In this document: positions 1-46,020 of the stretch, in pieces | How the letters are laid out: each line of letters opens with the position of its first letter | Numbering within the stretch: position 1 is the first letter of the stretch | Assembly: GCA_002688325.1 (NCBI GenBank) | Contig: NZCS01000006.1 | Coordinates: 1 to 46,020, forward strand | Length of the DNA: 46,020 bases | From: an archaeon | Lineage (GTDB): Archaea; Nanobdellota; Nanobdellia; SCGC-AAA011-G17; ARS1178 | Reading direction: 5' to 3' | Program-made: the position numbers and the translations under genes | Notes under the pieces: generated by a model | The model's input: the letters and a program-made list of their open reading frames with translations, nothing else | Told to the model about the DNA's origin: nothing | Databases searched by the model: none

Positions 1-240
1 ATAATCTTCTTTTGTTAATTTATCAAAATCTTTCTTTACATATTTTAAAGCAACATTAATCAAAACATCATAATATTTTAATCTTGTTGGAATTTCAATA
101 CCATCTTTTAGAAAACAATCATTCTCAAATTTAGATATTAATTCTTTATTTCTTTTAGATATTTTAAGAGAATTTAGTCTTTTTTTACAAGAAGCATATT
201 GACTTTCATAATTATGGATATACTTTCTTTCTTTAATCAT
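1..240 (-). CDS. Tyrosine recombinase/integrase, N-terminal part (runs off left edge)
   Basis: An open frame starts with ATG at 240 and reads 80 codons without a stop to the window edge, so the C-terminus is missing. The N-terminal 40 residues are Lys/Arg rich. From about residue 53 the pattern RLKYYDVLINVAL..DFDKLTKEDY looks like the helical SAM-like core-binding domain of XerC/D-type and phage integrases (...RY...L..f......dl..lt.ed). The catalytic R-H-R-Y domain would lie outside the window, so the call rests on the weak N-domain only. It lies 61 nt beyond the 3' end of tRNA-Asp in the same orientation, the usual position of an archaeal element integrase beside its tRNA attachment site. 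It could equally be a chromosomal XerA. Confidence 0.5.
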   Translation of the reverse strand, partial: MIKERKYIHNYESQYASCKKRLNSLKISKRNKELISKFENDCFLKDGIEIPTRLKYYDVLINVALKYVKKDFDKLTKEDY

Positions 241-300
241 AAAGGTGATAATACATACTTCTATTTAAATCTTACGCCCTTGATTCTACAAGGTGTATCA

Positions 301-375
301 CGCCCTGACCGGGATTTGAACCCGGGTTATAGCCTTGACAGGGCTATGTGCTAGGCCAGACTACACTATCAGGGC
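301..375 (-). tRNA. tRNA-Asp (GTC)
   Basis: On the minus strand the cloverleaf is complete: acceptor GCCCTGA pairs with TCAGGGC, the discriminator is G, the D-stem is GTGT/GCAC, and the anticodon stem TAGCC/GGCTA carries the loop CTGTCAA, giving anticodon GTC. The T-stem is CCGGG/CCCGG with loop TTCAAAT. CCA is not encoded. There is no intron, unlike the tRNA-Tyr 1 kb away. A discriminator G fits tRNA-Asp. Its 3' end faces the partial integrase gene. Confidence 0.95.
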
Positions 376-461
376 CTACTAAAAACAACTTAATTTAAGT
401 TTATAAACATTTCTTTTTTTAACAGTTAACTTTTTAATACTTTCTTTATTATTAACACATT

Positions 462-1340
462 ATGTATAAAAAAATAATAGCTTTACTAATGATTCTAATA
501 TTCATACAAGGATGTATTATAGAACCTATTGAAGATGATGAACCAGTAATACCAGAACCACCATCAGATCCAGATGAACCAATAACAGATTTACCAGATC
601 CAGAATTACCTCCGATAGATAAACCAGATCCAAAAAAAGATAAAGATCCTTATATTCCACCAACACCACCAATAAATGAACCTCCAGATGAACCACCAGA
701 AGATGATTCTTTTTGTAAAACTATTATAGATCCAGAAGATAATAATGTTAATTTAGGATGTGAAGACAATACAGGAAAACATTATGATCAATGCATATCA
801 AATCAACCAATACAATATCAATGTGAACAAAATAAATGCATAAAACAAGAGATAGATCCTTGCAACGAATGTTCTTTTTGTACTTCTAAAGATGAAAGAT
901 CTCATCCAAAATTAGCTCCAGAAAGAACTTATTATTGCAAAGAAAACCAATTTGATAAATTTCCAGGACAACTAACTTGCGAATGTAGTGATTTAGAAGG
1001 ACAAAGATATATTACAGGTCCTACTTTAGAAACTCAACAATCACATTATAATGATTTAGTAAAAGAACATTGTAAAGATAATTGGAATAATGTATGTAGA
1101 ACATGGACTTTTGATTCTGGATGTGTTAGTGATAATTTAGATATGGATTGCAGGGGGGGAACCAATTGTAATTGTTTATATGGGATAACTTTTCACATAA
1201 CATGTAAAACAAATATGGGAGATACAGATCCAATAGATGATTTCACTTGTAATTCTTGTCCAAATAATTTTGAATCATATTGTATAGAACCTCCAGAAGA
1301 AGATGTATTTTTATGTGATTTCTGTATGGAAAATTGTTAA
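462..1340 (+). CDS. Pro-rich, Cys-rich secreted lipoprotein
   Basis: The 292-residue product starts with a short basic stretch, a hydrophobic core and a lipobox-like end (FIQGC, Cys18), as in a lipoprotein anchored outside the cell. Residues ~20-80 are an acidic, proline-rich stalk of PxDP/PPxxP type. The rest holds 24 cysteines, many as CxxC or CxC pairs (NECSFC, TCEC, NCNC, CNSC, CDFC), suggesting a disulfide-knitted or metal-binding domain. I recognise no family. The gene ends 1 nt before the 3' end of the oppositely oriented tRNA-Tyr. It is one of few plus-strand genes and is rich in Pro, Thr, Asn and Gln, as expected from C-biased plus-strand composition. Confidence 0.8.
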   Translation: MYKKIIALLMILIFIQGCIIEPIEDDEPVIPEPPSDPDEPITDLPDPELPPIDKPDPKKDKDPYIPPTPPINEPPDEPPEDDSFCKTIIDPEDNNVNLGCEDNTGKHYDQCISNQPIQYQCEQNKCIKQEIDPCNECSFCTSKDERSHPKLAPERTYYCKENQFDKFPGQLTCECSDLEGQRYITGPTLETQQSHYNDLVKEHCKDNWNNVCRTWTFDSGCVSDNLDMDCRGGTNCNCLYGITFHITCKTNMGDTDPIDDFTCNSCPNNFESYCIEPPEEDVFLCDFCMENC

Positions 1341-1355
1341 ATCCGGTGAGAGGGA

Positions 1356-1407
1356 CTTTCCAAACTCTTAAGGATTTTTTTGCAAACTTTTTTCCTAAAA
1401 AAGTTTA
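1356..1407 (-). other. tRNA-Tyr intron 2, T-loop (59/60)
   Basis: A 52-nt insertion splits the T-loop. It fits the endonuclease motif: outer helix GGGGG/CCCTC (T-stem), central 4-bp helix TTCA/GGAA (last pair A-G), bulges AA^T and AG^T of 3 nt each, then inner helix AAACT/AGTTT. Cutting after the second nucleotide of each bulge leaves TTCAAAT, a normal 7-nt T-loop. The intron also contains the perfect hairpin AAACTTTTTT-AGG-AAAAAAGTTT, which resembles the dispersed repeats at 14.6 and 38.6 kb. Introns at 59/60 are known from some Crenarchaeota but are uncommon. Confidence 0.85.
1375..1407 (-). repeat. Dispersed poly-T/poly-A hairpin repeat, copy inside tRNA-Tyr intron
   Basis: On the minus strand it reads TAAAC-T6-AGG-A6-GTTT followed by GC and an A-run. 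It matches the pattern TAAmC-T6-ArG-A6-GwTT..GC-A6 of the copies at 14620-14656 and 38571-38607. The hairpin arms are perfectly paired here. Confidence 0.5.
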
Positions 1408-1429
1408 TTTGAACCCCCGACCCTTCGGT

Positions 1430-1480
1430 TTCAGCTGATCATTCTTCATTTCCTGTCGTTTCGACATAATCAGATGATTT
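1430..1480 (-). other. tRNA-Tyr intron 1, anticodon loop (37/38)
   Basis: About 51 nt between position 37 (G at 1481) and position 38 (A at 1429), the canonical archaeal intron site. Inside, TGTCG-AAA-CGACA forms a perfect hairpin and ATCAT/ATGAT can form the helix next to the splice sites. Around the junction only a relaxed helix (CTG/CAG) is visible, so the boundaries may shift by 1-2 nt; either choice leaves a 7-nt anticodon loop. Confidence 0.8.
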
Positions 1481-1559
1481 CTACAGCCGAATGCTCTACC
1501 ACTGAGCTACCACCGGATATAATATTTAAAAGAAATACTATTTATAAAACTAACGTAAT

Positions 1560-2903
1560 TTACCTAATCCTAACATTCAAGAAATTACTTTTAACTTTCC
1601 TAATTTTACCTTTTCTATCTCTATACTTCAAAACAGATCTAGGCAACAACAATCTTCCAAATATATGCAATCTACTTTTTATCTCATAACTCAAAACTCT
1701 TTCTTCCCATTTATCTAACTTCAAAATATCCCATTTAATTTTATTAAACTTATTTCCTTTTTCAACCTTACTTGGTTTTATAGTCCCATAATTTCCATTT
1801 AAACTAATCAGAACAGGAATATAATCAAAAACACTTACATTTCTCATTAGTTTATCTTTATTTTTAACAACTAAAAACACTTTCAAACCTTTAACAATTT
1901 TCCCTTCTTTTATTGGCTTAATATATTTAATAACAACAATCTTTCTAGTTTTATAATAAACAATAATTAACCCAACCAATACCAATACCAACAAAACTAA
2001 AACTAACAACCTATAATCACTAACAGCAGTTATAACAAATTTATTATTAACATTAATCTTATAGTCCCAAACATTTTCACTTCCTTCAACCCTATCGGGT
2101 TCAGGATAAAATTTAGTAAAATATTTTCTTAAACCACTAACTTCTAATCTTAAACTTCCTTCACTCAGAAAATTACCTTTATTTTCTCTTCCAATTTTTA
2201 AAATATTAACTAAAAATTTTTCTTCTTTTTCTTCTATTTTCTCAATATCAGAACTCATAATAACATACAAATCACTACTTCCACTACCAATTAAATTATT
2301 CTTCCAAATCTCCACACCTAAATCATACAAACCAGGTTTAGTAGTACTATCAATTTTCAATTTTCCTTGTTTACTTAATTCACTACTCCCACCCAAATCC
2401 AAGATTAAACTACTTTCCTCACAAACATCACAGTTTATCTTAACATTCACATCTTTCAAATCTTTCTTACCATTATTTTTCAATTTCAAAGTAAAAATTA
2501 CATCTTCCTTAGGATCTATTTCCTTACTAACTTCTAAATTAACATAAACCATATCACTTGAATCAACATTTACATCAAAAGAAACAATTTCTTCCTTACT
2601 TGATTTCAAAATTAAATCTACTTTATTTGTTTCTTTAACTTCTCCAGTAGGTTTCAACATAACATCAACAACTTCTGTCTCTCCACCCTTAACCAATATA
2701 TTTCTTTCAGCAAATAATTCAAAGTTATCAGAAAAAAACTCAATAAGATAAGCTTTATCTAAAACATCTGGATTTGTAACATATAAAACAAATTCTGCTT
2801 CTTCTACATATTTAATATCATTATTAACAACTTTTATAGAATAATCAGCATTAACTACATTAATCAACAACAAAAACATCAATAAAATAACAACTCTTTT
2901 CAT
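1560..2903 (-). CDS. Surface-exposed membrane protein with Ig-like/CARDB-type domains
   Basis: The 447-aa product has a signal peptide (residues 1-19, cut likely after NVVNA) and about 275 extracellular residues made of beta-rich repeats of the kind seen in NEW3/CARDB domains (patterns such as FTLKLKNNGKKDLKDVNVKI and KPGLYDLGVEIW). One membrane helix follows at ~297-318 (Leu/Val rich), then a basic, ~125-residue cytoplasmic part. A CDVC pair lies in the extracellular part. This layout is common in uncharacterised cell-surface proteins of DPANN archaea. It is the last gene before tRNA-Tyr; the function is unknown. Confidence 0.75.
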   Translation of the reverse strand: MKRVVILLMFLLLINVVNADYSIKVVNNDIKYVEEAEFVLYVTNPDVLDKAYLIEFFSDNFELFAERNILVKGGETEVVDVMLKPTGEVKETNKVDLILKSSKEEIVSFDVNVDSSDMVYVNLEVSKEIDPKEDVIFTLKLKNNGKKDLKDVNVKINCDVCEESSLILDLGGSSELSKQGKLKIDSTTKPGLYDLGVEIWKNNLIGSGSSDLYVIMSSDIEKIEEKEEKFLVNILKIGRENKGNFLSEGSLRLEVSGLRKYFTKFYPEPDRVEGSENVWDYKINVNNKFVITAVSDYRLLVLVLLVLVLVGLIIVYYKTRKIVVIKYIKPIKEGKIVKGLKVFLVVKNKDKLMRNVSVFDYIPVLISLNGNYGTIKPSKVEKGNKFNKIKWDILKLDKWEERVLSYEIKSRLHIFGRLLLPRSVLKYRDRKGKIRKVKSNFLNVRIR

Positions 2904-2942
2904 TATTAAATTAAAAAGATCATTTATATATAAAGATTTTGC

Positions 2943-3437
2943 TTATTCTCTCAATATTTCCCCATCCAAACCAATAACTTTAGAAGGTTTATTTTCTAAT
3001 TTCCCTACATCTACAACAATATCAACTTTTTCTTTAATACTTTCTTTCAAATCTTTTACATCAACTAAATTCTTTTCTCCAGTTAAATTAACACTTGTTG
3101 TAACAAAAGGTTTTCCACTTTCTAATATTAAATTAGTAAAATCACAATCTGGAATTCTAACACCTAATGTTCCTTCACTAACTTCCTTACTCACACATTG
3201 ATTTTTCATCCTAACAATAAAAGTATAAGGTCCTGGTAATTTATCTAAATCTTTTACTTCACAATTTTCCTTAATCCATTCTTTACTTGCAATAACAGAA
3301 AAAGGTTTTTTACTTTTCTTTATTTCTCTAATTCTTTTAACAGATTCGTCATTAGTTGCATCACAACCTAAACCATAAACAGTATCAGTTGGATAAACAA
3401 ATACCTTTCCTTTTTGAATTTCTTTTACAATATCCAT
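2943..3437 (-). CDS. tsaC: Threonylcarbamoyl-AMP synthase (Sua5/YrdC/TsaC)
   Basis: Makes threonylcarbamoyl-AMP from threonine, bicarbonate and ATP, the first step of t6A37 tRNA modification; the KEOPS complex does the second step. The 164-aa protein has the family hallmarks: YPTDTVYGLGCDA at residues 15-27, the basic KKSKKPF segment (the K-x-R-P-like ATP/substrate loop), the LPGPYTF segment, and TSVNLTGE (SxNxSG motif). It is a bare YrdC domain, shorter than the usual ~200 aa and without the Sua5 C-terminal domain. It lies downstream of mre11-rad50 with a 64-nt gap that holds the palindrome TTTAACTGTTAAA and an AT-rich TATA-like stretch, so it may have its own promoter. Confidence 0.92.
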   Translation of the reverse strand: MDIVKEIQKGKVFVYPTDTVYGLGCDATNDESVKRIREIKKSKKPFSVIASKEWIKENCEVKDLDKLPGPYTFIVRMKNQCVSKEVSEGTLGVRIPDCDFTNLILESGKPFVTTSVNLTGEKNLVDVKDLKESIKEKVDIVVDVGKLENKPSKVIGLDGEILRE

Positions 3438-3501
3438 AGAATTTTAGCTAATATTACTAAATATAAATTTAACTGTTAAAACAACAAAAACTATTTAAAC
3501 T

Positions 3502-5541
3502 TTATGCAACCCTACTAACACCTTCTTCCTTTTCAAATCTAATAATTTCATCAACAAAACTTTCAACTTTACTCTCATGACTTACAATAATAACTTGTTC
3601 TAAATCTAACTCTTCCAAAACAACCCTAACCCTTTCTAACTGCTCTTCACTAAAACCATCTGTAGGTTCATCTAAAATTAACAAATCTCTTGTTTTAACC
3701 TCACTCATTAAATTATTAATGACTTGATTCAAACTTAACCTATAAGCTAAAGCAGCAGCAGTTTTCTCTCCACCACTTAAAAATCCATATTCAATCTCAT
3801 AACCATTCTGTTCTATTTTTGGTGTAAATTCCTCATCCAATTCAATTTTTAAATTCTCGTCCTCAACTAAAATCCTAAACCATTTCTTAAATAAATCATT
3901 AAAATCACCATAAACTTTCAACATTATTTTTTTCTCCATAACCATCATCAAATTCAAAAACATTTTATCCAACCATAAATTTATTTCATTCAAAAAACCA
4001 ATTTCTTCCTTAACTTTCCTTTTTTCATTCAACTCTTTTATCAAATTTCCTAAAAACTCTTCCAAACTTCTAACTTCACTCTCAAAACTTCCTTTTTCAA
4101 TTTCTATTTTTTTCTCTTTTTCAGTTAAATTTTCAATTTCTTCTTTTACTTTCCTATAACTTTCATCAATACCTTCAAAATTCTTCAATTCTTCTTCTAT
4201 CTCCACTTTCCTCTTATTAATCTCTTCAATCTCCTTACTTAAAATACTATTCACTTCCAAAACTTCCTCTTTCCTATTTTTTTTCTCTTCTAAATTTTTT
4301 CTTTCCAACTCAATTAAACTATTTTTCTTATCTTTCTCTCTAAACTCTTCCATCAAACTATTTAATTCACTTATTTCTTTAACAAATTCATCTTTTCTTT
4401 TCAAATAAATCTCTTCCATCTCTTTTAATTTCTCTAGCCTTCCATCTTCAACTCTTCCAATTCTACCTTTATGTTCACTACTTACACTCTGCTTACACAA
4501 ACTACAAACATCTAATTCTAAAATATCTTTTTTTATACTTTCACTACTTTCTTTTTTAACTCTAAAACCACTTAATTTATCATTAATTTCCCTCATTTCA
4601 CTATCAATTTTTACTAATTTACTATCTACATCAGCAATCTTACTTCCAACATCTTCAACTTCTAAAATCTTAAATTCAGTAATACTTTTTTCTAAATTTC
4701 CTAACTCAACTTTATTCCTTTCAATATTTTCTTTTTTACTTACTAAATTAACTTCACTAACTTCCAAATCTTTCTTCAAAAGATTATTTCTATTAATTTT
4801 TTCTTCAAAAACAACAATTTCTTCTTTTTTAATTTTTAAATCATTACTAACTATCTCCAAACCAGGCAATAATTCATTAATTTTTAATTTCAATTCATTT
4901 ATTCTTCCTTCTTTTTCTATTTTCTCTTTCTCTTTATCATCCAAATCACTAACAAAACCCAAAAATTCTTTTCTTTTCTCTCTTAACTTACTATTAAATT
5001 TCTCACAATTCTCTCTAATAACTTTATACTTATCCAAATCAAACACTTTCCTTAAAGTATCTAACCTCAAATCTTTATCACCTAACAAGATTGTCTTCAT
5101 CTCTTCCTGAGGTGTATAAACTGTATATCTAAATATCAAAGATTTACTTTTAGTTAACAATTCTTTAGGATAATTTAACAAATCTAATATTGCTTTTTTC
5201 AATTCTATAGCAGTTCCTTGTTTTTTAATCCCATCTATAATAACATAACCAGAATCTTGAACCGCATTCTCACCTCTCTTCAAACCTCTCTTAATAATTA
5301 CTTCTTTACTATCTACTTCAAAAAATAACTCCACACTTCCTTTTTTCTCTCCAGTTCTTAACAAAGAATTCCCAGATAAACTTCCTCTTCTTAATCCAAA
5401 TAAAGCAAAATCTATTCCCAATAAAACAGTACTTTTACCACTTCCAATATCCCCACTTAACAAAACACTTCCTTCTGGAAATTCAATCTCCTGACTAACA
5501 TAACTTCTAATGTTTTCCAATCTTATTTTTTTAAGTTTCAT
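3502..5541 (-). CDS. rad50: DNA double-strand break repair ATPase Rad50
   Basis: SMC-like ATPase that bridges and opens DNA ends together with Mre11. The Walker A motif GDIGSGKST lies at ~30-38, then two coiled-coil arms rich in Glu, Lys and Leu, with the zinc hook CSLC at ~346-349 between them. The C-terminal lobe has the ABC signature LSGGEK (~588) and Walker B LLILDEPTD (~620-628). At 679 aa it is shorter than typical archaeal Rad50 (~850-900), mostly in the coiled coils. I prefer the ATG at 5541 over a TTG one codon upstream. The gene overlaps the end of mre11 by 11 nt, so the two are co-translated. Confidence 0.95.
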   Translation of the reverse strand: MKLKKIRLENIRSYVSQEIEFPEGSVLLSGDIGSGKSTVLLGIDFALFGLRRGSLSGNSLLRTGEKKGSVELFFEVDSKEVIIKRGLKRGENAVQDSGYVIIDGIKKQGTAIELKKAILDLLNYPKELLTKSKSLIFRYTVYTPQEEMKTILLGDKDLRLDTLRKVFDLDKYKVIRENCEKFNSKLREKRKEFLGFVSDLDDKEKEKIEKEGRINELKLKINELLPGLEIVSNDLKIKKEEIVVFEEKINRNNLLKKDLEVSEVNLVSKKENIERNKVELGNLEKSITEFKILEVEDVGSKIADVDSKLVKIDSEMREINDKLSGFRVKKESSESIKKDILELDVCSLCKQSVSSEHKGRIGRVEDGRLEKLKEMEEIYLKRKDEFVKEISELNSLMEEFREKDKKNSLIELERKNLEEKKNRKEEVLEVNSILSKEIEEINKRKVEIEEELKNFEGIDESYRKVKEEIENLTEKEKKIEIEKGSFESEVRSLEEFLGNLIKELNEKRKVKEEIGFLNEINLWLDKMFLNLMMVMEKKIMLKVYGDFNDLFKKWFRILVEDENLKIELDEEFTPKIEQNGYEIEYGFLSGGEKTAAALAYRLSLNQVINNLMSEVKTRDLLILDEPTDGFSEEQLERVRVVLEELDLEQVIIVSHESKVESFVDEIIRFEKEEGVSRVA

Positions 5542-6694
5542 CAAACACCTTCATAACATTCTTAAATAATCTATCTTCAAAATCAATATTCTTCTCACCT
5601 TCTTCCTTACCCTTCTCAAAAATATTCATTAACTCAGGAATTAATTTTTTCTCATCTAAATTTATTTTTATCTTTCCAATATGCTCTTCAATTACTCTTT
5701 CCTCAACATTTTCCACATCACCATCAATCTCAACTTCCTCAAATTCTCTACTTTTCAATTTATTTGTATTTCTTAAAACTAAAAAAGCACCTTTTTCATA
5801 CAAATCTTCAAATATTTTCTTAAATTTTATCTCACTAACTCTTCCTTCTAAAATTCCTTCTAATCTCAAAGTAACTATTTTATCCTTAACATCATCTATA
5901 CCTCTTAATTCCCTTTCAACATCCTCAACTTTTTTATCACTAAAATCAAATTTCAAACTCTTAACTTCTTTCAAATTCACCTTAACATATTCCATCTCTA
6001 ATTTTTCATTTACAATATAAAAACCACCACATCTAAACTCTTCCAATTCCTTAAAATTATTAGGAAACAAAGCACCAGGAAAAACTAACTTACCATTTCC
6101 AAACTCTTTCTCAAAAATATAATGAACATGTCCTCCTGCATAATAATTAAAACCACCAGGCAACTTATTAGAACCCAAACTACTCATTTTATCCATTCCA
6201 TCAGGTTTAAATTCAGTTATGGCAGTATGAAACATAAAAATCTTAAAACCATTACCTTCTTCAACTTTCAAATCACCATACTCTTCTTTCTCTAAACCAC
6301 CTTTTTTTCCATACAAACCAGTTATCTTAACACCAGTCTTATCTTCTGTTAATCTTAATTTTCCATCTTTAAATCTAACAACATTCCTAACTAAACCAGC
6401 TTTCTCCAAAACATCCAACATTGTTTTACCTGAAGCAGAATAGTCATGACTTCCAGGAATAACATAAACAGAAATATTTTTCTTCCTTAACTTATCTAAT
6501 ATTCTAGCTGTTTCTTTTATCAAATCAATACTAGGCAAAGCAGTATCAAATAAATCTCCAGATATTAATACAAAACCAACATTTCTTTCAATTATTATAT
6601 CAATAGTCCTCTCAAAAACTTTAATACCCAATTCCTTTAATTTATCCTCTCTCCAACCACCAATATGACAATCAGCTAAATGTGCAAACTTCAT
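5531..6694 (-). CDS. mre11: DNA double-strand break repair nuclease Mre11
   Basis: Manganese-dependent 3'-5' exonuclease/endonuclease of the Mre11-Rad50 complex. The phosphodiesterase motifs are present: DxH (ADCH, residues 7-10), GDLFD (46-50), GSHD (81-84), FMFHTA and GGHVH. The third motif is normally GNHD; here the metal-contacting Asn is Ser, a conservative change that may also occur in relatives. The C-terminal capping region is followed by a Rad50-binding tail. It is the first gene of the mre11-rad50 unit. The HerA and NurA genes that often accompany the pair are not in the window. Confidence 0.94.
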   Translation of the reverse strand: MKFAHLADCHIGGWREDKLKELGIKVFERTIDIIIERNVGFVLISGDLFDTALPSIDLIKETARILDKLRKKNISVYVIPGSHDYSASGKTMLDVLEKAGLVRNVVRFKDGKLRLTEDKTGVKITGLYGKKGGLEKEEYGDLKVEEGNGFKIFMFHTAITEFKPDGMDKMSSLGSNKLPGGFNYYAGGHVHYIFEKEFGNGKLVFPGALFPNNFKELEEFRCGGFYIVNEKLEMEYVKVNLKEVKSLKFDFSDKKVEDVERELRGIDDVKDKIVTLRLEGILEGRVSEIKFKKIFEDLYEKGAFLVLRNTNKLKSREFEEVEIDGDVENVEERVIEEHIGKIKINLDEKKLIPELMNIFEKGKEEGEKNIDFEDRLFKNVMKVFDET

Positions 6695-6748
6695 TAGTTA
6701 AAAAATAAATTCTAAATTAATAAACTTAGTTATACTTTAAAATATATA

Positions 6749-6979
6749 TTACTTTTTTTCAAGAATCTTATATTTCTTATCAAATCTTATTTGTTTATTC
6801 AAAGAAATCACTGCTTCTACAATCAAACCCAAACCAGCTAAAAACCAAAACCAATCAGAAGAAATATTTATAACTCCCAAAATCTTCAACAAACTACTAA
6901 TAGCTAACACAAAACCAAGAATAATAACTATTAAAAAATATTCATACATCATAAAGAAATTCTTCTTCTCTTTTCTCAT
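6749..6979 (-). CDS. Small two-helix membrane protein
   Basis: The 76-aa product has a basic N-terminus, then two hydrophobic helices (about residues 11-35 and 42-60) and a Lys-rich tail, so both ends are probably cytoplasmic. No family is recognised. It lies 54 nt upstream of mre11 in the same orientation. Confidence 0.6.
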   Translation of the reverse strand: MRKEKKNFFMMYEYFLIVIILGFVLAISSLLKILGVINISSDWFWFLAGLGLIVEAVISLNKQIRFDKKYKILEKK

Positions 6980-7060
6980 ACTACCTAAAATAATTAACTA
7001 ATTAATAAATCTTACGATATAACCAAAAAACATTTAAACAAAATTAACTATTCACTATAT

Positions 7061-7507
7061 ATGGACAAAAAATTAATTCAAAAAATCAAACAACAATTAA
7101 ATAAGAAAAAAAACTTTGAATCTATTAAAATGTCCTTATTAAATTCTGATTACACTCTAAAAGAAATAGAAGAAGCATTTAAAGAAATTAAAAAAGTTAA
7201 AAAAACAAAAAAACCATTATTTATCTCTACCTACGCAGAACAATTTTCTTCATATTATCCAATAGCATCTGCATTATTACTAATTTTAAGTTCTTTTTTA
7301 TACTACAAAACAAAAATTGATTTAAGTAATTGTGCAACTAAAATAAGTAGTTTAAAACCAGGAGTAATGAAATTCTTAGGAATAACAATATTTCAAGGAA
7401 CACAATGTGATTCTTTAAACATAAAATCTATTTTATTCTTAATAGTCATGATTCTAACAATAATAACAACAATATATTTAGTATATGATCATTTTAAAAA
7501 TAATTAA
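7061..7507 (+). CDS. Membrane protein with N-terminal UBA-like helical segment
   Basis: The 148-aa product has a soluble N-terminal ~50 residues of the pattern LIQKIKQQL......LLNSDYTLKEIEEAF, resembling short UBA-like or SHOCT-like helical modules often seen at the start of DPANN membrane proteins. Two membrane helices (about 65-83 and 122-142) flank a ~38-residue loop with two Cys (NCATKI, TQCDS), a possible extracellular disulfide. The end overlaps the convergent RNase J gene by 4 nt. The function is unknown. Confidence 0.65.
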   Translation: MDKKLIQKIKQQLNKKKNFESIKMSLLNSDYTLKEIEEAFKEIKKVKKTKKPLFISTYAEQFSSYYPIASALLLILSSFLYYKTKIDLSNCATKISSLKPGVMKFLGITIFQGTQCDSLNIKSILFLIVMILTIITTIYLVYDHFKNN

Positions 7508-8826
7508 ATAATTAATTTCTTACCATTAGCCATCATATGAACATTCTTACCTAAATCATAACCCATCTCACCACATAACTCAACCAAACCTTCTTTTTGT
7601 TCTTTATTTCCATGAGCAGGTATAACATTCAATGGTCTAGTCATTTCTATCAAATCTCTTAAATCTTCTTTAGAAGCATGACCAGATTGATGTATTCTTT
7701 TAAACAATCTAGCTCCTTTTTTCTTTAACTTACTTTCTAACTCTTCCCTATTTCTCACATTTATTGGACTTGGGATTGTCCTACAACTAAATACAACATG
7801 ATCTCCACCTTTAAATTTAAAAGGTAACTCATCATCAGCTAACCTAACTAACGTCGAACCAGGCTCACCCTGATTACCCGTACAAACAATCATATACTTG
7901 CCTCTATTTCTTTCAATAATCTGTAATTTCCTTCTCATCAAATTCTTAAAACCGATTACTTCAACACCCATCTTAACCAATTTCAATTTTTCTGCAGCAG
8001 TAACATATCTAAACAAACTTCTTCCTAACAAAACAACTTTTCTATCTAATCTTTTTCCAAATTCAACTATACTTTTCAACCTTGCAATCTGACTAGAAAA
8101 AGTAGTAACTACTATCCCTTTTCCATGATTCTCAGTACCAAATAAAACATCACCCAACATCTCCCTAGCAACTTTCTCACTAGGAGTCTTACCTTCAATC
8201 TGAGCATTAGTACTATCAACAATCAAAGCAAGAACATTCTCCTTCTCTAACTCCTTTAATCTCTTAAAATTAGGTTTTTTACCTAAAGTAGGATTATTAT
8301 CAAACTTAAAATCATTAGCATACAATACAACACCCTTAGGAGTATGAACAGCAATCATTACAGTCTGTAAAGTAGAATGTGTCATATTAATAAACTCTAT
8401 TTTAATATTATCAGAAACTTTAATAGAAGAATTCACATTCAAAACTTTAACTTTATTTCTTATTTTTATTTTTTTATCTTCCGCAATCCTATTTAATATC
8501 TCAATAGTATAAGGAGTTCCCATTATTGTTGCATTTTTATATCTTTTACTCATGTAAGGAACAGCAGCAGAATGATCTAAATGTGCATGTGTAATAGCTA
8601 TAGCTTTTACTTTATCTTTTAACTTATCTAATAATTTATCATTTGGGATTGCACCAATTTTCATCAATTCACTAGTATTTAACTTTTCTATTTCTTCTTC
8701 ATAACCAATTATTTTCTCTAAATGTATCCCCATATCTAGAATAACAACCTCATCACCAACTTTTATAGCAGTCATGTTCTTCCCAATCTCTGTGTATCCA
8801 CCAAGACAAAAAATCTCTATTTCCAT
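7504..8826 (-). CDS. rnj: Ribonuclease J (beta-CASP metallo-beta-lactamase)
   Basis: 5'-3' exoribonuclease for RNA turnover in archaea. The N-terminal metallo-beta-lactamase fold has the start GGYTEIGKNM, the zinc motif ITHAHLDHSAAVPY (~77-90) and downstream His/Asp motifs (NMTHSTLQTV, YANDFKFD). The beta-CASP domain has VVTTFSSQIARL and IVCTGNQGEPGS, and the C-terminus has the His motif NVIPAHGN. The 440-aa length matches euryarchaeal RNase J. It is monocistronic and convergent with the plus-strand gene at 7061-7507. Confidence 0.93.
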   Translation of the reverse strand: MEIEIFCLGGYTEIGKNMTAIKVGDEVVILDMGIHLEKIIGYEEEIEKLNTSELMKIGAIPNDKLLDKLKDKVKAIAITHAHLDHSAAVPYMSKRYKNATIMGTPYTIEILNRIAEDKKIKIRNKVKVLNVNSSIKVSDNIKIEFINMTHSTLQTVMIAVHTPKGVVLYANDFKFDNNPTLGKKPNFKRLKELEKENVLALIVDSTNAQIEGKTPSEKVAREMLGDVLFGTENHGKGIVVTTFSSQIARLKSIVEFGKRLDRKVVLLGRSLFRYVTAAEKLKLVKMGVEVIGFKNLMRRKLQIIERNRGKYMIVCTGNQGEPGSTLVRLADDELPFKFKGGDHVVFSCRTIPSPINVRNREELESKLKKKGARLFKRIHQSGHASKEDLRDLIEMTRPLNVIPAHGNKEQKEGLVELCGEMGYDLGKNVHMMANGKKLII

Positions 8827-8890
8827 TTATATATTTTAAAGTATATATTTCTTTAAAAAGCTTTAGTTTTCAGTTAGAATAGTAACAGAT

Positions 8891-9193
8891 TTAATCTAAT
8901 CTAGAATCATTATCAGAAAGAATTCTTTCAAGTTCTATTTTTCTACGTTCTTTTAAATCGTTTTCATCAGTTCCAGAAACACCATTCAAATCTAGTTCTC
9001 TAACAAGTTCTTCAGATAACATATTAGGATCTAATTGTTCTTCAATTTCACCACAAACAACACAATCTAAAACTCTTATATAAACTTCTCCTATTTTTTC
9101 ATTTCTTATTCTTATTACATCAGGATGATAATGTCCACATTGTGAAGGTATCTGTCCTGTAAAATAAGGTTTAGCTATAAATATATTTTCCAT
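8891..9193 (-). CDS. Small putative zinc-binding protein
   Basis: The 100-aa product has one CGHYH motif (~19-23) and a CVVC pair (~44-47), together a plausible treble-clef or zinc-ribbon site, followed by an acidic helical tail (ERRKIELERIL). I recognise no family. The 68-aa protein at 27640-27846 has a similar CxH...CxxC arrangement and acidic character. Upstream on the minus strand is TTTAACTG close to the start, the intergenic motif discussed in the findings. Confidence 0.6.
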   Translation of the reverse strand: MENIFIAKPYFTGQIPSQCGHYHPDVIRIRNEKIGEVYIRVLDCVVCGEIEEQLDPNMLSEELVRELDLNGVSGTDENDLKERRKIELERILSDNDSRLD

Positions 9194-9234
9194 ACTATAA
9201 ACAGTTAAATTTTCATTTAAAAACTTTTCTTTTT

Positions 9235-9450
9235 TCAGAATCCATAACCATCAATCAAAAATTTTGTACCTGCAAGAGCAAGCCAAGTAACTAACCCACC
9301 ATTAACCCCAATCATACCAGCAGTTATAGTATAATCTATCGCCTTAGTTAAATCATCTAAAGAAGTATCCAGAACATCACATTCAGAAGTTAAACTTCCT
9401 AAATCTCTTTGATCCTCTCCAAAATCAAATTCTAATTGTTTATATTCCAT
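9235..9450 (-). CDS. Small hypothetical protein with C-terminal hydrophobic segment
   Basis: The 71-aa product has an acidic N-terminal half and a C-terminal hydrophobic stretch (TITAGMIGVNGGLVTWLALAG), possibly one membrane helix. It follows the gene at 9453-9659 by 2 nt, so the two are likely one operon. No family is recognised. Confidence 0.5.
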   Translation of the reverse strand: MEYKQLEFDFGEDQRDLGSLTSECDVLDTSLDDLTKAIDYTITAGMIGVNGGLVTWLALAGTKFLIDGYGF

Positions 9451-9452
9451 TT

Positions 9453-9659
9453 TTAATCATAATTAACTAAAGATTTTTTATATCCAGTTAAATTATACAT
9501 AAATTTTTCAACTCTAGTAGCTTCTCTTCTTTCAGGACAAGGAAAACAACCAGTTTCTCGTTTTAACATCCTATGCCTTACTCTCTTTCCAAGTTCCTTA
9601 CATGCATCTTCTAAACTAACTCTATTTTCTAAACCCATTTTATCATCTTCTAATACCAT
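9453..9659 (-). CDS. Small basic hypothetical protein
   Basis: The 68-aa product is Arg/Lys-rich in the middle (ELGKRVRHRMLKRETG) with a CFPCP pair. The start could be the ATG at 9659 or an internal ATG at residue 8 (MGLENR). It is adjacent to the gene at 9235-9450. No family is recognised. Confidence 0.5.
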   Translation of the reverse strand: MVLEDDKMGLENRVSLEDACKELGKRVRHRMLKRETGCFPCPERREATRVEKFMYNLTGYKKSLVNYD

Positions 9660-9674
9660 TTTAACAACTAAAAT

Positions 9675-10028
9675 TCATTTCAATTTAAATACTTTTAGAT
9701 ACTTCTTCTCATCCAACCAAATAACAAACAAACCAACTATATAACCTAACAATCCACCAAAAACAACATCAGAAGGATAATGCATTCCTAAATAAACTCT
9801 ACTAAACAAAGTTAAAAAAGCAAACACAATCAAAAACACTTTCAATTTCTTATACCTACCAAATATAACCAAACCTAAAAAGGCCATAAAAGAATGTCCA
9901 GAAGGAAAACTACTATTCAACCAAACCTTACCCATCTGCCTAACCCCATCTAAAACTAAAAAAGGTCTTTCCCTAAAAAACACACCTTTCATAATAAAAT
10001 CTATCAAAAAAAACCTTAAAAAAAACAC
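9675..10028 (-). pseudogene. PAP2 phosphatase, C-terminal part (catalytic; frameshifted from 9973-10203)
   Basis: This frame holds the full PAP2 signature: K-x6-RP (KGVFFRERP), PSGH (FPSGHSF) and SR-x5-H-x3-D (SRVYLGMHYPSD), with membrane helices between. Such enzymes remove phosphate from lipid phosphates such as polyprenyl diphosphate. Its apparent start lies within the upstream frame. Deleting one T from either of two T8 runs (minus strand, about 9999-10029) joins it to the 9973-10203 frame as one 175-aa protein of normal PAP2 length. Because every motif is intact, a sequencing indel or slippage is at least as likely as a dead gene. Confidence 0.8.
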
Positions 10029-10203
10029 CTAAAACAAACAATACTACTAATTTTTTACCATTTTTCTTATCCAAAAACAAACTCAACAAACCAATTATAA
10101 TAAACAAAACTCCAAATTCACCCAAATAACTAACTAGTAACATTAACCAATCTAACAAAACATTCCTTATCCCATTTATCAAATAAAATAATTCTAAATC
10201 CAT
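9973..10203 (-). pseudogene. PAP2 phosphatase, N-terminal part (see 9675-10028)
   Basis: It starts with ATG at 10203 (MDLELFYLINGIRN, a typical PAP2 N-terminus), then two membrane helices. It runs out of frame after the homopolymer-rich stretch and ends as ...RFYYERCVF. It overlaps the end of the cation exchanger gene by 10 nt, which supports a real start there. With the next frame it makes a complete PAP2 protein. Confidence 0.75.
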
Positions 10204-11141
10204 TTTACACCACTAAAATAAAATTGTACAATTAAAAATAACACATAAAATATTATCAAACTTATACCTTCAAACAATCCTAATTCTTTATTATTAACAA
10301 AAATTAAAAACAAAAATCCAATAACTAACATAAAAATAGCACTCAAAATAAAACTACTTAAAACAACACTTATAGGAAATATCAAAGCAGTCACACCTAA
10401 AACTAAAGTTGAATTAACAATATTACTCCCAATTATATTACCCAAACTCATTTCTTCTTTACCTTTTAAAATAGCCACAGTTCCAAACACCAATTCAGGT
10501 AAAGAAGTTCCTAAAGCAACCAAAAATAAACCAATTATTAAAGGAGATAATAAGAAATCCATAGATAACAAAGTTCCATATTTAACAACATAATTAGAAC
10601 TCAAAAACAATAAGACTAAACTAAAAATAAATACAAAAACACTCAAAACTATCTCAGGTCTTTTTATTTTATTCTCTAAAACTTGCTTAAATTTCTTTCT
10701 TGTTTTCAAAATTTTCCAAATATAAAACACAAATACAACCACTAAGATTAAACCATCAACTCTTCCTAAAACTCCATCAACTAATAACACTAAAGGCAAT
10801 AACAATATTAAAAACATATTAAAAACATCTTTCTTAATCTCATCTCTTTTTATCTTAATACCTCTACTTAAAACAATCCCAATACCAACAACTAAACTTA
10901 TATTAACAATATTACTTCCAATAACATTACCTAATGACAAAGCAGTATTCTTAGCTAAAGCAGAAGAAATACCAACAAACAACTCAGGAATACTTGTAGC
11001 AAATGCCATTAAAACAAAACCAATTAAAAAACCACTAACTTTCAAATAAGAAGCAATTTTTGTTAAAGATTTAACTAAAAACACACCACTTATAACTAAA
11101 ACTAAACAACTTACTAAAAATATTCCTAAATTTATTAACAT
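10194..11141 (-). CDS. Ca2+/Na+ (cation) antiporter, CaCA family
   Basis: 315 aa, about ten membrane helices in two inverted repeats. The alpha repeats are clear: FATSIPELFVGISSALA..LSLGNVIGSN and ALGTSLPELVFGTV..MSLGNIIGSN, with the ion-binding Glu of each PEL motif. This is the YrbG/NCX_Mj type, exchanging Ca2+ for Na+ or H+ across the cell membrane. It is in the same operon as the Fic gene (1 nt apart) and PAP2, with the P-type ATPase just upstream, so two calcium-type transporters sit together. Confidence 0.92.
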   Translation of the reverse strand: MLINLGIFLVSCLVLVISGVFLVKSLTKIASYLKVSGFLIGFVLMAFATSIPELFVGISSALAKNTALSLGNVIGSNIVNISLVVGIGIVLSRGIKIKRDEIKKDVFNMFLILLLPLVLLVDGVLGRVDGLILVVVFVFYIWKILKTRKKFKQVLENKIKRPEIVLSVFVFIFSLVLLFLSSNYVVKYGTLLSMDFLLSPLIIGLFLVALGTSLPELVFGTVAILKGKEEMSLGNIIGSNIVNSTLVLGVTALIFPISVVLSSFILSAIFMLVIGFLFLIFVNNKELGLFEGISLIIFYVLFLIVQFYFSGVKWI

Positions 11142-11142
11142 C

Positions 11143-11991
11143 TTACCTCTTTTTTATTCTATTCTTATGAACACTTAAATATCTTCTTATAAAATACTTT
11201 ACAAAACCCTCTTCATCTCTCTCCAAAGCCGTATAATAAGACTTTCTTTTCTTATATTCAATAATCAACATAGGATAACCATTCCACCACAATAACCAAT
11301 TTATTAATAATCTTCCAACTCTTCCATTACCATCTCCAAAAGGATGTATTTTTTCAAACCTATAATGCAATCTAGCACTTAATTCAACTGGATTTATTTT
11401 TTCATAATCAAACAAGCCATCCATTAATTTTTTAACATTTTGCCAATCTACTGCTTTATAATTTCCAACACTTACTCCATATTCTCTAAATTTACCAGCA
11501 ATATCTTTTTTAGTATCCTTAAAAATTTTAAAATGCCAATCTAACAACAATTTATCATCTAATTTTCTCTTCTTATTGATCATATCTAAAAAAACACTAT
11601 AATGTGCTTCTGTTTCCTTAATATCATATAAGAATTTATTTGGTGCAATTTTATCATTAACAATCTCTCTTGTTTCTTCTAAAGTAATCTTACTTCCTTC
11701 AATAGCATTAGTATTATATGTAAAGGCAACCCCTATTCTTTTTTTCTCTTTTTCTTTAACAGTTTCAGGTAATTTTTTCCATTCTTTTTGAAAATTTTTC
11801 TTTATTTCTTCTAACTTATTATAAATATCTTTTTTTCTTTCTTTTTCTAAATCTTTTTTAATATCTTCTATATTATCAGGAATTTTTTTACCCAAATATT
11901 TATCTTTAGTTACAACCTTACCTTTTACTCTAAAACTATCTCTTAAATAAAAATAACTTTTTTGTCCTTTCTTTCTCTTAATAACTCTCAC
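11143..11991 (-). CDS. Fic/DOC family protein (AMPylase-type), self-inhibited class
   Basis: 282 aa. The Fic motif HPFGDGNGRVGR is complete at residues 216-227 (catalytic His216). An inhibitory (S/T)xxxE(G/N) motif, TNAIEG, lies at 94-99 in the N-terminal helical part, as in class II Fic proteins, where the Glu blocks productive ATP binding. The first ~40 residues (basic, ending KYLGKKIP) are a common archaeal addition. The product probably transfers AMP to a protein hydroxyl; the target is unknown. The start is GTG at 11991. A second, unrelated-looking Fic gene lies at 20005-21252. Confidence 0.9.
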   Translation of the reverse strand: MRVIKRKKGQKSYFYLRDSFRVKGKVVTKDKYLGKKIPDNIEDIKKDLEKERKKDIYNKLEEIKKNFQKEWKKLPETVKEKEKKRIGVAFTYNTNAIEGSKITLEETREIVNDKIAPNKFLYDIKETEAHYSVFLDMINKKRKLDDKLLLDWHFKIFKDTKKDIAGKFREYGVSVGNYKAVDWQNVKKLMDGLFDYEKINPVELSARLHYRFEKIHPFGDGNGRVGRLLINWLLWWNGYPMLIIEYKKRKSYYTALERDEEGFVKYFIRRYLSVHKNRIKKR

Positions 11992-12051
11992 AAGAATAAA
12001 TTACCCTTACACTTATTTAAACTTTTCTATTTTAAGATTTTTGTAGGGGTA

Positions 12052-14562
12052 CTATTTCTTCAACAACTTCCAAACTTCAAAATAAACAAAACCTACACTT
12101 CCCAATAAAATTACTTTAACCCAATCTAAAACACCTAAAGGAACTAAACTAAAATAACTTCCAATAAAAGTATACAACAATACTACATGTAATAAAACTG
12201 AAAATAACACAGCATAAACTAAAAACTTATTACTAAACAAACCAATCTTAAACACACTTTTTTCTGATCTACAACTAAATACTAAAAATAATTCATAAAA
12301 AATAACAACACTCAAAGCCATAGTTCTTGCTTTATCTAAATTACCAATTTCTAATAAAAACGCACCCATAGTAACTAAAAAACCCAATATCCCAGCAATA
12401 ATAATAAATTTAGTAATTCCCTTAAAAATACTTTCATTTTTATCTCTAGGTTTTCTATTCATAACATTTTCTCCTTTCTCAGCACTTAAAGCTAAAGCAG
12501 GAAAACTATCTCCTAACAAATTAATCCATAAAATATGTAAAGGTAACAAAGGCAAAGGTAATCTAAAAATAATAGAAAATAATATTACAGCAATCTCATC
12601 AAAATTAGAACTTAACAAATATTTCAAAAATTTCTTTATATTATCATAAACAATTCTTCCTTCCCTAATAGCACCAACAATACTAACAAAATTATCATCA
12701 ACTAATACTACATCACTACTTTCCCTAGCCACATCAGTACCTTTCAAATTCATTGCTATACCAACATCAGCCCTTTTCAAAGCAGGAGCATCATTAACTC
12801 CATCTCCAGTCATAGCAACAACATTATCTTTCTGAAATGCTTCTAAAATCTTAACTTTATGTTCAGGATCAACCCTTGCAAATATCTTAAAATCTTTAAT
12901 ATCTCCATCCATATCTTTCCCTTCTATAACTTTTCCTTCAATACCAACTTCCTTAGCAACAGCCATAGCAGTTAACTTATGATCTCCAGTAACCATTATA
13001 ACATCTATACCCGCATTCTTAGCTACTTTAATCGCTTCCTTAACACCTTTCCTAGCTCTATCTAACATCCCACCTAAACCAACAAAGATTACCTTACCTC
13101 TTTTCTTATAAGCAAAACCCAAAACCCTCAAACCTCTAGAAGCCATATCATTATTTTTTTCTATCAACAAATTCTTACCAGCTTCCCCTAATCTCCTAAC
13201 TTTATTATTAATCACTGTATATTCGCTCATAGCAATTATTTTTTCAGGAGCTCCTTTAATATACCATATATTTTCTCCTTTAATTAAATGCTTAGTCCCC
13301 ATATATTTTTTCTTAGAACTAAAAGGAAGCTCATCAATTCTTTCTAATTTTTTCATACCTCCTTTTTTAGCCATGACTAACAAAGCTAATTCAGTAGGAT
13401 CTCCTAATTTAACATCCAAAACAGAATTATTACAAGAAGCAGCAATTTCTAACAATTTTTTATTAGGCTCTATTATTTTCTTATCATAATAAAACTCACC
13501 ATTTAAATCATAAACTTCTCCTTCAACATCAATTCTCTTATTATCATAATACAATTCAGAAATAGTTAACTCATTTCTTGTCAAAGTTCCTGTTTTATCT
13601 GTAAATATTACCTGAACACTTCCTAATGTTTCTACACTATGTAATTTCCTAATCAATGCTTTCTTCTTTAACATTCTCTGAATACCAAAAGCTAATGTAA
13701 TAGTTACAACAGCAGGTAAACCTTCAGGAATCGCAGAAACAGCTAACGCTAAAGCAGATAAAAATGCATCTACATAACTTAAACCAGTAAAAATTCCTAA
13801 ACCAACAATAACTAAAACAACCAAACCAACAATAATACTCAACCATTTCCCTAATTCTTTTAATCTAATTTGCAATGGAGTTTTTTCATCTCTAACATCT
13901 TGAACTAATTCAGCTAACTTACCTATTTCAGTATCCATTCCAGTTCTAACAACAACACCTCTTCCTCTTCCTTCAACAACATTAGTACCAGAAAACAACA
14001 TGTTTATCTGTTCTGCTAAAACAACTCTATTTTTAATCACTCTACTATTCTTATCAACAGGTAAACTTTCCCCAGTTAATAATGACTCATCAACTTTCAA
14101 TTCATTAGTATTAAAAATCCTACAATCAGCACTAACCTTGTCTCCTTCTTCAAATAAAATAACATCTCCCTTAACTAGTTCCTTACTCAAAATTACTTGT
14201 TCTTTTTTATCTCTAATAACTTTAACATTCAAACTACTCGATTTCTTTAACAATTCAACTGCTCTTTCTACTTTAAATTCTTGAAAAAAACCAAAACCAG
14301 CATTTAATATCAAAATAGCTCCAATAACAATTGCATCAACATAATGTCCTAAAAATAAACTAATCAAAACAGCAACAAACAATATTAAAACTAAAATATC
14401 CTTAAACTGTCTAAAAAAAATCATAAAATAATTCTTCTTTTTCTCTTCTATTTCATTAAAACCATATTTTTCTATTCTCTTAATTACTTCCTTCTCACTT
14501 AAACCTTCTTCACTACTTTCTACTCTTTCAAAAACCTCTTCTTTTTTTAAATTATATTCCAT
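12052..14562 (-). CDS. P-type Ca2+-transporting ATPase (P2 type)
   Basis: 836 aa with the order actuator domain (TGES, 163-166), M4 IPEGLP (278-283), phosphorylation site DKTGTLT (Asp322), nucleotide-binding domain, and hinge TGDGVNDAPAL. The M4 Glu of PEGL, the M5 segment NFDEIAV and M6 NLLGDSFP (Asn and Asp present; the Thr of SERCA is Gly) fit Ca2+ transport, as in SERCA/PMCA-like prokaryotic pumps, though some Na+ or Mn2+ pumps look alike. Five or six C-terminal helices follow. It expels calcium at ATP cost. A 90-nt gap upstream carries two hairpin repeats. Confidence 0.92.
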   Translation of the reverse strand: MEYNLKKEEVFERVESSEEGLSEKEVIKRIEKYGFNEIEEKKKNYFMIFFRQFKDILVLILFVAVLISLFLGHYVDAIVIGAILILNAGFGFFQEFKVERAVELLKKSSSLNVKVIRDKKEQVILSKELVKGDVILFEEGDKVSADCRIFNTNELKVDESLLTGESLPVDKNSRVIKNRVVLAEQINMLFSGTNVVEGRGRGVVVRTGMDTEIGKLAELVQDVRDEKTPLQIRLKELGKWLSIIVGLVVLVIVGLGIFTGLSYVDAFLSALALAVSAIPEGLPAVVTITLAFGIQRMLKKKALIRKLHSVETLGSVQVIFTDKTGTLTRNELTISELYYDNKRIDVEGEVYDLNGEFYYDKKIIEPNKKLLEIAASCNNSVLDVKLGDPTELALLVMAKKGGMKKLERIDELPFSSKKKYMGTKHLIKGENIWYIKGAPEKIIAMSEYTVINNKVRRLGEAGKNLLIEKNNDMASRGLRVLGFAYKKRGKVIFVGLGGMLDRARKGVKEAIKVAKNAGIDVIMVTGDHKLTAMAVAKEVGIEGKVIEGKDMDGDIKDFKIFARVDPEHKVKILEAFQKDNVVAMTGDGVNDAPALKRADVGIAMNLKGTDVARESSDVVLVDDNFVSIVGAIREGRIVYDNIKKFLKYLLSSNFDEIAVILFSIIFRLPLPLLPLHILWINLLGDSFPALALSAEKGENVMNRKPRDKNESIFKGITKFIIIAGILGFLVTMGAFLLEIGNLDKARTMALSVVIFYELFLVFSCRSEKSVFKIGLFSNKFLVYAVLFSVLLHVVLLYTFIGSYFSLVPLGVLDWVKVILLGSVGFVYFEVWKLLKK

Positions 14563-14599
14563 TTTCCTCTTTTTTTGGTTAAGCTTTTTCCTTTTTCGT

Positions 14600-14622
14600 G
14601 AACGTTTTTCCTAAAAAGGTTC
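14600..14622 (-). repeat. Hairpin repeat, divergent copy
   Basis: On the minus strand GAAC-C-TTTTT, loop AGG, AAAAA-C-GTTC forms a 9-bp stem with one C-C mismatch. It is like the hairpin in the tRNA-Tyr intron and directly precedes the copy at 14620-14656. Confidence 0.5.
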
Positions 14623-14656
14623 TTTTTTGCTTAATCTTTTTTTCTAAAAAAGGTTA
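14620..14656 (-). repeat. Dispersed 37-bp hairpin repeat, copy A
   Basis: This 37-bp segment is nearly identical (about 35 of 37) to 38571-38607. Reading the minus strand it is TAACC-T6-A.., an A-run, then GATTAAGC-A6-G. It overlaps the stop codon of the MEMO-like gene and precedes the P-type ATPase. The hairpin plus U-run could also act as a terminator or RNA stability element. Confidence 0.7.
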
Positions 14657-15487
14657 CTCGAAGACTAAACTTCCATAACCCACAAATTTTTCATAATCTT
14701 CATTAACATCTCCTGAACTATAATGATGTAATAATTTACCTTTTGATTTAACAGCTTCCATTCCAATTATTATCGCATCTCCACCTTTAATATTCTTATC
14801 TTTTTTAAAATCAAAAAATTCTTTACTTTTTAAATCACATATCAATTTCATTCCTTTTTTATCCATATCATAAACACTTTCTTTTAAATTATGTTCAAAA
14901 GGTTTATAATTTTCATTTACATCACTAAAATTAGAACTAATTATTACTATTATATCTTTAAAACTTCCTAAAACTTCTCCAAATTTTTTCAATTCTTCAT
15001 AATCCTCACAATTTATCAAAATAGGTAAAATTCTTAATTCTTTTAACTTATCCTTATTAACAAACTGCAAAAAAGGTAACTGAACTTCTATACAACTTTC
15101 TCTTATTTGTACTTCCTCATCTACTTTTAATTCAGATTTCTCCATTAATTTATTTGCTAATTCAACATCAACTCTTACAGAACCAAAAACACTTTCCCAA
15201 TTTTCCAAAGAACAAGCAAACTTTCTTCCTAACTTTTTACTATTTACACCTAAAATAACATAAGTTTTACTAAATTCAGCTTCAGCTATCTCTTTATAAC
15301 TCCAGGCCATACCTCCACCAGATAATTTATACTTATCATTAGGAGTTATTATCCCTTTTATTTTTTTATGTCTCTTAATTGGTAAATCTCCAGGACCAAA
15401 TCTAGAAGTAAAACATCTATTTATTTCCTCATCTAACTTCTCAAAATCAGCTTCATAATAATCACCTTCAAAAATATTCTTTCTCAT
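14654..15487 (-). CDS. MEMO-like protein lacking the metal-ligand residues
   Basis: The 277-aa length and motif order match the MEMO1/AMMECR1-neighbour family (DODA-like fold), and the gene lies just downstream of rps2, the usual archaeal MEMO position. Yet each conserved metal or active-site motif is changed: PHAGY is PNDKY (49-53), GPNHT is GVNSK (80-84), EHSIEVQ is ESCIEVQ (130-136), DFMHY-like is NFSDV (186-190), and the TMCG cysteine motif near the end is GGDA. The hydrophobic framework (IEVQLPFLQF, GYGSLVF) is kept. I infer a folded protein without the ancestral metal site. Motif comparisons are from memory of the family. Confidence 0.75.
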   Translation of the reverse strand: MRKNIFEGDYYEADFEKLDEEINRCFTSRFGPGDLPIKRHKKIKGIITPNDKYKLSGGGMAWSYKEIAEAEFSKTYVILGVNSKKLGRKFACSLENWESVFGSVRVDVELANKLMEKSELKVDEEVQIRESCIEVQLPFLQFVNKDKLKELRILPILINCEDYEELKKFGEVLGSFKDIIVIISSNFSDVNENYKPFEHNLKESVYDMDKKGMKLICDLKSKEFFDFKKDKNIKGGDAIIIGMEAVKSKGKLLHHYSSGDVNEDYEKFVGYGSLVFE

Positions 15488-15647
15488 CTAATAAAGAATT
15501 ATGAGTAAATATAAAAATTTAACTGAAATTGATGTCCGAAGCTTGAAACTCAAAAATCCGAAAACTAATGAACTCCAAATTGCTCCATCAATTCCATATA
15601 TAAACAGTCTTTATTATTTTTAAACCTATCTCAAAAAATATAGAAAA
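15488..15647. other. Intergenic stretch, nothing assigned
   Basis: 160 nt between rps2 and the MEMO-like gene. It holds a TTTAACTG motif (~15511), two TCCGAA words in a slightly GC-richer patch (15535-15600) and AT-rich flanks. No convincing C/D-box, ORF or hairpin was found. Confidence 0.4.
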
Positions 15648-16247
15648 TTATTCAACTATAAACTCTTCCATCTTACCTTTAAAATCTTTATCAGCTTTAA
15701 TCATCCCTGTTCTTTTCAAATATTCTCTAGCTAATATCCAAAATACCAACCCCAAACTTTTCTTACCTTTATTATTACAAGGAACAACTAAATCCACATA
15801 ATTAGCCTCATTATTTGTATCACACAAAGCAATTATAGGAACTCCAACCTTAATTGCATCTCTAATAGCATTTCTATCAGGCCAAGGATCAACAACAATC
15901 ATTAATTTAATCTCAATAAAGTTTTCTAATTGAGAATTTGTTAATATACCTGGAGGGTATCTCCCATTTATCACTCTAATCCCAGTCATTTTAGAAAATA
16001 ATTCAGCAGCTTTCCATCCATTCTCTCTTCTACACACAACTAAAATTTCTTCTGGTTTATATTTACTCATTGCACCACTAGCTAAATCAATCCTTTTATT
16101 GATTTCTTGAATATTTAACACAGCTAAACCATCTGGTCTAACCTTGTAAATAAAAGATTCCATATACTTATTTCTAAATTTAGTACCTATATGAAGTCCT
16201 ACTTTCAAATAATCCTCCAATGGAACTAAAAATTGATCTTCAACCAT
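15648..16247 (-). CDS. rps2: 30S ribosomal protein uS2
   Basis: 199 aa, typical archaeal uS2: YLKVGLHIGTKF near the start, NIQEINKRI, LVVCRRENGWKAA, GRYPPGILTNSQ, VVDPWPDRNAIRDA, and IIALCDTNN for the conserved late segment. It binds the small-subunit head/body junction near uS5 and uS8. In many archaea the order is rpoN-rpoK-eno-rps2-memo. Here rpoK and eno lie 8 kb away and only rps2-memo stay together. The upstream gap holds the palindrome TTTAACTGTTAAA at 16320-16332. Confidence 0.96.
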   Translation of the reverse strand: MVEDQFLVPLEDYLKVGLHIGTKFRNKYMESFIYKVRPDGLAVLNIQEINKRIDLASGAMSKYKPEEILVVCRRENGWKAAELFSKMTGIRVINGRYPPGILTNSQLENFIEIKLMIVVDPWPDRNAIRDAIKVGVPIIALCDTNNEANYVDLVVPCNNKGKKSLGLVFWILAREYLKRTGMIKADKDFKGKMEEFIVE

Positions 16248-16348
16248 CCTAATAAAAATGAAAGAACCCTTTTTAAAACTTTTTATTTTAGAATTTAGTT
16301 ATTCAGTTAGAAATTTTAATTTAACTGTTAAAAAATAATATTAAGATT

Positions 16349-17146
16349 CTATCCTAAATGGCTTAACTCTTCATCAGTTATAGTAACCGGGTCTCTTACC
16401 TTTAATTGTTCAAATGAAGGAGCAAAATGGTTTATTCCACTTATACGATACGTACCAACAGCATAAAGTGAATATGTAAACTGGGCTCCTACATGATCAG
16501 CTGTTTCACCACTACCTTTTATACATTCAGCATTAGATAATCTTTCTTTAGGGAAATTGTCTCTAGTATAATGTGTTCCATCTTTTCGCTCAACCCTAAT
16601 CTCAACTTTATTTCCAACAATATCCATAACTGTACATTGAACAACCTCAAAAGGTTTAACATTTTCTAATATCTTTTCAATATCCATCTCGGTTATTCCC
16701 ATTAAAGCTTTTAATTCTCTCACATAACGCATACGATCTTCAGTCCTACCCAAACCCCAATAACCAGATCCTCCTTCAAAAGGTAAAGGTTCAACGGGAA
16801 TATCTACATCTTTTCCGTGTCCAATTACATATCTTAACAAAGCTACTTTTGCTCTTTGTCCAGCTACACCATACACAGCTTCCCCAAAATCATCTCTATC
16901 ATTAAATAATTCTGTTTTCAATCTTCCTTCAGAGATTAACAAATGACCTTCTGCTCTTTCAAGAATTGCTTGAAGATCTCCTTCCAATATAGGTTCTACT
17001 TGTTCTTCAATTGATCCATCAACTAAATTTTGGATATATCTATTAGTAACACCATTCATATTACCGTGTCTAGCTTGTTTTGTACGAGCTTTGATAGTCT
17101 CAAAATCTAATCCAAACAGATTGATTAATGCTTCTCTAAAATCCAT
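16349..17146 (-). CDS. Hypothetical soluble protein, 265 aa
   Basis: No family is recognised. The N-terminal ~100 residues are helical and charged (KARTKQARHGN, EGDLQAILERAEGH). Residues ~140-265 look alpha/beta, with EVVQCTVMDIVGNKVEIRVERKDGTHY as a likely beta-hairpin and a terminal VRDPVTITDEELSHLG. It has no signal peptide or membrane helix. Codon use includes more G/C-rich codons (CGN Arg) than its neighbours, which could mean high expression or transfer. Confidence 0.65.
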   Translation of the reverse strand: MDFREALINLFGLDFETIKARTKQARHGNMNGVTNRYIQNLVDGSIEEQVEPILEGDLQAILERAEGHLLISEGRLKTELFNDRDDFGEAVYGVAGQRAKVALLRYVIGHGKDVDIPVEPLPFEGGSGYWGLGRTEDRMRYVRELKALMGITEMDIEKILENVKPFEVVQCTVMDIVGNKVEIRVERKDGTHYTRDNFPKERLSNAECIKGSGETADHVGAQFTYSLYAVGTYRISGINHFAPSFEQLKVRDPVTITDEELSHLG

Positions 17147-17211
17147 AATAAATAACTAAAAACAACTTACTTATAAAGATTATTGTAACAAAAAAGAAAA
17201 AAAGAAAAAAA

Positions 17212-17892
17212 TTACTTTTTAGCTTTTACCAAATCTTTGATCAAAGACTCTGCTTCTCCTTTCAATCCCAATCCTAAACCAATTCCTAAGGCTATTGCTA
17301 CTCCTACTGCAATTGCTCCAACTAACAACAAGAATGTATTTTCTAATATAGAAACATCCAATCCCATTTGTCTTAAAGCTATTACTGCAATAAAGAATAA
17401 TATTAATGCTCTAACAACAGTTGTTAATAATCGAATACCCCAGATTCTTGCTCTTAGCATCCGTTCTCCAACATAAGTTGCTGCATATACACCGAAAACT
17501 AATATTATTAAACCTACAATCGCATTTGGTAACCATTTAGCTAATCCAAATATTAAATCAGAAATAACTCCTAAGTTCAACAAACTTGGTTTCATTGCTT
17601 CAGCCAAGAATAAAATGAATATATACCACTTAGTTATTCCTCCTGCTAACTCTGATAATCCTATGGTTCCTAAAGCCTTATCTAATCCTAATCTCTTCAT
17701 CTGTCTATCTAATCCAATTCTTTCTAAAACAACAGAGATTGCATGTCCAATGATAATAGACACAAAATAACCAACAATTAGAATTATTATTGCCCCAATC
17801 AACCCAGGCAACTTATCTACTAAAGAATTCCATATTCCCACTACAGGATTTGTTAATGCTTGTAAAGTATTAGTAAATGCTTGTATTGCCAT
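17212..17892 (-). CDS. MscS-related membrane protein with conserved TM helices (CmpX-like)
   Basis: 226 aa from the ATG at 17892. I chose it over a GTG nine bases upstream because a perfect Shine-Dalgarno AGGAGGTG sits 6 nt before the ATG. Five membrane helices include the repeated pattern LPGLIGAIIILIVGYFVSIIIG and LPNAIVGLIILVFGVYAATYVG, typical of the conserved TM helix family (PF05552) related to small mechanosensitive channels. It ends with a Gly/Ala-rich helix resembling the MscS pore and a short KGEAESLIKDLVKAKK tail; the large MscS cytoplasmic domain is absent. It probably forms a pore or channel-associated protein. Confidence 0.85.
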   Translation of the reverse strand: MAIQAFTNTLQALTNPVVGIWNSLVDKLPGLIGAIIILIVGYFVSIIIGHAISVVLERIGLDRQMKRLGLDKALGTIGLSELAGGITKWYIFILFLAEAMKPSLLNLGVISDLIFGLAKWLPNAIVGLIILVFGVYAATYVGERMLRARIWGIRLLTTVVRALILFFIAVIALRQMGLDVSILENTFLLLVGAIAVGVAIALGIGLGLGLKGEAESLIKDLVKAKK

Positions 17893-17898
17893 TAAATA

Positions 17899-17906
17899 CA
17901 CCTCCT
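17899..17906 (-). promoter_or_regulatory. Perfect Shine-Dalgarno for the MscS-like gene
   Basis: AGGAGGTG on the minus strand, 6 nt before the ATG at 17892, fully complementary to the 16S rRNA 3' end. Most starts in this window have no or weaker SD, so this gene is probably strongly translated. Confidence 0.85.
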
Positions 17907-17967
17907 TTTATTTATGTATAATTACAATATCTCTAAAATATCTTACTTATTTATAAAGTTTGCTATA

Positions 17968-18536
17968 CTAAAAATTTTGCATATACTCAAACTTCAAAAC
18001 CATCTTACTTGTCTTCAACTTATACCATAATAAGAAACTTAAAACACTTCCTATAATACCAACAAAAAAACTTAATAAAATTAAATTAATCATAGCTAAA
18101 ATCATATTAAAAACAACACCAGAACTTAAAACAATTCCCATTAACAAAGGAATACTAGCAGCACTTACACCTCCACCTAAAACAACATCTATTTGTACAT
18201 TCTTAATTTCTAATTTAAATATTAAGAATACTAATTCAAAAATAACACCAGCAATAACTAAAACTGCAATTTTATTAAATCCAGTTATTCCAAAATCATT
18301 AACACCATAACTAATCAAACCACTAATTAAAAAAACAAAGTAGCAGAACCAGCTTTTCTAACTAAATAAACAACAAAAGTCATTAAAAAAATAATAATTA
18401 ACAAACTAAAAATATAAGAAATCTGAGGATCTAATCTATTTATTCCTAAACTTAACAAAAACCATATTCCAGATAATATTGCAATAATAACTATATCAAT
18501 AACTCTAAATCTTTTAAAACTTTCAACAGCTATCAT
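17968..18536 (-). pseudogene. Six-helix membrane protein split by a frameshift
   Basis: Two frames (18327-18536, 69 aa; 17968-18318, ~116 aa) abut. The first ends ...RKAGSATLFF at a T7 run (minus strand, about 18330). Adding one T continues as FFLISGLISYGVND into the second, giving a single 189-aa protein with about six membrane helices and a GGGVSAASIPLLMG loop. Size and topology resemble ECF-transporter S components, but I cannot identify a ligand family, so that is only a suggestion. The start overlaps the end of the upstream coiled-coil gene by 4 nt. Confidence 0.65.
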
Positions 18537-19556
18537 TTTATTTCTAAGACTCCTCTTTTTTTCACTTTTTTCTTTACTTTCTTACCAATAATACTTTCCA
18601 AAACAGGAATAGTATGTTTTATCTCAGTCATTCTATCTTTATATCTATTAATTCTTATATCATAAGTTACTTTAGTTAATTTTTTAAATTTAAATCGATC
18701 TTCTTGTGCTTTCTTAATTAACCTTTCCAAAGTTTGTAATTCCAATCTTAAATTTAATAATTTATTCTTAGCTAATTTAACCCTTACTTTCTTAGCAACT
18801 TTAGGACCAAAAACAATTACTAAAATTATAAACAACAATATTGCCCACCAATACTTAACAAAAAATCCTTTACTTAAATTAATTAATCCTTTCAATCTTT
18901 TAGCTTCACTACTTGCCTCATCTAATTTCAAATCTGCTTCTTTTAAAAAAGCTTCAGCCTCATCATATCTTTCTTCATTAAATGATATTTTAGCTGCTTC
19001 TAATATCACCAAAACCTTCAGAAGTATCAATTTTACTTTTTCTATAACTTTCTTCCTTACTTTCAATCAAAGAAATTTCATCTATTATCTTAAAAGCTTG
19101 ATTTTTCTTAAATTTAATCAACTGAGTCAATCTAAAAACTCCTTTATAATCTTGTTTTTCAACATCATAAGAAGGTGTTTCTTTTCCTATTCTCAATAAT
19201 TTTTCTAAATATTCTTTTTTCAAACCAATTTCTTCTCTAACTTCCTCTTTTAGTTCATCTAAACTTTCACCAATAAAATTTCTTTCAGCCTCTAATAAAA
19301 CATCATTAACAAACAAAACAGACAAATTAGAATTAATTAATTCTTTTATATCATCTTCTGCATCCATTAAACTATCTAAAGCTCCACTTCTACTAATTTC
19401 TTCAGGTTCTACAAACTTAAATTCACTTTTAATTTCAGTTTCTTCTAAAATAACACTTCCAGTTATACTATTAAAATTAATTAAGATTCCTATTGAAGAA
19501 ATAATTAATAAAACAATACAAAACATATACATATCTCTATCGTTTTTTTGGAACAT
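18533..19556 (-). pseudogene. Coiled-coil membrane protein split by a frameshift
   Basis: Two overlapping frames (18990-19556, 188 aa; 18533-19066, from a TTG) make better sense as one 340-aa protein. Deleting one base near 19007-19012 (GAAGGTTTT to GAAGTTTT on the minus strand) reads ...SKIDTSEVLVILEAAKISFNEERYDEA. Layout: N-terminal membrane anchor (~10-27) with the SITGSVILEE element common in DPANN surface proteins, extracellular coiled coil, a second membrane helix (YWWAILLFIILVIVFG), then a basic cytoplasmic coiled coil. Upstream, a frame reading KKRDKVYDMLKEMGINVPKK runs into an A7 run just at the ATG, so the true start may also be upstream. Function unknown. Confidence 0.6.
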
Positions 19557-19629
19557 TTATACCCATCTCCTTCAACATATCATAAACTTTATCCCTTTTC
19601 TTCAAATCTTAAAACTAAAAGATAGAAAT

Positions 19630-19642
19630 ATTTATATATAAC
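19630..19642 (+). promoter_or_regulatory. TATA-like box ahead of the hairpin pair
   Basis: TTTATATATAAC lies about 25-30 nt upstream of the first hairpin arm (19663), the usual distance from an archaeal TATA box to the transcription start. It is nearly symmetrical and could also serve the minus-strand gene. No BRE is clear. Confidence 0.4.
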
Positions 19643-19662
19643 TTATACTTTATACCTCTAAA

Positions 19663-19780
19663 GTGTTAATAGAAGAATTTTTTCAACTTTCGGGTTGTTG
19701 AAACTTCGGTTATTAACACTACAAGAAGTTAGCAGGAGAATTTATTTTATCTTCGGATTAAATTTACTTCGGATGCTAAC
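19663..19780 (+). ncRNA. Tandem structured hairpins with BHB-like bulges (candidate RNA)
   Basis: Two hairpins lie back to back. Hairpin 1 (19663-19719): GTGTTAATA/TATTAACAC outer stem, then GAAG/CTTC, then TTTCAAC/GTTGAAA. Hairpin 2 (19728-19780): GTTAGCA/TGCTAAC, then GGAG/CTTC, then an AT-rich stem capped by C(TTCG)G. Both share a 4-bp helix flanked by an AAT.. bulge on one strand and GGT/GGA on the other, in the order expected for a bulge-helix-bulge on the plus strand. ACCTCTAAA lies just before hairpin 1, and CCTCTAAA follows hairpin 2. No coding sense is visible. A partial third copy is at 21368-21400. Confidence 0.5.
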
Positions 19781-19800
19781 CTCTAAACTTTTCTTAAACA
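19768..19800. repeat. 33-bp direct repeat, left copy
   Basis: It begins TTCGGATGCTAACCTCTAAA and continues as an AT-rich tail. It matches 21368-21400 at 31 of 33 positions, exactly 1600 bp apart. It contains the 3' arm of hairpin 2 and flanks the Fic locus. Confidence 0.8.
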
Positions 19801-19820
19801 ATTAAAACCTTATTATTTTC

Positions 19821-20008
19821 TTAACAAACTTTAAAATTAATTTTTTTCAAATCATCTTCAAACACATGTTTTATTAGTATTTTCTCCGGCTTAAAACACA
19901 TAACATCATATCTATATCCCTTATCTGTTATATCTATTATAGATATTTCTCCAATATATTCCCTACCTTCACACTCACTCTATCTCCTTCCTTAAATTTT
20001 GAATTCAT
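19821..20008 (-). pseudogene. Small SH3/Tudor-like protein coupled to Fic, frameshifted
   Basis: The ATG at 20008 overlaps the Fic stop as ATGA. The first frame reads MNSKFKEGDRVSVKVG and soon stops. A second frame reads YIGEISIIDITDKGYRYDV..FEDDLKKINFKVC and stops at 19821. One added A near 19960 (GGGAAT to GGGAAAT) joins them into a 62-aa protein with the look of a small beta-barrel (FKEGDRVxV...KYIGEI). The tight coupling suggests a partner of the Fic protein, perhaps a regulator; that is inference. The break may be real or a sequencing indel. Confidence 0.55.
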
Positions 20009-21252
20009 TTTTCCATAAGTTTTTCATTAATTGTTTTAAGATTTGAAAGTATAATAAGTTGTATTATTTGATTAAGTTTCTTATCATTTCTTTTCTTTGC
20101 TCCTTTTGTTGAAAAAACATATTCTTCAAGCAAACCAAGAGGAATATCAAACACAGGAACATTCAATATTCTAAGCAAATGGAATGTTATTAATCTAGTT
20201 GTTCTACTATTACCATCTTCAAAAGGATGGATATACTGGAATTCATTATGGAAATATGCTGCAAATTCTAAAATTTCCTTTAATGCATGTCTTTTTTTAT
20301 TTGTGAATGTTTCATATTTATTCATCAGATTAACAAGTTTTTTTTCAATTTCATCAACTCTTGCAACTTTATAATCTGGATTGCCTTCAATATGGACTGC
20401 CCTTTTTCTTATTTTACCAGCAATTTCTGGTCTATGTTGCATAGCAAGATAATGATAATTTAAAATTGCTCCCTTGTTCAATGGTGATTTTTCTTCAGCA
20501 TCTTTTATCATCTTATCAATAGATTTCTGGTAATTCTGTACTTCTTGTACACTTTCCAAATCAAGATCTTTTGGAACTATGTGTTTTTTTAATAGTTTAA
20601 TAGTGTCTGGTAAAGTTATAGGATTACCTTCAATACTCAAACTATGATGTATAAACTTAATTTCATAATCTTTAGATACATCTTTATATTTTTGTAAATT
20701 CTTACTAACCAAATTACGAAATTTTTTAAGTTCACGTTTTATATCATCAAAATATTCATCTTCTTTATATTTTGCAACCAATACTTTATGTCCAAAATAT
20801 TTCACTAAATTACCTAAAAATGAATTGTATGGTATAATTGCTTCCAATGGTTTTCTAGAAAAGATAATCAATAAACCATATTTTGCTAAAATTTCCACAT
20901 TTTTCATAAATCTTTTAATTCCAATATCAAAATCATTAGCTGTAAATCTTTTCTTTAAAAATGCCTTGTTAATAAATTTAACAAGCTTTTCATCCAACAA
21001 ATCATTATAATTAATCTGATTAGACACACAATAGTTGATTATATCATATGTAAGATCATTTCGTTTTGATCTTAATACAAGGAAACCATGTTTATCTTTA
21101 GAAAGAAAACCTTGTTCAGTTAACTTAATTAACAAAATATAAATTGTTTGATAGCTTGCATAACTTTTCTTAAATGCTTTTGCCACATCATGAGCAGCCA
21201 AAGGTATATCTTTTTTGTACATATATTCAAATACATCATATTGTGTTACCAT
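20005..21252 (-). CDS. Fic family protein with N-terminal winged-helix region
   Basis: 415 aa. Residues 1-65 resemble a winged helix (DVFEYMYKKDIPLAAHDVAKAF, ...TIYILLIKLTEQGFLSKDKHG), suggesting DNA binding. The Fic domain carries the inhibitory SLSIEG motif at 204-209 and the active-site motif HPFEDGNSRTTR at 342-353, intact at His342, Asp, Asn and Arg. It probably modifies proteins with AMP or another nucleotide and may repress its own promoter. The minus-strand promoter region has TTTAAATA just before the start. The locus is flanked by 33-bp direct repeats and sits in a toxin-rich island, so acquisition by transfer is likely. Confidence 0.88.
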   Translation of the reverse strand: MVTQYDVFEYMYKKDIPLAAHDVAKAFKKSYASYQTIYILLIKLTEQGFLSKDKHGFLVLRSKRNDLTYDIINYCVSNQINYNDLLDEKLVKFINKAFLKKRFTANDFDIGIKRFMKNVEILAKYGLLIIFSRKPLEAIIPYNSFLGNLVKYFGHKVLVAKYKEDEYFDDIKRELKKFRNLVSKNLQKYKDVSKDYEIKFIHHSLSIEGNPITLPDTIKLLKKHIVPKDLDLESVQEVQNYQKSIDKMIKDAEEKSPLNKGAILNYHYLAMQHRPEIAGKIRKRAVHIEGNPDYKVARVDEIEKKLVNLMNKYETFTNKKRHALKEILEFAAYFHNEFQYIHPFEDGNSRTTRLITFHLLRILNVPVFDIPLGLLEEYVFSTKGAKKRNDKKLNQIIQLIILSNLKTINEKLMEK

Positions 21253-21367
21253 GTGTTATTTAAAACATTACTTATTAATAAAGGTTTCTATTCTGCCCTG
21301 ATTTTTATGTAGAATTAAAAAAATAAGGCATCTTATAACCTTTTAGTATATATTTTTTTATTTTATA

Positions 21368-21400
21368 TTCGGATGCTAACCTCTAAAATTTTCTTAAATA
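21368..21400. repeat. 33-bp direct repeat, right copy
   Basis: Second copy of the repeat at 19768-19800, with two mismatches. Here only the 3' arm of the hairpin is present; the rest is replaced by AT-rich sequence. Confidence 0.8.
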
Positions 21401-21402
21401 AT

Positions 21403-21888
21403 CTATCTACTAAATTTTTTAATCTCACTTACAGCATAATTAATCAATTCAGATGTTACAAACAATGAAGATTCATCATAGATTTCTTTTAAGATCTTTA
21501 TTGATTCTTTTTGATTAATAATTTTTTCTCTAAAACATCTTACTATAATCCCTATTGTTCCTATTGGTTTTAAATCTAAATGTTTAGCTATTTCTCTTGC
21601 ATCTAAATCATCTGTTAAAATTAAAGGAATGTTTAGTGATTTACACAACCAAATAATTGAAGATTCTCCTATGTCCAGATTATATTTTGTAGTTATTAAT
21701 GCTACTTGATTTTTGTTGATTTTTTCTAATTCAAAATTTTTTGGAAGTTTTTCAATTTTATATTTAGATAATTCTTCTTTTACATACTTAGAAATAAAGA
21801 TTTTTTTAAATATTTTTAGTAATTTTACTTTATTTATTTCCTGTAAATGTAATATGGGTCCTGTATCTGCACATACTTTATTCACCAT
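21403..21888 (-). CDS. PIN-domain ribonuclease toxin (DUF3368-like)
   Basis: 161 aa with the PIN pattern: CADTGPILHL (Asp8), DIGESSIIWL (Glu75) and LTDDLDAREIAKHLDLKPIGTIGII (Asp93, Asp94, Asp96), which together bind Mg2+ for single-stranded RNA cleavage. The IGTIGIIV...FREKII segment is typical of the DUF3368 branch. It overlaps the upstream antitoxin gene by 11 nt, the normal antitoxin-first VapBC-like order. Confidence 0.9.
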   Translation of the reverse strand: MVNKVCADTGPILHLQEINKVKLLKIFKKIFISKYVKEELSKYKIEKLPKNFELEKINKNQVALITTKYNLDIGESSIIWLCKSLNIPLILTDDLDAREIAKHLDLKPIGTIGIIVRCFREKIINQKESIKILKEIYDESSLFVTSELINYAVSEIKKFSR

Positions 21889-22069
21889 ATAATCCCCATT
21901 CTACATCTTCTTTAATTGCTTTTTCTAGTTTTTGCATTTTTAATTTAATAATTAAATCTCGAATTGCATCTCGAATAAGTTCTGATTTGTTTGCATACCA
22001 TCCTTCTTTAATTAATTCTTCTGATTCTATTACTAAACGTTCTGTGAGTTTTGTTGGAACTGTTTGCAT
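21878..22069 (-). CDS. Ribbon-helix-helix antitoxin for the PIN toxin
   Basis: 63 aa from the ATG at 22069 (MQTVPTKLTERLV). A longer frame reaching to 22138 reads through a 28-bp palindrome and is not coding. The fold is RHH: a beta strand TVPTKLTERLV, then ESEELIKEGWYANKSELIRDAIRDLI, the classic G-x-x-x-s-sELIR-A pattern of CopG/ParD-like antitoxins, and an acidic C-terminal tail (KEDVEWGLYGE) that would contact the toxin. It binds its own operator, most likely the palindrome just upstream. Confidence 0.88.
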   Translation of the reverse strand: MQTVPTKLTERLVIESEELIKEGWYANKSELIRDAIRDLIIKLKMQKLEKAIKEDVEWGLYGE

Positions 22070-22081
22070 TTTTACATCACC

Positions 22082-22109
22082 AAATAGTATTACTATAGTA
22101 ATACTATTT
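22082..22109. promoter_or_regulatory. 28-bp perfect palindromic operator of the PIN/RHH pair
   Basis: A perfect inverted repeat with half-site AAATAGTATTACTA, centred 26 nt upstream of the antitoxin ATG. TAGTATTAC and its mirror are well suited to two RHH dimers. A second, 12-bp palindrome, ACTTTCGAAAGT, lies at 22113-22124. Confidence 0.8.
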
Positions 22110-22164
22110 AAAACTTTCGAAAGTACAGTTTTAAACAAAAATTAATATCATCACAATTTATATA

Positions 22165-22202
22165 GTATACTGAACAAATTTACTTTAATTTGTACAGTAT
22201 AC
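22165..22202. repeat. 38-nt inverted repeat between HTH gene and antitoxin
   Basis: Arms of 16 bp (GTATACTGAACAAATT and its mirror with one mismatch) around a 6-nt centre. It lies about 30 nt past the stop of the winged-HTH gene. It could be an operator for that regulator, or a hairpin at the end of its transcript. Confidence 0.65.
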
Positions 22203-22230
22203 TGAACATCTTTTAATTTTTCTTGAACAG

Positions 22231-22668
22231 TTAAATTTTCAATTTCTTCATTCTTTTAGAACCCAAAATCTTCTTCAAAACCTTCAAAAATCCTTCACTT
22301 TGATCTAAAGGTATTGTAATAGAATGTTCATGAACCCAGTCTTTATTAACTCTTTTCTTTTTTTGAATTAACAAATATTTCCCAAATTCATTCTCTAAAA
22401 TATCAAACCAGATTATTCTATTATTATATTTCAAATTCTCAAAATCAAAATGATGAACTCTATGGTTAGGATAATAAACTTTAGTAACACCAAACTTCTT
22501 CATATAAATTTCGTTCTCTAATTCTAACACCTGTAAATGTTTTTCAATAGCTTTCCTAGAAAAACCAGTATTTTTTACAATTTCACTCATAGTTAAACCT
22601 TTAGGATTATTTTTCAGAAATTCAATCAATTTACTATGTATTATTCTTTCTTTCTTAACTGGATTCAT
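22231..22668 (-). CDS. Winged-HTH protein with C-terminal PUR/PC4-like segment
   Basis: 145 aa. Residues ~8-70 are an ArsR/MarR-like winged helix (LIEFLKNNPKGLTMSEIVKNTGFSRKAIEKHLQVLELENEIYMKKFG). The second half, with ENEFGKYLLIQKKKR...HSITIPLDQSEGFLKVLKKIL, resembles the strand-helix repeat of PUR-alpha/DUF3276-type single-stranded nucleic-acid binders; this part is a tentative call. It is probably a local transcription regulator. It sits upstream of the PIN/RHH pair with two inverted repeats between them. Confidence 0.7.
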   Translation of the reverse strand: MNPVKKERIIHSKLIEFLKNNPKGLTMSEIVKNTGFSRKAIEKHLQVLELENEIYMKKFGVTKVYYPNHRVHHFDFENLKYNNRIIWFDILENEFGKYLLIQKKKRVNKDWVHEHSITIPLDQSEGFLKVLKKILGSKRMKKLKI

Positions 22669-22763
22669 AATTTTACAATAACCAAAAGACTTATATATCT
22701 ATTGTTCTTTATATTGGTTACCAACAATAATTATCATAAAATTCATAATTAAAAATAAAAAAT

Positions 22764-22858
22764 GGTCAAGAAGGCCTAAAACACTAGACTTAAGATCCAG
22801 TTAACACTCGCGTGTTACGCGGGTTCAAATGTTAATACGGGAAATCCCGTCCCTGGCG
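22764..22858 (+). tRNA. tRNA-Leu (TAA) lacking its 5' part; T-loop insertion
   Basis: From the D-loop GGTCAAG onward it follows tRNA-Leu: D-stem 3' GGC, anticodon stem CTAGA/TCCAG (one A-C mismatch) with loop CTTAAGA (anticodon TAA), long variable arm TAACAC-TCGC-GTGTTA, T-arm GCGGG-TTCAAA..T-CCCGT, acceptor 3' strand CCCTGGC. Upstream is only AT-rich DNA: no GCCAGGG acceptor strand or D-stem 5' half exists here or elsewhere in the window. Eight extra nt lie between D-stem and anticodon stem, and 15 nt (22830-22844) split the T-loop at 59/60, as in tRNA-Tyr. The predicted discriminator is G, unusual for Leu. It is either a 3' half of a split tRNA or a decayed copy. Confidence 0.6.
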
Positions 22859-22880
22859 CTGTAAATTAAATCAACAAAAA

Positions 22881-23612
22881 ATGAGTTTACTAAAAACTTG
22901 CCAAAATTTTGCAAAACAAGATAATAACATATTAAACATAATTCTATATGGTTCTCGAGCTAGAGGAGATTTCAAAAAAACTAGTGACTACGATATCATA
23001 TTTATCATTAAATCTCCAATAAAATCACCAAACAAAGAATATAAAATTAAACAACATTATGAAAACCAAATTGCTAGAAAACTTAAAATAGATGAACATT
23101 TAATTCAGACTTCCATATGGCCTTTAAAAATGTTCAAAGAAGAACACAAAAAAGGTAATAGTTTTGTTTATTGTACATTAAGAGATGGAAAAATACTCTA
23201 TTCAAAACAAAAATTAAATTTAAAACAACCAAAAAATTCTCAAAAAGCTGCAGTAGATAGATTAAATTTTGCTAAAAGAAACATAACAAACATAGAATTT
23301 TCTTTAAAGCATCTCAAAAAACATAAAATTTCAAACTTTGATATAGAACATTTAGGATATTCATCAATGCATTTATGTTGGACAGTATGTATGTTTAATA
23401 ACTTCTATCCAATTTCTAAATATACAATCCTAAAAGAATGTAAAAAATATTTTACTACAAAACAGTTTAAAAACATCAAAAAAACATATAATTTATATGC
23501 AACTCAAAACAGTTATAAAAATATTAAAAAGAAAACTTTCATAAAATTATTCAAAAGTTTAAAAAAAACAATAAAAATAACAGAAAAAAAATACAAAAAA
23601 CAAAACATTTAA
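22881..23612 (+). CDS. Nucleotidyltransferase (MNT type) with C-terminal helical domain
   Basis: 243 aa. The polymerase-beta-like active site is clear: YGSRARGDFKKTSDYDIIFII (residues ~21-41) with GS, the two metal Asp of SDYD and the following strand. The C-terminal ~120 residues are helical, Lys-rich, and HEPN-like in size, but I do not see the R-x4-6-H catalytic motif of HEPN RNases. Minimal nucleotidyltransferases of this kind usually act as antitoxins that modify a HEPN partner; the fused form could also be a KNTase-like enzyme. It starts 22 nt after the tRNA-Leu remnant. Confidence 0.75.
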   Translation: MSLLKTCQNFAKQDNNILNIILYGSRARGDFKKTSDYDIIFIIKSPIKSPNKEYKIKQHYENQIARKLKIDEHLIQTSIWPLKMFKEEHKKGNSFVYCTLRDGKILYSKQKLNLKQPKNSQKAAVDRLNFAKRNITNIEFSLKHLKKHKISNFDIEHLGYSSMHLCWTVCMFNNFYPISKYTILKECKKYFTTKQFKNIKKTYNLYATQNSYKNIKKKTFIKLFKSLKKTIKITEKKYKKQNI

Positions 23613-23613
23613 A

Positions 23614-23632
23614 TATGGCATTGCATACCATA
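23614..23632. promoter_or_regulatory. Inverted repeat ahead of the TumE-like pair
   Basis: TATGG-N9-CCATA (partly symmetric inside) lies 12 nt before the ATG at 23645, with a GGGAG ribosome-binding site following. This is the place expected for autorepression by the HTH antitoxin. Confidence 0.5.
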
Positions 23633-23644
23633 AGGGAGTATTGA

Positions 23645-23944
23645 ATGACAAAACTACTATTCCATAAAAAAGATACAACAAAAGAAAAAGATATTATTGA
23701 GCAAAAAATATGGAAAGTTGATAAAAGTAAACATTTCCCACAAGGAATAAAATATTCCTTAGTTTATATTCACAAAAACAAAAGAATGATTGGGTATGAC
23801 AATGAAAGAGCAAAAGGACACCATAAACATTACTTAGATAAAGAACAAAAATACAATTTCAAAAATTTAGAACAATTACAAATAGATTTTACAAATGATA
23901 TTAAAAAATTAAAGGAGTTATTATATGGTAACCAAAAAAATTAA
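23645..23944 (+). CDS. TumE-like toxin (DUF6516 family)
   Basis: 99 aa. The family pattern is visible: YSLVYIHKNKRMIGYDNERAKGHH, then KYNFKNLEQLQIDFTNDI. These proteins have a small beta-rich core with the YDN..HHxH motif and pair with a helix-turn-helix antitoxin. It has an SD (GGGAG) 6 nt before the start region. It overlaps the HTH gene by 20 nt. The toxin activity is inferred from the family. Confidence 0.75.
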   Translation: MTKLLFHKKDTTKEKDIIEQKIWKVDKSKHFPQGIKYSLVYIHKNKRMIGYDNERAKGHHKHYLDKEQKYNFKNLEQLQIDFTNDIKKLKELLYGNQKN

Positions 23945-24308
23945 AATAACCATAAAACCATTAGAAGAATCATTTAAAGAAACAAGAAAATTCTTCTCTA
24001 ACTTAGATAAAGGTATAATAAAACAACATACTCCCACAATAAATTTTGAAGATTTTAACACATATAAAAAATTCTTAACACAAAAACGATTAGATTTATT
24101 AAATATCATAAAAACAACAAAACCAAAAACTATCAAACATTTATCAGTTATGGCTAATAGAAATTTTAAAAATATTCATGAAGATATAAAAATTTTAGAA
24201 AGTTTAGAATTAATACAATTAAAAAAAACAAGATTAGGTTTAATGCCAGTAGTTCTTTACGATGAAATAGATCTTAATATTAAAATTCCTTTAACAATTT
24301 CTAGATAA
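23925..24308 (+). CDS. TumA-like HTH antitoxin (HVO_A0114 type)
   Basis: 127 aa. The central part reads FLTQKRLDLLNIIKTTKPKTIKHLSVMANRNFKNIHEDIKILESLELI, the typical HVO_A0114/TumA winged helix (LT.kR..LL..i....P.si..LA....R..k.v..Dv..L...glv). It probably represses the operon and neutralises the upstream toxin. The toxin-first order is usual for this family. It ends 48 nt from the convergent enolase gene. Confidence 0.78.
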   Translation: MVTKKIKITIKPLEESFKETRKFFSNLDKGIIKQHTPTINFEDFNTYKKFLTQKRLDLLNIIKTTKPKTIKHLSVMANRNFKNIHEDIKILESLELIQLKKTRLGLMPVVLYDEIDLNIKIPLTISR

Positions 24309-24356
24309 AATCCACTTTCTTACACAAAAACATACATTACAGTTATTTAAGTAAAC

Positions 24357-25499
24357 TTAAAACTTTATAATTTTCTTAACAAACTTATTCTCAATTTCCT
24401 TCAACCTTTCCAATTTAACATTTCTTTCTTTTCCAGTTATACCACATTTAATCATTCCAACTTCCCATCCAACACCTAAATCACTTATCCCATAATCCAT
24501 TGTCTCTCCACTTCTATGAGAAATAACACATTTTATACCTTTACTTTTAGCATAATCAACAACCTTCTTACTTTCTATTAAACCACCAACTTGATTTGGC
24601 TTAACAATAACTCCCTTCAAACCTTTACTTTTCTTCAACCTTTCCAAATTAGTACAAATCAAATCATCACCAACAACCATTCCTTCTATCTCACTAAAAC
24701 CATCAAAATCTCTCTCTTCCAACGGATCTTCAACATAAATCAAATCATACTCTTCAATTAACCAATTTACAAATTCAATCTGTTTCTCTCTACTTAATAT
24801 TTTTTTCTTAACAGTTTCACTAAAATTACTATATCTATATCTTATTCTATCAAATAAACTATTAGCAGCCATATCTAATCCAATTTTAATATCAAAACCC
24901 AATTCTAAACTTTCTTTTTCACATTCTCTACTTAATATCTCTAAAACTTCTAAATTACTTTTTCCAGTTACCAAAGCACATTCATCATTTACTTTATTTC
25001 CTAACTTCTTCTTCATTCTTCCATAAACTCTTTTATTTGCAAAATTAGCATCAAAAAAACTTTCAGCTTTACTATAAACTAAAAATTCTTGAATATCAGT
25101 ACTTTTTCCTCTATAATGCTTACCCCCACCAACACAATTTCCAATTGGCAAAGGTATTTTTTTACCACCTAAAAATTCCCATGGTTTTTCAAAACAATTT
25201 AAAATAGCTAACTCAGCACTAACAACAACATTACCTCCTAATTTACTTAAAACATCTTCTACTTTTTTCAAATCTCTAAAATATTTTATTTCTAACTCAT
25301 CTAAATCTTTAAAATCATTCAAATAACTAACAATATCTTTAACTGGTTTATTAAATTCTTTAACTGAACATTTACCTTTACTTGCTCCCTTACCTATACT
25401 ACCTTTTCCATTACCAATATCACTTTTAATTTTAACTTCAACAACTTCCTCGTTTCTAGAATTCAATATTTTTCTACCTTCAACCTCTTTTATTATCAT
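24357..25499 (-). CDS. eno: Enolase, divergent
   Basis: Converts 2-phosphoglycerate to phosphoenolpyruvate. 380 aa from the ATG at 25499 (MIIKEVEGRKILNSRNEEVVEV), shorter than the usual ~420-430; an upstream start would add 7 residues that overlap the promoter. Kept: GGGKH, QEF, Asp/Glu of VNDE, LDMAAN (metal Asp), YVEDPLEE, GDDL, KPNQVG, SHRSGET and the late IKCG Lys. Changed: the mobile loops, with GKGASKG for SGAST-G and NDECALVTG for GDEGGFAP. Catalytic residues therefore look intact but the lid loops differ. A TTTAAATA box lies ~20 nt upstream, so the mRNA is probably leaderless. Confidence 0.9.
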   Translation of the reverse strand: MIIKEVEGRKILNSRNEEVVEVKIKSDIGNGKGSIGKGASKGKCSVKEFNKPVKDIVSYLNDFKDLDELEIKYFRDLKKVEDVLSKLGGNVVVSAELAILNCFEKPWEFLGGKKIPLPIGNCVGGGKHYRGKSTDIQEFLVYSKAESFFDANFANKRVYGRMKKKLGNKVNDECALVTGKSNLEVLEILSRECEKESLELGFDIKIGLDMAANSLFDRIRYRYSNFSETVKKKILSREKQIEFVNWLIEEYDLIYVEDPLEERDFDGFSEIEGMVVGDDLICTNLERLKKSKGLKGVIVKPNQVGGLIESKKVVDYAKSKGIKCVISHRSGETMDYGISDLGVGWEVGMIKCGITGKERNVKLERLKEIENKFVKKIIKF

Positions 25500-25583
25500 A
25501 ACATCTAAAAAGAAAAACAAGTATTTAAATTTATATGTCTACCCCACATTAAATTTTATTATTATGGTGGACATACAAAAATA

Positions 25584-25736
25584 TCACAAAGTAACAATAG
25601 CCGCAAATAAAAATCCTAAAACAGCTTCTAATATAGCAAAAACTAACAACCAATTCTTTTTACCCATAAAAGCTAGAAAACTAACCCAACCTAAATTCAA
25701 AATTATTAATATTAATAAAATTATTTCTAATATCAT
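25584..25736 (-). CDS. Small two-helix membrane protein
   Basis: 50 aa from the ATG at 25736 (MILEIILLILIIL). A longer frame upstream reads through the neighbouring gene and is a shadow. It has two hydrophobic helices around a GKKNW turn. The start overlaps the stop of the gene at 25733-25924 as ATGA, so the two are coupled. Confidence 0.55.
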   Translation of the reverse strand: MILEIILLILIILNLGWVSFLAFMGKKNWLLVFAILEAVLGFLFAAIVTL

Positions 25737-25924
25737 TTTAACAACACCTTTTCTAATATAGCAGATACAACAGTTACAACACCCAAAACAACTGAACCAA
25801 CCCATATAAGTGATGAATTACTAAAAATAAAACCTAAACCTAAAAAACTTGCAGCTAAAACACCAACAACTAATATAACCAAACCAACAAATATCCTAAC
25901 ATCTACTTGTTCTTTTTTAACCAT
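25733..25924 (-). CDS. Small two-helix membrane protein
   Basis: 63 aa: charged start MVKKEQVDVR, two membrane helices (about 11-33 and 39-58) and a short basic end. It is coupled by ATGA to the 50-aa membrane protein downstream. It lies 44 nt after rpoK. No family is recognised. Confidence 0.6.
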   Translation of the reverse strand: MVKKEQVDVRIFVGLVILVVGVLAASFLGLGFIFSNSSLIWVGSVVLGVVTVVSAILEKVLLK

Positions 25925-25967
25925 AAATTTAACATGTTTTCTCTATTTATACCGTTTTCTATTAGAA

Positions 25968-26183
25968 TTACTCTTCATCCTTAACCTTTCTAGGCAAAGG
26001 TCTTTTAATTGTAATAGGCAAAACTTCTTTCTCATATTCTAATTTAGAAATTTCAACAGGATTATACTTTAACTCTTCTAATAATTTTTTATCAATTTTC
26101 AAAAAAAAAGGAGCACCCATACTAATTTGTAAAGCTCTAGCACCAATTATTCTAGCTTTTTCATATTTTGTGTACTCACTCAT
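25968..26183 (-). CDS. rpoK: RNA polymerase subunit Rpo6 (RpoK/omega)
   Basis: 71 aa with the family signature YTKYEKARIIGARALQISMGAPFF and the end LPITIKRPLPRK. It stabilises the RNA polymerase clamp and assembly. It overlaps rrp42 by 4 nt, so it belongs to the exosome operon here, whereas in many archaea it precedes enolase and rps2 directly. Confidence 0.96.
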   Translation of the reverse strand: MSEYTKYEKARIIGARALQISMGAPFFLKIDKKLLEELKYNPVEISKLEYEKEVLPITIKRPLPRKVKDEE

Positions 26184-26944
26184 AATAATTCCCTTAATTC
26201 CTTAGTTCTTGCTTCAGCTATCTTAACCATTTCATCAATCTCTTTAATACTCAAAGTTTTATCTCCACCTTTTTGCATTCCATGAATTCCTTCTTCAGTC
26301 ATTGTAACAGTTAATCTTGCATCTACAATTTTTTCTTCTTCATTACTTACATCAGCAACAATCTTATTTCCTATCTTATACAAAGTACAAGCAATAGGTA
26401 ATTTATCTAAAGGTAAACTTTTCTTACTTAATTCACCATACTTAACCCTTTCATTCTTCTCATCATATTCAGGAAATTTAGCATTTTTCAAAGCAGCAAT
26501 TGAAGCTAAAGCAGCAGCATCTAATAAATTTCCATCTGCATTAACAATATAAATATCAATAAATACCATCCAAACTTTTTCTTTTTTCTTAATACATAAC
26601 TTTTTCATATCAATACTATTACTCTCTCTAATACCTCTATCCACAACTCTTGCTAATTCAACTGCTTGAGTACTTGGTGGACCAGGTTCAAAATCTTCAG
26701 AACTTAAAGGAGATAATTCAGCACCCATAATCAAAACACCTTTATCTTGACTATCAAAATAAGGTTCACCAACATCCATTTTAACACCAGCAATAACTTC
26801 TGTATCACCTATTTTAACTCTAGCTGAACCTTCTGCATTTTTACTAACTCCATTCTCAACAGTAATTTTTCTATAAGAATCTAATTTTCTTCCATCTATC
26901 CTTTCATTTTTCTCTAACAATCCAACAATATATTCTTTATTCAT
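26180..26944 (-). CDS. rrp42: Exosome complex subunit Rrp42
   Basis: 254 aa, RNase PH fold. It starts NERIDGRKLDSYR, then GSARVKIGDTEVIAGVK and ELSPLSSEDFEPGPPS, typical of archaeal Rrp42, which is catalytically inactive but forms the hexameric ring with Rrp41 and helps bind RNA. The start and end overlap its neighbours by 4 nt each. Confidence 0.95.
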   Translation of the reverse strand: MNKEYIVGLLEKNERIDGRKLDSYRKITVENGVSKNAEGSARVKIGDTEVIAGVKMDVGEPYFDSQDKGVLIMGAELSPLSSEDFEPGPPSTQAVELARVVDRGIRESNSIDMKKLCIKKKEKVWMVFIDIYIVNADGNLLDAAALASIAALKNAKFPEYDEKNERVKYGELSKKSLPLDKLPIACTLYKIGNKIVADVSNEEEKIVDARLTVTMTEEGIHGMQKGGDKTLSIKEIDEMVKIAEARTKELRELL

Positions 26945-27630
26945 TTAAACTTCTCCTGTAAAGCCTTTTTCTGAGCATTATGAATTTTCTTACTAACTTT
27001 TTTAACTAATTCTAAAGCTTCTTTTAATTCTTCTCTATTAACTTTTCCATCTAACTGTAATAAACTTACTTCACCAGTTCTAGGTAAAATTGCAATAGGA
27101 ATATCAGTCATTCCTTCAACATCTTCTTCATATTTATCAATATCAATTAAAACTTTTCCATCAACAACACCAGCACTAACAGCACAAACTAAATCCTTCA
27201 TATCTAAACCAGCATCTGCCAAAGCTAATGAAGCAGCACAAATTCCAGCACATCTTGTACCAGCATTTGCTTGAACTATTTGAACAAACACATCAACAAC
27301 TGCATTTGGATAATTTTCTAAACTTAAAACAGGAGTTAATGATTTTTCAGTAACCAAACCAATCTCATTACTTCTTCTATCTGGTCCTGGTCTTTTTCTC
27401 TCATTTACAGAAAATGAAATCATATCATAATAACATCTTAATTTTCCTTTTTTAGGATTTTGCATAAATCTTGGATATAAATCCTTAGGACCATAAACAG
27501 CAGCTATTGCAACTGTATCTCCAAATTTAAACATTGCACTTCCATCTGCATTTTTAACTACTCCAACCTTCCCTTCTATCTCTCTCATTTCATCAAATTT
27601 TCTTCCATCCAATCTTTTAGTATATGCCAT
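26941..27630 (-). CDS. rrp41: Exosome complex exonuclease Rrp41
   Basis: 229 aa, the catalytic RNase PH subunit that degrades RNA 3'-5' with phosphate. It shows RLDGRKFDEMR, GSAMFKFGDT, the ERKRPGPDRRSNEIG segment for RNA/phosphate, QANAGTRCAGICAAS and the catalytic-site region DIPIAILPRTGEV. A GGAG Shine-Dalgarno lies 6 nt before the ATG, and the gene overlaps rrp42 by 4 nt. Confidence 0.96.
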   Translation of the reverse strand: MAYTKRLDGRKFDEMREIEGKVGVVKNADGSAMFKFGDTVAIAAVYGPKDLYPRFMQNPKKGKLRCYYDMISFSVNERKRPGPDRRSNEIGLVTEKSLTPVLSLENYPNAVVDVFVQIVQANAGTRCAGICAASLALADAGLDMKDLVCAVSAGVVDGKVLIDIDKYEEDVEGMTDIPIAILPRTGEVSLLQLDGKVNREELKEALELVKKVSKKIHNAQKKALQEKFK

Positions 27631-27639
27631 TTTTTCTCC

Positions 27640-27846
27640 TTATATCATTAAATAATTCTCACACTCTTCACAAACATAATTTCCTAATAAAACACATCTA
27701 GCTTCTTCTTCAATTTCTTCTCTATCTTCTTTATATAAATTAACATTACTATGTTGACAAGTCATAGTTCTAGGTAAATCTTCTAATCTTGCACAAAGAT
27801 CTTCATCTAAAGTATCTACTCTATTTCCACCTAACAAATCAATCAT
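27640..27846 (-). CDS. Small acidic putative zinc-binding protein inside the exosome operon
   Basis: 68 aa with CQH (~30-32) and two later cysteine sites (ARC, CEEC), so a C-H-C-C zinc site is possible. It is acidic otherwise. It overlaps rrp4 by 4 nt and precedes rrp41 by 9 nt, so it is part of the operon. I know no such gene in the standard archaeal exosome superoperon; it resembles the 100-aa protein at 8891-9193 in its Cys/His layout. Confidence 0.65.
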   Translation of the reverse strand: MIDLLGGNRVDTLDEDLCARLEDLPRTMTCQHSNVNLYKEDREEIEEEARCVLLGNYVCEECENYLMI

Positions 27847-28520
27847 TTTTTCAAAAACTCCTTTATTTTCTCAGTTAAACCTTCTCTATGAGCTTCTTTC
27901 TCAATTTTTTTAATTACATCTCTAGCTAATTTTTCTTTCTTACTATCAGTTCCAGAAACCCATACAACACCATTTTGTCCTACAGTTATTCTACAACCAG
28001 TAACTTCTTTTATCATTGAAACCATACTTCCACCTTTTCCAATAACTCTTGGAACTTTAGAAGGATTAATCTTAATCAACATCCCACCTTTTAATTTTCT
28101 ACATTCTTGATCTTTAGTTGTAATATCAATCATCTTACTTCTGATAACTTTATTAATTTTAACACATACAATATCTCCAAAATTATAATATTGAGTCAAA
28201 TCAGCATCTCTTCCTATATACTCACTTGTATCTTTTATTGATAAATTAGCATTATTTACAGCTCCAATATTCATCAACCATCCACCAAAAGTAATATCAA
28301 CTACTTCACCAATAACAGTATCTCCTGCCTTAGCAATATATCTTCCAGATAATGGAATTAACTTAACTAATCTACCATTAACATTAACTAAACCTAATTT
28401 AGAAGCAATAAGATCATCTTTTTCTCTATAAACACCTTCACCAGGTAAAAAATCCATTCCATTAGCCAATACTTCACCAGGCACTACAACATCTTTTTCT
28501 TTAACTTTTAGTTCTCCCAT
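27843..28520 (-). CDS. rrp4: Exosome RNA-binding subunit Rrp4
   Basis: 225 aa: N-terminal domain (VVPGEVLANGMDFLPGEGVY), S1 domain (GDTVIGEVVDITFGGWLMNIG) and KH domain with the GxxG loop (VPRVIGKGGSMVSMIKEVTG). It forms the cap that feeds RNA into the Rrp41-Rrp42 ring. It follows SBDS by 14 nt. Confidence 0.96.
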   Translation of the reverse strand: MGELKVKEKDVVVPGEVLANGMDFLPGEGVYREKDDLIASKLGLVNVNGRLVKLIPLSGRYIAKAGDTVIGEVVDITFGGWLMNIGAVNNANLSIKDTSEYIGRDADLTQYYNFGDIVCVKINKVIRSKMIDITTKDQECRKLKGGMLIKINPSKVPRVIGKGGSMVSMIKEVTGCRITVGQNGVVWVSGTDSKKEKLARDVIKKIEKEAHREGLTEKIKEFLKK

Positions 28521-28534
28521 AGTATTTCTTCCTT

Positions 28535-29218
28535 TTATTCCCCTTTTAAATCTTTTGTTTCTACATCACCATGAGTCATCTTATTCAATTCATCATAGAA
28601 TTCTTCTACTAAACCAGCAGGAATCTTTAATTCCACAACTAAACTCCCATCATTTTCCCAATTTTCTTTTAAAGTCTCATATTTCTTAATAACAGAAAAA
28701 ACCTTTCCTGTATGTTGTGCAGGAATCTTAACATATATCTTTTTAATTTCAAATTTAATAGGTAATACACTTCTTAACTTATCAACTATATCTTTAATTT
28801 GCTCACTAGCATCTTTAAATTCATCTATCTTTACTCTAACTTCTTCCAAAGCAGTTTCTATCCTACTTATCGGATGTGGCAAACCATTACTATCCACAGA
28901 ATTTCTATGAATTAATTCAATTACTTGTTTCTTCTTTTCTTCTCTTAAATTATTTCTATATTCTGTAGTTAATTGAACTTCCCCATCTTTAACAATTTCC
29001 TTAGCTATTTCTGTAAAATTTTCACTATCAAAAGACTTTAAATCACCTTCAGAAGCAACCATTCCTTTTTTATTATCTTTATATATTTTATCAGAAACTA
29101 AAACTTCATTAAAATCTCCTGTTTTTTTAAATGCTAAAGCTTTTTCACAGTCTACTAAAACCTCAAAATCTTTTCCATTTTTCTTTAATCTAGCAATTAC
29201 AGCCTTATCAACGTCCAT
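28535..29218 (-). CDS. sdo1: Ribosome maturation protein SDO1/SBDS
   Basis: 227 aa with the three SBDS domains: an N-terminal FYSH region (VIARLKKNGKDFEVLVD), a central helical domain, where HRNSVDSNGLPHPISRIETAL is the hallmark, and a C-terminal ferredoxin-like domain (LPIKFEIKKIYVKIPA). It helps release the anti-association factor aIF6 from the large subunit. It overlaps psmA by 11 nt. Confidence 0.95.
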   Translation of the reverse strand: MDVDKAVIARLKKNGKDFEVLVDCEKALAFKKTGDFNEVLVSDKIYKDNKKGMVASEGDLKSFDSENFTEIAKEIVKDGEVQLTTEYRNNLREEKKKQVIELIHRNSVDSNGLPHPISRIETALEEVRVKIDEFKDASEQIKDIVDKLRSVLPIKFEIKKIYVKIPAQHTGKVFSVIKKYETLKENWENDGSLVVELKIPAGLVEEFYDELNKMTHGDVETKDLKGE

Positions 29219-29933
29219 TTTTAGCTAATTTTAACATATCTTTATTTATTTTCTTAAACTTTCTATCTTCATTACTAATAAAAGCTCCATCAACTCTACT
29301 CAAATCAAAATCTTTTCCTAAAACTTTCTTCAAAACTTTAACACTTAAACCTAAACCTTCTTCTATTGTCATATTTTCTTTATACTCTTTACTTAACAAA
29401 TCTCTTAATTCTACTTCAGATTCACCAATAGCAGTTGCTTTAAATTCAAAATAAATTCCAGTAGGTTCTGTTGCAAATAATCTAGCGCCAGTATCATCAA
29501 CACCAGCAAATAAGATTGAAACACCAAACGGTCTTGCTCCACCAAACTGAGTATATCCTTGTTTCATATTACAAATATCTTTTACTAATGTCAAAACATC
29601 TATATCAGAATCATAAGTAACTTTATTTTGTTGAGCAAGTACTTGAGCTTTTTCAATTAAAACTCTTCCATCACTAATAATACCAGAAGCAGTAGCTCCT
29701 ATATGAGTATCAACTTGAAAAACTTTTTCTACAGAACTTGGAACAATTAATCTATCTATAACTCTCTTATCTGCTACTAACAAAACTCCATCTTTACAAA
29801 CTATACCTAAAGCACTTGTTCCTTGTCTTACTGTTTTTTTAGCATATTCAACCTGCAATAATCTTCCATCAGGACTAAACATCGTACTTGTCCTATCATA
29901 TCCCATCATTTGATGTGTCATTTGTTCTTGCAT
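29208..29933 (-). CDS. psmA: Proteasome subunit alpha
   Basis: 241 aa with the alpha signature GYDRTSTMFSPDGRLLQVEYA at ~12-32 and GTSALGIVCKDGVLLVADKR. It forms the outer rings of the 20S proteasome; the beta subunit is not in the window. A strong SD (GGAGGAT) lies before the ATG at 29933. It sits between rnp2 (3 nt away) and sdo1, as in the archaeal exosome-proteasome superoperon. Confidence 0.97.
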   Translation of the reverse strand: MQEQMTHQMMGYDRTSTMFSPDGRLLQVEYAKKTVRQGTSALGIVCKDGVLLVADKRVIDRLIVPSSVEKVFQVDTHIGATASGIISDGRVLIEKAQVLAQQNKVTYDSDIDVLTLVKDICNMKQGYTQFGGARPFGVSILFAGVDDTGARLFATEPTGIYFEFKATAIGESEVELRDLLSKEYKENMTIEEGLGLSVKVLKKVLGKDFDLSRVDGAFISNEDRKFKKINKDMLKLAKNGR

Positions 29934-29936
29934 TTT

Positions 29937-30239
29937 TTATCCTCCAATGAATTTCTTTTCAGCTTTTTTTAAAGTGCCTGAAACACCTATAGTATGAATA
30001 TTATTTAGTGATAATGCCAATCTTACTTTTTCTACATATTTATTATTTACTTTTAATATACCTTTTCCTTTTTTTTCATCCCATTTATCATTCAAAAACC
30101 ACAAACCTGCTTCTCCACAACCAAATTCTCCTAAAAAATCTAAACATCCTTTCCAGATATTTTTTTTAATATCTTTTTTCTTTTTAGTTTCAAAAACCAA
30201 ATATCTGTTTCTTTCCTTTAAACTTGGTAACATCTTCAT
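29937..30239 (-). CDS. rnp2: RNase P protein component 2 (Pop5)
   Basis: 100 aa, starting LPSLKERNRYLVFET, the Pop5 start pattern, with GCGEAGLWFLND and a late VRLALSLNNI. It works with Rnp3 (p30) in tRNA 5' processing. The Rnp3 gene lies 3 kb away (33255-33719). First gene of the superoperon; the TATA box at 30295-30306 precedes it. Confidence 0.88.
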   Translation of the reverse strand: MKMLPSLKERNRYLVFETKKKKDIKKNIWKGCLDFLGEFGCGEAGLWFLNDKWDEKKGKGILKVNNKYVEKVRLALSLNNIHTIGVSGTLKKAEKKFIGG

Positions 30240-30294
30240 TTTATATGAGAAAACACTCTTTTTCTTCTCTCACCAAATTTAGTAATAAATAGTT

Positions 30295-30306
30295 AATATT
30301 TAAATG
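30295..30306 (-). promoter_or_regulatory. TATA box of the rnp2-psmA-exosome operon
   Basis: CATTTAAATATT on the minus strand, about 55 nt before the rnp2 ATG, so a leader of about 25-30 nt is expected. Confidence 0.5.
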
Positions 30307-30354
30307 TTTGGGTAATCTAACTGTTTTTATTTTATAGTGATTATTTTAGGAAGA

Positions 30355-30365
30355 TTTATAAAATA
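30355..30365 (+). promoter_or_regulatory. TATA box of the receiver-domain gene
   Basis: TTTATAAAATA preceded by the BRE-like AGGAAGA. The ATG is about 20-29 nt downstream, so the mRNA is likely leaderless. Confidence 0.6.
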
Positions 30366-30383
30366 CTCAAATAAGAAAAATAT

Positions 30384-30734
30384 ATGGAAAATGGACTTAT
30401 TTTAATTGTTGAAGATAGTAAATGGGTAGAAACTTTTAAAGAATTTCTAAAACTTGATGATAGTAATTACTCAATAGAATGGTATACTCAAGGAAAAGAA
30501 GCTGTTGATGCAATTAGAGAAAATTTAATATATGACTTACTTTTAACTGATCTAGGAGAATGTTCTGGCGACGAAGTAATAAAAGAATCAAGAAGAACAA
30601 ATCCAAGAACACCAATAATAAGTATTTCTGGTTATGAAACCAAACCAACCGGTTCAAACTTACATCTTACTAAACCAATAAGTTATCATGAAATAAAAAG
30701 ACACATAGAAGAATTAATATCCTCTAAACCATAA
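30384..30734 (+). CDS. Stand-alone response regulator receiver domain
   Basis: 116 aa with receiver-fold landmarks: ILIVEDSKW (acidic pair), LLLTDLGECSGDEVI (phospho-acceptor Asp ~56), PIISISGYE (Thr/Ser switch) and LTKPIS (conserved Lys-Pro). No output domain. No histidine kinase is in the window, so the partner is unknown. It ends 11 nt inside the convergent protease gene. Confidence 0.85.
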   Translation: MENGLILIVEDSKWVETFKEFLKLDDSNYSIEWYTQGKEAVDAIRENLIYDLLLTDLGECSGDEVIKESRRTNPRTPIISISGYETKPTGSNLHLTKPISYHEIKRHIEELISSKP

Positions 30735-33258
30735 CATGACTTTTCATTCTAAATATAACATAACCAACCACACCTAAAAATAACAAAACTAAAGCAGCCA
30801 TATAATTTTTTCTATCTCCTAAACTATTAACAAATTTTCCAGTTAAACCAATATCATTATCTTCATTAACAATTTCTCCAGTTATACTATTGTCGCTTTT
30901 TTCACTTTCTTCAACAGTATCAACAACAAAACTAGGACTTACAATAGGAGCAACAACAGGTGCAACAAAAGATTCATCATTTCCACTACTTCCACTTCTA
31001 CTTCCACCACCTCCACCTCCAGAACCCCCACCAGAAGGAGGACTTGAAACAACTTTACTAACTTTAACATCCCATTCAACTTTCTCATCTACAAAACCAT
31101 CACTAACAAAAACACTAACATTATAATTCCCTTCACTAAAACTATTACTATAATTCTGTTCATTACTTACATTCAAACCATCCAAATACCAAGAATAACT
31201 TAAACTATCATTATCTAAATCACTAACAATTATTTTAAATTCTAACAAACCTTCATTAACACTAACATCTAACTCAGGCTCATAACTAATCAAAGGCCTA
31301 TTAGTTACATTAAAACTAATTACTGAACTATCTTCTAAAAAACCATCACTAACACTAACATTAATCAAACTACTACTTATATTTTCAACTAAAAACAAAA
31401 CTTCACTTCCATTTATCATAAAAAAATCCTTATCACTACTATAACTTAAACTATCATTATCCAAATCACTACCATTTAAACTATAACTAAACCATTCTCC
31501 AACAACACCAATTAAATCTCCAATTTCTAAAACAGGAGCTCTATTAACATCACTAACATTAACAATCCAATTAACACTATCATTTAATTCTCCATCACTA
31601 ACAATAACACTAAAATTATGAATTCCAAAACTTTCAAAATCAAAATAATAACTTAAATTAACTTCATTACTAACATTACCCCCATCTAAAAACCAATAAT
31701 AAAACAAACTATCATTATTCCAATCACTAACTTCAATTAAAAAGTCTAAACTTTCATTCTCATTTACACTAACACTTTCATTAGGTTCATAACTAACAAT
31801 TAAAGGACCTAAATTATTCCCAACAACAAAACTTTCAAAACTTGAATTCCCAATATTTCCTTTCAAATCTTCACCATAAAATTTCCATCTAACTGTCTCA
31901 TTAACACTAAAATTATTAAAAATAAAACTACTAAAATTCCCATTCAAACTATCACTTTTCAATTCCAACCAAACTTTTCTTAAATTTACCTCTTCAACTT
32001 CATAAATAAAACTAACATTATCTTTAACATTAACTATAATTGGTTCTTTCCTAACATCCAAAACAGGTTTCTTACTATCTATTTCAATCAAAGCACTATA
32101 AACATCAATTCTTGAATAAGTAAATTTACTTCCAGAATCATAAATACTTTTTCCAGTATTATTCAAAACATTCTCTAATTCTAAATTACTTATTTCATTA
32201 CCTTCATAATTTTTATAATCTCTTAACAAAGCAACAGCACCAGCAACATGTGGAGCACTCATACTAGTACCACTCAAACTATTACTTCCACTTAACCAAC
32301 TAGAAACAATTCCAACGCCAGGAGCTAACAATCTTAACAAATTTCTATCACTTTCTCTATATAAAAAATTACCTCTATTTCCAAAATTAGCTAACCCATC
32401 AATCCCATCAACAGCACCAACTGCAGTTACATTAGGAGAACAAGCAGGATAAGCAATCCCATTAGAATCTCCATCATTACCAGAACTTGCAACAATAAAT
32501 AATCCTTCATTATAAGTTAAACCAATTACTTCTTCTAATAAACCATAAGCAGGGCAATTCAAACTATTAAAAACACCTGCACCCAAACTCATACTAATAA
32601 CAGAAATATTATATACATCTTTATTATCTCTACAAAAATTAATACCACTAATAACATCACTTTCATAACAACTTCCACTACTATCGCAAGCTTTTATTAT
32701 CACTAAATTCACATCAGGACTAACACCTTTCACTAAACCATTCCCTCCAACAATACCAGCAACATGTGTTCCATGTCCAGCATCATCCATAACATCACTA
32801 TCATCATTAACATAATCATATCCAAAAACTCTACAATCTCTATCGTTATATTCATCTTGACTACATCCAAAACTTTCATGTAAATAATTAATTCCAGTAT
32901 CAATAATACAAACACCTTCATCTTTCCCAGTTATATTTACATTCAAATTCCAAACTTTACTAACATTAATTTGTTCAACACTTTCTTCTAAAAAAACACC
33001 AAATTTCCTATCTTCATAAACTTCAACATTCTTTTCTTTCAATTTCTCTAAATTTTCACTATCTACCTCACCAGAAAAAGCGTTTAATTCTTCAAAATCA
33101 TTCTCTTTTTCAAACTCAATTCCTTTCAAAACTTTCTCTTCATTATTCAAATCAAAACCTAAAAATTTCTCTTCATTAACAACAACTATAACTTTCTCAG
33201 CACTAACTAAACCAATGACTAACAAAAATAATACAATTATCACCAACTTTTTAATCAT
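30724..33258 (-). CDS. Cell-surface subtilisin-like serine protease (S8)
   Basis: 844 aa. Signal peptide 1-20, a prodomain-like segment, then the S8 catalytic domain with CIIDTGIN (Asp120), GHGTHVAG (His162), the oxyanion Asn261 (SSGNDG) and LSGTSMSAPHVAG (Ser332). Three or so Ig/PKD-like repeats (SDxxNDSLxYxWxLDG..NVSN) follow to ~750, with many N-x-S/T sites. A Gly/Ser linker, an ITGEIVNE-type element and a C-terminal membrane helix with a basic tail complete it. It is therefore anchored and faces outward. Its ATG overlaps the rnp3 stop (ATGA). Confidence 0.93.
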   Translation of the reverse strand: MIKKLVIIVLFLLVIGLVSAEKVIVVVNEEKFLGFDLNNEEKVLKGIEFEKENDFEELNAFSGEVDSENLEKLKEKNVEVYEDRKFGVFLEESVEQINVSKVWNLNVNITGKDEGVCIIDTGINYLHESFGCSQDEYNDRDCRVFGYDYVNDDSDVMDDAGHGTHVAGIVGGNGLVKGVSPDVNLVIIKACDSSGSCYESDVISGINFCRDNKDVYNISVISMSLGAGVFNSLNCPAYGLLEEVIGLTYNEGLFIVASSGNDGDSNGIAYPACSPNVTAVGAVDGIDGLANFGNRGNFLYRESDRNLLRLLAPGVGIVSSWLSGSNSLSGTSMSAPHVAGAVALLRDYKNYEGNEISNLELENVLNNTGKSIYDSGSKFTYSRIDVYSALIEIDSKKPVLDVRKEPIIVNVKDNVSFIYEVEEVNLRKVWLELKSDSLNGNFSSFIFNNFSVNETVRWKFYGEDLKGNIGNSSFESFVVGNNLGPLIVSYEPNESVSVNENESLDFLIEVSDWNNDSLFYYWFLDGGNVSNEVNLSYYFDFESFGIHNFSVIVSDGELNDSVNWIVNVSDVNRAPVLEIGDLIGVVGEWFSYSLNGSDLDNDSLSYSSDKDFFMINGSEVLFLVENISSSLINVSVSDGFLEDSSVISFNVTNRPLISYEPELDVSVNEGLLEFKIIVSDLDNDSLSYSWYLDGLNVSNEQNYSNSFSEGNYNVSVFVSDGFVDEKVEWDVKVSKVVSSPPSGGGSGGGGGGSRSGSSGNDESFVAPVVAPIVSPSFVVDTVEESEKSDNSITGEIVNEDNDIGLTGKFVNSLGDRKNYMAALVLLFLGVVGYVIFRMKSHVMV

Positions 33259-33719
33259 TTTTTAAATTCTAATGCTCTCTTAGCTTCACCAGGAGTCATT
33301 CCAATAACTCTCCCAAAACTAATTAAATCCTTCACATCCCTCATCTCTTTTTTATTTTCAGCAAAACTAAAAACAATCATTTTAACTTTATACTTTCTAC
33401 ATATCCTAACATTTTGCATCATTCTACCCAAAATCTGTCCTCTTAACATCCCTTTACTCTTCAAAACATCATTAAAACTAAAACCAATACTAATCTTATT
33501 CTCTTTAGCTATTTTACATAAAATATGATTCAAACCAGAACTTCTATATTTCATATGATCTGCTCTTTTTTCTTTCTCTAAACCAGTTATAACATCAACA
33601 TTTTTATTTTCAAAATTCTTTCTTTCTCCATCTTCAATTTTTAAATCTTTAAAATAAACTTTCTTAAAACCTAACTTCTTACCATAACCCTTATCATCAA
33701 ATCTCACAATATCAATCAT
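33255..33719 (-). CDS. rnp3: RNase P protein component 3 (Rpp30), short form
   Basis: 154 aa; the usual archaeal p30 is ~210. The C-terminal two thirds match well: MKYRSSGLNHILCKIAKENKISIGFSF, ...GRMMQNVRICRKYKVKMIVFSFA, then DLISFGRVIGMTPGEAKRAL. The N-terminal barrel strands are reduced, as is common in DPANN proteins. It pairs with Rnp2 in RNase P. It is followed by the protease gene with ATGA overlap, which suggests only transcription coupling. Confidence 0.87.
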   Translation of the reverse strand: MIDIVRFDDKGYGKKLGFKKVYFKDLKIEDGERKNFENKNVDVITGLEKEKRADHMKYRSSGLNHILCKIAKENKISIGFSFNDVLKSKGMLRGQILGRMMQNVRICRKYKVKMIVFSFAENKKEMRDVKDLISFGRVIGMTPGEAKRALEFKK

Positions 33720-33728
33720 TTTAATAAA

Positions 33729-34184
33729 TTAAATTTTCAAACCTTTTATACCTTTCGTTGTATCAATAACTTTAATTTTGTGTCCTTTCTCTAAAGCTTC
33801 TACTAAACAAACATCAAATATCTCAGAATCTAAATTATCTCTTATTTTTTTCTTACTATATTTTCTTTTTTCTAGTCTTTTTTTTAATTTCTCTAAACCA
33901 CATTTTACTACAACACATAAATCAACATACTTCTTATCTAAATAATGACTTAAATGACTATCAATAACTAAATTTTTATTCTCTTTAATAATCTCAACTA
34001 ATTTTTTATTCAACTTCTTAACATCAACAATCTTACTTTTCAATTTCCTGTCATAACCTTCACTTAAACCTTCATCTTCAATTAATTTATTCACATCCAA
34101 ATACTTCAATTTATACTTCTTACTTAATTCCTTACTTACTTTAGTTTTTCCAGTACAAGGCGTTCCAGTTACAGTTATAATCAT
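33729..34184 (-). CDS. Adenylate kinase-like NTPase, AK6/Fap7 type
   Basis: 151 aa from the ATG at 34184 (MIITVTGTPCTGKTKVS); a TTG four codons upstream is less likely. Walker A is GTPCTGKT, followed by LDVNKLIEDEGL, VIDSHLSHYL and the lid-like RKYSKKKIRDNLDSEIFDVC, all as in AK6/Fap7. In archaea and eukaryotes this protein acts in small-subunit assembly with uS11 as well as being an NMP kinase. It lies between pyrH and rnp3 on the minus strand. Confidence 0.88.
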   Translation of the reverse strand: MIITVTGTPCTGKTKVSKELSKKYKLKYLDVNKLIEDEGLSEGYDRKLKSKIVDVKKLNKKLVEIIKENKNLVIDSHLSHYLDKKYVDLCVVVKCGLEKLKKRLEKRKYSKKKIRDNLDSEIFDVCLVEALEKGHKIKVIDTTKGIKGLKI

Positions 34185-34220
34185 AACATAAAACAATATC
34201 TAGAACTATTTAACTCTTTC

Positions 34221-34889
34221 TCAACAAATAACAGTACCAACAAATCTTTTACCTTTCAACATTTTCTTAAAATTATCTAAATTATTACCTATAATAATAG
34301 TCATAATCTCATTTTCTTTAATAATCTTAGCAGCCTTCTGATCTAATACAAAATGTTGTCCAGCTTTAAACTTTATTTTCTTAGCTATCCCATAAAAATC
34401 ATCAAAACTTATTTTTTTAATCAACTTAGCTCCTTTTAACTTAGGATCTTTATCATACAATCCTTTAACATTTGTAACATTAATAAACAAATCACTTCCC
34501 AAATATCTTGCTAAATCAGCACTATTACCATCCGTAGTCATTTTTTCTCTATAACCCAAAGCACCACAAACAACTATTTTTTGTTTCTTCAACTTTTTCT
34601 TAACTTCCAACATAGATTCAGGAATTTCTCCTTTATAATTAAAAACTCCTCCTACAACTCTTGCATTTAATTTAGTACTCGCAATTCCAATCAAAGAATA
34701 AATCTTATCACTAAATTTTCCTTTCTCCAAAGCCTTCATATATTTCCTAGCAGTACTTCCACCACCAGTAACAATAACAAATTTATAATTTACAGAATCA
34801 ATAACTTTCTTAAATTTTTTTAAAAAATCATAATTAACCTTATCAGGAACTATTACACTCCCACCCAAACTAATAACTATAGTTTTCAT
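34221..34889 (-). CDS. pyrH: UMP kinase (archaeal type)
   Basis: 222 aa, amino-acid-kinase fold: ISLGGSVIVPD at the start, VIVTGGGSTARKYM, MTTDGNSADLARYLGSD, NVTNVKGLYDKDPK, and the ending GKRFVGTVIC. It phosphorylates UMP to UDP. A GAGGTG Shine-Dalgarno sits 4 nt from the ATG. Confidence 0.95.
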   Translation of the reverse strand: MKTIVISLGGSVIVPDKVNYDFLKKFKKVIDSVNYKFVIVTGGGSTARKYMKALEKGKFSDKIYSLIGIASTKLNARVVGGVFNYKGEIPESMLEVKKKLKKQKIVVCGALGYREKMTTDGNSADLARYLGSDLFINVTNVKGLYDKDPKLKGAKLIKKISFDDFYGIAKKIKFKAGQHFVLDQKAAKIIKENEIMTIIIGNNLDNFKKMLKGKRFVGTVIC

Positions 34890-34932
34890 TTACACCTCTT
34901 ATTCTTTTAAAAATCTTTAACTATTAAAAACT

Positions 34933-35214
34933 TTACTTTTTAAGAACAAACAACTTTCCATCTTTAACATCAAACAAACCTAATCTACTTCCAGCATCTA
35001 ACCAACCATGCGCATAATTTAAAGCAGCAAAAGCAGTTAACTTATCACCTTTTTCAATAAAATACTTAGCATCTTTAAAATATCTTTCAGCCATATCTAA
35101 AAAATCCTTTCCACTTTTCTCTACATCTATCTTAACATCTTTACCAAACTTAACTTTTTTCAAAGCTTTTTCAGTAATTTTCAAATATTTCTCTAATTTT
35201 TCATCTAATTCCAT
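34933..35214 (-). CDS. DUF357 family protein
   Basis: 93 aa from the ATG at 35214 ([15 protein letters not shown]). The longer frame upstream reads hydrophobic AT-rich promoter sequence and is rejected. The DUF357 core is [43 protein letters not shown]. Small helical, archaea-specific, of unknown function. Confidence 0.85.
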
Positions 35215-35272
35215 ATAATAATAAAAACTAAAAACCTTTATAAACCTTATTAAAATCAATTTAAACAAGAAA

Positions 35273-35623
35273 ATGACAAAAAATCAAAGAAGTAAAAGAT
35301 ACAGAACTGAACAAGATCATCAAGAACAAGAACCATATAATTCTATAAATTTTCTTCCACAACCAATAGATATAACAATAGATCAAGAAACATATCAAGC
35401 AACATTAAAACAAGATGAAAGAAATAATAGATGGGAAGTTTCCTATAAAGATATTACTATATCGGGAAATACACAATCTGAAGCTATTAAAAAATTTAAA
35501 ACAGCAAGAATATTAAACATGAGAGACTCAGAAGACTTAGGAAGAGTATTGAGAAAAATAATCCATTTAATAGAACCAATAACAATAGATTCCTTATGTA
35601 ATATTTCACAACAATCTTTATAA
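35273..35623 (+). CDS. Hypothetical protein, 116 aa
   Basis: A Gln/Glu-rich basic head ([20 protein letters not shown]), then a beta-rich segment ([36 protein letters not shown]) and a helix [13 protein letters not shown]. The strand-strand-helix pattern is HicB-like, but no clear motif supports that. It lies 22 nt before the helicase and probably shares its operon. Confidence 0.5.
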
Positions 35624-35645
35624 ACAAAAACTTTTTCTAAACTCT

Positions 35646-37472
35646 ATGTTAAATGAAATTCTTTTTCCACATGATAAAATTAGAGAAATTCAAGATCAAA
35701 TGATTAAAGATTTACTAACTTCTTACAAAAACAAAAAACATTTTCTAATGCATGCACCAACAGGTATAGGAAAAACTTCCATCCTAGCACCATTACTAGC
35801 AAAAGCAATTAAAAATAACAAAACAATTTTTTTCTTAACTTCAAGACACACCCAACATAAAATAGCTGTAAAAACATTAAAATTAATAAAAGAAAAACAT
35901 AAAATAGATTTCACAATAGTAGATTTCATAGGAAAACAACATATGTGCCCCATAAAAGATATTTCTTCTCTATCTTCATCTCAATTTTATGAATATTGCA
36001 AAGATGTAAGAGAAAAAGATGAATGTATTCATTACCTAAAATCAAAAAACAAATCACCAGAAAAAGCAGTATTATTAAAAAAACTAACCTCCCTTTCACC
36101 TCTACATGTAGAAGAATTATGTAAATTATCAAAAGAATATTGTCCTTTTGAAATTTCATGTTCATTAGCAGATAAAGCAAAAGTAATTATAGCAGACTAC
36201 CACCACATTTTATCAGAACCAATAAGAAAAAATATTTTTGAAAGAGCAAATAAATCATTACAAAACTCAATAATAATCTTCGATGAAGCACATAACTTAC
36301 CAAAAAGAGCAAGAGAATTACTAACTGCAAACCTATCAACACCAATAGTGGAAAGAGCAATAAAAGAAGCAAAACAATTCTTCCTTCCAACAGAAGAACT
36401 AGAAAAAATACACACTAACCTACAATATATCTCAAAATCTACATCAATAAGCAATCAAGAAACATTAATTAAAAAAGAAGACTTTCTTTACCCAAAAGAA
36501 CTTATCAAATCTTTAAAAAAAATATCAGAAACCCCTTTAGAAGAAAAAAAGAGATCATATATTCTTTCAGTAGCTTCATTTCTAGAATCATGGCATGGTC
36601 CAGATCAAGGTTTTGCAAGAATTCTAACAAAAGGAACTTCATACAGAAAACCATTTATTCAATTATCATACAAATGCCTAGATCCATCTATTCTACTAAA
36701 ACCAATAATAAAAGAATCACATTTCATAACTTGCATGTCTGGAACTTTTTCACCAATAAATTTTTACAAAGACATCCTAGGTTTTACTAACTCAACATTA
36801 AAAGAATATCTTTCATCATTCCCAAAAGAAAATCAATTAAACATGATTGTACCATTAACTACAACAAAATTCACACAAAGATCAGATCAAATGTTTCAAA
36901 ATATCTCAGATATCTTAACTTCCTTAACAAATCAAATTCAAGGAAATGTTTTAGTTTTCTTTCCAAGTTATCAAATAAAAGATGATATTTTCAATTTACT
37001 ACAATTCAAAACAAAAAAAACAATTTTCCAAGAAAGTCCTAGTTTAGATAAACAACAAAAAGAAGAAATTTTAATTAAATTTAAAAAATACAAAGAAATA
37101 GGTTCTATTTTATTAGCAGTTTCAGCAGGTTCATTTGGAGAAGGTATTGATTTAATGGGAGATTTACTAAAAGCAGTTGTAGTTGTAGGTCTACCATTAA
37201 CAAAACCAGATCTAGAAGTTAAAAAATTAATAGATTATTATGATTTAAAATTTAACAAAGGTTGGGATTATGGTTATAAATATCCTGCTATGATTAAAAC
37301 ATTACAAAATGCTGGTAGATGCATAAGATCAGAAACAGATAAAGGTATAACAGTTTTCTTAGATGAAAGATACGCATGGAATAATTATTTACAATGTTTT
37401 CCAAAAGACTTAAACATTAAAATTTCAAAAGAACCTTCAACTGAAATAAAGAAATTCTTACAAAATGATTAA
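35646..37472 (+). CDS. XPD/Rad3-like iron-sulfur DNA helicase
   Basis: 608 aa SF2 helicase: Walker A HAPTGIGKT (36-44), DEAH box (213-216), late motifs (SAGSFGEGIDL) and motif VI QNAGRCIRSETDKG. Between motifs I and II are Cys101, 118, 127, 159, 166 and 172; four of these probably bind the 4Fe-4S cluster of XPD/DinG helicases. It unwinds DNA 5'-3', for repair. The length is close to archaeal XPD. A plus-strand gene, ending 4 nt inside the convergent 37469-37756 gene. Confidence 0.9.
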   Translation: MLNEILFPHDKIREIQDQMIKDLLTSYKNKKHFLMHAPTGIGKTSILAPLLAKAIKNNKTIFFLTSRHTQHKIAVKTLKLIKEKHKIDFTIVDFIGKQHMCPIKDISSLSSSQFYEYCKDVREKDECIHYLKSKNKSPEKAVLLKKLTSLSPLHVEELCKLSKEYCPFEISCSLADKAKVIIADYHHILSEPIRKNIFERANKSLQNSIIIFDEAHNLPKRARELLTANLSTPIVERAIKEAKQFFLPTEELEKIHTNLQYISKSTSISNQETLIKKEDFLYPKELIKSLKKISETPLEEKKRSYILSVASFLESWHGPDQGFARILTKGTSYRKPFIQLSYKCLDPSILLKPIIKESHFITCMSGTFSPINFYKDILGFTNSTLKEYLSSFPKENQLNMIVPLTTTKFTQRSDQMFQNISDILTSLTNQIQGNVLVFFPSYQIKDDIFNLLQFKTKKTIFQESPSLDKQQKEEILIKFKKYKEIGSILLAVSAGSFGEGIDLMGDLLKAVVVVGLPLTKPDLEVKKLIDYYDLKFNKGWDYGYKYPAMIKTLQNAGRCIRSETDKGITVFLDERYAWNNYLQCFPKDLNIKISKEPSTEIKKFLQND

Positions 37473-37756
37473 CCATAATAACTATTCTTTCTCAAACCAG
37501 CCCTTTCTAAAACATCAGTAATTCTTTCATCTAAACCATCTCTCATTTCAACTATATAACAAAGAATTTCTTCCCCTTCACAAATAGCTTGCAAACCATC
37601 TATTTCAATTGGTTCTCCAACAAAATCTCCTTCTTTCTTAAAAGTTGCTCCATGATAACCAGGAACTCTTCGTAAAATACTTAATATATCTTCATCTTTT
37701 GGAACTAATAAAAATCCAATATTAGGTTTAATTCCAACAGAATATAAGTCCATCAT
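37469..37756 (-). CDS. Hypothetical protein, 95 aa
   Basis: A mixed alpha/beta protein (VGIKPNIGFLLVPKDEDILSIL..., then GEEILCYIVEMRDGLDERITDVLERAG). Two adjacent ATGs (37756, 37753) can start it. TTTAACTGTTAAA overlaps the start region, with a TATA-like stretch further upstream. No family is recognised. Confidence 0.55.
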   Translation of the reverse strand: MMDLYSVGIKPNIGFLLVPKDEDILSILRRVPGYHGATFKKEGDFVGEPIEIDGLQAICEGEEILCYIVEMRDGLDERITDVLERAGLRKNSYYG

Positions 37757-37807
37757 TTTAACAGTTAAATTATTTTTCCCTTTATAAAAATTTATATGAT
37801 AAAGAAC

Positions 37808-38167
37808 TCATTTCTTAAAAGCACTTCCTAAATCAACTACATACTTACCATCTTCCATTTTATACACCAACGGTTTTCCTTTAAACAATTCAATCAAATC
37901 TAATTCATATTTACCTGGTTTCATTACACTCACACTTTCTATATCTAATATAACTGGAGCATCTAATTCCTCCAAACCAACTAAATCTAAAACATCTTTC
38001 TCTACTTTCTTCTTCTCTTTAGTTGTTAAATTTATCTTAATTTTTTTCTTATCTAAACTTGCTTTTTTCATAAAGAAAAAGAACTTTCCACCACAATTAC
38101 AACCACTTAATAACTCCTTACTAGCATCTTCATATAATTTACCACATTTAACACATTGGTGAGGCAT
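37808..38167 (-). CDS. arvC: ArvC/OapC-like zinc-ribbon protein (DUF2072)
   Basis: 119 aa. The N-terminal zinc ribbon MPHQCVKCGKLYEDASKELLSGCNCGGKFFFF is the DUF2072 hallmark; the second pair is C-x-C instead of C-x2-C. The C-terminal half is beta-rich (VILDIESVSVMKPGKYELDLIELF). It sits with a DUF2073 protein and an Era-like GTPase, the set known as ArvA/B/C (or Oap) that drives extracellular vesicle formation in Haloarchaea. It follows arvB without a gap. Confidence 0.85.
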   Translation of the reverse strand: MPHQCVKCGKLYEDASKELLSGCNCGGKFFFFMKKASLDKKKIKINLTTKEKKKVEKDVLDLVGLEELDAPVILDIESVSVMKPGKYELDLIELFKGKPLVYKMEDGKYVVDLGSAFKK

Positions 38168-38551
38168 TTATCTCTTCCCCTTCTTAATCAATAACTGAAT
38201 CTTCTTAGGATCTCTTTTAATCTCCTTAACAATTGTAGCAGGACCAATTATTGTCAAACCTTCCTTATTTCCCAATAATATTTTTATCAAACCACTTTTA
38301 ATCAAATTACCAACATCTAATTTTTTGCTTCTTCTTTTATGTGGATAAATAGTACATAACTCAACACCTTTAAAAATAGGACTTATATCTTCCATTGTTC
38401 TTTCAATTAACTTAGTTTCTTCTTCACTCTCCAATCTTCCTTCTAATAAAACAATCTCATTATTTTTAACACCATCTAATAGTTTATTTATCCTAGCTTC
38501 AGAATCCAACTTCTCAATTTCATGATGTGGTATAAATTGTAATGTTAACAT
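38168..38551 (-). CDS. arvB: ArvB/OapB-like protein (DUF2073)
   Basis: 127 aa. The DUF2073 pattern is visible: NNEIVLLEGRLESEEETKLIERTM, FKGVELCTIYP, and a late GLTIIGPATIVKEIKRDP. It adjoins arvC (next base) and lies 80 nt from the GTPase gene, with a hairpin repeat in the gap. Its role with ArvA is known only from Haloarchaea. Confidence 0.85.
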   Translation of the reverse strand: MLTLQFIPHHEIEKLDSEARINKLLDGVKNNEIVLLEGRLESEEETKLIERTMEDISPIFKGVELCTIYPHKRRSKKLDVGNLIKSGLIKILLGNKEGLTIIGPATIVKEIKRDPKKIQLLIKKGKR

Positions 38552-38570
38552 TTTTTTCCTCTTTTTTATT

Positions 38571-38607
38571 TTCTTTTTTGCTTAATCTTTTTTCTTAAAA
38601 AAGGTTA
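38571..38607 (-). repeat. Dispersed 37-bp hairpin repeat, copy B
   Basis: Nearly identical to 14620-14656 (about 35 of 37). It lies between the GTPase gene and arvB, again shortly after a stop codon. On the minus strand TAACC-T6-AAG-A6-G forms the hairpin, followed by ATTAAGC and an A-run. Confidence 0.7.
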
Positions 38608-38630
38608 TCAGTTATATAAACTTTTTCTTT

Positions 38631-39266
38631 TCACTTAACTAATTTAAACAAAGCAGTATAAAAATCTTCCATTTTTTTATCTTTCAAAGCACTTATTCCA
38701 ACAACCTTATACTGTGGGAAAGCATTTTCTACTCTTTTAATATTAGACTTTTTCAAATCTGTCTTATTAGCAACAACCAAAACAGGTATTTTTCTAGCTG
38801 CTAAATTACCTATTATAGTAATATTAACTTGATCATAAGGATTTATAGTACTATCCAAAACAACCAAAACAATATCCATATCATCTAACCATCTAATAGC
38901 TTCAATAACTCCTTTTGTTGCTTCTTTAGCTCTTTGTTTAGCTTTCTTAGCACTCATCTTAAACTTCATAAAACTTTCATAATCAATTTTAGTAGCAATA
39001 CCAGGAGTATCAACCAAATTAAATGTTAATTCTTTTCCATTAGACTTCATAACTATCTGTTCTTTAACATTAACTTTTCTTGTCTCATGAGGAACATTAG
39101 AAGCCTTACCCATATTTTCCCCTAACCAATCTTTACATATCTTATTAGCAATTGTAGTTTTTCCACCATTTGGAGGACCATATAAACCAATCTTTACATG
39201 TTTTTTCTTCTGAAATAGCCCAGAAAATAAATTATTTATAAAATCTAAAATTCCCGATAACATCAT
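38631..39266 (-). CDS. arvA: ArvA/OapA-like Era-type small GTPase
   Basis: 211 aa. GTPase motifs: G1 GPPNGGKTT (~29-37), G3 VDTPG, G4 ANKTDL, and G5-like GISAL. It begins with a hydrophobic/amphipathic helix (MLSGILDFINNLFSGLFQ) that could touch the membrane. In Haloferax the homologue ArvA drives vesicle budding. An SD (GGAG) precedes tandem ATGs at 39266/39263. First gene of the arvABC unit. Confidence 0.88.
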   Translation of the reverse strand: MMLSGILDFINNLFSGLFQKKKHVKIGLYGPPNGGKTTIANKICKDWLGENMGKASNVPHETRKVNVKEQIVMKSNGKELTFNLVDTPGIATKIDYESFMKFKMSAKKAKQRAKEATKGVIEAIRWLDDMDIVLVVLDSTINPYDQVNITIIGNLAARKIPVLVVANKTDLKKSNIKRVENAFPQYKVVGISALKDKKMEDFYTALFKLVK

Positions 39267-39375
39267 GTCTCCTTTTCCTAATAAAATACCTAATCTAATT
39301 AATAAATGTTTCTATGCTCTATTATACAGTTTAGAATACAAATTATTAAATATTTTATTGTATTAATTATATAAA

Positions 39376-39729
39376 ATGGAAGATTTAACTGCAAGAGTTC
39401 AAAAATATCCTTTAGATATAATGGTAAGATATGAACCAAGAGTAGATGGACCCTATTATTCAACACCTCAAGTATTACAATATCTTAAATCTGTAGAACA
39501 ATTAACAACACAACCTACTCCATATTTCATAGATCATACTAAACAAAAAATACAAGTTATAGGTAGAAGACAAGAAGATTATGATGAAGATTACACAGAA
39601 AGAATAGAAAGAATAAAAAGAACAACAAAAGAACAAAGAAAAGAAATCATAGACAAAACAAAAAAACCAGAAAATAAAAGAACAAAAAGAAAAACTAGAG
39701 ACAACAAAAGACACAAATTAGAAAATTAA
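39376..39729 (+). CDS. Hypothetical charged protein, 117 aa
   Basis: A structured first half (QKYPLDIMVRYEPRVDGPYYSTPQVLQYLKSVEQL) and a disordered, extremely Lys/Arg-rich tail (TERIERIKRTTKEQRKEII...TKRKTRDNKRHKLEN), suggesting RNA or DNA binding. It lies 38 nt upstream of rtcB in the same orientation, but rtcB has its own TATA box. No family is recognised. Confidence 0.6.
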   Translation: MEDLTARVQKYPLDIMVRYEPRVDGPYYSTPQVLQYLKSVEQLTTQPTPYFIDHTKQKIQVIGRRQEDYDEDYTERIERIKRTTKEQRKEIIDKTKKPENKRTKRKTRDNKRHKLEN

Positions 39730-39736
39730 CCAAAAC

Positions 39737-39747
39737 TATTTAAATTT
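39737..39747 (+). promoter_or_regulatory. TATA box of rtcB
   Basis: TATTTAAATTT preceded by AAAAC. The ATG at 39768 is 20-30 nt downstream, so the rtcB mRNA is probably leaderless. Start of the intron-bearing transcript. Confidence 0.6.
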
Positions 39748-39767
39748 TAACTAATTTCTAACTGCTT

Positions 39768-41202
39768 ATGAAACAAAATCTAAAGAAACTTAACGAATAT
39801 GAATGGGAATTAGATAAATCAACAAGACCTGGAATGAATGTTAATGCAAAGATTATTGCGAATTCCAGTATTTTGAAAGCAATAGAAGATGATGCTGTAC
39901 AACAGCTAACTAACGTAGCTTGTCTGCCTGGTGTTATAGAACCTGTTATTGGGTTACCGGACATGCATTGGGGATATTTTAATAGATCCTATTAAGACCC
40001 TATATGGGCTACCGATGGGTGCTGTATCGGCATTTGATGAACAAGATGGAATTATATCTTCTGGTCTTTGTGGTTTTGACATAAACTGTGGAGTAAATTC
40101 AATAAGAACTAACTTAACCTACTCAGAAGTACAAACAAAAATAAAAGAATTAGTTTCAGAATTATTCAAAACAATTCCATGTGGTGTAGGATCAAAAGGA
40201 AAATTAAAATTAACAAAGTCAGAACTAGATGAAGTTTTAGTAAAAGGTGTAAACTGGGCTGTAAAAAACAACTACGGAACAAAAGAAGATATTAAAAATC
40301 TAGAAGAAAATGGTTGTATGAAAGGAGCAGATCCAAATAAAATTTCAGATCTAGCTAAAAAAAGAGGATTACAACAACTAGGAACATTAGGTGCAGGAAA
40401 TCATTTCTTAGAAATTCAAAAAGTTTCAGATATTTATGATAAGGAATTTTCAAACAAGCTAGGAATTAAAGATAAAGATCAAGTCTTATTAATGCTACAT
40501 TGTGGTTCAAGAGGTTTAGGACATCAAGTAGCATCAGATTATCTAAAATCTCAAGAAAAAGCAGTTAAAAAATATAATATAAAAATTCCAGACAAACAAC
40601 TCGTTGCAGCACCTGCACAATCAGAAGAAGGACAAGATTATTTTAAAGCAATGAAAGCAGCAGTTAATTATTCTTTCACTAATCGTATAGTTATGACTCA
40701 ATGGATAAGAGAAACTTTTGAAAAAGTCTTTAACAAAACTTGGCAAGAAATGGATATGAATACTGTGTGGGGTTTATGTCACAATGTTGTGAAACTAGAA
40801 GAACATACAATAGAAAATAAAAAACAAAAAGTATATGTTCATAGAAAAGGTGCAACAAGAGCCTTCCCAAATGAGCCAGTAATTGTAGCAGGAACAATGG
40901 GAACTGCATCTTACATCTGTAAAGGAACTAAAATAGCAATGGAAAAATCCTTTGGTTCATCAGTTCATGGAGCAGGAAGAGCAATGTCAAGAACTGCTGC
41001 AATTAAATCTTTTAGAGGAACAGAAATTCAAAAAGATATGGAAAAAAGAGGGATAATTGCAAAAGCAACAAATCCAAAAGTTTTAGCAGAAGAATTTGAA
41101 AAAGCATATAAAGATGTAAATGAAATTATAGAATCAGTTCATGGAGCAGGGATTTCTACTAAAGTAACTAAAGTTTTACCCATAGGAGTCCTTAAAGGAT
41201 AA
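39768..41202 (+). CDS. rtcB: RNA-splicing ligase RtcB, interrupted by a 28-nt BHB intron
   Basis: RtcB joins 2',3'-cyclic phosphate and 5'-OH RNA ends, such as tRNA exons after splicing endonuclease. Exon 1 (39768-39975) encodes up to LPDMHWG; without splicing it stops at 39995 after 75 aa. Exon 2 (40004-41202) continues GLPMGAVSAFD. Joined, they read LPDMHWGYGLPMG, the family sequence, in a 468-aa protein. The active site is intact: DINCGV (nucleophile region), GAGNHFLEIQ, MLHCGSRGLGHQV, and SVHGAGRAMSR (guanylylated His). There is no intein, although RtcB inteins are common. Archease is encoded at 42149-42556, with a homing endonuclease gene between. Confidence 0.92.
39976..40003 (+). other. 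BHB intron in rtcB
   Basis: The region folds as exon GGGG (39970-39973), bulge AT^A (39974-39976), stem TTTTAATAG (39977-39985), loop ATC, stem CTATTAAGA, then CCCT (39998-40001), bulge AT^A (40002-40004). The central helix GGGG/CCCT is 4 bp (one G-U) with 3-nt bulges on opposite strands, the standard splicing-endonuclease motif. Cutting after the second bulge base at both sites removes 28 nt and leaves CAT TGG GGA TAT GGG CTA, in frame. The outer helix is weak (relaxed hBH type). Small size and absence of an ORF fit an archaeal mRNA intron. Confidence 0.85.
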
Positions 41203-42073
41203 TTTTATTCTCTTCTTTCTTATTTAACAATCCTAATCTAATCATTTTCGCTACTTCGCTTTTCTTATGTATATTCAAAGTAAAATAAACTGTTCCAAAT
41301 CCATTTTTTCTTTTATAAGTTTTAGAATCTATCTTATACAAACTAAACAAATTTTTTGATAAATTAACAAGATTATTTTCTTTATTAGATACAATTCTAA
41401 CTGTATATGGCATGTTAACTTTAGCTTTTTCTTTCATTATTTTATTCACAACTTTTTTAATTTTATTTTTTGGAAATTCCCAAGTATAACTCATATAAGA
41501 CAATATATCTTTTTTCAATTTTTCTTTTTTATTTTTATGAAGAAACCCAATTTTTTTCTGGTATCTAATCAAATTTTCTTTTCCAAATATAAAAAGACGA
41601 TAAATATTTCTTTTTTTATTTTCTCTTATTTTATTTTTTATTCCTAAAATTTCAAGAGCACATCCAATTTGTCTTATTCCATCACAATTTATTGAATCCA
41701 AAGCTATTAATCTACTTTTTCTCTCTTTAGCTATAACCCATGCTTCACAATCAAAAAAAGCTCTCAACCAATATTTCAAATTTTCACAATCCATATTTGG
41801 TAAACTCCAATCTTTAGAATAAAAAGAATTAAATTTTTGAACTAATTGATAATATATTTCTTTAGAATTAACAACACACCTAGCATCTCTCAATTTTGGT
41901 AATTTTTTAAATTGTTTATTAAATTTTACATTAAAATCATTTAACAAAGTAAGATTTTGATTTCTAAAACCAACAACATAGTATTTATGTTTTTGAGTTT
42001 CTGGATTTCTTATAACATATCCATCACCACATAAATAACCATGAACTGCTGCAAGATTTTTATTAAATTCCAT
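41192..42073 (-). CDS. LAGLIDADG homing endonuclease (free-standing)
   Basis: 293 aa with two LAGLIDADG-type motifs: AAVHGYLCGDGYV (acid Asp17) and LRAFFDCEAWV (acid Glu). Lys/Asn-rich DNA-binding lobes and a shared second half (RIVSNKENNLVNLSKNLFSLYKIDS, VYFTLNIHKKSEVAKMIRL) fit a two-motif monomer. It lies tail to tail with rtcB, overlapping it by 11 nt, and 76 nt from the archease gene. It is not inside the intron or an intein. It may cleave an intronless rtcB and so promote spread of the intron; that is inference. Confidence 0.85.
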   Translation of the reverse strand: MEFNKNLAAVHGYLCGDGYVIRNPETQKHKYYVVGFRNQNLTLLNDFNVKFNKQFKKLPKLRDARCVVNSKEIYYQLVQKFNSFYSKDWSLPNMDCENLKYWLRAFFDCEAWVIAKERKSRLIALDSINCDGIRQIGCALEILGIKNKIRENKKRNIYRLFIFGKENLIRYQKKIGFLHKNKKEKLKKDILSYMSYTWEFPKNKIKKVVNKIMKEKAKVNMPYTVRIVSNKENNLVNLSKNLFSLYKIDSKTYKRKNGFGTVYFTLNIHKKSEVAKMIRLGLLNKKEENKIIL

Positions 42074-42148
42074 ATAACAATGATGAATTTTATATTTATA
42101 TACTTTAGGTGTGTTTGAACAAATGAAAAAAAGTGTTACTACTTATAA

Positions 42149-42556
42149 TTAAATATCCATAACAACCCTAACTTTCCAATTCTTTTTCTTCTCTAACTCA
42201 AATTTATAATAACTTATAGCTTTTACTACAGTTTCACCATTCTCTGGTTTTATCTCCTCTCCATAAACTTCTGCTTCTAATTTATTCTCACTTATTTTTA
42301 AAATCTTAAACTTAGAAAAAAACATTTCCTTAACATCAACCAAAGCAATCAACTCTTGTAACCAATTAAACATCAAATCTTTCAAATCTTCACCTTTTAC
42401 TTTTATTTTTACTTTCTTTTTATTTTTTACTTTCTTAACTCTACAAATTACATTAAATAAAGCTAAAGCACTATTTTCAAATAATTCTTTTTCATTTTTT
42501 CCATAAGCTTCAAACATTACATCTGAAGTCAAATCTTCTATAAACTTAAATTTCAT
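42149..42556 (-). CDS. Archease (RtcB cofactor)
   Basis: 135 aa. It starts KFKFIEDLTSDVMFEAYGKNEKELFENSALALF, the archease pattern, with FNWLQELIALVDVKEMFFSKF, VVKAISYYKFEL and the terminal WKVRVVMDI with the metal-binding Asp. It lets RtcB turn over many times and use other nucleotides. The usual His in DHTaD and KAvTyH is Leu and Tyr here. It is next to rtcB but convergent with it across the homing endonuclease gene. Confidence 0.9.
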   Translation of the reverse strand: MKFKFIEDLTSDVMFEAYGKNEKELFENSALALFNVICRVKKVKNKKKVKIKVKGEDLKDLMFNWLQELIALVDVKEMFFSKFKILKISENKLEAEVYGEEIKPENGETVVKAISYYKFELEKKKNWKVRVVMDI

Positions 42557-42600
42557 AAAAATTACTAAAATAAAGAAATATATTAAGTTAACTGAAAAAA

Positions 42601-42987
42601 CTAAACTTCTAAAGGTTCACCCATAACTTTAATTCCATTCAAACCATATTCTTGAGCTAATTCTGCAAGTTGAGGTTCTAAACTATGTTGGATTTCTCCC
42701 AATCTAGAATCCACACCATATATTGATTTTCCATCACGAGTTAATCTAAGATCAAGATAAAATTCAGCTGATACTCTATTACATAATTCATCCCAAGAAC
42801 CAGAAGAGAACATTTGAACTCCACTTTTATCTGCATCAATAGAATAACCTTCTGGAAGTTCTTGAGAAATTTCTGGGATGATAACTTCTTTAGCAACACC
42901 CATAATTCTTTCAACAAGACCAATTCTACGTTCTTCTATATTTCTAGCTACCATTGCATAAGTAGATAAATCAATTTTAAGTGTCAT
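42601..42987 (-). CDS. Hypothetical soluble protein, 128 aa
   Basis: A helical start (IEERRIGLVERIMGVAKEV), then alternating strands and helices (YSIDADKSGVQMFSSGSWDELCNRVSAEFYLDLRLTRDG). No membrane helix, no metal motif. It precedes the archease gene by 44 nt, so a link with archease is possible. No family is recognised. Confidence 0.6.
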   Translation of the reverse strand: MTLKIDLSTYAMVARNIEERRIGLVERIMGVAKEVIIPEISQELPEGYSIDADKSGVQMFSSGSWDELCNRVSAEFYLDLRLTRDGKSIYGVDSRLGEIQHSLEPQLAELAQEYGLNGIKVMGEPLEV

Positions 42988-43059
42988 TTTAAAATTAAAA
43001 ACTCTAACTTATTTATAAAACTTTCTATATGTAATCACTTTAAAATTATAATTTAACTG

Positions 43060-43085
43060 AAAAAAAGTTTGTGAGCAAAGCGAAC
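43060..43085 (-). terminator. Hairpin/U-run terminator after the pilus genes
   Basis: On the minus strand, just past the stop of 43096-43524, GTTCG...CAAAC (one mismatch) is followed directly by T7. It probably ends the pilus operon. Confidence 0.55.
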
Positions 43086-43095
43086 CAGTTACAAA

Positions 43096-43524
43096 TTATT
43101 CTTCCCAAACATACAAATAAATTTCCTTACCAATTTCTTTAGTTAAAACAGCACTAATAAACACACTACTAACATAAACATTCTTATCAACATTAATCTC
43201 ACAAAATTCAATACAAATATCATAACTATAACTTTCTAAATTCTCATCAATAAAATCTACAACACTTACATCATCAGGACAATTTTTAAGATTCTCTTTA
43301 ATACTAGGATTTCTTGAATCAAGTGAATCAAAATCAATATTACCAACACATTCCCTATAAACATTATTCAAACTTATCTCTTTCAAAACAAAATCCATTC
43401 TTTCTTTTACTTTTTCATTCTCATTTATCCTACCACCAACAAACATAATAGAATAAATAAATAAAAATAATATAACAACAGCTATTATAGCTTCTAACGT
43501 TAACAAATATCCTTTCTTTACCAT
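43096..43524 (-). CDS. Prepilin-like protein 1
   Basis: 142 aa. The N-terminus KKG-YLLTLEAIIAVVILFLFIYS looks like a type IV prepilin: basic leader, Gly cleavage site, a Glu a few residues in, and a long hydrophobic helix. The rest is acidic, with four Cys (ECVG, NCPD, CIEFC). It ends the operon and overlaps the second pilin-like gene by 7 nt. It is probably a minor pilin or pilus-associated protein. Confidence 0.72.
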   Translation of the reverse strand: MVKKGYLLTLEAIIAVVILFLFIYSIMFVGGRINENEKVKERMDFVLKEISLNNVYRECVGNIDFDSLDSRNPSIKENLKNCPDDVSVVDFIDENLESYSYDICIEFCEINVDKNVYVSSVFISAVLTKEIGKEIYLYVWEE

Positions 43525-44141
43525 ATTCCTATATTCACAACTTTATGTGTAACAACTCCATCACTACTAACCTCAAATTCCTTAAATTCTCTTACATAAA
43601 CATTTCCTTGTCCACTTACTTCTCTCCCTATTAAATCTCCATCATAAATTAATCTAAAATCTTTTGCTTCAGGAACTCCTAACTTACTTTTTAATTCACT
43701 ATAATCCAATCCCTTCAAACTATTAACTTTTCTAACATCAACACCTTTAATATCACTCACAGCACCTAATTCAGCTTCACACCCTTCAGTAATTACCAAC
43801 TTCAAAACTAACTCTCCACTCCCAGAAAGAAATACTTCCTTTACTTCCTTACCAGAAACAGTAAATCTCTTCTTCCCATAACCTTCACCATTCAAAGCAT
43901 TATCATCCTTAATCTCAACTAAAACAGGATAAGCTACATCACACCTATCAACAAACAACAAAACTTTTTTCACAACCCAATAAGTTTCATCCTCAAAATT
44001 ATCTCTGATATCCTCAACTAACCTATCATTATTGAAAACAGGACCTAAAGGTTTAATATACAAAAAAATACTCATTATATAAATTAAAAATATCCCTAAA
44101 CTTATTACAAAATCCACATGACTAATCCCTTTTTTATTCAT
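43518..44141 (-). CDS. Prepilin-like protein 2
   Basis: 207 aa. The N-terminus KKG-ISHVDFVISLGIFLIYIMSIFL again fits a prepilin peptidase site (KKG) plus membrane helix. The extracellular part is beta-rich with two Cys. It directly follows the TadC gene (44142) and overlaps the next pilin gene. Confidence 0.72.
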   Translation of the reverse strand: MNKKGISHVDFVISLGIFLIYIMSIFLYIKPLGPVFNNDRLVEDIRDNFEDETYWVVKKVLLFVDRCDVAYPVLVEIKDDNALNGEGYGKKRFTVSGKEVKEVFLSGSGELVLKLVITEGCEAELGAVSDIKGVDVRKVNSLKGLDYSELKSKLGVPEAKDFRLIYDGDLIGREVSGQGNVYVREFKEFEVSSDGVVTHKVVNIGIW

Positions 44142-44945
44142 CTAATAACCCCTAACTGTTGTAATAACCAAATAAGCAATAACCATCAACACCAATGAAT
44201 GCTTAACTCCCATTTTAAAATCCCCTTCTGAAAACTTACCTATAATCAAACCAGCAAACAATCCCTGAATAACAATCAAAACTAAAAACACACTATCTAA
44301 ACTATTTACTTCAGTACTACTCCCAAACGTACTTAACAAACCACCCATCAAAGGCAATAATTTAACTTGTAATATCAACATAACTCCAATAAAAACTAAA
44401 AATACAATATAACCTTGAACAATTTGTGAAAAAGATTCTGATTTTCTTTCATCTCTTAATTTTTTAACTTGTAATATTGAATCTGTTACTGACTCCAAAA
44501 CATCCTCTATATTACCTCCACTTCTTTCAGCTTCTATTACAATAGAAATGCTTCTTTTAATTACAACATTCTCAGTATCATTACTAAAATTCTTAAAGGC
44601 TTCTAAACTAGGAATACCCCATTCAATCTGATTAGCTAACTTTTGAACATGTGGATTTAATGCACCAAAATCTTCTTTCCTAATCTTCAAAATAGCTTGA
44701 GGTATAGGCAAACCACCTCTTGTAGTCTCAACTAAAGACCTAACAAACTCTAAAAACTTACTTTCAATCTCTTTCTGTCTTTTATTCTCATTAAAAAAAT
44801 CCAAAAAAAACTGAAAAGCTCCAACTAATACTCCTATTAAAATAACAGGTTTAAACCACCTAGTATCCAATAATAATATATAATTACCAACTATAATTAA
44901 CAAACCTAGAACTATACCAAAAAAGTGTCTTAATTTAACTTTCAT
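44142..44945 (-). CDS. Type IV pilus/archaellum membrane platform protein (TadC/ArlJ-like)
   Basis: 267 aa with one T2SSF domain: FVRSLVETTRGGLPIPQAIL, GIPSLEAFKNFSNDT, IEAERSGGNIEDVLESVT, between two pairs of membrane helices. It forms the inner-membrane base of pilus assembly, contacting the TadA-type ATPase, which is probably upstream of the window. SD GAGGAT precedes the ATG. Confidence 0.86.
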   Translation of the reverse strand: MKVKLRHFFGIVLGLLIIVGNYILLLDTRWFKPVILIGVLVGAFQFFLDFFNENKRQKEIESKFLEFVRSLVETTRGGLPIPQAILKIRKEDFGALNPHVQKLANQIEWGIPSLEAFKNFSNDTENVVIKRSISIVIEAERSGGNIEDVLESVTDSILQVKKLRDERKSESFSQIVQGYIVFLVFIGVMLILQVKLLPLMGGLLSTFGSSTEVNSLDSVFLVLIVIQGLFAGLIIGKFSEGDFKMGVKHSLVLMVIAYLVITTVRGY

Positions 44946-44991
44946 TTAATCCTCTTTTTAATAAAAATAACAAAAACTCATATAAAAGGTT

Positions 44992-46020
44992 TTACATTTC
45001 AGGCTGTGTAACATTTAAGAAAAACATAAACAATACATTCAAAAAAGGAATCAAACCATAAGTTCCAATTGTAGCTATACTCTTAACACTTAAACCTGCA
45101 AAACCACCACCAAAATTATTCATAATTGTTAAAACAACAATAAACAACAAAGGAGCAGTTATTAATATTCCAGTATAAACATCAGAATAAGTACTAACAA
45201 CTTGATTATACTTTCTTCTTTCTAATCTATACTCATTCATTATATCTTCTGCTTTATTTTTCAAATATTTTTTCAAATTACCCCCACTCTCAATACTAGT
45301 AATTATTCCATTCAATAATTCTCTAAACTTTTCAGAAGGAGTATCTTTACTTACTTCTCTTAAAGAAGTTATCATATCATAACCAAATAAATTAATATAA
45401 TTTAATATTCTTCTAAACTCTCCATCTAAAGCACCATATTCTTTTGCTTTCAAAACTAATTCAAATATTTTAACTGGAGGAGCACCAGAACCAGCTATTG
45501 CAGACATATGTATAACTGCAAAAGGTAATTTATTATTAATATCTTTCTTCCTACTTCCTACAACTGAAAAAGGATACAAAGACCAAAATCCTAAAAACAA
45601 CACTAACCCTAAAACCCCATAACCTACACTTCTAACACCATAACCTAATAAAAAACTAAATAAAACAATTAAAAAACTAAATATCAAACTATAAAAAATC
45701 ACACTACTAACATAACTTCTAAATAATATCCTAATTTCAGCTTTCTGTAAAGCTTTTCTTAATTTTTCAAAAACATCAAACCTTTTAATCAAAGAATCAC
45801 TAAACTTTCTCATAAAAAAATTAGCTAATTGCACATATTTCTTACTTTCATAAACTTCATATTTCTTTTCTTTCTTAACTTTACTATATCTTTTAATAAA
45901 TTTCTTAACATCTTCCTTATTTATACTTTCTAAAAATTCTTTTTTCACTTCTTTACTTAAAACAAAATCTTTACTCTTTCTTTTCTTTATTTTTTTAGTT
46001 TTCAAAAATTTATTATGAAT
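44992..46020 (-). CDS. Type IV pilus platform protein 2 (TadC/ArlJ-like), 5' end open
   Basis: At least 337 aa. A long basic N-terminus (MKTKKIKKRKSKDFVL), four or more membrane helices and a T2SSF domain (LPFAVIHMSAIAGSGAPPVKIFELV, GYDMITSLREVSKDTPSEKFRELLNGIITSIESGGNLKKYL). A TTG at 46005 could start it, but the frame stays open to the window edge, so the true start may lie beyond. Paired platform genes in one operon are usual for Tad-like pili. Confidence 0.85.
   Translation of the reverse strand: MHNKFLKTKKIKKRKSKDFVLSKEVKKEFLESINKEDVKKFIKRYSKVKKEKKYEVYESKKYVQLANFFMRKFSDSLIKRFDVFEKLRKALQKAEIRILFRSYVSSVIFYSLIFSFLIVLFSFLLGYGVRSVGYGVLGLVLFLGFWSLYPFSVVGSRKKDINNKLPFAVIHMSAIAGSGAPPVKIFELVLKAKEYGALDGEFRRILNYINLFGYDMITSLREVSKDTPSEKFRELLNGIITSIESGGNLKKYLKNKAEDIMNEYRLERRKYNQVVSTYSDVYTGILITAPLLFIVVLTIMNNFGGGFAGLSVKSIATIGTYGLIPFLNVLFMFFLNVTQPEM

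Follow-up and report, generated by a model that had tools for sequence, protein, structure and literature searches.

The window analyzed here, a 46,020-nucleotide (nt) stretch of a 606-kb assembly (36 contigs, 72% complete, 27% GC), carries on its minus strand a tRNA-Tyr(GUA) gene of three exons and two introns that runs from 1516 to 1342, as the preliminary description had placed it. Removal of 51 nt after position 37 and of 52 nt after position 59 leaves a sequence that ARAGORN calls as a perfect 72-nt tRNA-Tyr(gta) with all stems intact: a 7-bp acceptor stem (CCGGTGG/TCACCGG) with discriminator A73, a D-arm, an anticodon stem (TTCGG/CCGAA), and a T-stem (GGGGG/CCCTC). The 51-nt intron lies in the anticodon loop (1430..1480, minus strand), where the sequence and a constrained fold assign it to 37/38, the exact register being a probable one; a by-eye reading in the canonical 37/38 register gives a bulge-helix-bulge (BHB) motif with a U-U mismatch. 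The 52-nt intron interrupts the T-loop at 59/60 (1356..1407, minus strand), and the proposal of a second intron at this position is borne out by the restored tRNA. A TATA-like sequence, TTTATAAATA, located 23 to 32 nt upstream of the tRNA 5' end (1539..1548, minus strand), is the probable promoter. Elsewhere in the window, ARAGORN/Rfam-type calls place a tRNA-Asp(GUC) gene at 301..375 (minus strand) whose T-loop has no intron, and an open reading frame at 2943-3437, on the same strand and two genes upstream of tRNA-Tyr, resembles by eye the Sua5/YrdC/TsaC tRNA-modification family. A weak tRNA profile match at 37700-37779 was set aside, as it is not tRNA-like on reading.

In its unspliced form, the tRNA-Tyr gene was missed by ARAGORN and by Rfam at the gathering score, and a relaxed tRNA profile scan returned a weak partial match of 18 bits; the tRNA census of the genome was built on profile matches and is incomplete. 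The pre-tRNA folds better than 200 of 200 shuffled sequences (z = -4.0). An intact tRNA-Tyr at another locus would have spoken against the original reading, and a DNA search of the whole 72%-complete genome with the full gene detected none. At this completeness, a second tRNA-Tyr, or a beta subunit of the endonuclease EndA discussed below, could be absent from the assembly.

The T-loop intron has the boundaries TTCAAA^TAAAC...GTTTGGAAAG^T. Its assignment draws on the TTCAAA/T flanks, on the helices, and on the same design in tRNA-Arg(CCU), in tRNA-Gly(GCC), and, with covariation, in relatives. In the BHB, the T-stem GGGGG/CCCTC forms the outer helix and AAACU/AGUUU the inner helix, bulges are present, and the UUCA/GGAA center consists of three Watson-Crick pairs and an A-G mismatch adjoining the bulges, where a canonical BHB would have a 4-bp helix between two 3-nt bulges. 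The structure had been described as a clean BHB with two 3-nt bulges; the helices and bulges hold, but "clean" is slightly too strong because the fourth central pair is this A-G mismatch. Minimum-free-energy folding of the T-loop region does not contain the UUC/GAA helix, the energy model preferring one internal loop, and covariation in relatives is therefore used as support.

Among 103 genomes of the same order, a pattern for 59/60 introns gave approximately 105 distinct matches compared with approximately 39 in a reversed control, so that part of the matches are due to chance, and the related genomes are not independent of one another. The flanks of 30 matched loci were read; in most of them, five T-stem pairs and seven acceptor pairs identify a true T-arm. 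At the central BHB pair, tRNA position 57 covaries with its partner base in the intron (A-U, 53; G-C, 18; A-C, 3; G-U, 5; Fisher P = 1.3e-10). Introns at 59/60 are also present in a tRNA-Cys of Woesearchaeota UBA10192 (L058) and in tRNA-Asp of other relatives (L171 and L181). Further families of near-identical T-loop introns, such as ATCAGAACCGAGGTTCCGATACCTCCTG, occur within or between genomes G093, G094, G095, G081, G086, and G087.

The tRNA-Tyr gene is not the only one of its genome with such an intron. In both tRNA-Arg(CCU) and tRNA-Gly(GCC), the 59/60 site holds an intron built in the same way (TTCAAA^...GAAAG^T), and both genes are recognized as valid tRNAs by ARAGORN once these introns are removed. 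The fourth central BHB pair is mismatched in all three T-loop introns of this genome (A-G in Tyr and Gly, A-A in Arg), unlike in most relatives. Additional insertions, with positions read by eye, are found in the D-loops of four tRNAs (L021, L033, L037, and L015) and near 25/26 in two (L016 and L020), and several tRNAs have anticodon-loop introns by the same kind of reading. One of these genes, a tRNA-Gly(UCC) at L020 1501-1621 (C31:19668-19788), apparently has two non-canonical insertions, one near 25/26 and one near 53/54.

A single PF01974 gene is present in the genome and encodes an EndA of 189 amino acids. Its nearest public sequences come almost entirely from Woesearchaeota or Nanoarchaeota assemblies (best identity, 70%), by which the host is a Woesearchaeota-type DPANN (ultrasmall) archaeon. 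Alignment with the enzymes of Methanocaldococcus jannaschii, Nanoarchaeum equitans (alpha), and 30 Woesearchaeota reveals, within a single chain, both the catalytic Y, H, and K and the acidic loop L10 (DEEND and variants), and comparison with M. jannaschii EndA shows the same length over the aligned region and no inserted loop there. Heteromeric or epsilon2 enzymes of the CSL/ASL kind would have an inserted loop near the active site. A single gene with triad and L10 in the same chain is the pattern of the alpha4-like type, for which tetramer formation is predicted. Neither a second subunit of heteromeric or epsilon type nor a fused three-unit protein was found in the 72%-complete genome, which has no second PF01974 match and whose EndA is only 189 amino acids long. 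Of 28 relatives of at least 90% completeness, 26 have a PF01974 match, nearly always as a single gene. G002, listed as 100% complete, has no EndA match.

These results depart from the preliminary description in two respects. It had associated non-canonical introns mainly with Thermoproteales and other Crenarchaeota, but the host is not a crenarchaeon, its closest EndA sequences being those of Woesearchaeota; and it had pointed to an endonuclease of epsilon or heteromeric type, whereas we found the single alpha4-like EndA that is also typical of near-complete relatives. Its suggestion of broad splicing in this organism is supported by the three 59/60 introns and by the insertions in D-loops and near 25/26 and 53/54, but the enzyme type would not predict it. 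Alpha4 and alpha2 enzymes have been described as cutting canonical BHBs only, and Nanoarchaeota as having heteromers (PMC4033280, PMC4090602). The Woesearchaeota-type lineage does not appear to fit this rule, unless a very diverged beta subunit escaped the PF01974 profile, as could be the case. Because the enzyme is of an alpha4-like type that is described as strict, its broad activity is something we infer from the introns of the genome, which would argue against strict-BHB-only cutting.

The sequence of the tRNA-Tyr T-loop intron matches other places in the genome, where it belongs to a palindromic repeat of approximately 38 nt (consensus TAANC-T5/6-nn-A5/7-GNTTNANC-A5/6) that is mostly intergenic. 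Pattern search and reading located tandem copies in the window at 14587..14657 (minus strand), where they fill the space between two co-directional genes almost from the stop codon of one to the start codon of the other, and a single intergenic copy at 38571..38608 (minus strand). Throughout the genome, the pattern occurs at 21 places and its reversed form at none; a wider pattern gives 29 matches and its control none. In relatives, the wider pattern is found 67 and 68 times in two genomes, 29 to 38 times in three, and few times in most of the order. Most copies are intergenic, often placed immediately behind a stop codon and ahead of the following start, and some are directly 3' of tRNA ends. 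One copy directly follows a gene at L012 1501-1584 (C14:4078-4161) that is called as a tRNA-Leu with anticodon AAG (A34), which is unusual for an archaeon. In the relative G013 (C28, C32, C42, C76, and C84), the repeat forms tandem arrays whose period is 34 nt throughout, a length not divisible by three.

Because circularity was to be avoided, a hidden Markov model (HMM) profile was built from 20 intergenic copies only, with the tRNA-intron copies left out. The three T-loop introns are all found by this profile, as is an anticodon intron, that of tRNA-Ser(UGA), on the opposite strand. The scores are 31.5 bits for Arg-CCU, 28.2 for Ser-UGA, 26.6 for Gly-GCC, and 15.0 for Tyr, with 11.3 as the best of 500 shuffled sets; the Tyr copy (AAACTTTTTTAGGAAAAAAGTTTGCAAAAAAA; 1375..1406, minus strand) is the weakest match of the four. 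The tRNA introns thus hold four of approximately 30 repeat copies and account for about 0.1% of the genome by a hand estimate of total intron length (binomial P of approximately 2e-8, or 8e-5 when only non-coding DNA, taken as 12%, is counted). Finding a dispersed repeat inside an intron suggests a way in which these repeats spread, namely, by becoming removable introns. Creation of the intron by the repeat fits Arg-CCU, and entry of the repeat into an existing intron fits Gly-GCC and Ser-UGA.

A second repeat family, unrelated to the 38-nt repeat, shows the same duality in relatives. The 27-mer AAGGATTGCATCCTTATCAACCTGCAA is present at 14 places in G013 and G079 with 0 to 3 mismatches, and once each in three other genomes. 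Reading of the flanks assigned copies to T-loops, in different tRNAs, to D-loops, and to intergenic DNA next to stop codons; twice, a single tRNA has a copy in each of the two loops. The sequence is GC-mixed, and its copies, whether intronic or intergenic, are often exact. Its 5' arm, ATAAG, has two possible pairing partners, a nearby arm and a distal CTTAT, a layout like that of the 38-nt repeat, and the distal ATAAG/CTTAT pairing would form the inner BHB helix. In each family, the same intron sequence recurs in different tRNAs or positions of one genome: in Arg, Gly, Tyr, and Ser in the present genome, and in both T- and D-loops in the genomes G013 and G079. Inheritance of entire tRNAs from a common ancestor fails as an explanation for copies that sit in different tRNAs and in different loops.

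Taken as a whole, these data are best explained, and we think probably so, by a pre-tRNA-Tyr with two BHB introns, a single alpha4-like EndA, and a T-loop intron derived from the repeat. In the T-loop, the T-stem would provide the outer helix, UUC(A)/(G)GAA the short center, and AAACU/AGUUU the inner helix; EndA would cut at AA^U and AG^U, and a tRNA ligase would join the exons, so that the T-loop becomes UUCAAAU. The repeat would have moved into the tRNA gene rather than out of it, with its 5' arm pairing with the distal arm and extending the tRNA stem into a BHB, and the insertion would be removed at the RNA level. Repeats may be tolerated in tRNA loops because their arms complete the BHB, so that EndA would remove the insertion from the RNA. 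A wider generalization, to which we give slightly less than an even chance, is that the short, gene-free palindromic repeats of Woesearchaeota-type archaea are "introners" that spread intergenically and into tRNA loops of three kinds (T, D, and anticodon); there, a BHB would be completed by their arms, and an alpha4-like endonuclease would remove them from the RNA.

Several other explanations bear on how the repeat and the introns are related. The BHB introns could have come first and served as safe landing sites, in which case the repeat would be a passenger that did not give rise to the intron. The Gly-GCC repeat, nested between extra bases of its BHB (TAAC-[repeat]-AAAAGTT), and the opposite-strand copy in the Ser-UGA anticodon-loop intron are as this would have it; the Arg-CCU intron, however, is repeat almost throughout, with ends that form the inner helix, and in relatives the 27-nt repeat starts no more than a few bases from the splice site, in T-loops as well as in D-loops and in different tRNAs, and we regard the passenger account as unlikely overall, if a serious contender. 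Less probable still, in our judgment, is convergence, in which ordinary BHB introns merely resemble intergenic AT-rich hairpins, such as terminators, and no element has moved. Runs of T and A do dominate the consensus in a genome of 27% GC, the intergenic copies lean toward the transcribed strand (11 versus 3) as an RNA-level element would, and some directly follow tRNA 3' ends. Against this, the reversed-pattern and shuffled controls gave no matches or weaker ones, the tail GNTTNANC is specific, and the second family is GC-mixed, with copies at both kinds of site that often agree exactly over 27 nt. The repeats are also short, palindromic, high in copy number, and mostly intergenic, like REP elements, for which sizes of 20 to 40 bp are known (PMC3733652). 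They could thus be moved by a Y1 (HUH) transposase with the tRNA insertions as by-products, but Y1_Tnp genes were found neither in this genome nor in the repeat-rich G030, G041, and G043 or in G079 (which has the second family), some repeat-poor genomes do carry one, and viral contigs hold almost no repeat copies; we give this account little credence. In the searches for Y1_Tnp, which covered this genome and the repeat-holding relatives, no mobility enzyme for the repeats was found. A viral vehicle was considered and dropped, scans of viral contigs for the two families having given one match and none.

Two further alternatives concern the enzyme and the gene itself. Splicing by a heteromeric or epsilon-type endonuclease, whose second subunit is missing from the assembly, would suit a genome that is 72% complete, and the N. 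equitans enzyme is heteromeric with an alpha subunit close to this EndA. Yet exactly one PF01974 gene is present in most of the near-complete relatives searched, and this EndA retains the acidic L10 loop that N. equitans alpha does not have. Moreover, N. equitans beta is similar enough to match this EndA (E = 2e-10); therefore, such a paralogous beta should have shown up, and we consider a missing subunit improbable. That the locus is a decayed tRNA pseudogene, as its two large insertions might imply, is hardly credible given that all stems are intact after excision, that no other tRNA-Tyr was found, and that introns of many genomes keep to the same position and show covariation there.

The preferred reading, of repeat-derived BHB introns removed by a single EndA, would have several consequences. 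Gain of archaeal tRNA introns by transposition between tRNAs has been described, and its vehicle is not known (PMC4090602); the introner reading, if true, would supply such a vehicle and would make broad splicing possible without a heteromeric enzyme. Since two unrelated repeat families are found both as tRNA introns and as intergenic repeats, intron gain becomes testable through empty and filled sites in closely related strains. Should the single alpha4-like EndA indeed cut these introns, an order of DPANN archaea would depart from the rule that ties broad splicing to enzymes that are heteromeric, epsilon, or loop-bearing, and the heteromer of N. equitans could have arisen later, by the splitting of an enzyme that was broad to begin with. 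A practical consequence is that genes will go undetected in tRNA scans of such genomes, as happened to this tRNA-Tyr with both ARAGORN and Rfam.

We found no paper on such introns, on an alpha4-like enzyme, or on an identity of introns and repeats in Woesearchaeota, subscription journals being outside the search. Archaeal BHB tRNA introns at non-canonical positions, including 59/60, are known mainly from Crenarchaeota, Thaumarchaeota, Nanoarchaeum, and ARMAN (PMC4090602). The introns described here share with them the 59/60 position, a BHB-like geometry in which the fourth central pair of tRNA-Tyr is mismatched, and a 37/38 intron in the same tRNA, but their hosts are Woesearchaeota-type DPANN archaea and their bodies are common to intergenic repeats. 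Transposition of tRNA introns in Thermoproteales (Fujishima et al. 2010, as reviewed in PMC4033280 and PMC4090602), of which the mechanism is unknown according to those reviews, likewise involves near-identical introns in different tRNAs and positions of one genome. As far as the reviews describe that system, the present one differs in that the intron sequence also occurs as a repeat dispersed between genes and in that the endonuclease looks alpha4.

The alpha4 EndA of M. jannaschii (1a79) resembles the present enzyme in its single gene, aligned length, catalytic Y/H/K, and acidic L10, but alpha4 enzymes are described as specific for canonical BHBs (PMC4033280), whereas the host here has many non-canonical introns. 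The (alpha beta)2 enzyme of N. equitans (3iey) belongs to the same broader lineage and has an alpha subunit that strongly resembles the present EndA near the catalytic residues; broad specificity has been reported for the N. equitans enzyme, but its alpha has lost L10 and needs beta, while the EndA described here retains that loop, with no beta found in the genome. REP elements and other short palindromic repeats are likewise 20 to 40 bp long, palindromic, intergenic, and present in many copies, but the repeats here also serve as tRNA introns, and several repeat-rich genomes have no Y1 transposase. The model for the disrupted tRNA-Thr of Caldiarchaeum also proposes mobile DNA as the source of intron gain, through a 1.9-kb insertion with a putative recombinase (PMC3293823) in place of the gene-free repeats of approximately 38 nt seen here. 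With 59/60 introns and intron transposition already known, what appears to be new here is the lineage in which they occur, the enzyme, which is alpha4-like, and the identity of the tRNA introns with repeats dispersed between genes.

Follow-up and report, generated by a model that had tools for sequence, protein, structure and literature searches.

A predicted bulge-helix-bulge intron in an archaeal gene for the RNA ligase RtcB and its recurrence in related genomes

The rtcB gene of an uncultivated archaeon is interrupted by a segment of 28 nt that very probably represents an archaeal pre-mRNA intron of the bulge-helix-bulge (BHB) type, which would be cut by the splicing endonuclease EndA and joined by RtcB. 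This reading, put forward in an earlier note on this DNA, is now strongly supported: similar inserts recur in 36 genomes, most junctions are fixed by the protein sequence, the central helix covaries, a relative of the same genus has an empty site, and the organism's own genome encodes EndA and RtcB and contains BHB tRNA introns. The analyzed window is a stretch of 46,020 nt on contig C6 of a 606-kb assembly (G000; 36 contigs, 72% complete), the nearest named relatives of which are Candidatus Woesearchaeota and Nanoarchaeia. Archaeal mRNA splicing is experimentally known for essentially one gene, cbf5 (PMC2738675). The earlier note knew of no described rtcB intron, and none appears in the literature found on rtcB, DPANN mRNA and archaeal pre-mRNA introns, which yielded only work on cbf5 and general reviews within a limited journal coverage. 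If the present reading holds, rtcB would be a second recurrent host gene for archaeal mRNA introns, located in an uncultivated lineage and encoding the enzyme that joins the exons.

The rtcB frame of the window is interrupted within the conserved HWGYG motif, between HWG and YG. The unspliced frame (39768-39995) leads to a product of 75 aa with the C-terminus HWGYFNRSY followed by a stop, the remaining part of RtcB being in a different frame. Excision of 39976-40003 generates a single protein of 468 aa that is colinear with Pyrococcus horikoshii (P. horikoshii) RtcB 1uc2 (E 5e-148), with a gap-free junction and retained metal-binding motifs. Both the interruption of HWGYGLPMG and the stub of 75 residues described in the earlier note are therefore present, and a protein-coding frame that is broken by an insert and mended by its excision corresponds to what is expected of a BHB pre-mRNA intron. 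In both exons, substitutions relative to related genes are biased to third positions. The features of the locus are as follows.

39768..39975, plus strand: rtcB exon 1, codons 1-69 and the first base of the Tyr codon of HWGYG (frame, colinearity with PhRtcB 1uc2, third-position bias)
39970..39973, plus strand: 5' strand of the predicted central helix, GGGG, exonic, 4 bp
39974..39976, plus strand: 5' bulge ATA, predicted cut between AT and A
39976..40003, plus strand: predicted 28-nt BHB intron, cut after the second base of each 3-nt bulge (frame restoration, BHB geometry)
39977..39985, plus strand: 5' strand of the 9-bp inner stem
39989..39997, plus strand: 3' strand of the 9-bp inner stem
39993..39995, plus strand: TAA stop for ribosomes on unspliced mRNA (75-aa product)
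39998..40001, plus strand: 3' strand of the predicted central helix, CCCT, intronic, covarying with the exon across genomes
40002..40004, plus strand: 3' bulge ATA, predicted cut between AT and A
40004..41202, plus strand: rtcB exon 2 including the stop, with the motifs DINCG, GAGNHF, HCGSRGLGH and HGAGR (PF01139 E 4.9e-144, 1uc2 alignment)
41192..42073, minus strand: free-standing LAGLIDADG homing endonuclease gene (PF14528 E 5e-17), convergent with rtcB, 11-bp overlap
42149..42556, minus strand: archease (PF01951 E 3.8e-37), close to rtcB

The core elements that the earlier note had described, namely the helix GGGG/CCCT, the bulges ATA and ATA and the inner stem of 9 bp, were all located at these positions, giving a 4-bp central helix with 3-nt bulges on opposite strands. 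The inner stem includes one T-G pair and closes in the loop ATC, and the site is the only one on the plus strand of the 46 kb that combines a length of 28 with four central pairs and nine or more inner pairs. The cut after the second base of each bulge, also proposed in that note, does restore the frame and the family sequence, but the protein alone would allow five junctions, because an ATAT repeat permits the window junction to slide over five positions, one of which is selected by the BHB. The predicted motif is a relaxed BHB because its outer exon-exon helix is weak and partial, in contrast to the strict hBHBh' form with its outer and inner helices. In the minimum-energy fold of a 70-nt region, the 9-bp stem is kept and the central helix is replaced by exon-exon pairs, with -20.8 kcal/mol for the minimum versus -18.2 kcal/mol when the BHB is enforced. 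Free-energy folding alone was tried as a BHB detector and did not single out the motif; a lax BHB scan was likewise uninformative, discrimination being achieved only in scans tied to the protein junction. Since the folding minimum is not the BHB, the junction can slide and the exon-exon helix is weak, the case rests on comparison and not on folding.

Searching the rtcB genes of relatives with the spliced protein (tblastn) revealed frames broken at two places, referred to as site A (HxGYG) and site B (GFDINCG). In a covariance model of site A, a match of 72 nt denotes an intron-free gene, while a match of approximately 100-105 nt (95 nt for the shortest intron) denotes an intron-bearing one. 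By this measure, 16 of the 90 order genomes with a model match carry a site-A insert, and 7 more genomes from the wider class and 13 more from a phylum-wide draw bring the number of genomes with an insert of similar size to 36, in addition to the named record JAHJBD010000137 (L077), in which the frame is broken at the same place. The first 34 introns, obtained from 27 genomes, are divided into 23 site-A and 11 site-B introns, both sites being occupied in seven genomes; their length is 23-33 nt and they contain no ORF. Gene callers will designate rtcB in intron-bearing genomes as frameshifted or truncated. The earlier note had pointed to related genomes as a check, and rtcB indeed exists there both with and without the insert. 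A second intact rtcB, which the note had considered to speak against splicing, was not found in the organism's own assembly, where a single rtcB was detected, the assembly being 72% complete so that an extra copy could be missing. Elsewhere, genome G056 contains two rtcB copies (C22:4326-4427 and C8:1135-1206), one with introns at both sites and the other without a site-A intron.

For each broken gene, all possible excisions were tried and the best protein-restoring ones were kept, ignoring RNA structure. The BHB cut, placed between the second and third bulge residues as in BHB introns generally, is within the protein-optimal set in 33 of the 34 introns, the remaining one being 3 score units off. 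The optimal excision is unique in 23 of these introns, and a slide of at least 3 nt is possible in only four. A strict BHB is present at 28 of the 34, compared with 0.05 expected at random positions, and at nine of ten introns found later, compared with 0.025 expected. Across 44 introns, 170 of 176 central-helix pairs form and 39 helices are complete, while partner shuffles reach at most 118 and 18, respectively. Within register A1, the central helix is complete in 24 of 25 introns (at most 19 in shuffles), with the covarying pairs GGGG/CCCT, AAGG/CCTT, CAGG/CCTG, TTGG/CCGA and AGGG/CCCT. At the site-B intron of G129, the protein-only score favored a junction one base off; the BHB junction results in the natural variant GYDINCG in place of GFDINCG.

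Presence and absence of the introns vary even among close relatives: within a single genus, a 31-nt insert is present at CATTG^GGG in G015, and the site is empty in G090. On a tree of 61 RtcB proteins, constructed from the sequence downstream of both intron sites, intron A requires 15 changes and intron B 10; for intron A, supported branches yield 12 independent pairs whose members differ. The favored insertion contexts are GGAT^AYGG and GGAT^AYGA. How BHB introns spread is still unsettled, and repeated gain at two conserved motifs, beside inteins and a linked homing endonuclease, would provide a natural system for studying it.

The components expected for processing are encoded in the organism's own genome. 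A single EndA of 189 aa carries both domains of the splicing endonuclease (PF01974 and PF02778); it is closest to the M. jannaschii enzyme 1a79 and to Nanoarchaeum 3iey_A and looks like a single alpha-type subunit. Enzymes with such a subunit are thought to prefer strict BHB motifs, which counts against the relaxed motif of the window. Archease, the gene for which is close to rtcB, is an activator of RtcB. A PF09414 RNA ligase was not found in the own assembly, which is 72% complete, so that another ligase could be missing. BHB tRNA introns are present in the same genome, for example in Lys(TTT) and Thr(GGT). In G000 (L046-L053), several tRNA genes have lengths of 103-122 nt and carry 37/38 introns (Lys, Trp, Leu, Ser); an apparent additional insert at another position occurs in tRNA-Lys and in one other tRNA (L048).

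Three other explanations of the broken frame were considered. One is that the insert reflects a pseudogene, a sequencing error or an artefact of metagenome assembly, for which the draft state of the genome, with its 36 contigs and incomplete recovery, could be cited. This reading is strongly disfavored and, in our judgment, highly improbable, given that the same architecture occurs with different sequence in 36 genomes, including the single-contig genome G031, in which the one rtcB match has two introns, and that both exons retain third-position bias. Moreover, endA was found in 95 of 102 order genomes and its matched domain is unbroken in all 95, from which it follows that the rtcB breaks are not general frameshift noise of metagenome-assembled genomes. 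It may also be proposed that two separate polypeptides, the 75-aa stub and a re-initiated C-terminal part of RtcB, cooperate without any splicing, and an ORF of 417 aa with an upstream TTG is compatible with this. Such a split would, however, cut the highly conserved HxGYG motif, and it offers no reason for the junctions to match BHB cuts, nor does it sit well with the stops within the introns. In all 14 introns of length 3n, which are partly related to each other and the first of which were spotted through broken frames, an in-frame stop is present, against a shuffled mean of 7.8, and 0.05% of shuffles reach 14. We consider cooperation of two polypeptides very improbable. The excess of stops is suggestive and recalls selection that would keep unspliced mRNA from being translated.

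Translational bypassing, in which the ribosome would leave one TAT, hop across the hairpin and land on the other, as happens in phage T4 gene 60, dispenses with RNA splicing altogether; in the window, the insert folds into a stable hairpin and the ATAT repeat at both ends would allow the peptidyl-tRNA to re-pair. Beyond the window this explanation loses its footing, since 23 of the 34 introns have one protein-optimal excision and only four can slide far enough, leaving no matching take-off and landing codon. It also leaves unexplained the conserved 4-bp exon-intron helix, the 3-nt bulges and the covariation, and the same anatomy is found in cbf5, for which splicing is established, so that bypassing, too, is given very little credence. 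A control search of cbf5 detected stops within the catalytic domain in some genomes, and in eight relatives the classic Asp codon was found to carry a BHB intron. In all eight genes, the frame is restored by an excision of 15 or 21 nt that falls on a BHB cut with four central pairs, the BHB-matching excision being single in seven genes and one of two in the eighth; the outer exon helix of these introns is strong, with 4-5 of 5 pairs.

The rtcB introns have several close counterparts among described systems. Like the crenarchaeal cbf5 intron, they have a protein-coding host, a BHB-like motif with the cut falling behind the second bulge residue, predicted cleavage by EndA, a location at a highly conserved codon, and sporadic gain and loss (PMC2738675). 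They differ from it in having an RNA ligase as host, two host motifs and several registers, a length of 23-33 nt combined with an inner stem that is strong and an exon-exon helix that is weak, and a host protein that is itself expected to join the exons. The majority of crenarchaeal cbf5 introns have been termed unconventional BHB (PMC2738675), and therefore the strict hBHBh' form does not define BHB pre-mRNA introns. Archaeal tRNA introns at 37/38, which are present in the own genome, share the BHB central helix and the cut rule, whereas their full 5-bp exon helix (the anticodon stem) and short inner part are the reverse of what is found in rtcB. A group I intron or another ribozyme intron was rejected, as no Rfam match to a catalytic RNA family was detected in the region up to E 0.1 and 28 nt is far too short; an intein was also rejected, the insert being 28 nt long, frame-shifting and stop-containing.

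Based on the known activities of these protein families, a sequence of events can be envisaged for the rtcB mRNA. The exonic GGGG, belonging to the codons of HW-G, would pair with CCCT at the intron's end, and the intron would close in its 9-bp stem; EndA would cleave each bulge between its second and third bases, with a 2',3'-cyclic phosphate and a 5'-OH as the resulting ends, and RtcB together with archease would join the exons, linking ...GAT to ATG... and restoring HWGYGLPMG. In the absence of splicing, ribosomes would be expected to halt at 39993-39995. RtcB made earlier would then be required for maturing the new RtcB message, a loop that could persist because cells inherit RtcB protein. 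As RtcB is the only ligase found, the rtcB mRNA should depend on it, and, from the known role of RtcB, the cell probably needs RtcB to make RtcB. Such a chicken-and-egg circuit would be testable in vitro with two purified proteins.

The LAGLIDADG gene beside rtcB suggests a possible means of spread. Homologues adjoin rtcB in six intron-A loci (the window and L077 counted), with a remnant in a seventh, and also in three intron-free loci. Members of this family directly adjoin rtcB in diverse relatives, upstream or downstream of it and in varied orientations (window, L172, L173, L160, L167, L077, L183, L202, L076). The association between the endonuclease and intron A has a Fisher p of 0.04 when the 91-aa remnant is included and 0.08 when it is not, and it is not significant on phylogenetically independent pairs. 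A role of the endonuclease as an intron mobilizer that cuts empty sites is accordingly speculative. A free-standing endonuclease gene beside the host of an ORF-less intron is known from group I introns in collaborative homing (F-CphI, PMC6083498); the rtcB intron differs in not being self-splicing and in its statistically weak association with the endonuclease. A broader scenario, in which rtcB introns gate the output of RtcB through RtcB and EndA activity and the free-standing LAGLIDADG protein partly spreads them by cleaving intron-free alleles, as collaborative homing of ORF-less BHB mini-introns, is rather doubtful.

Inteins occupy nearly the same ground as the site-B introns. They are found in the same gene at the conserved FDINCG site in several relatives, for example L162, L163, L166 and L183, and differ from the BHB introns of 23-33 nt without ORF in being removed as protein and in comprising hundreds of residues. 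The window's homing endonuclease shows no more than marginal similarity to the RtcB intein that was compared with it. G001, G012 and G053 each combine an intein at FDINCG with an RNA intron at HxGYG. Within the 606-kb genome G000, at least 17 over-threshold LAGLIDADG_3 matches are distributed over C28, C4, C20, C16, C33 and C18, and because they are often inside very long frames (many of 784-1837 aa), they suggest that this genome harbors many inteins.
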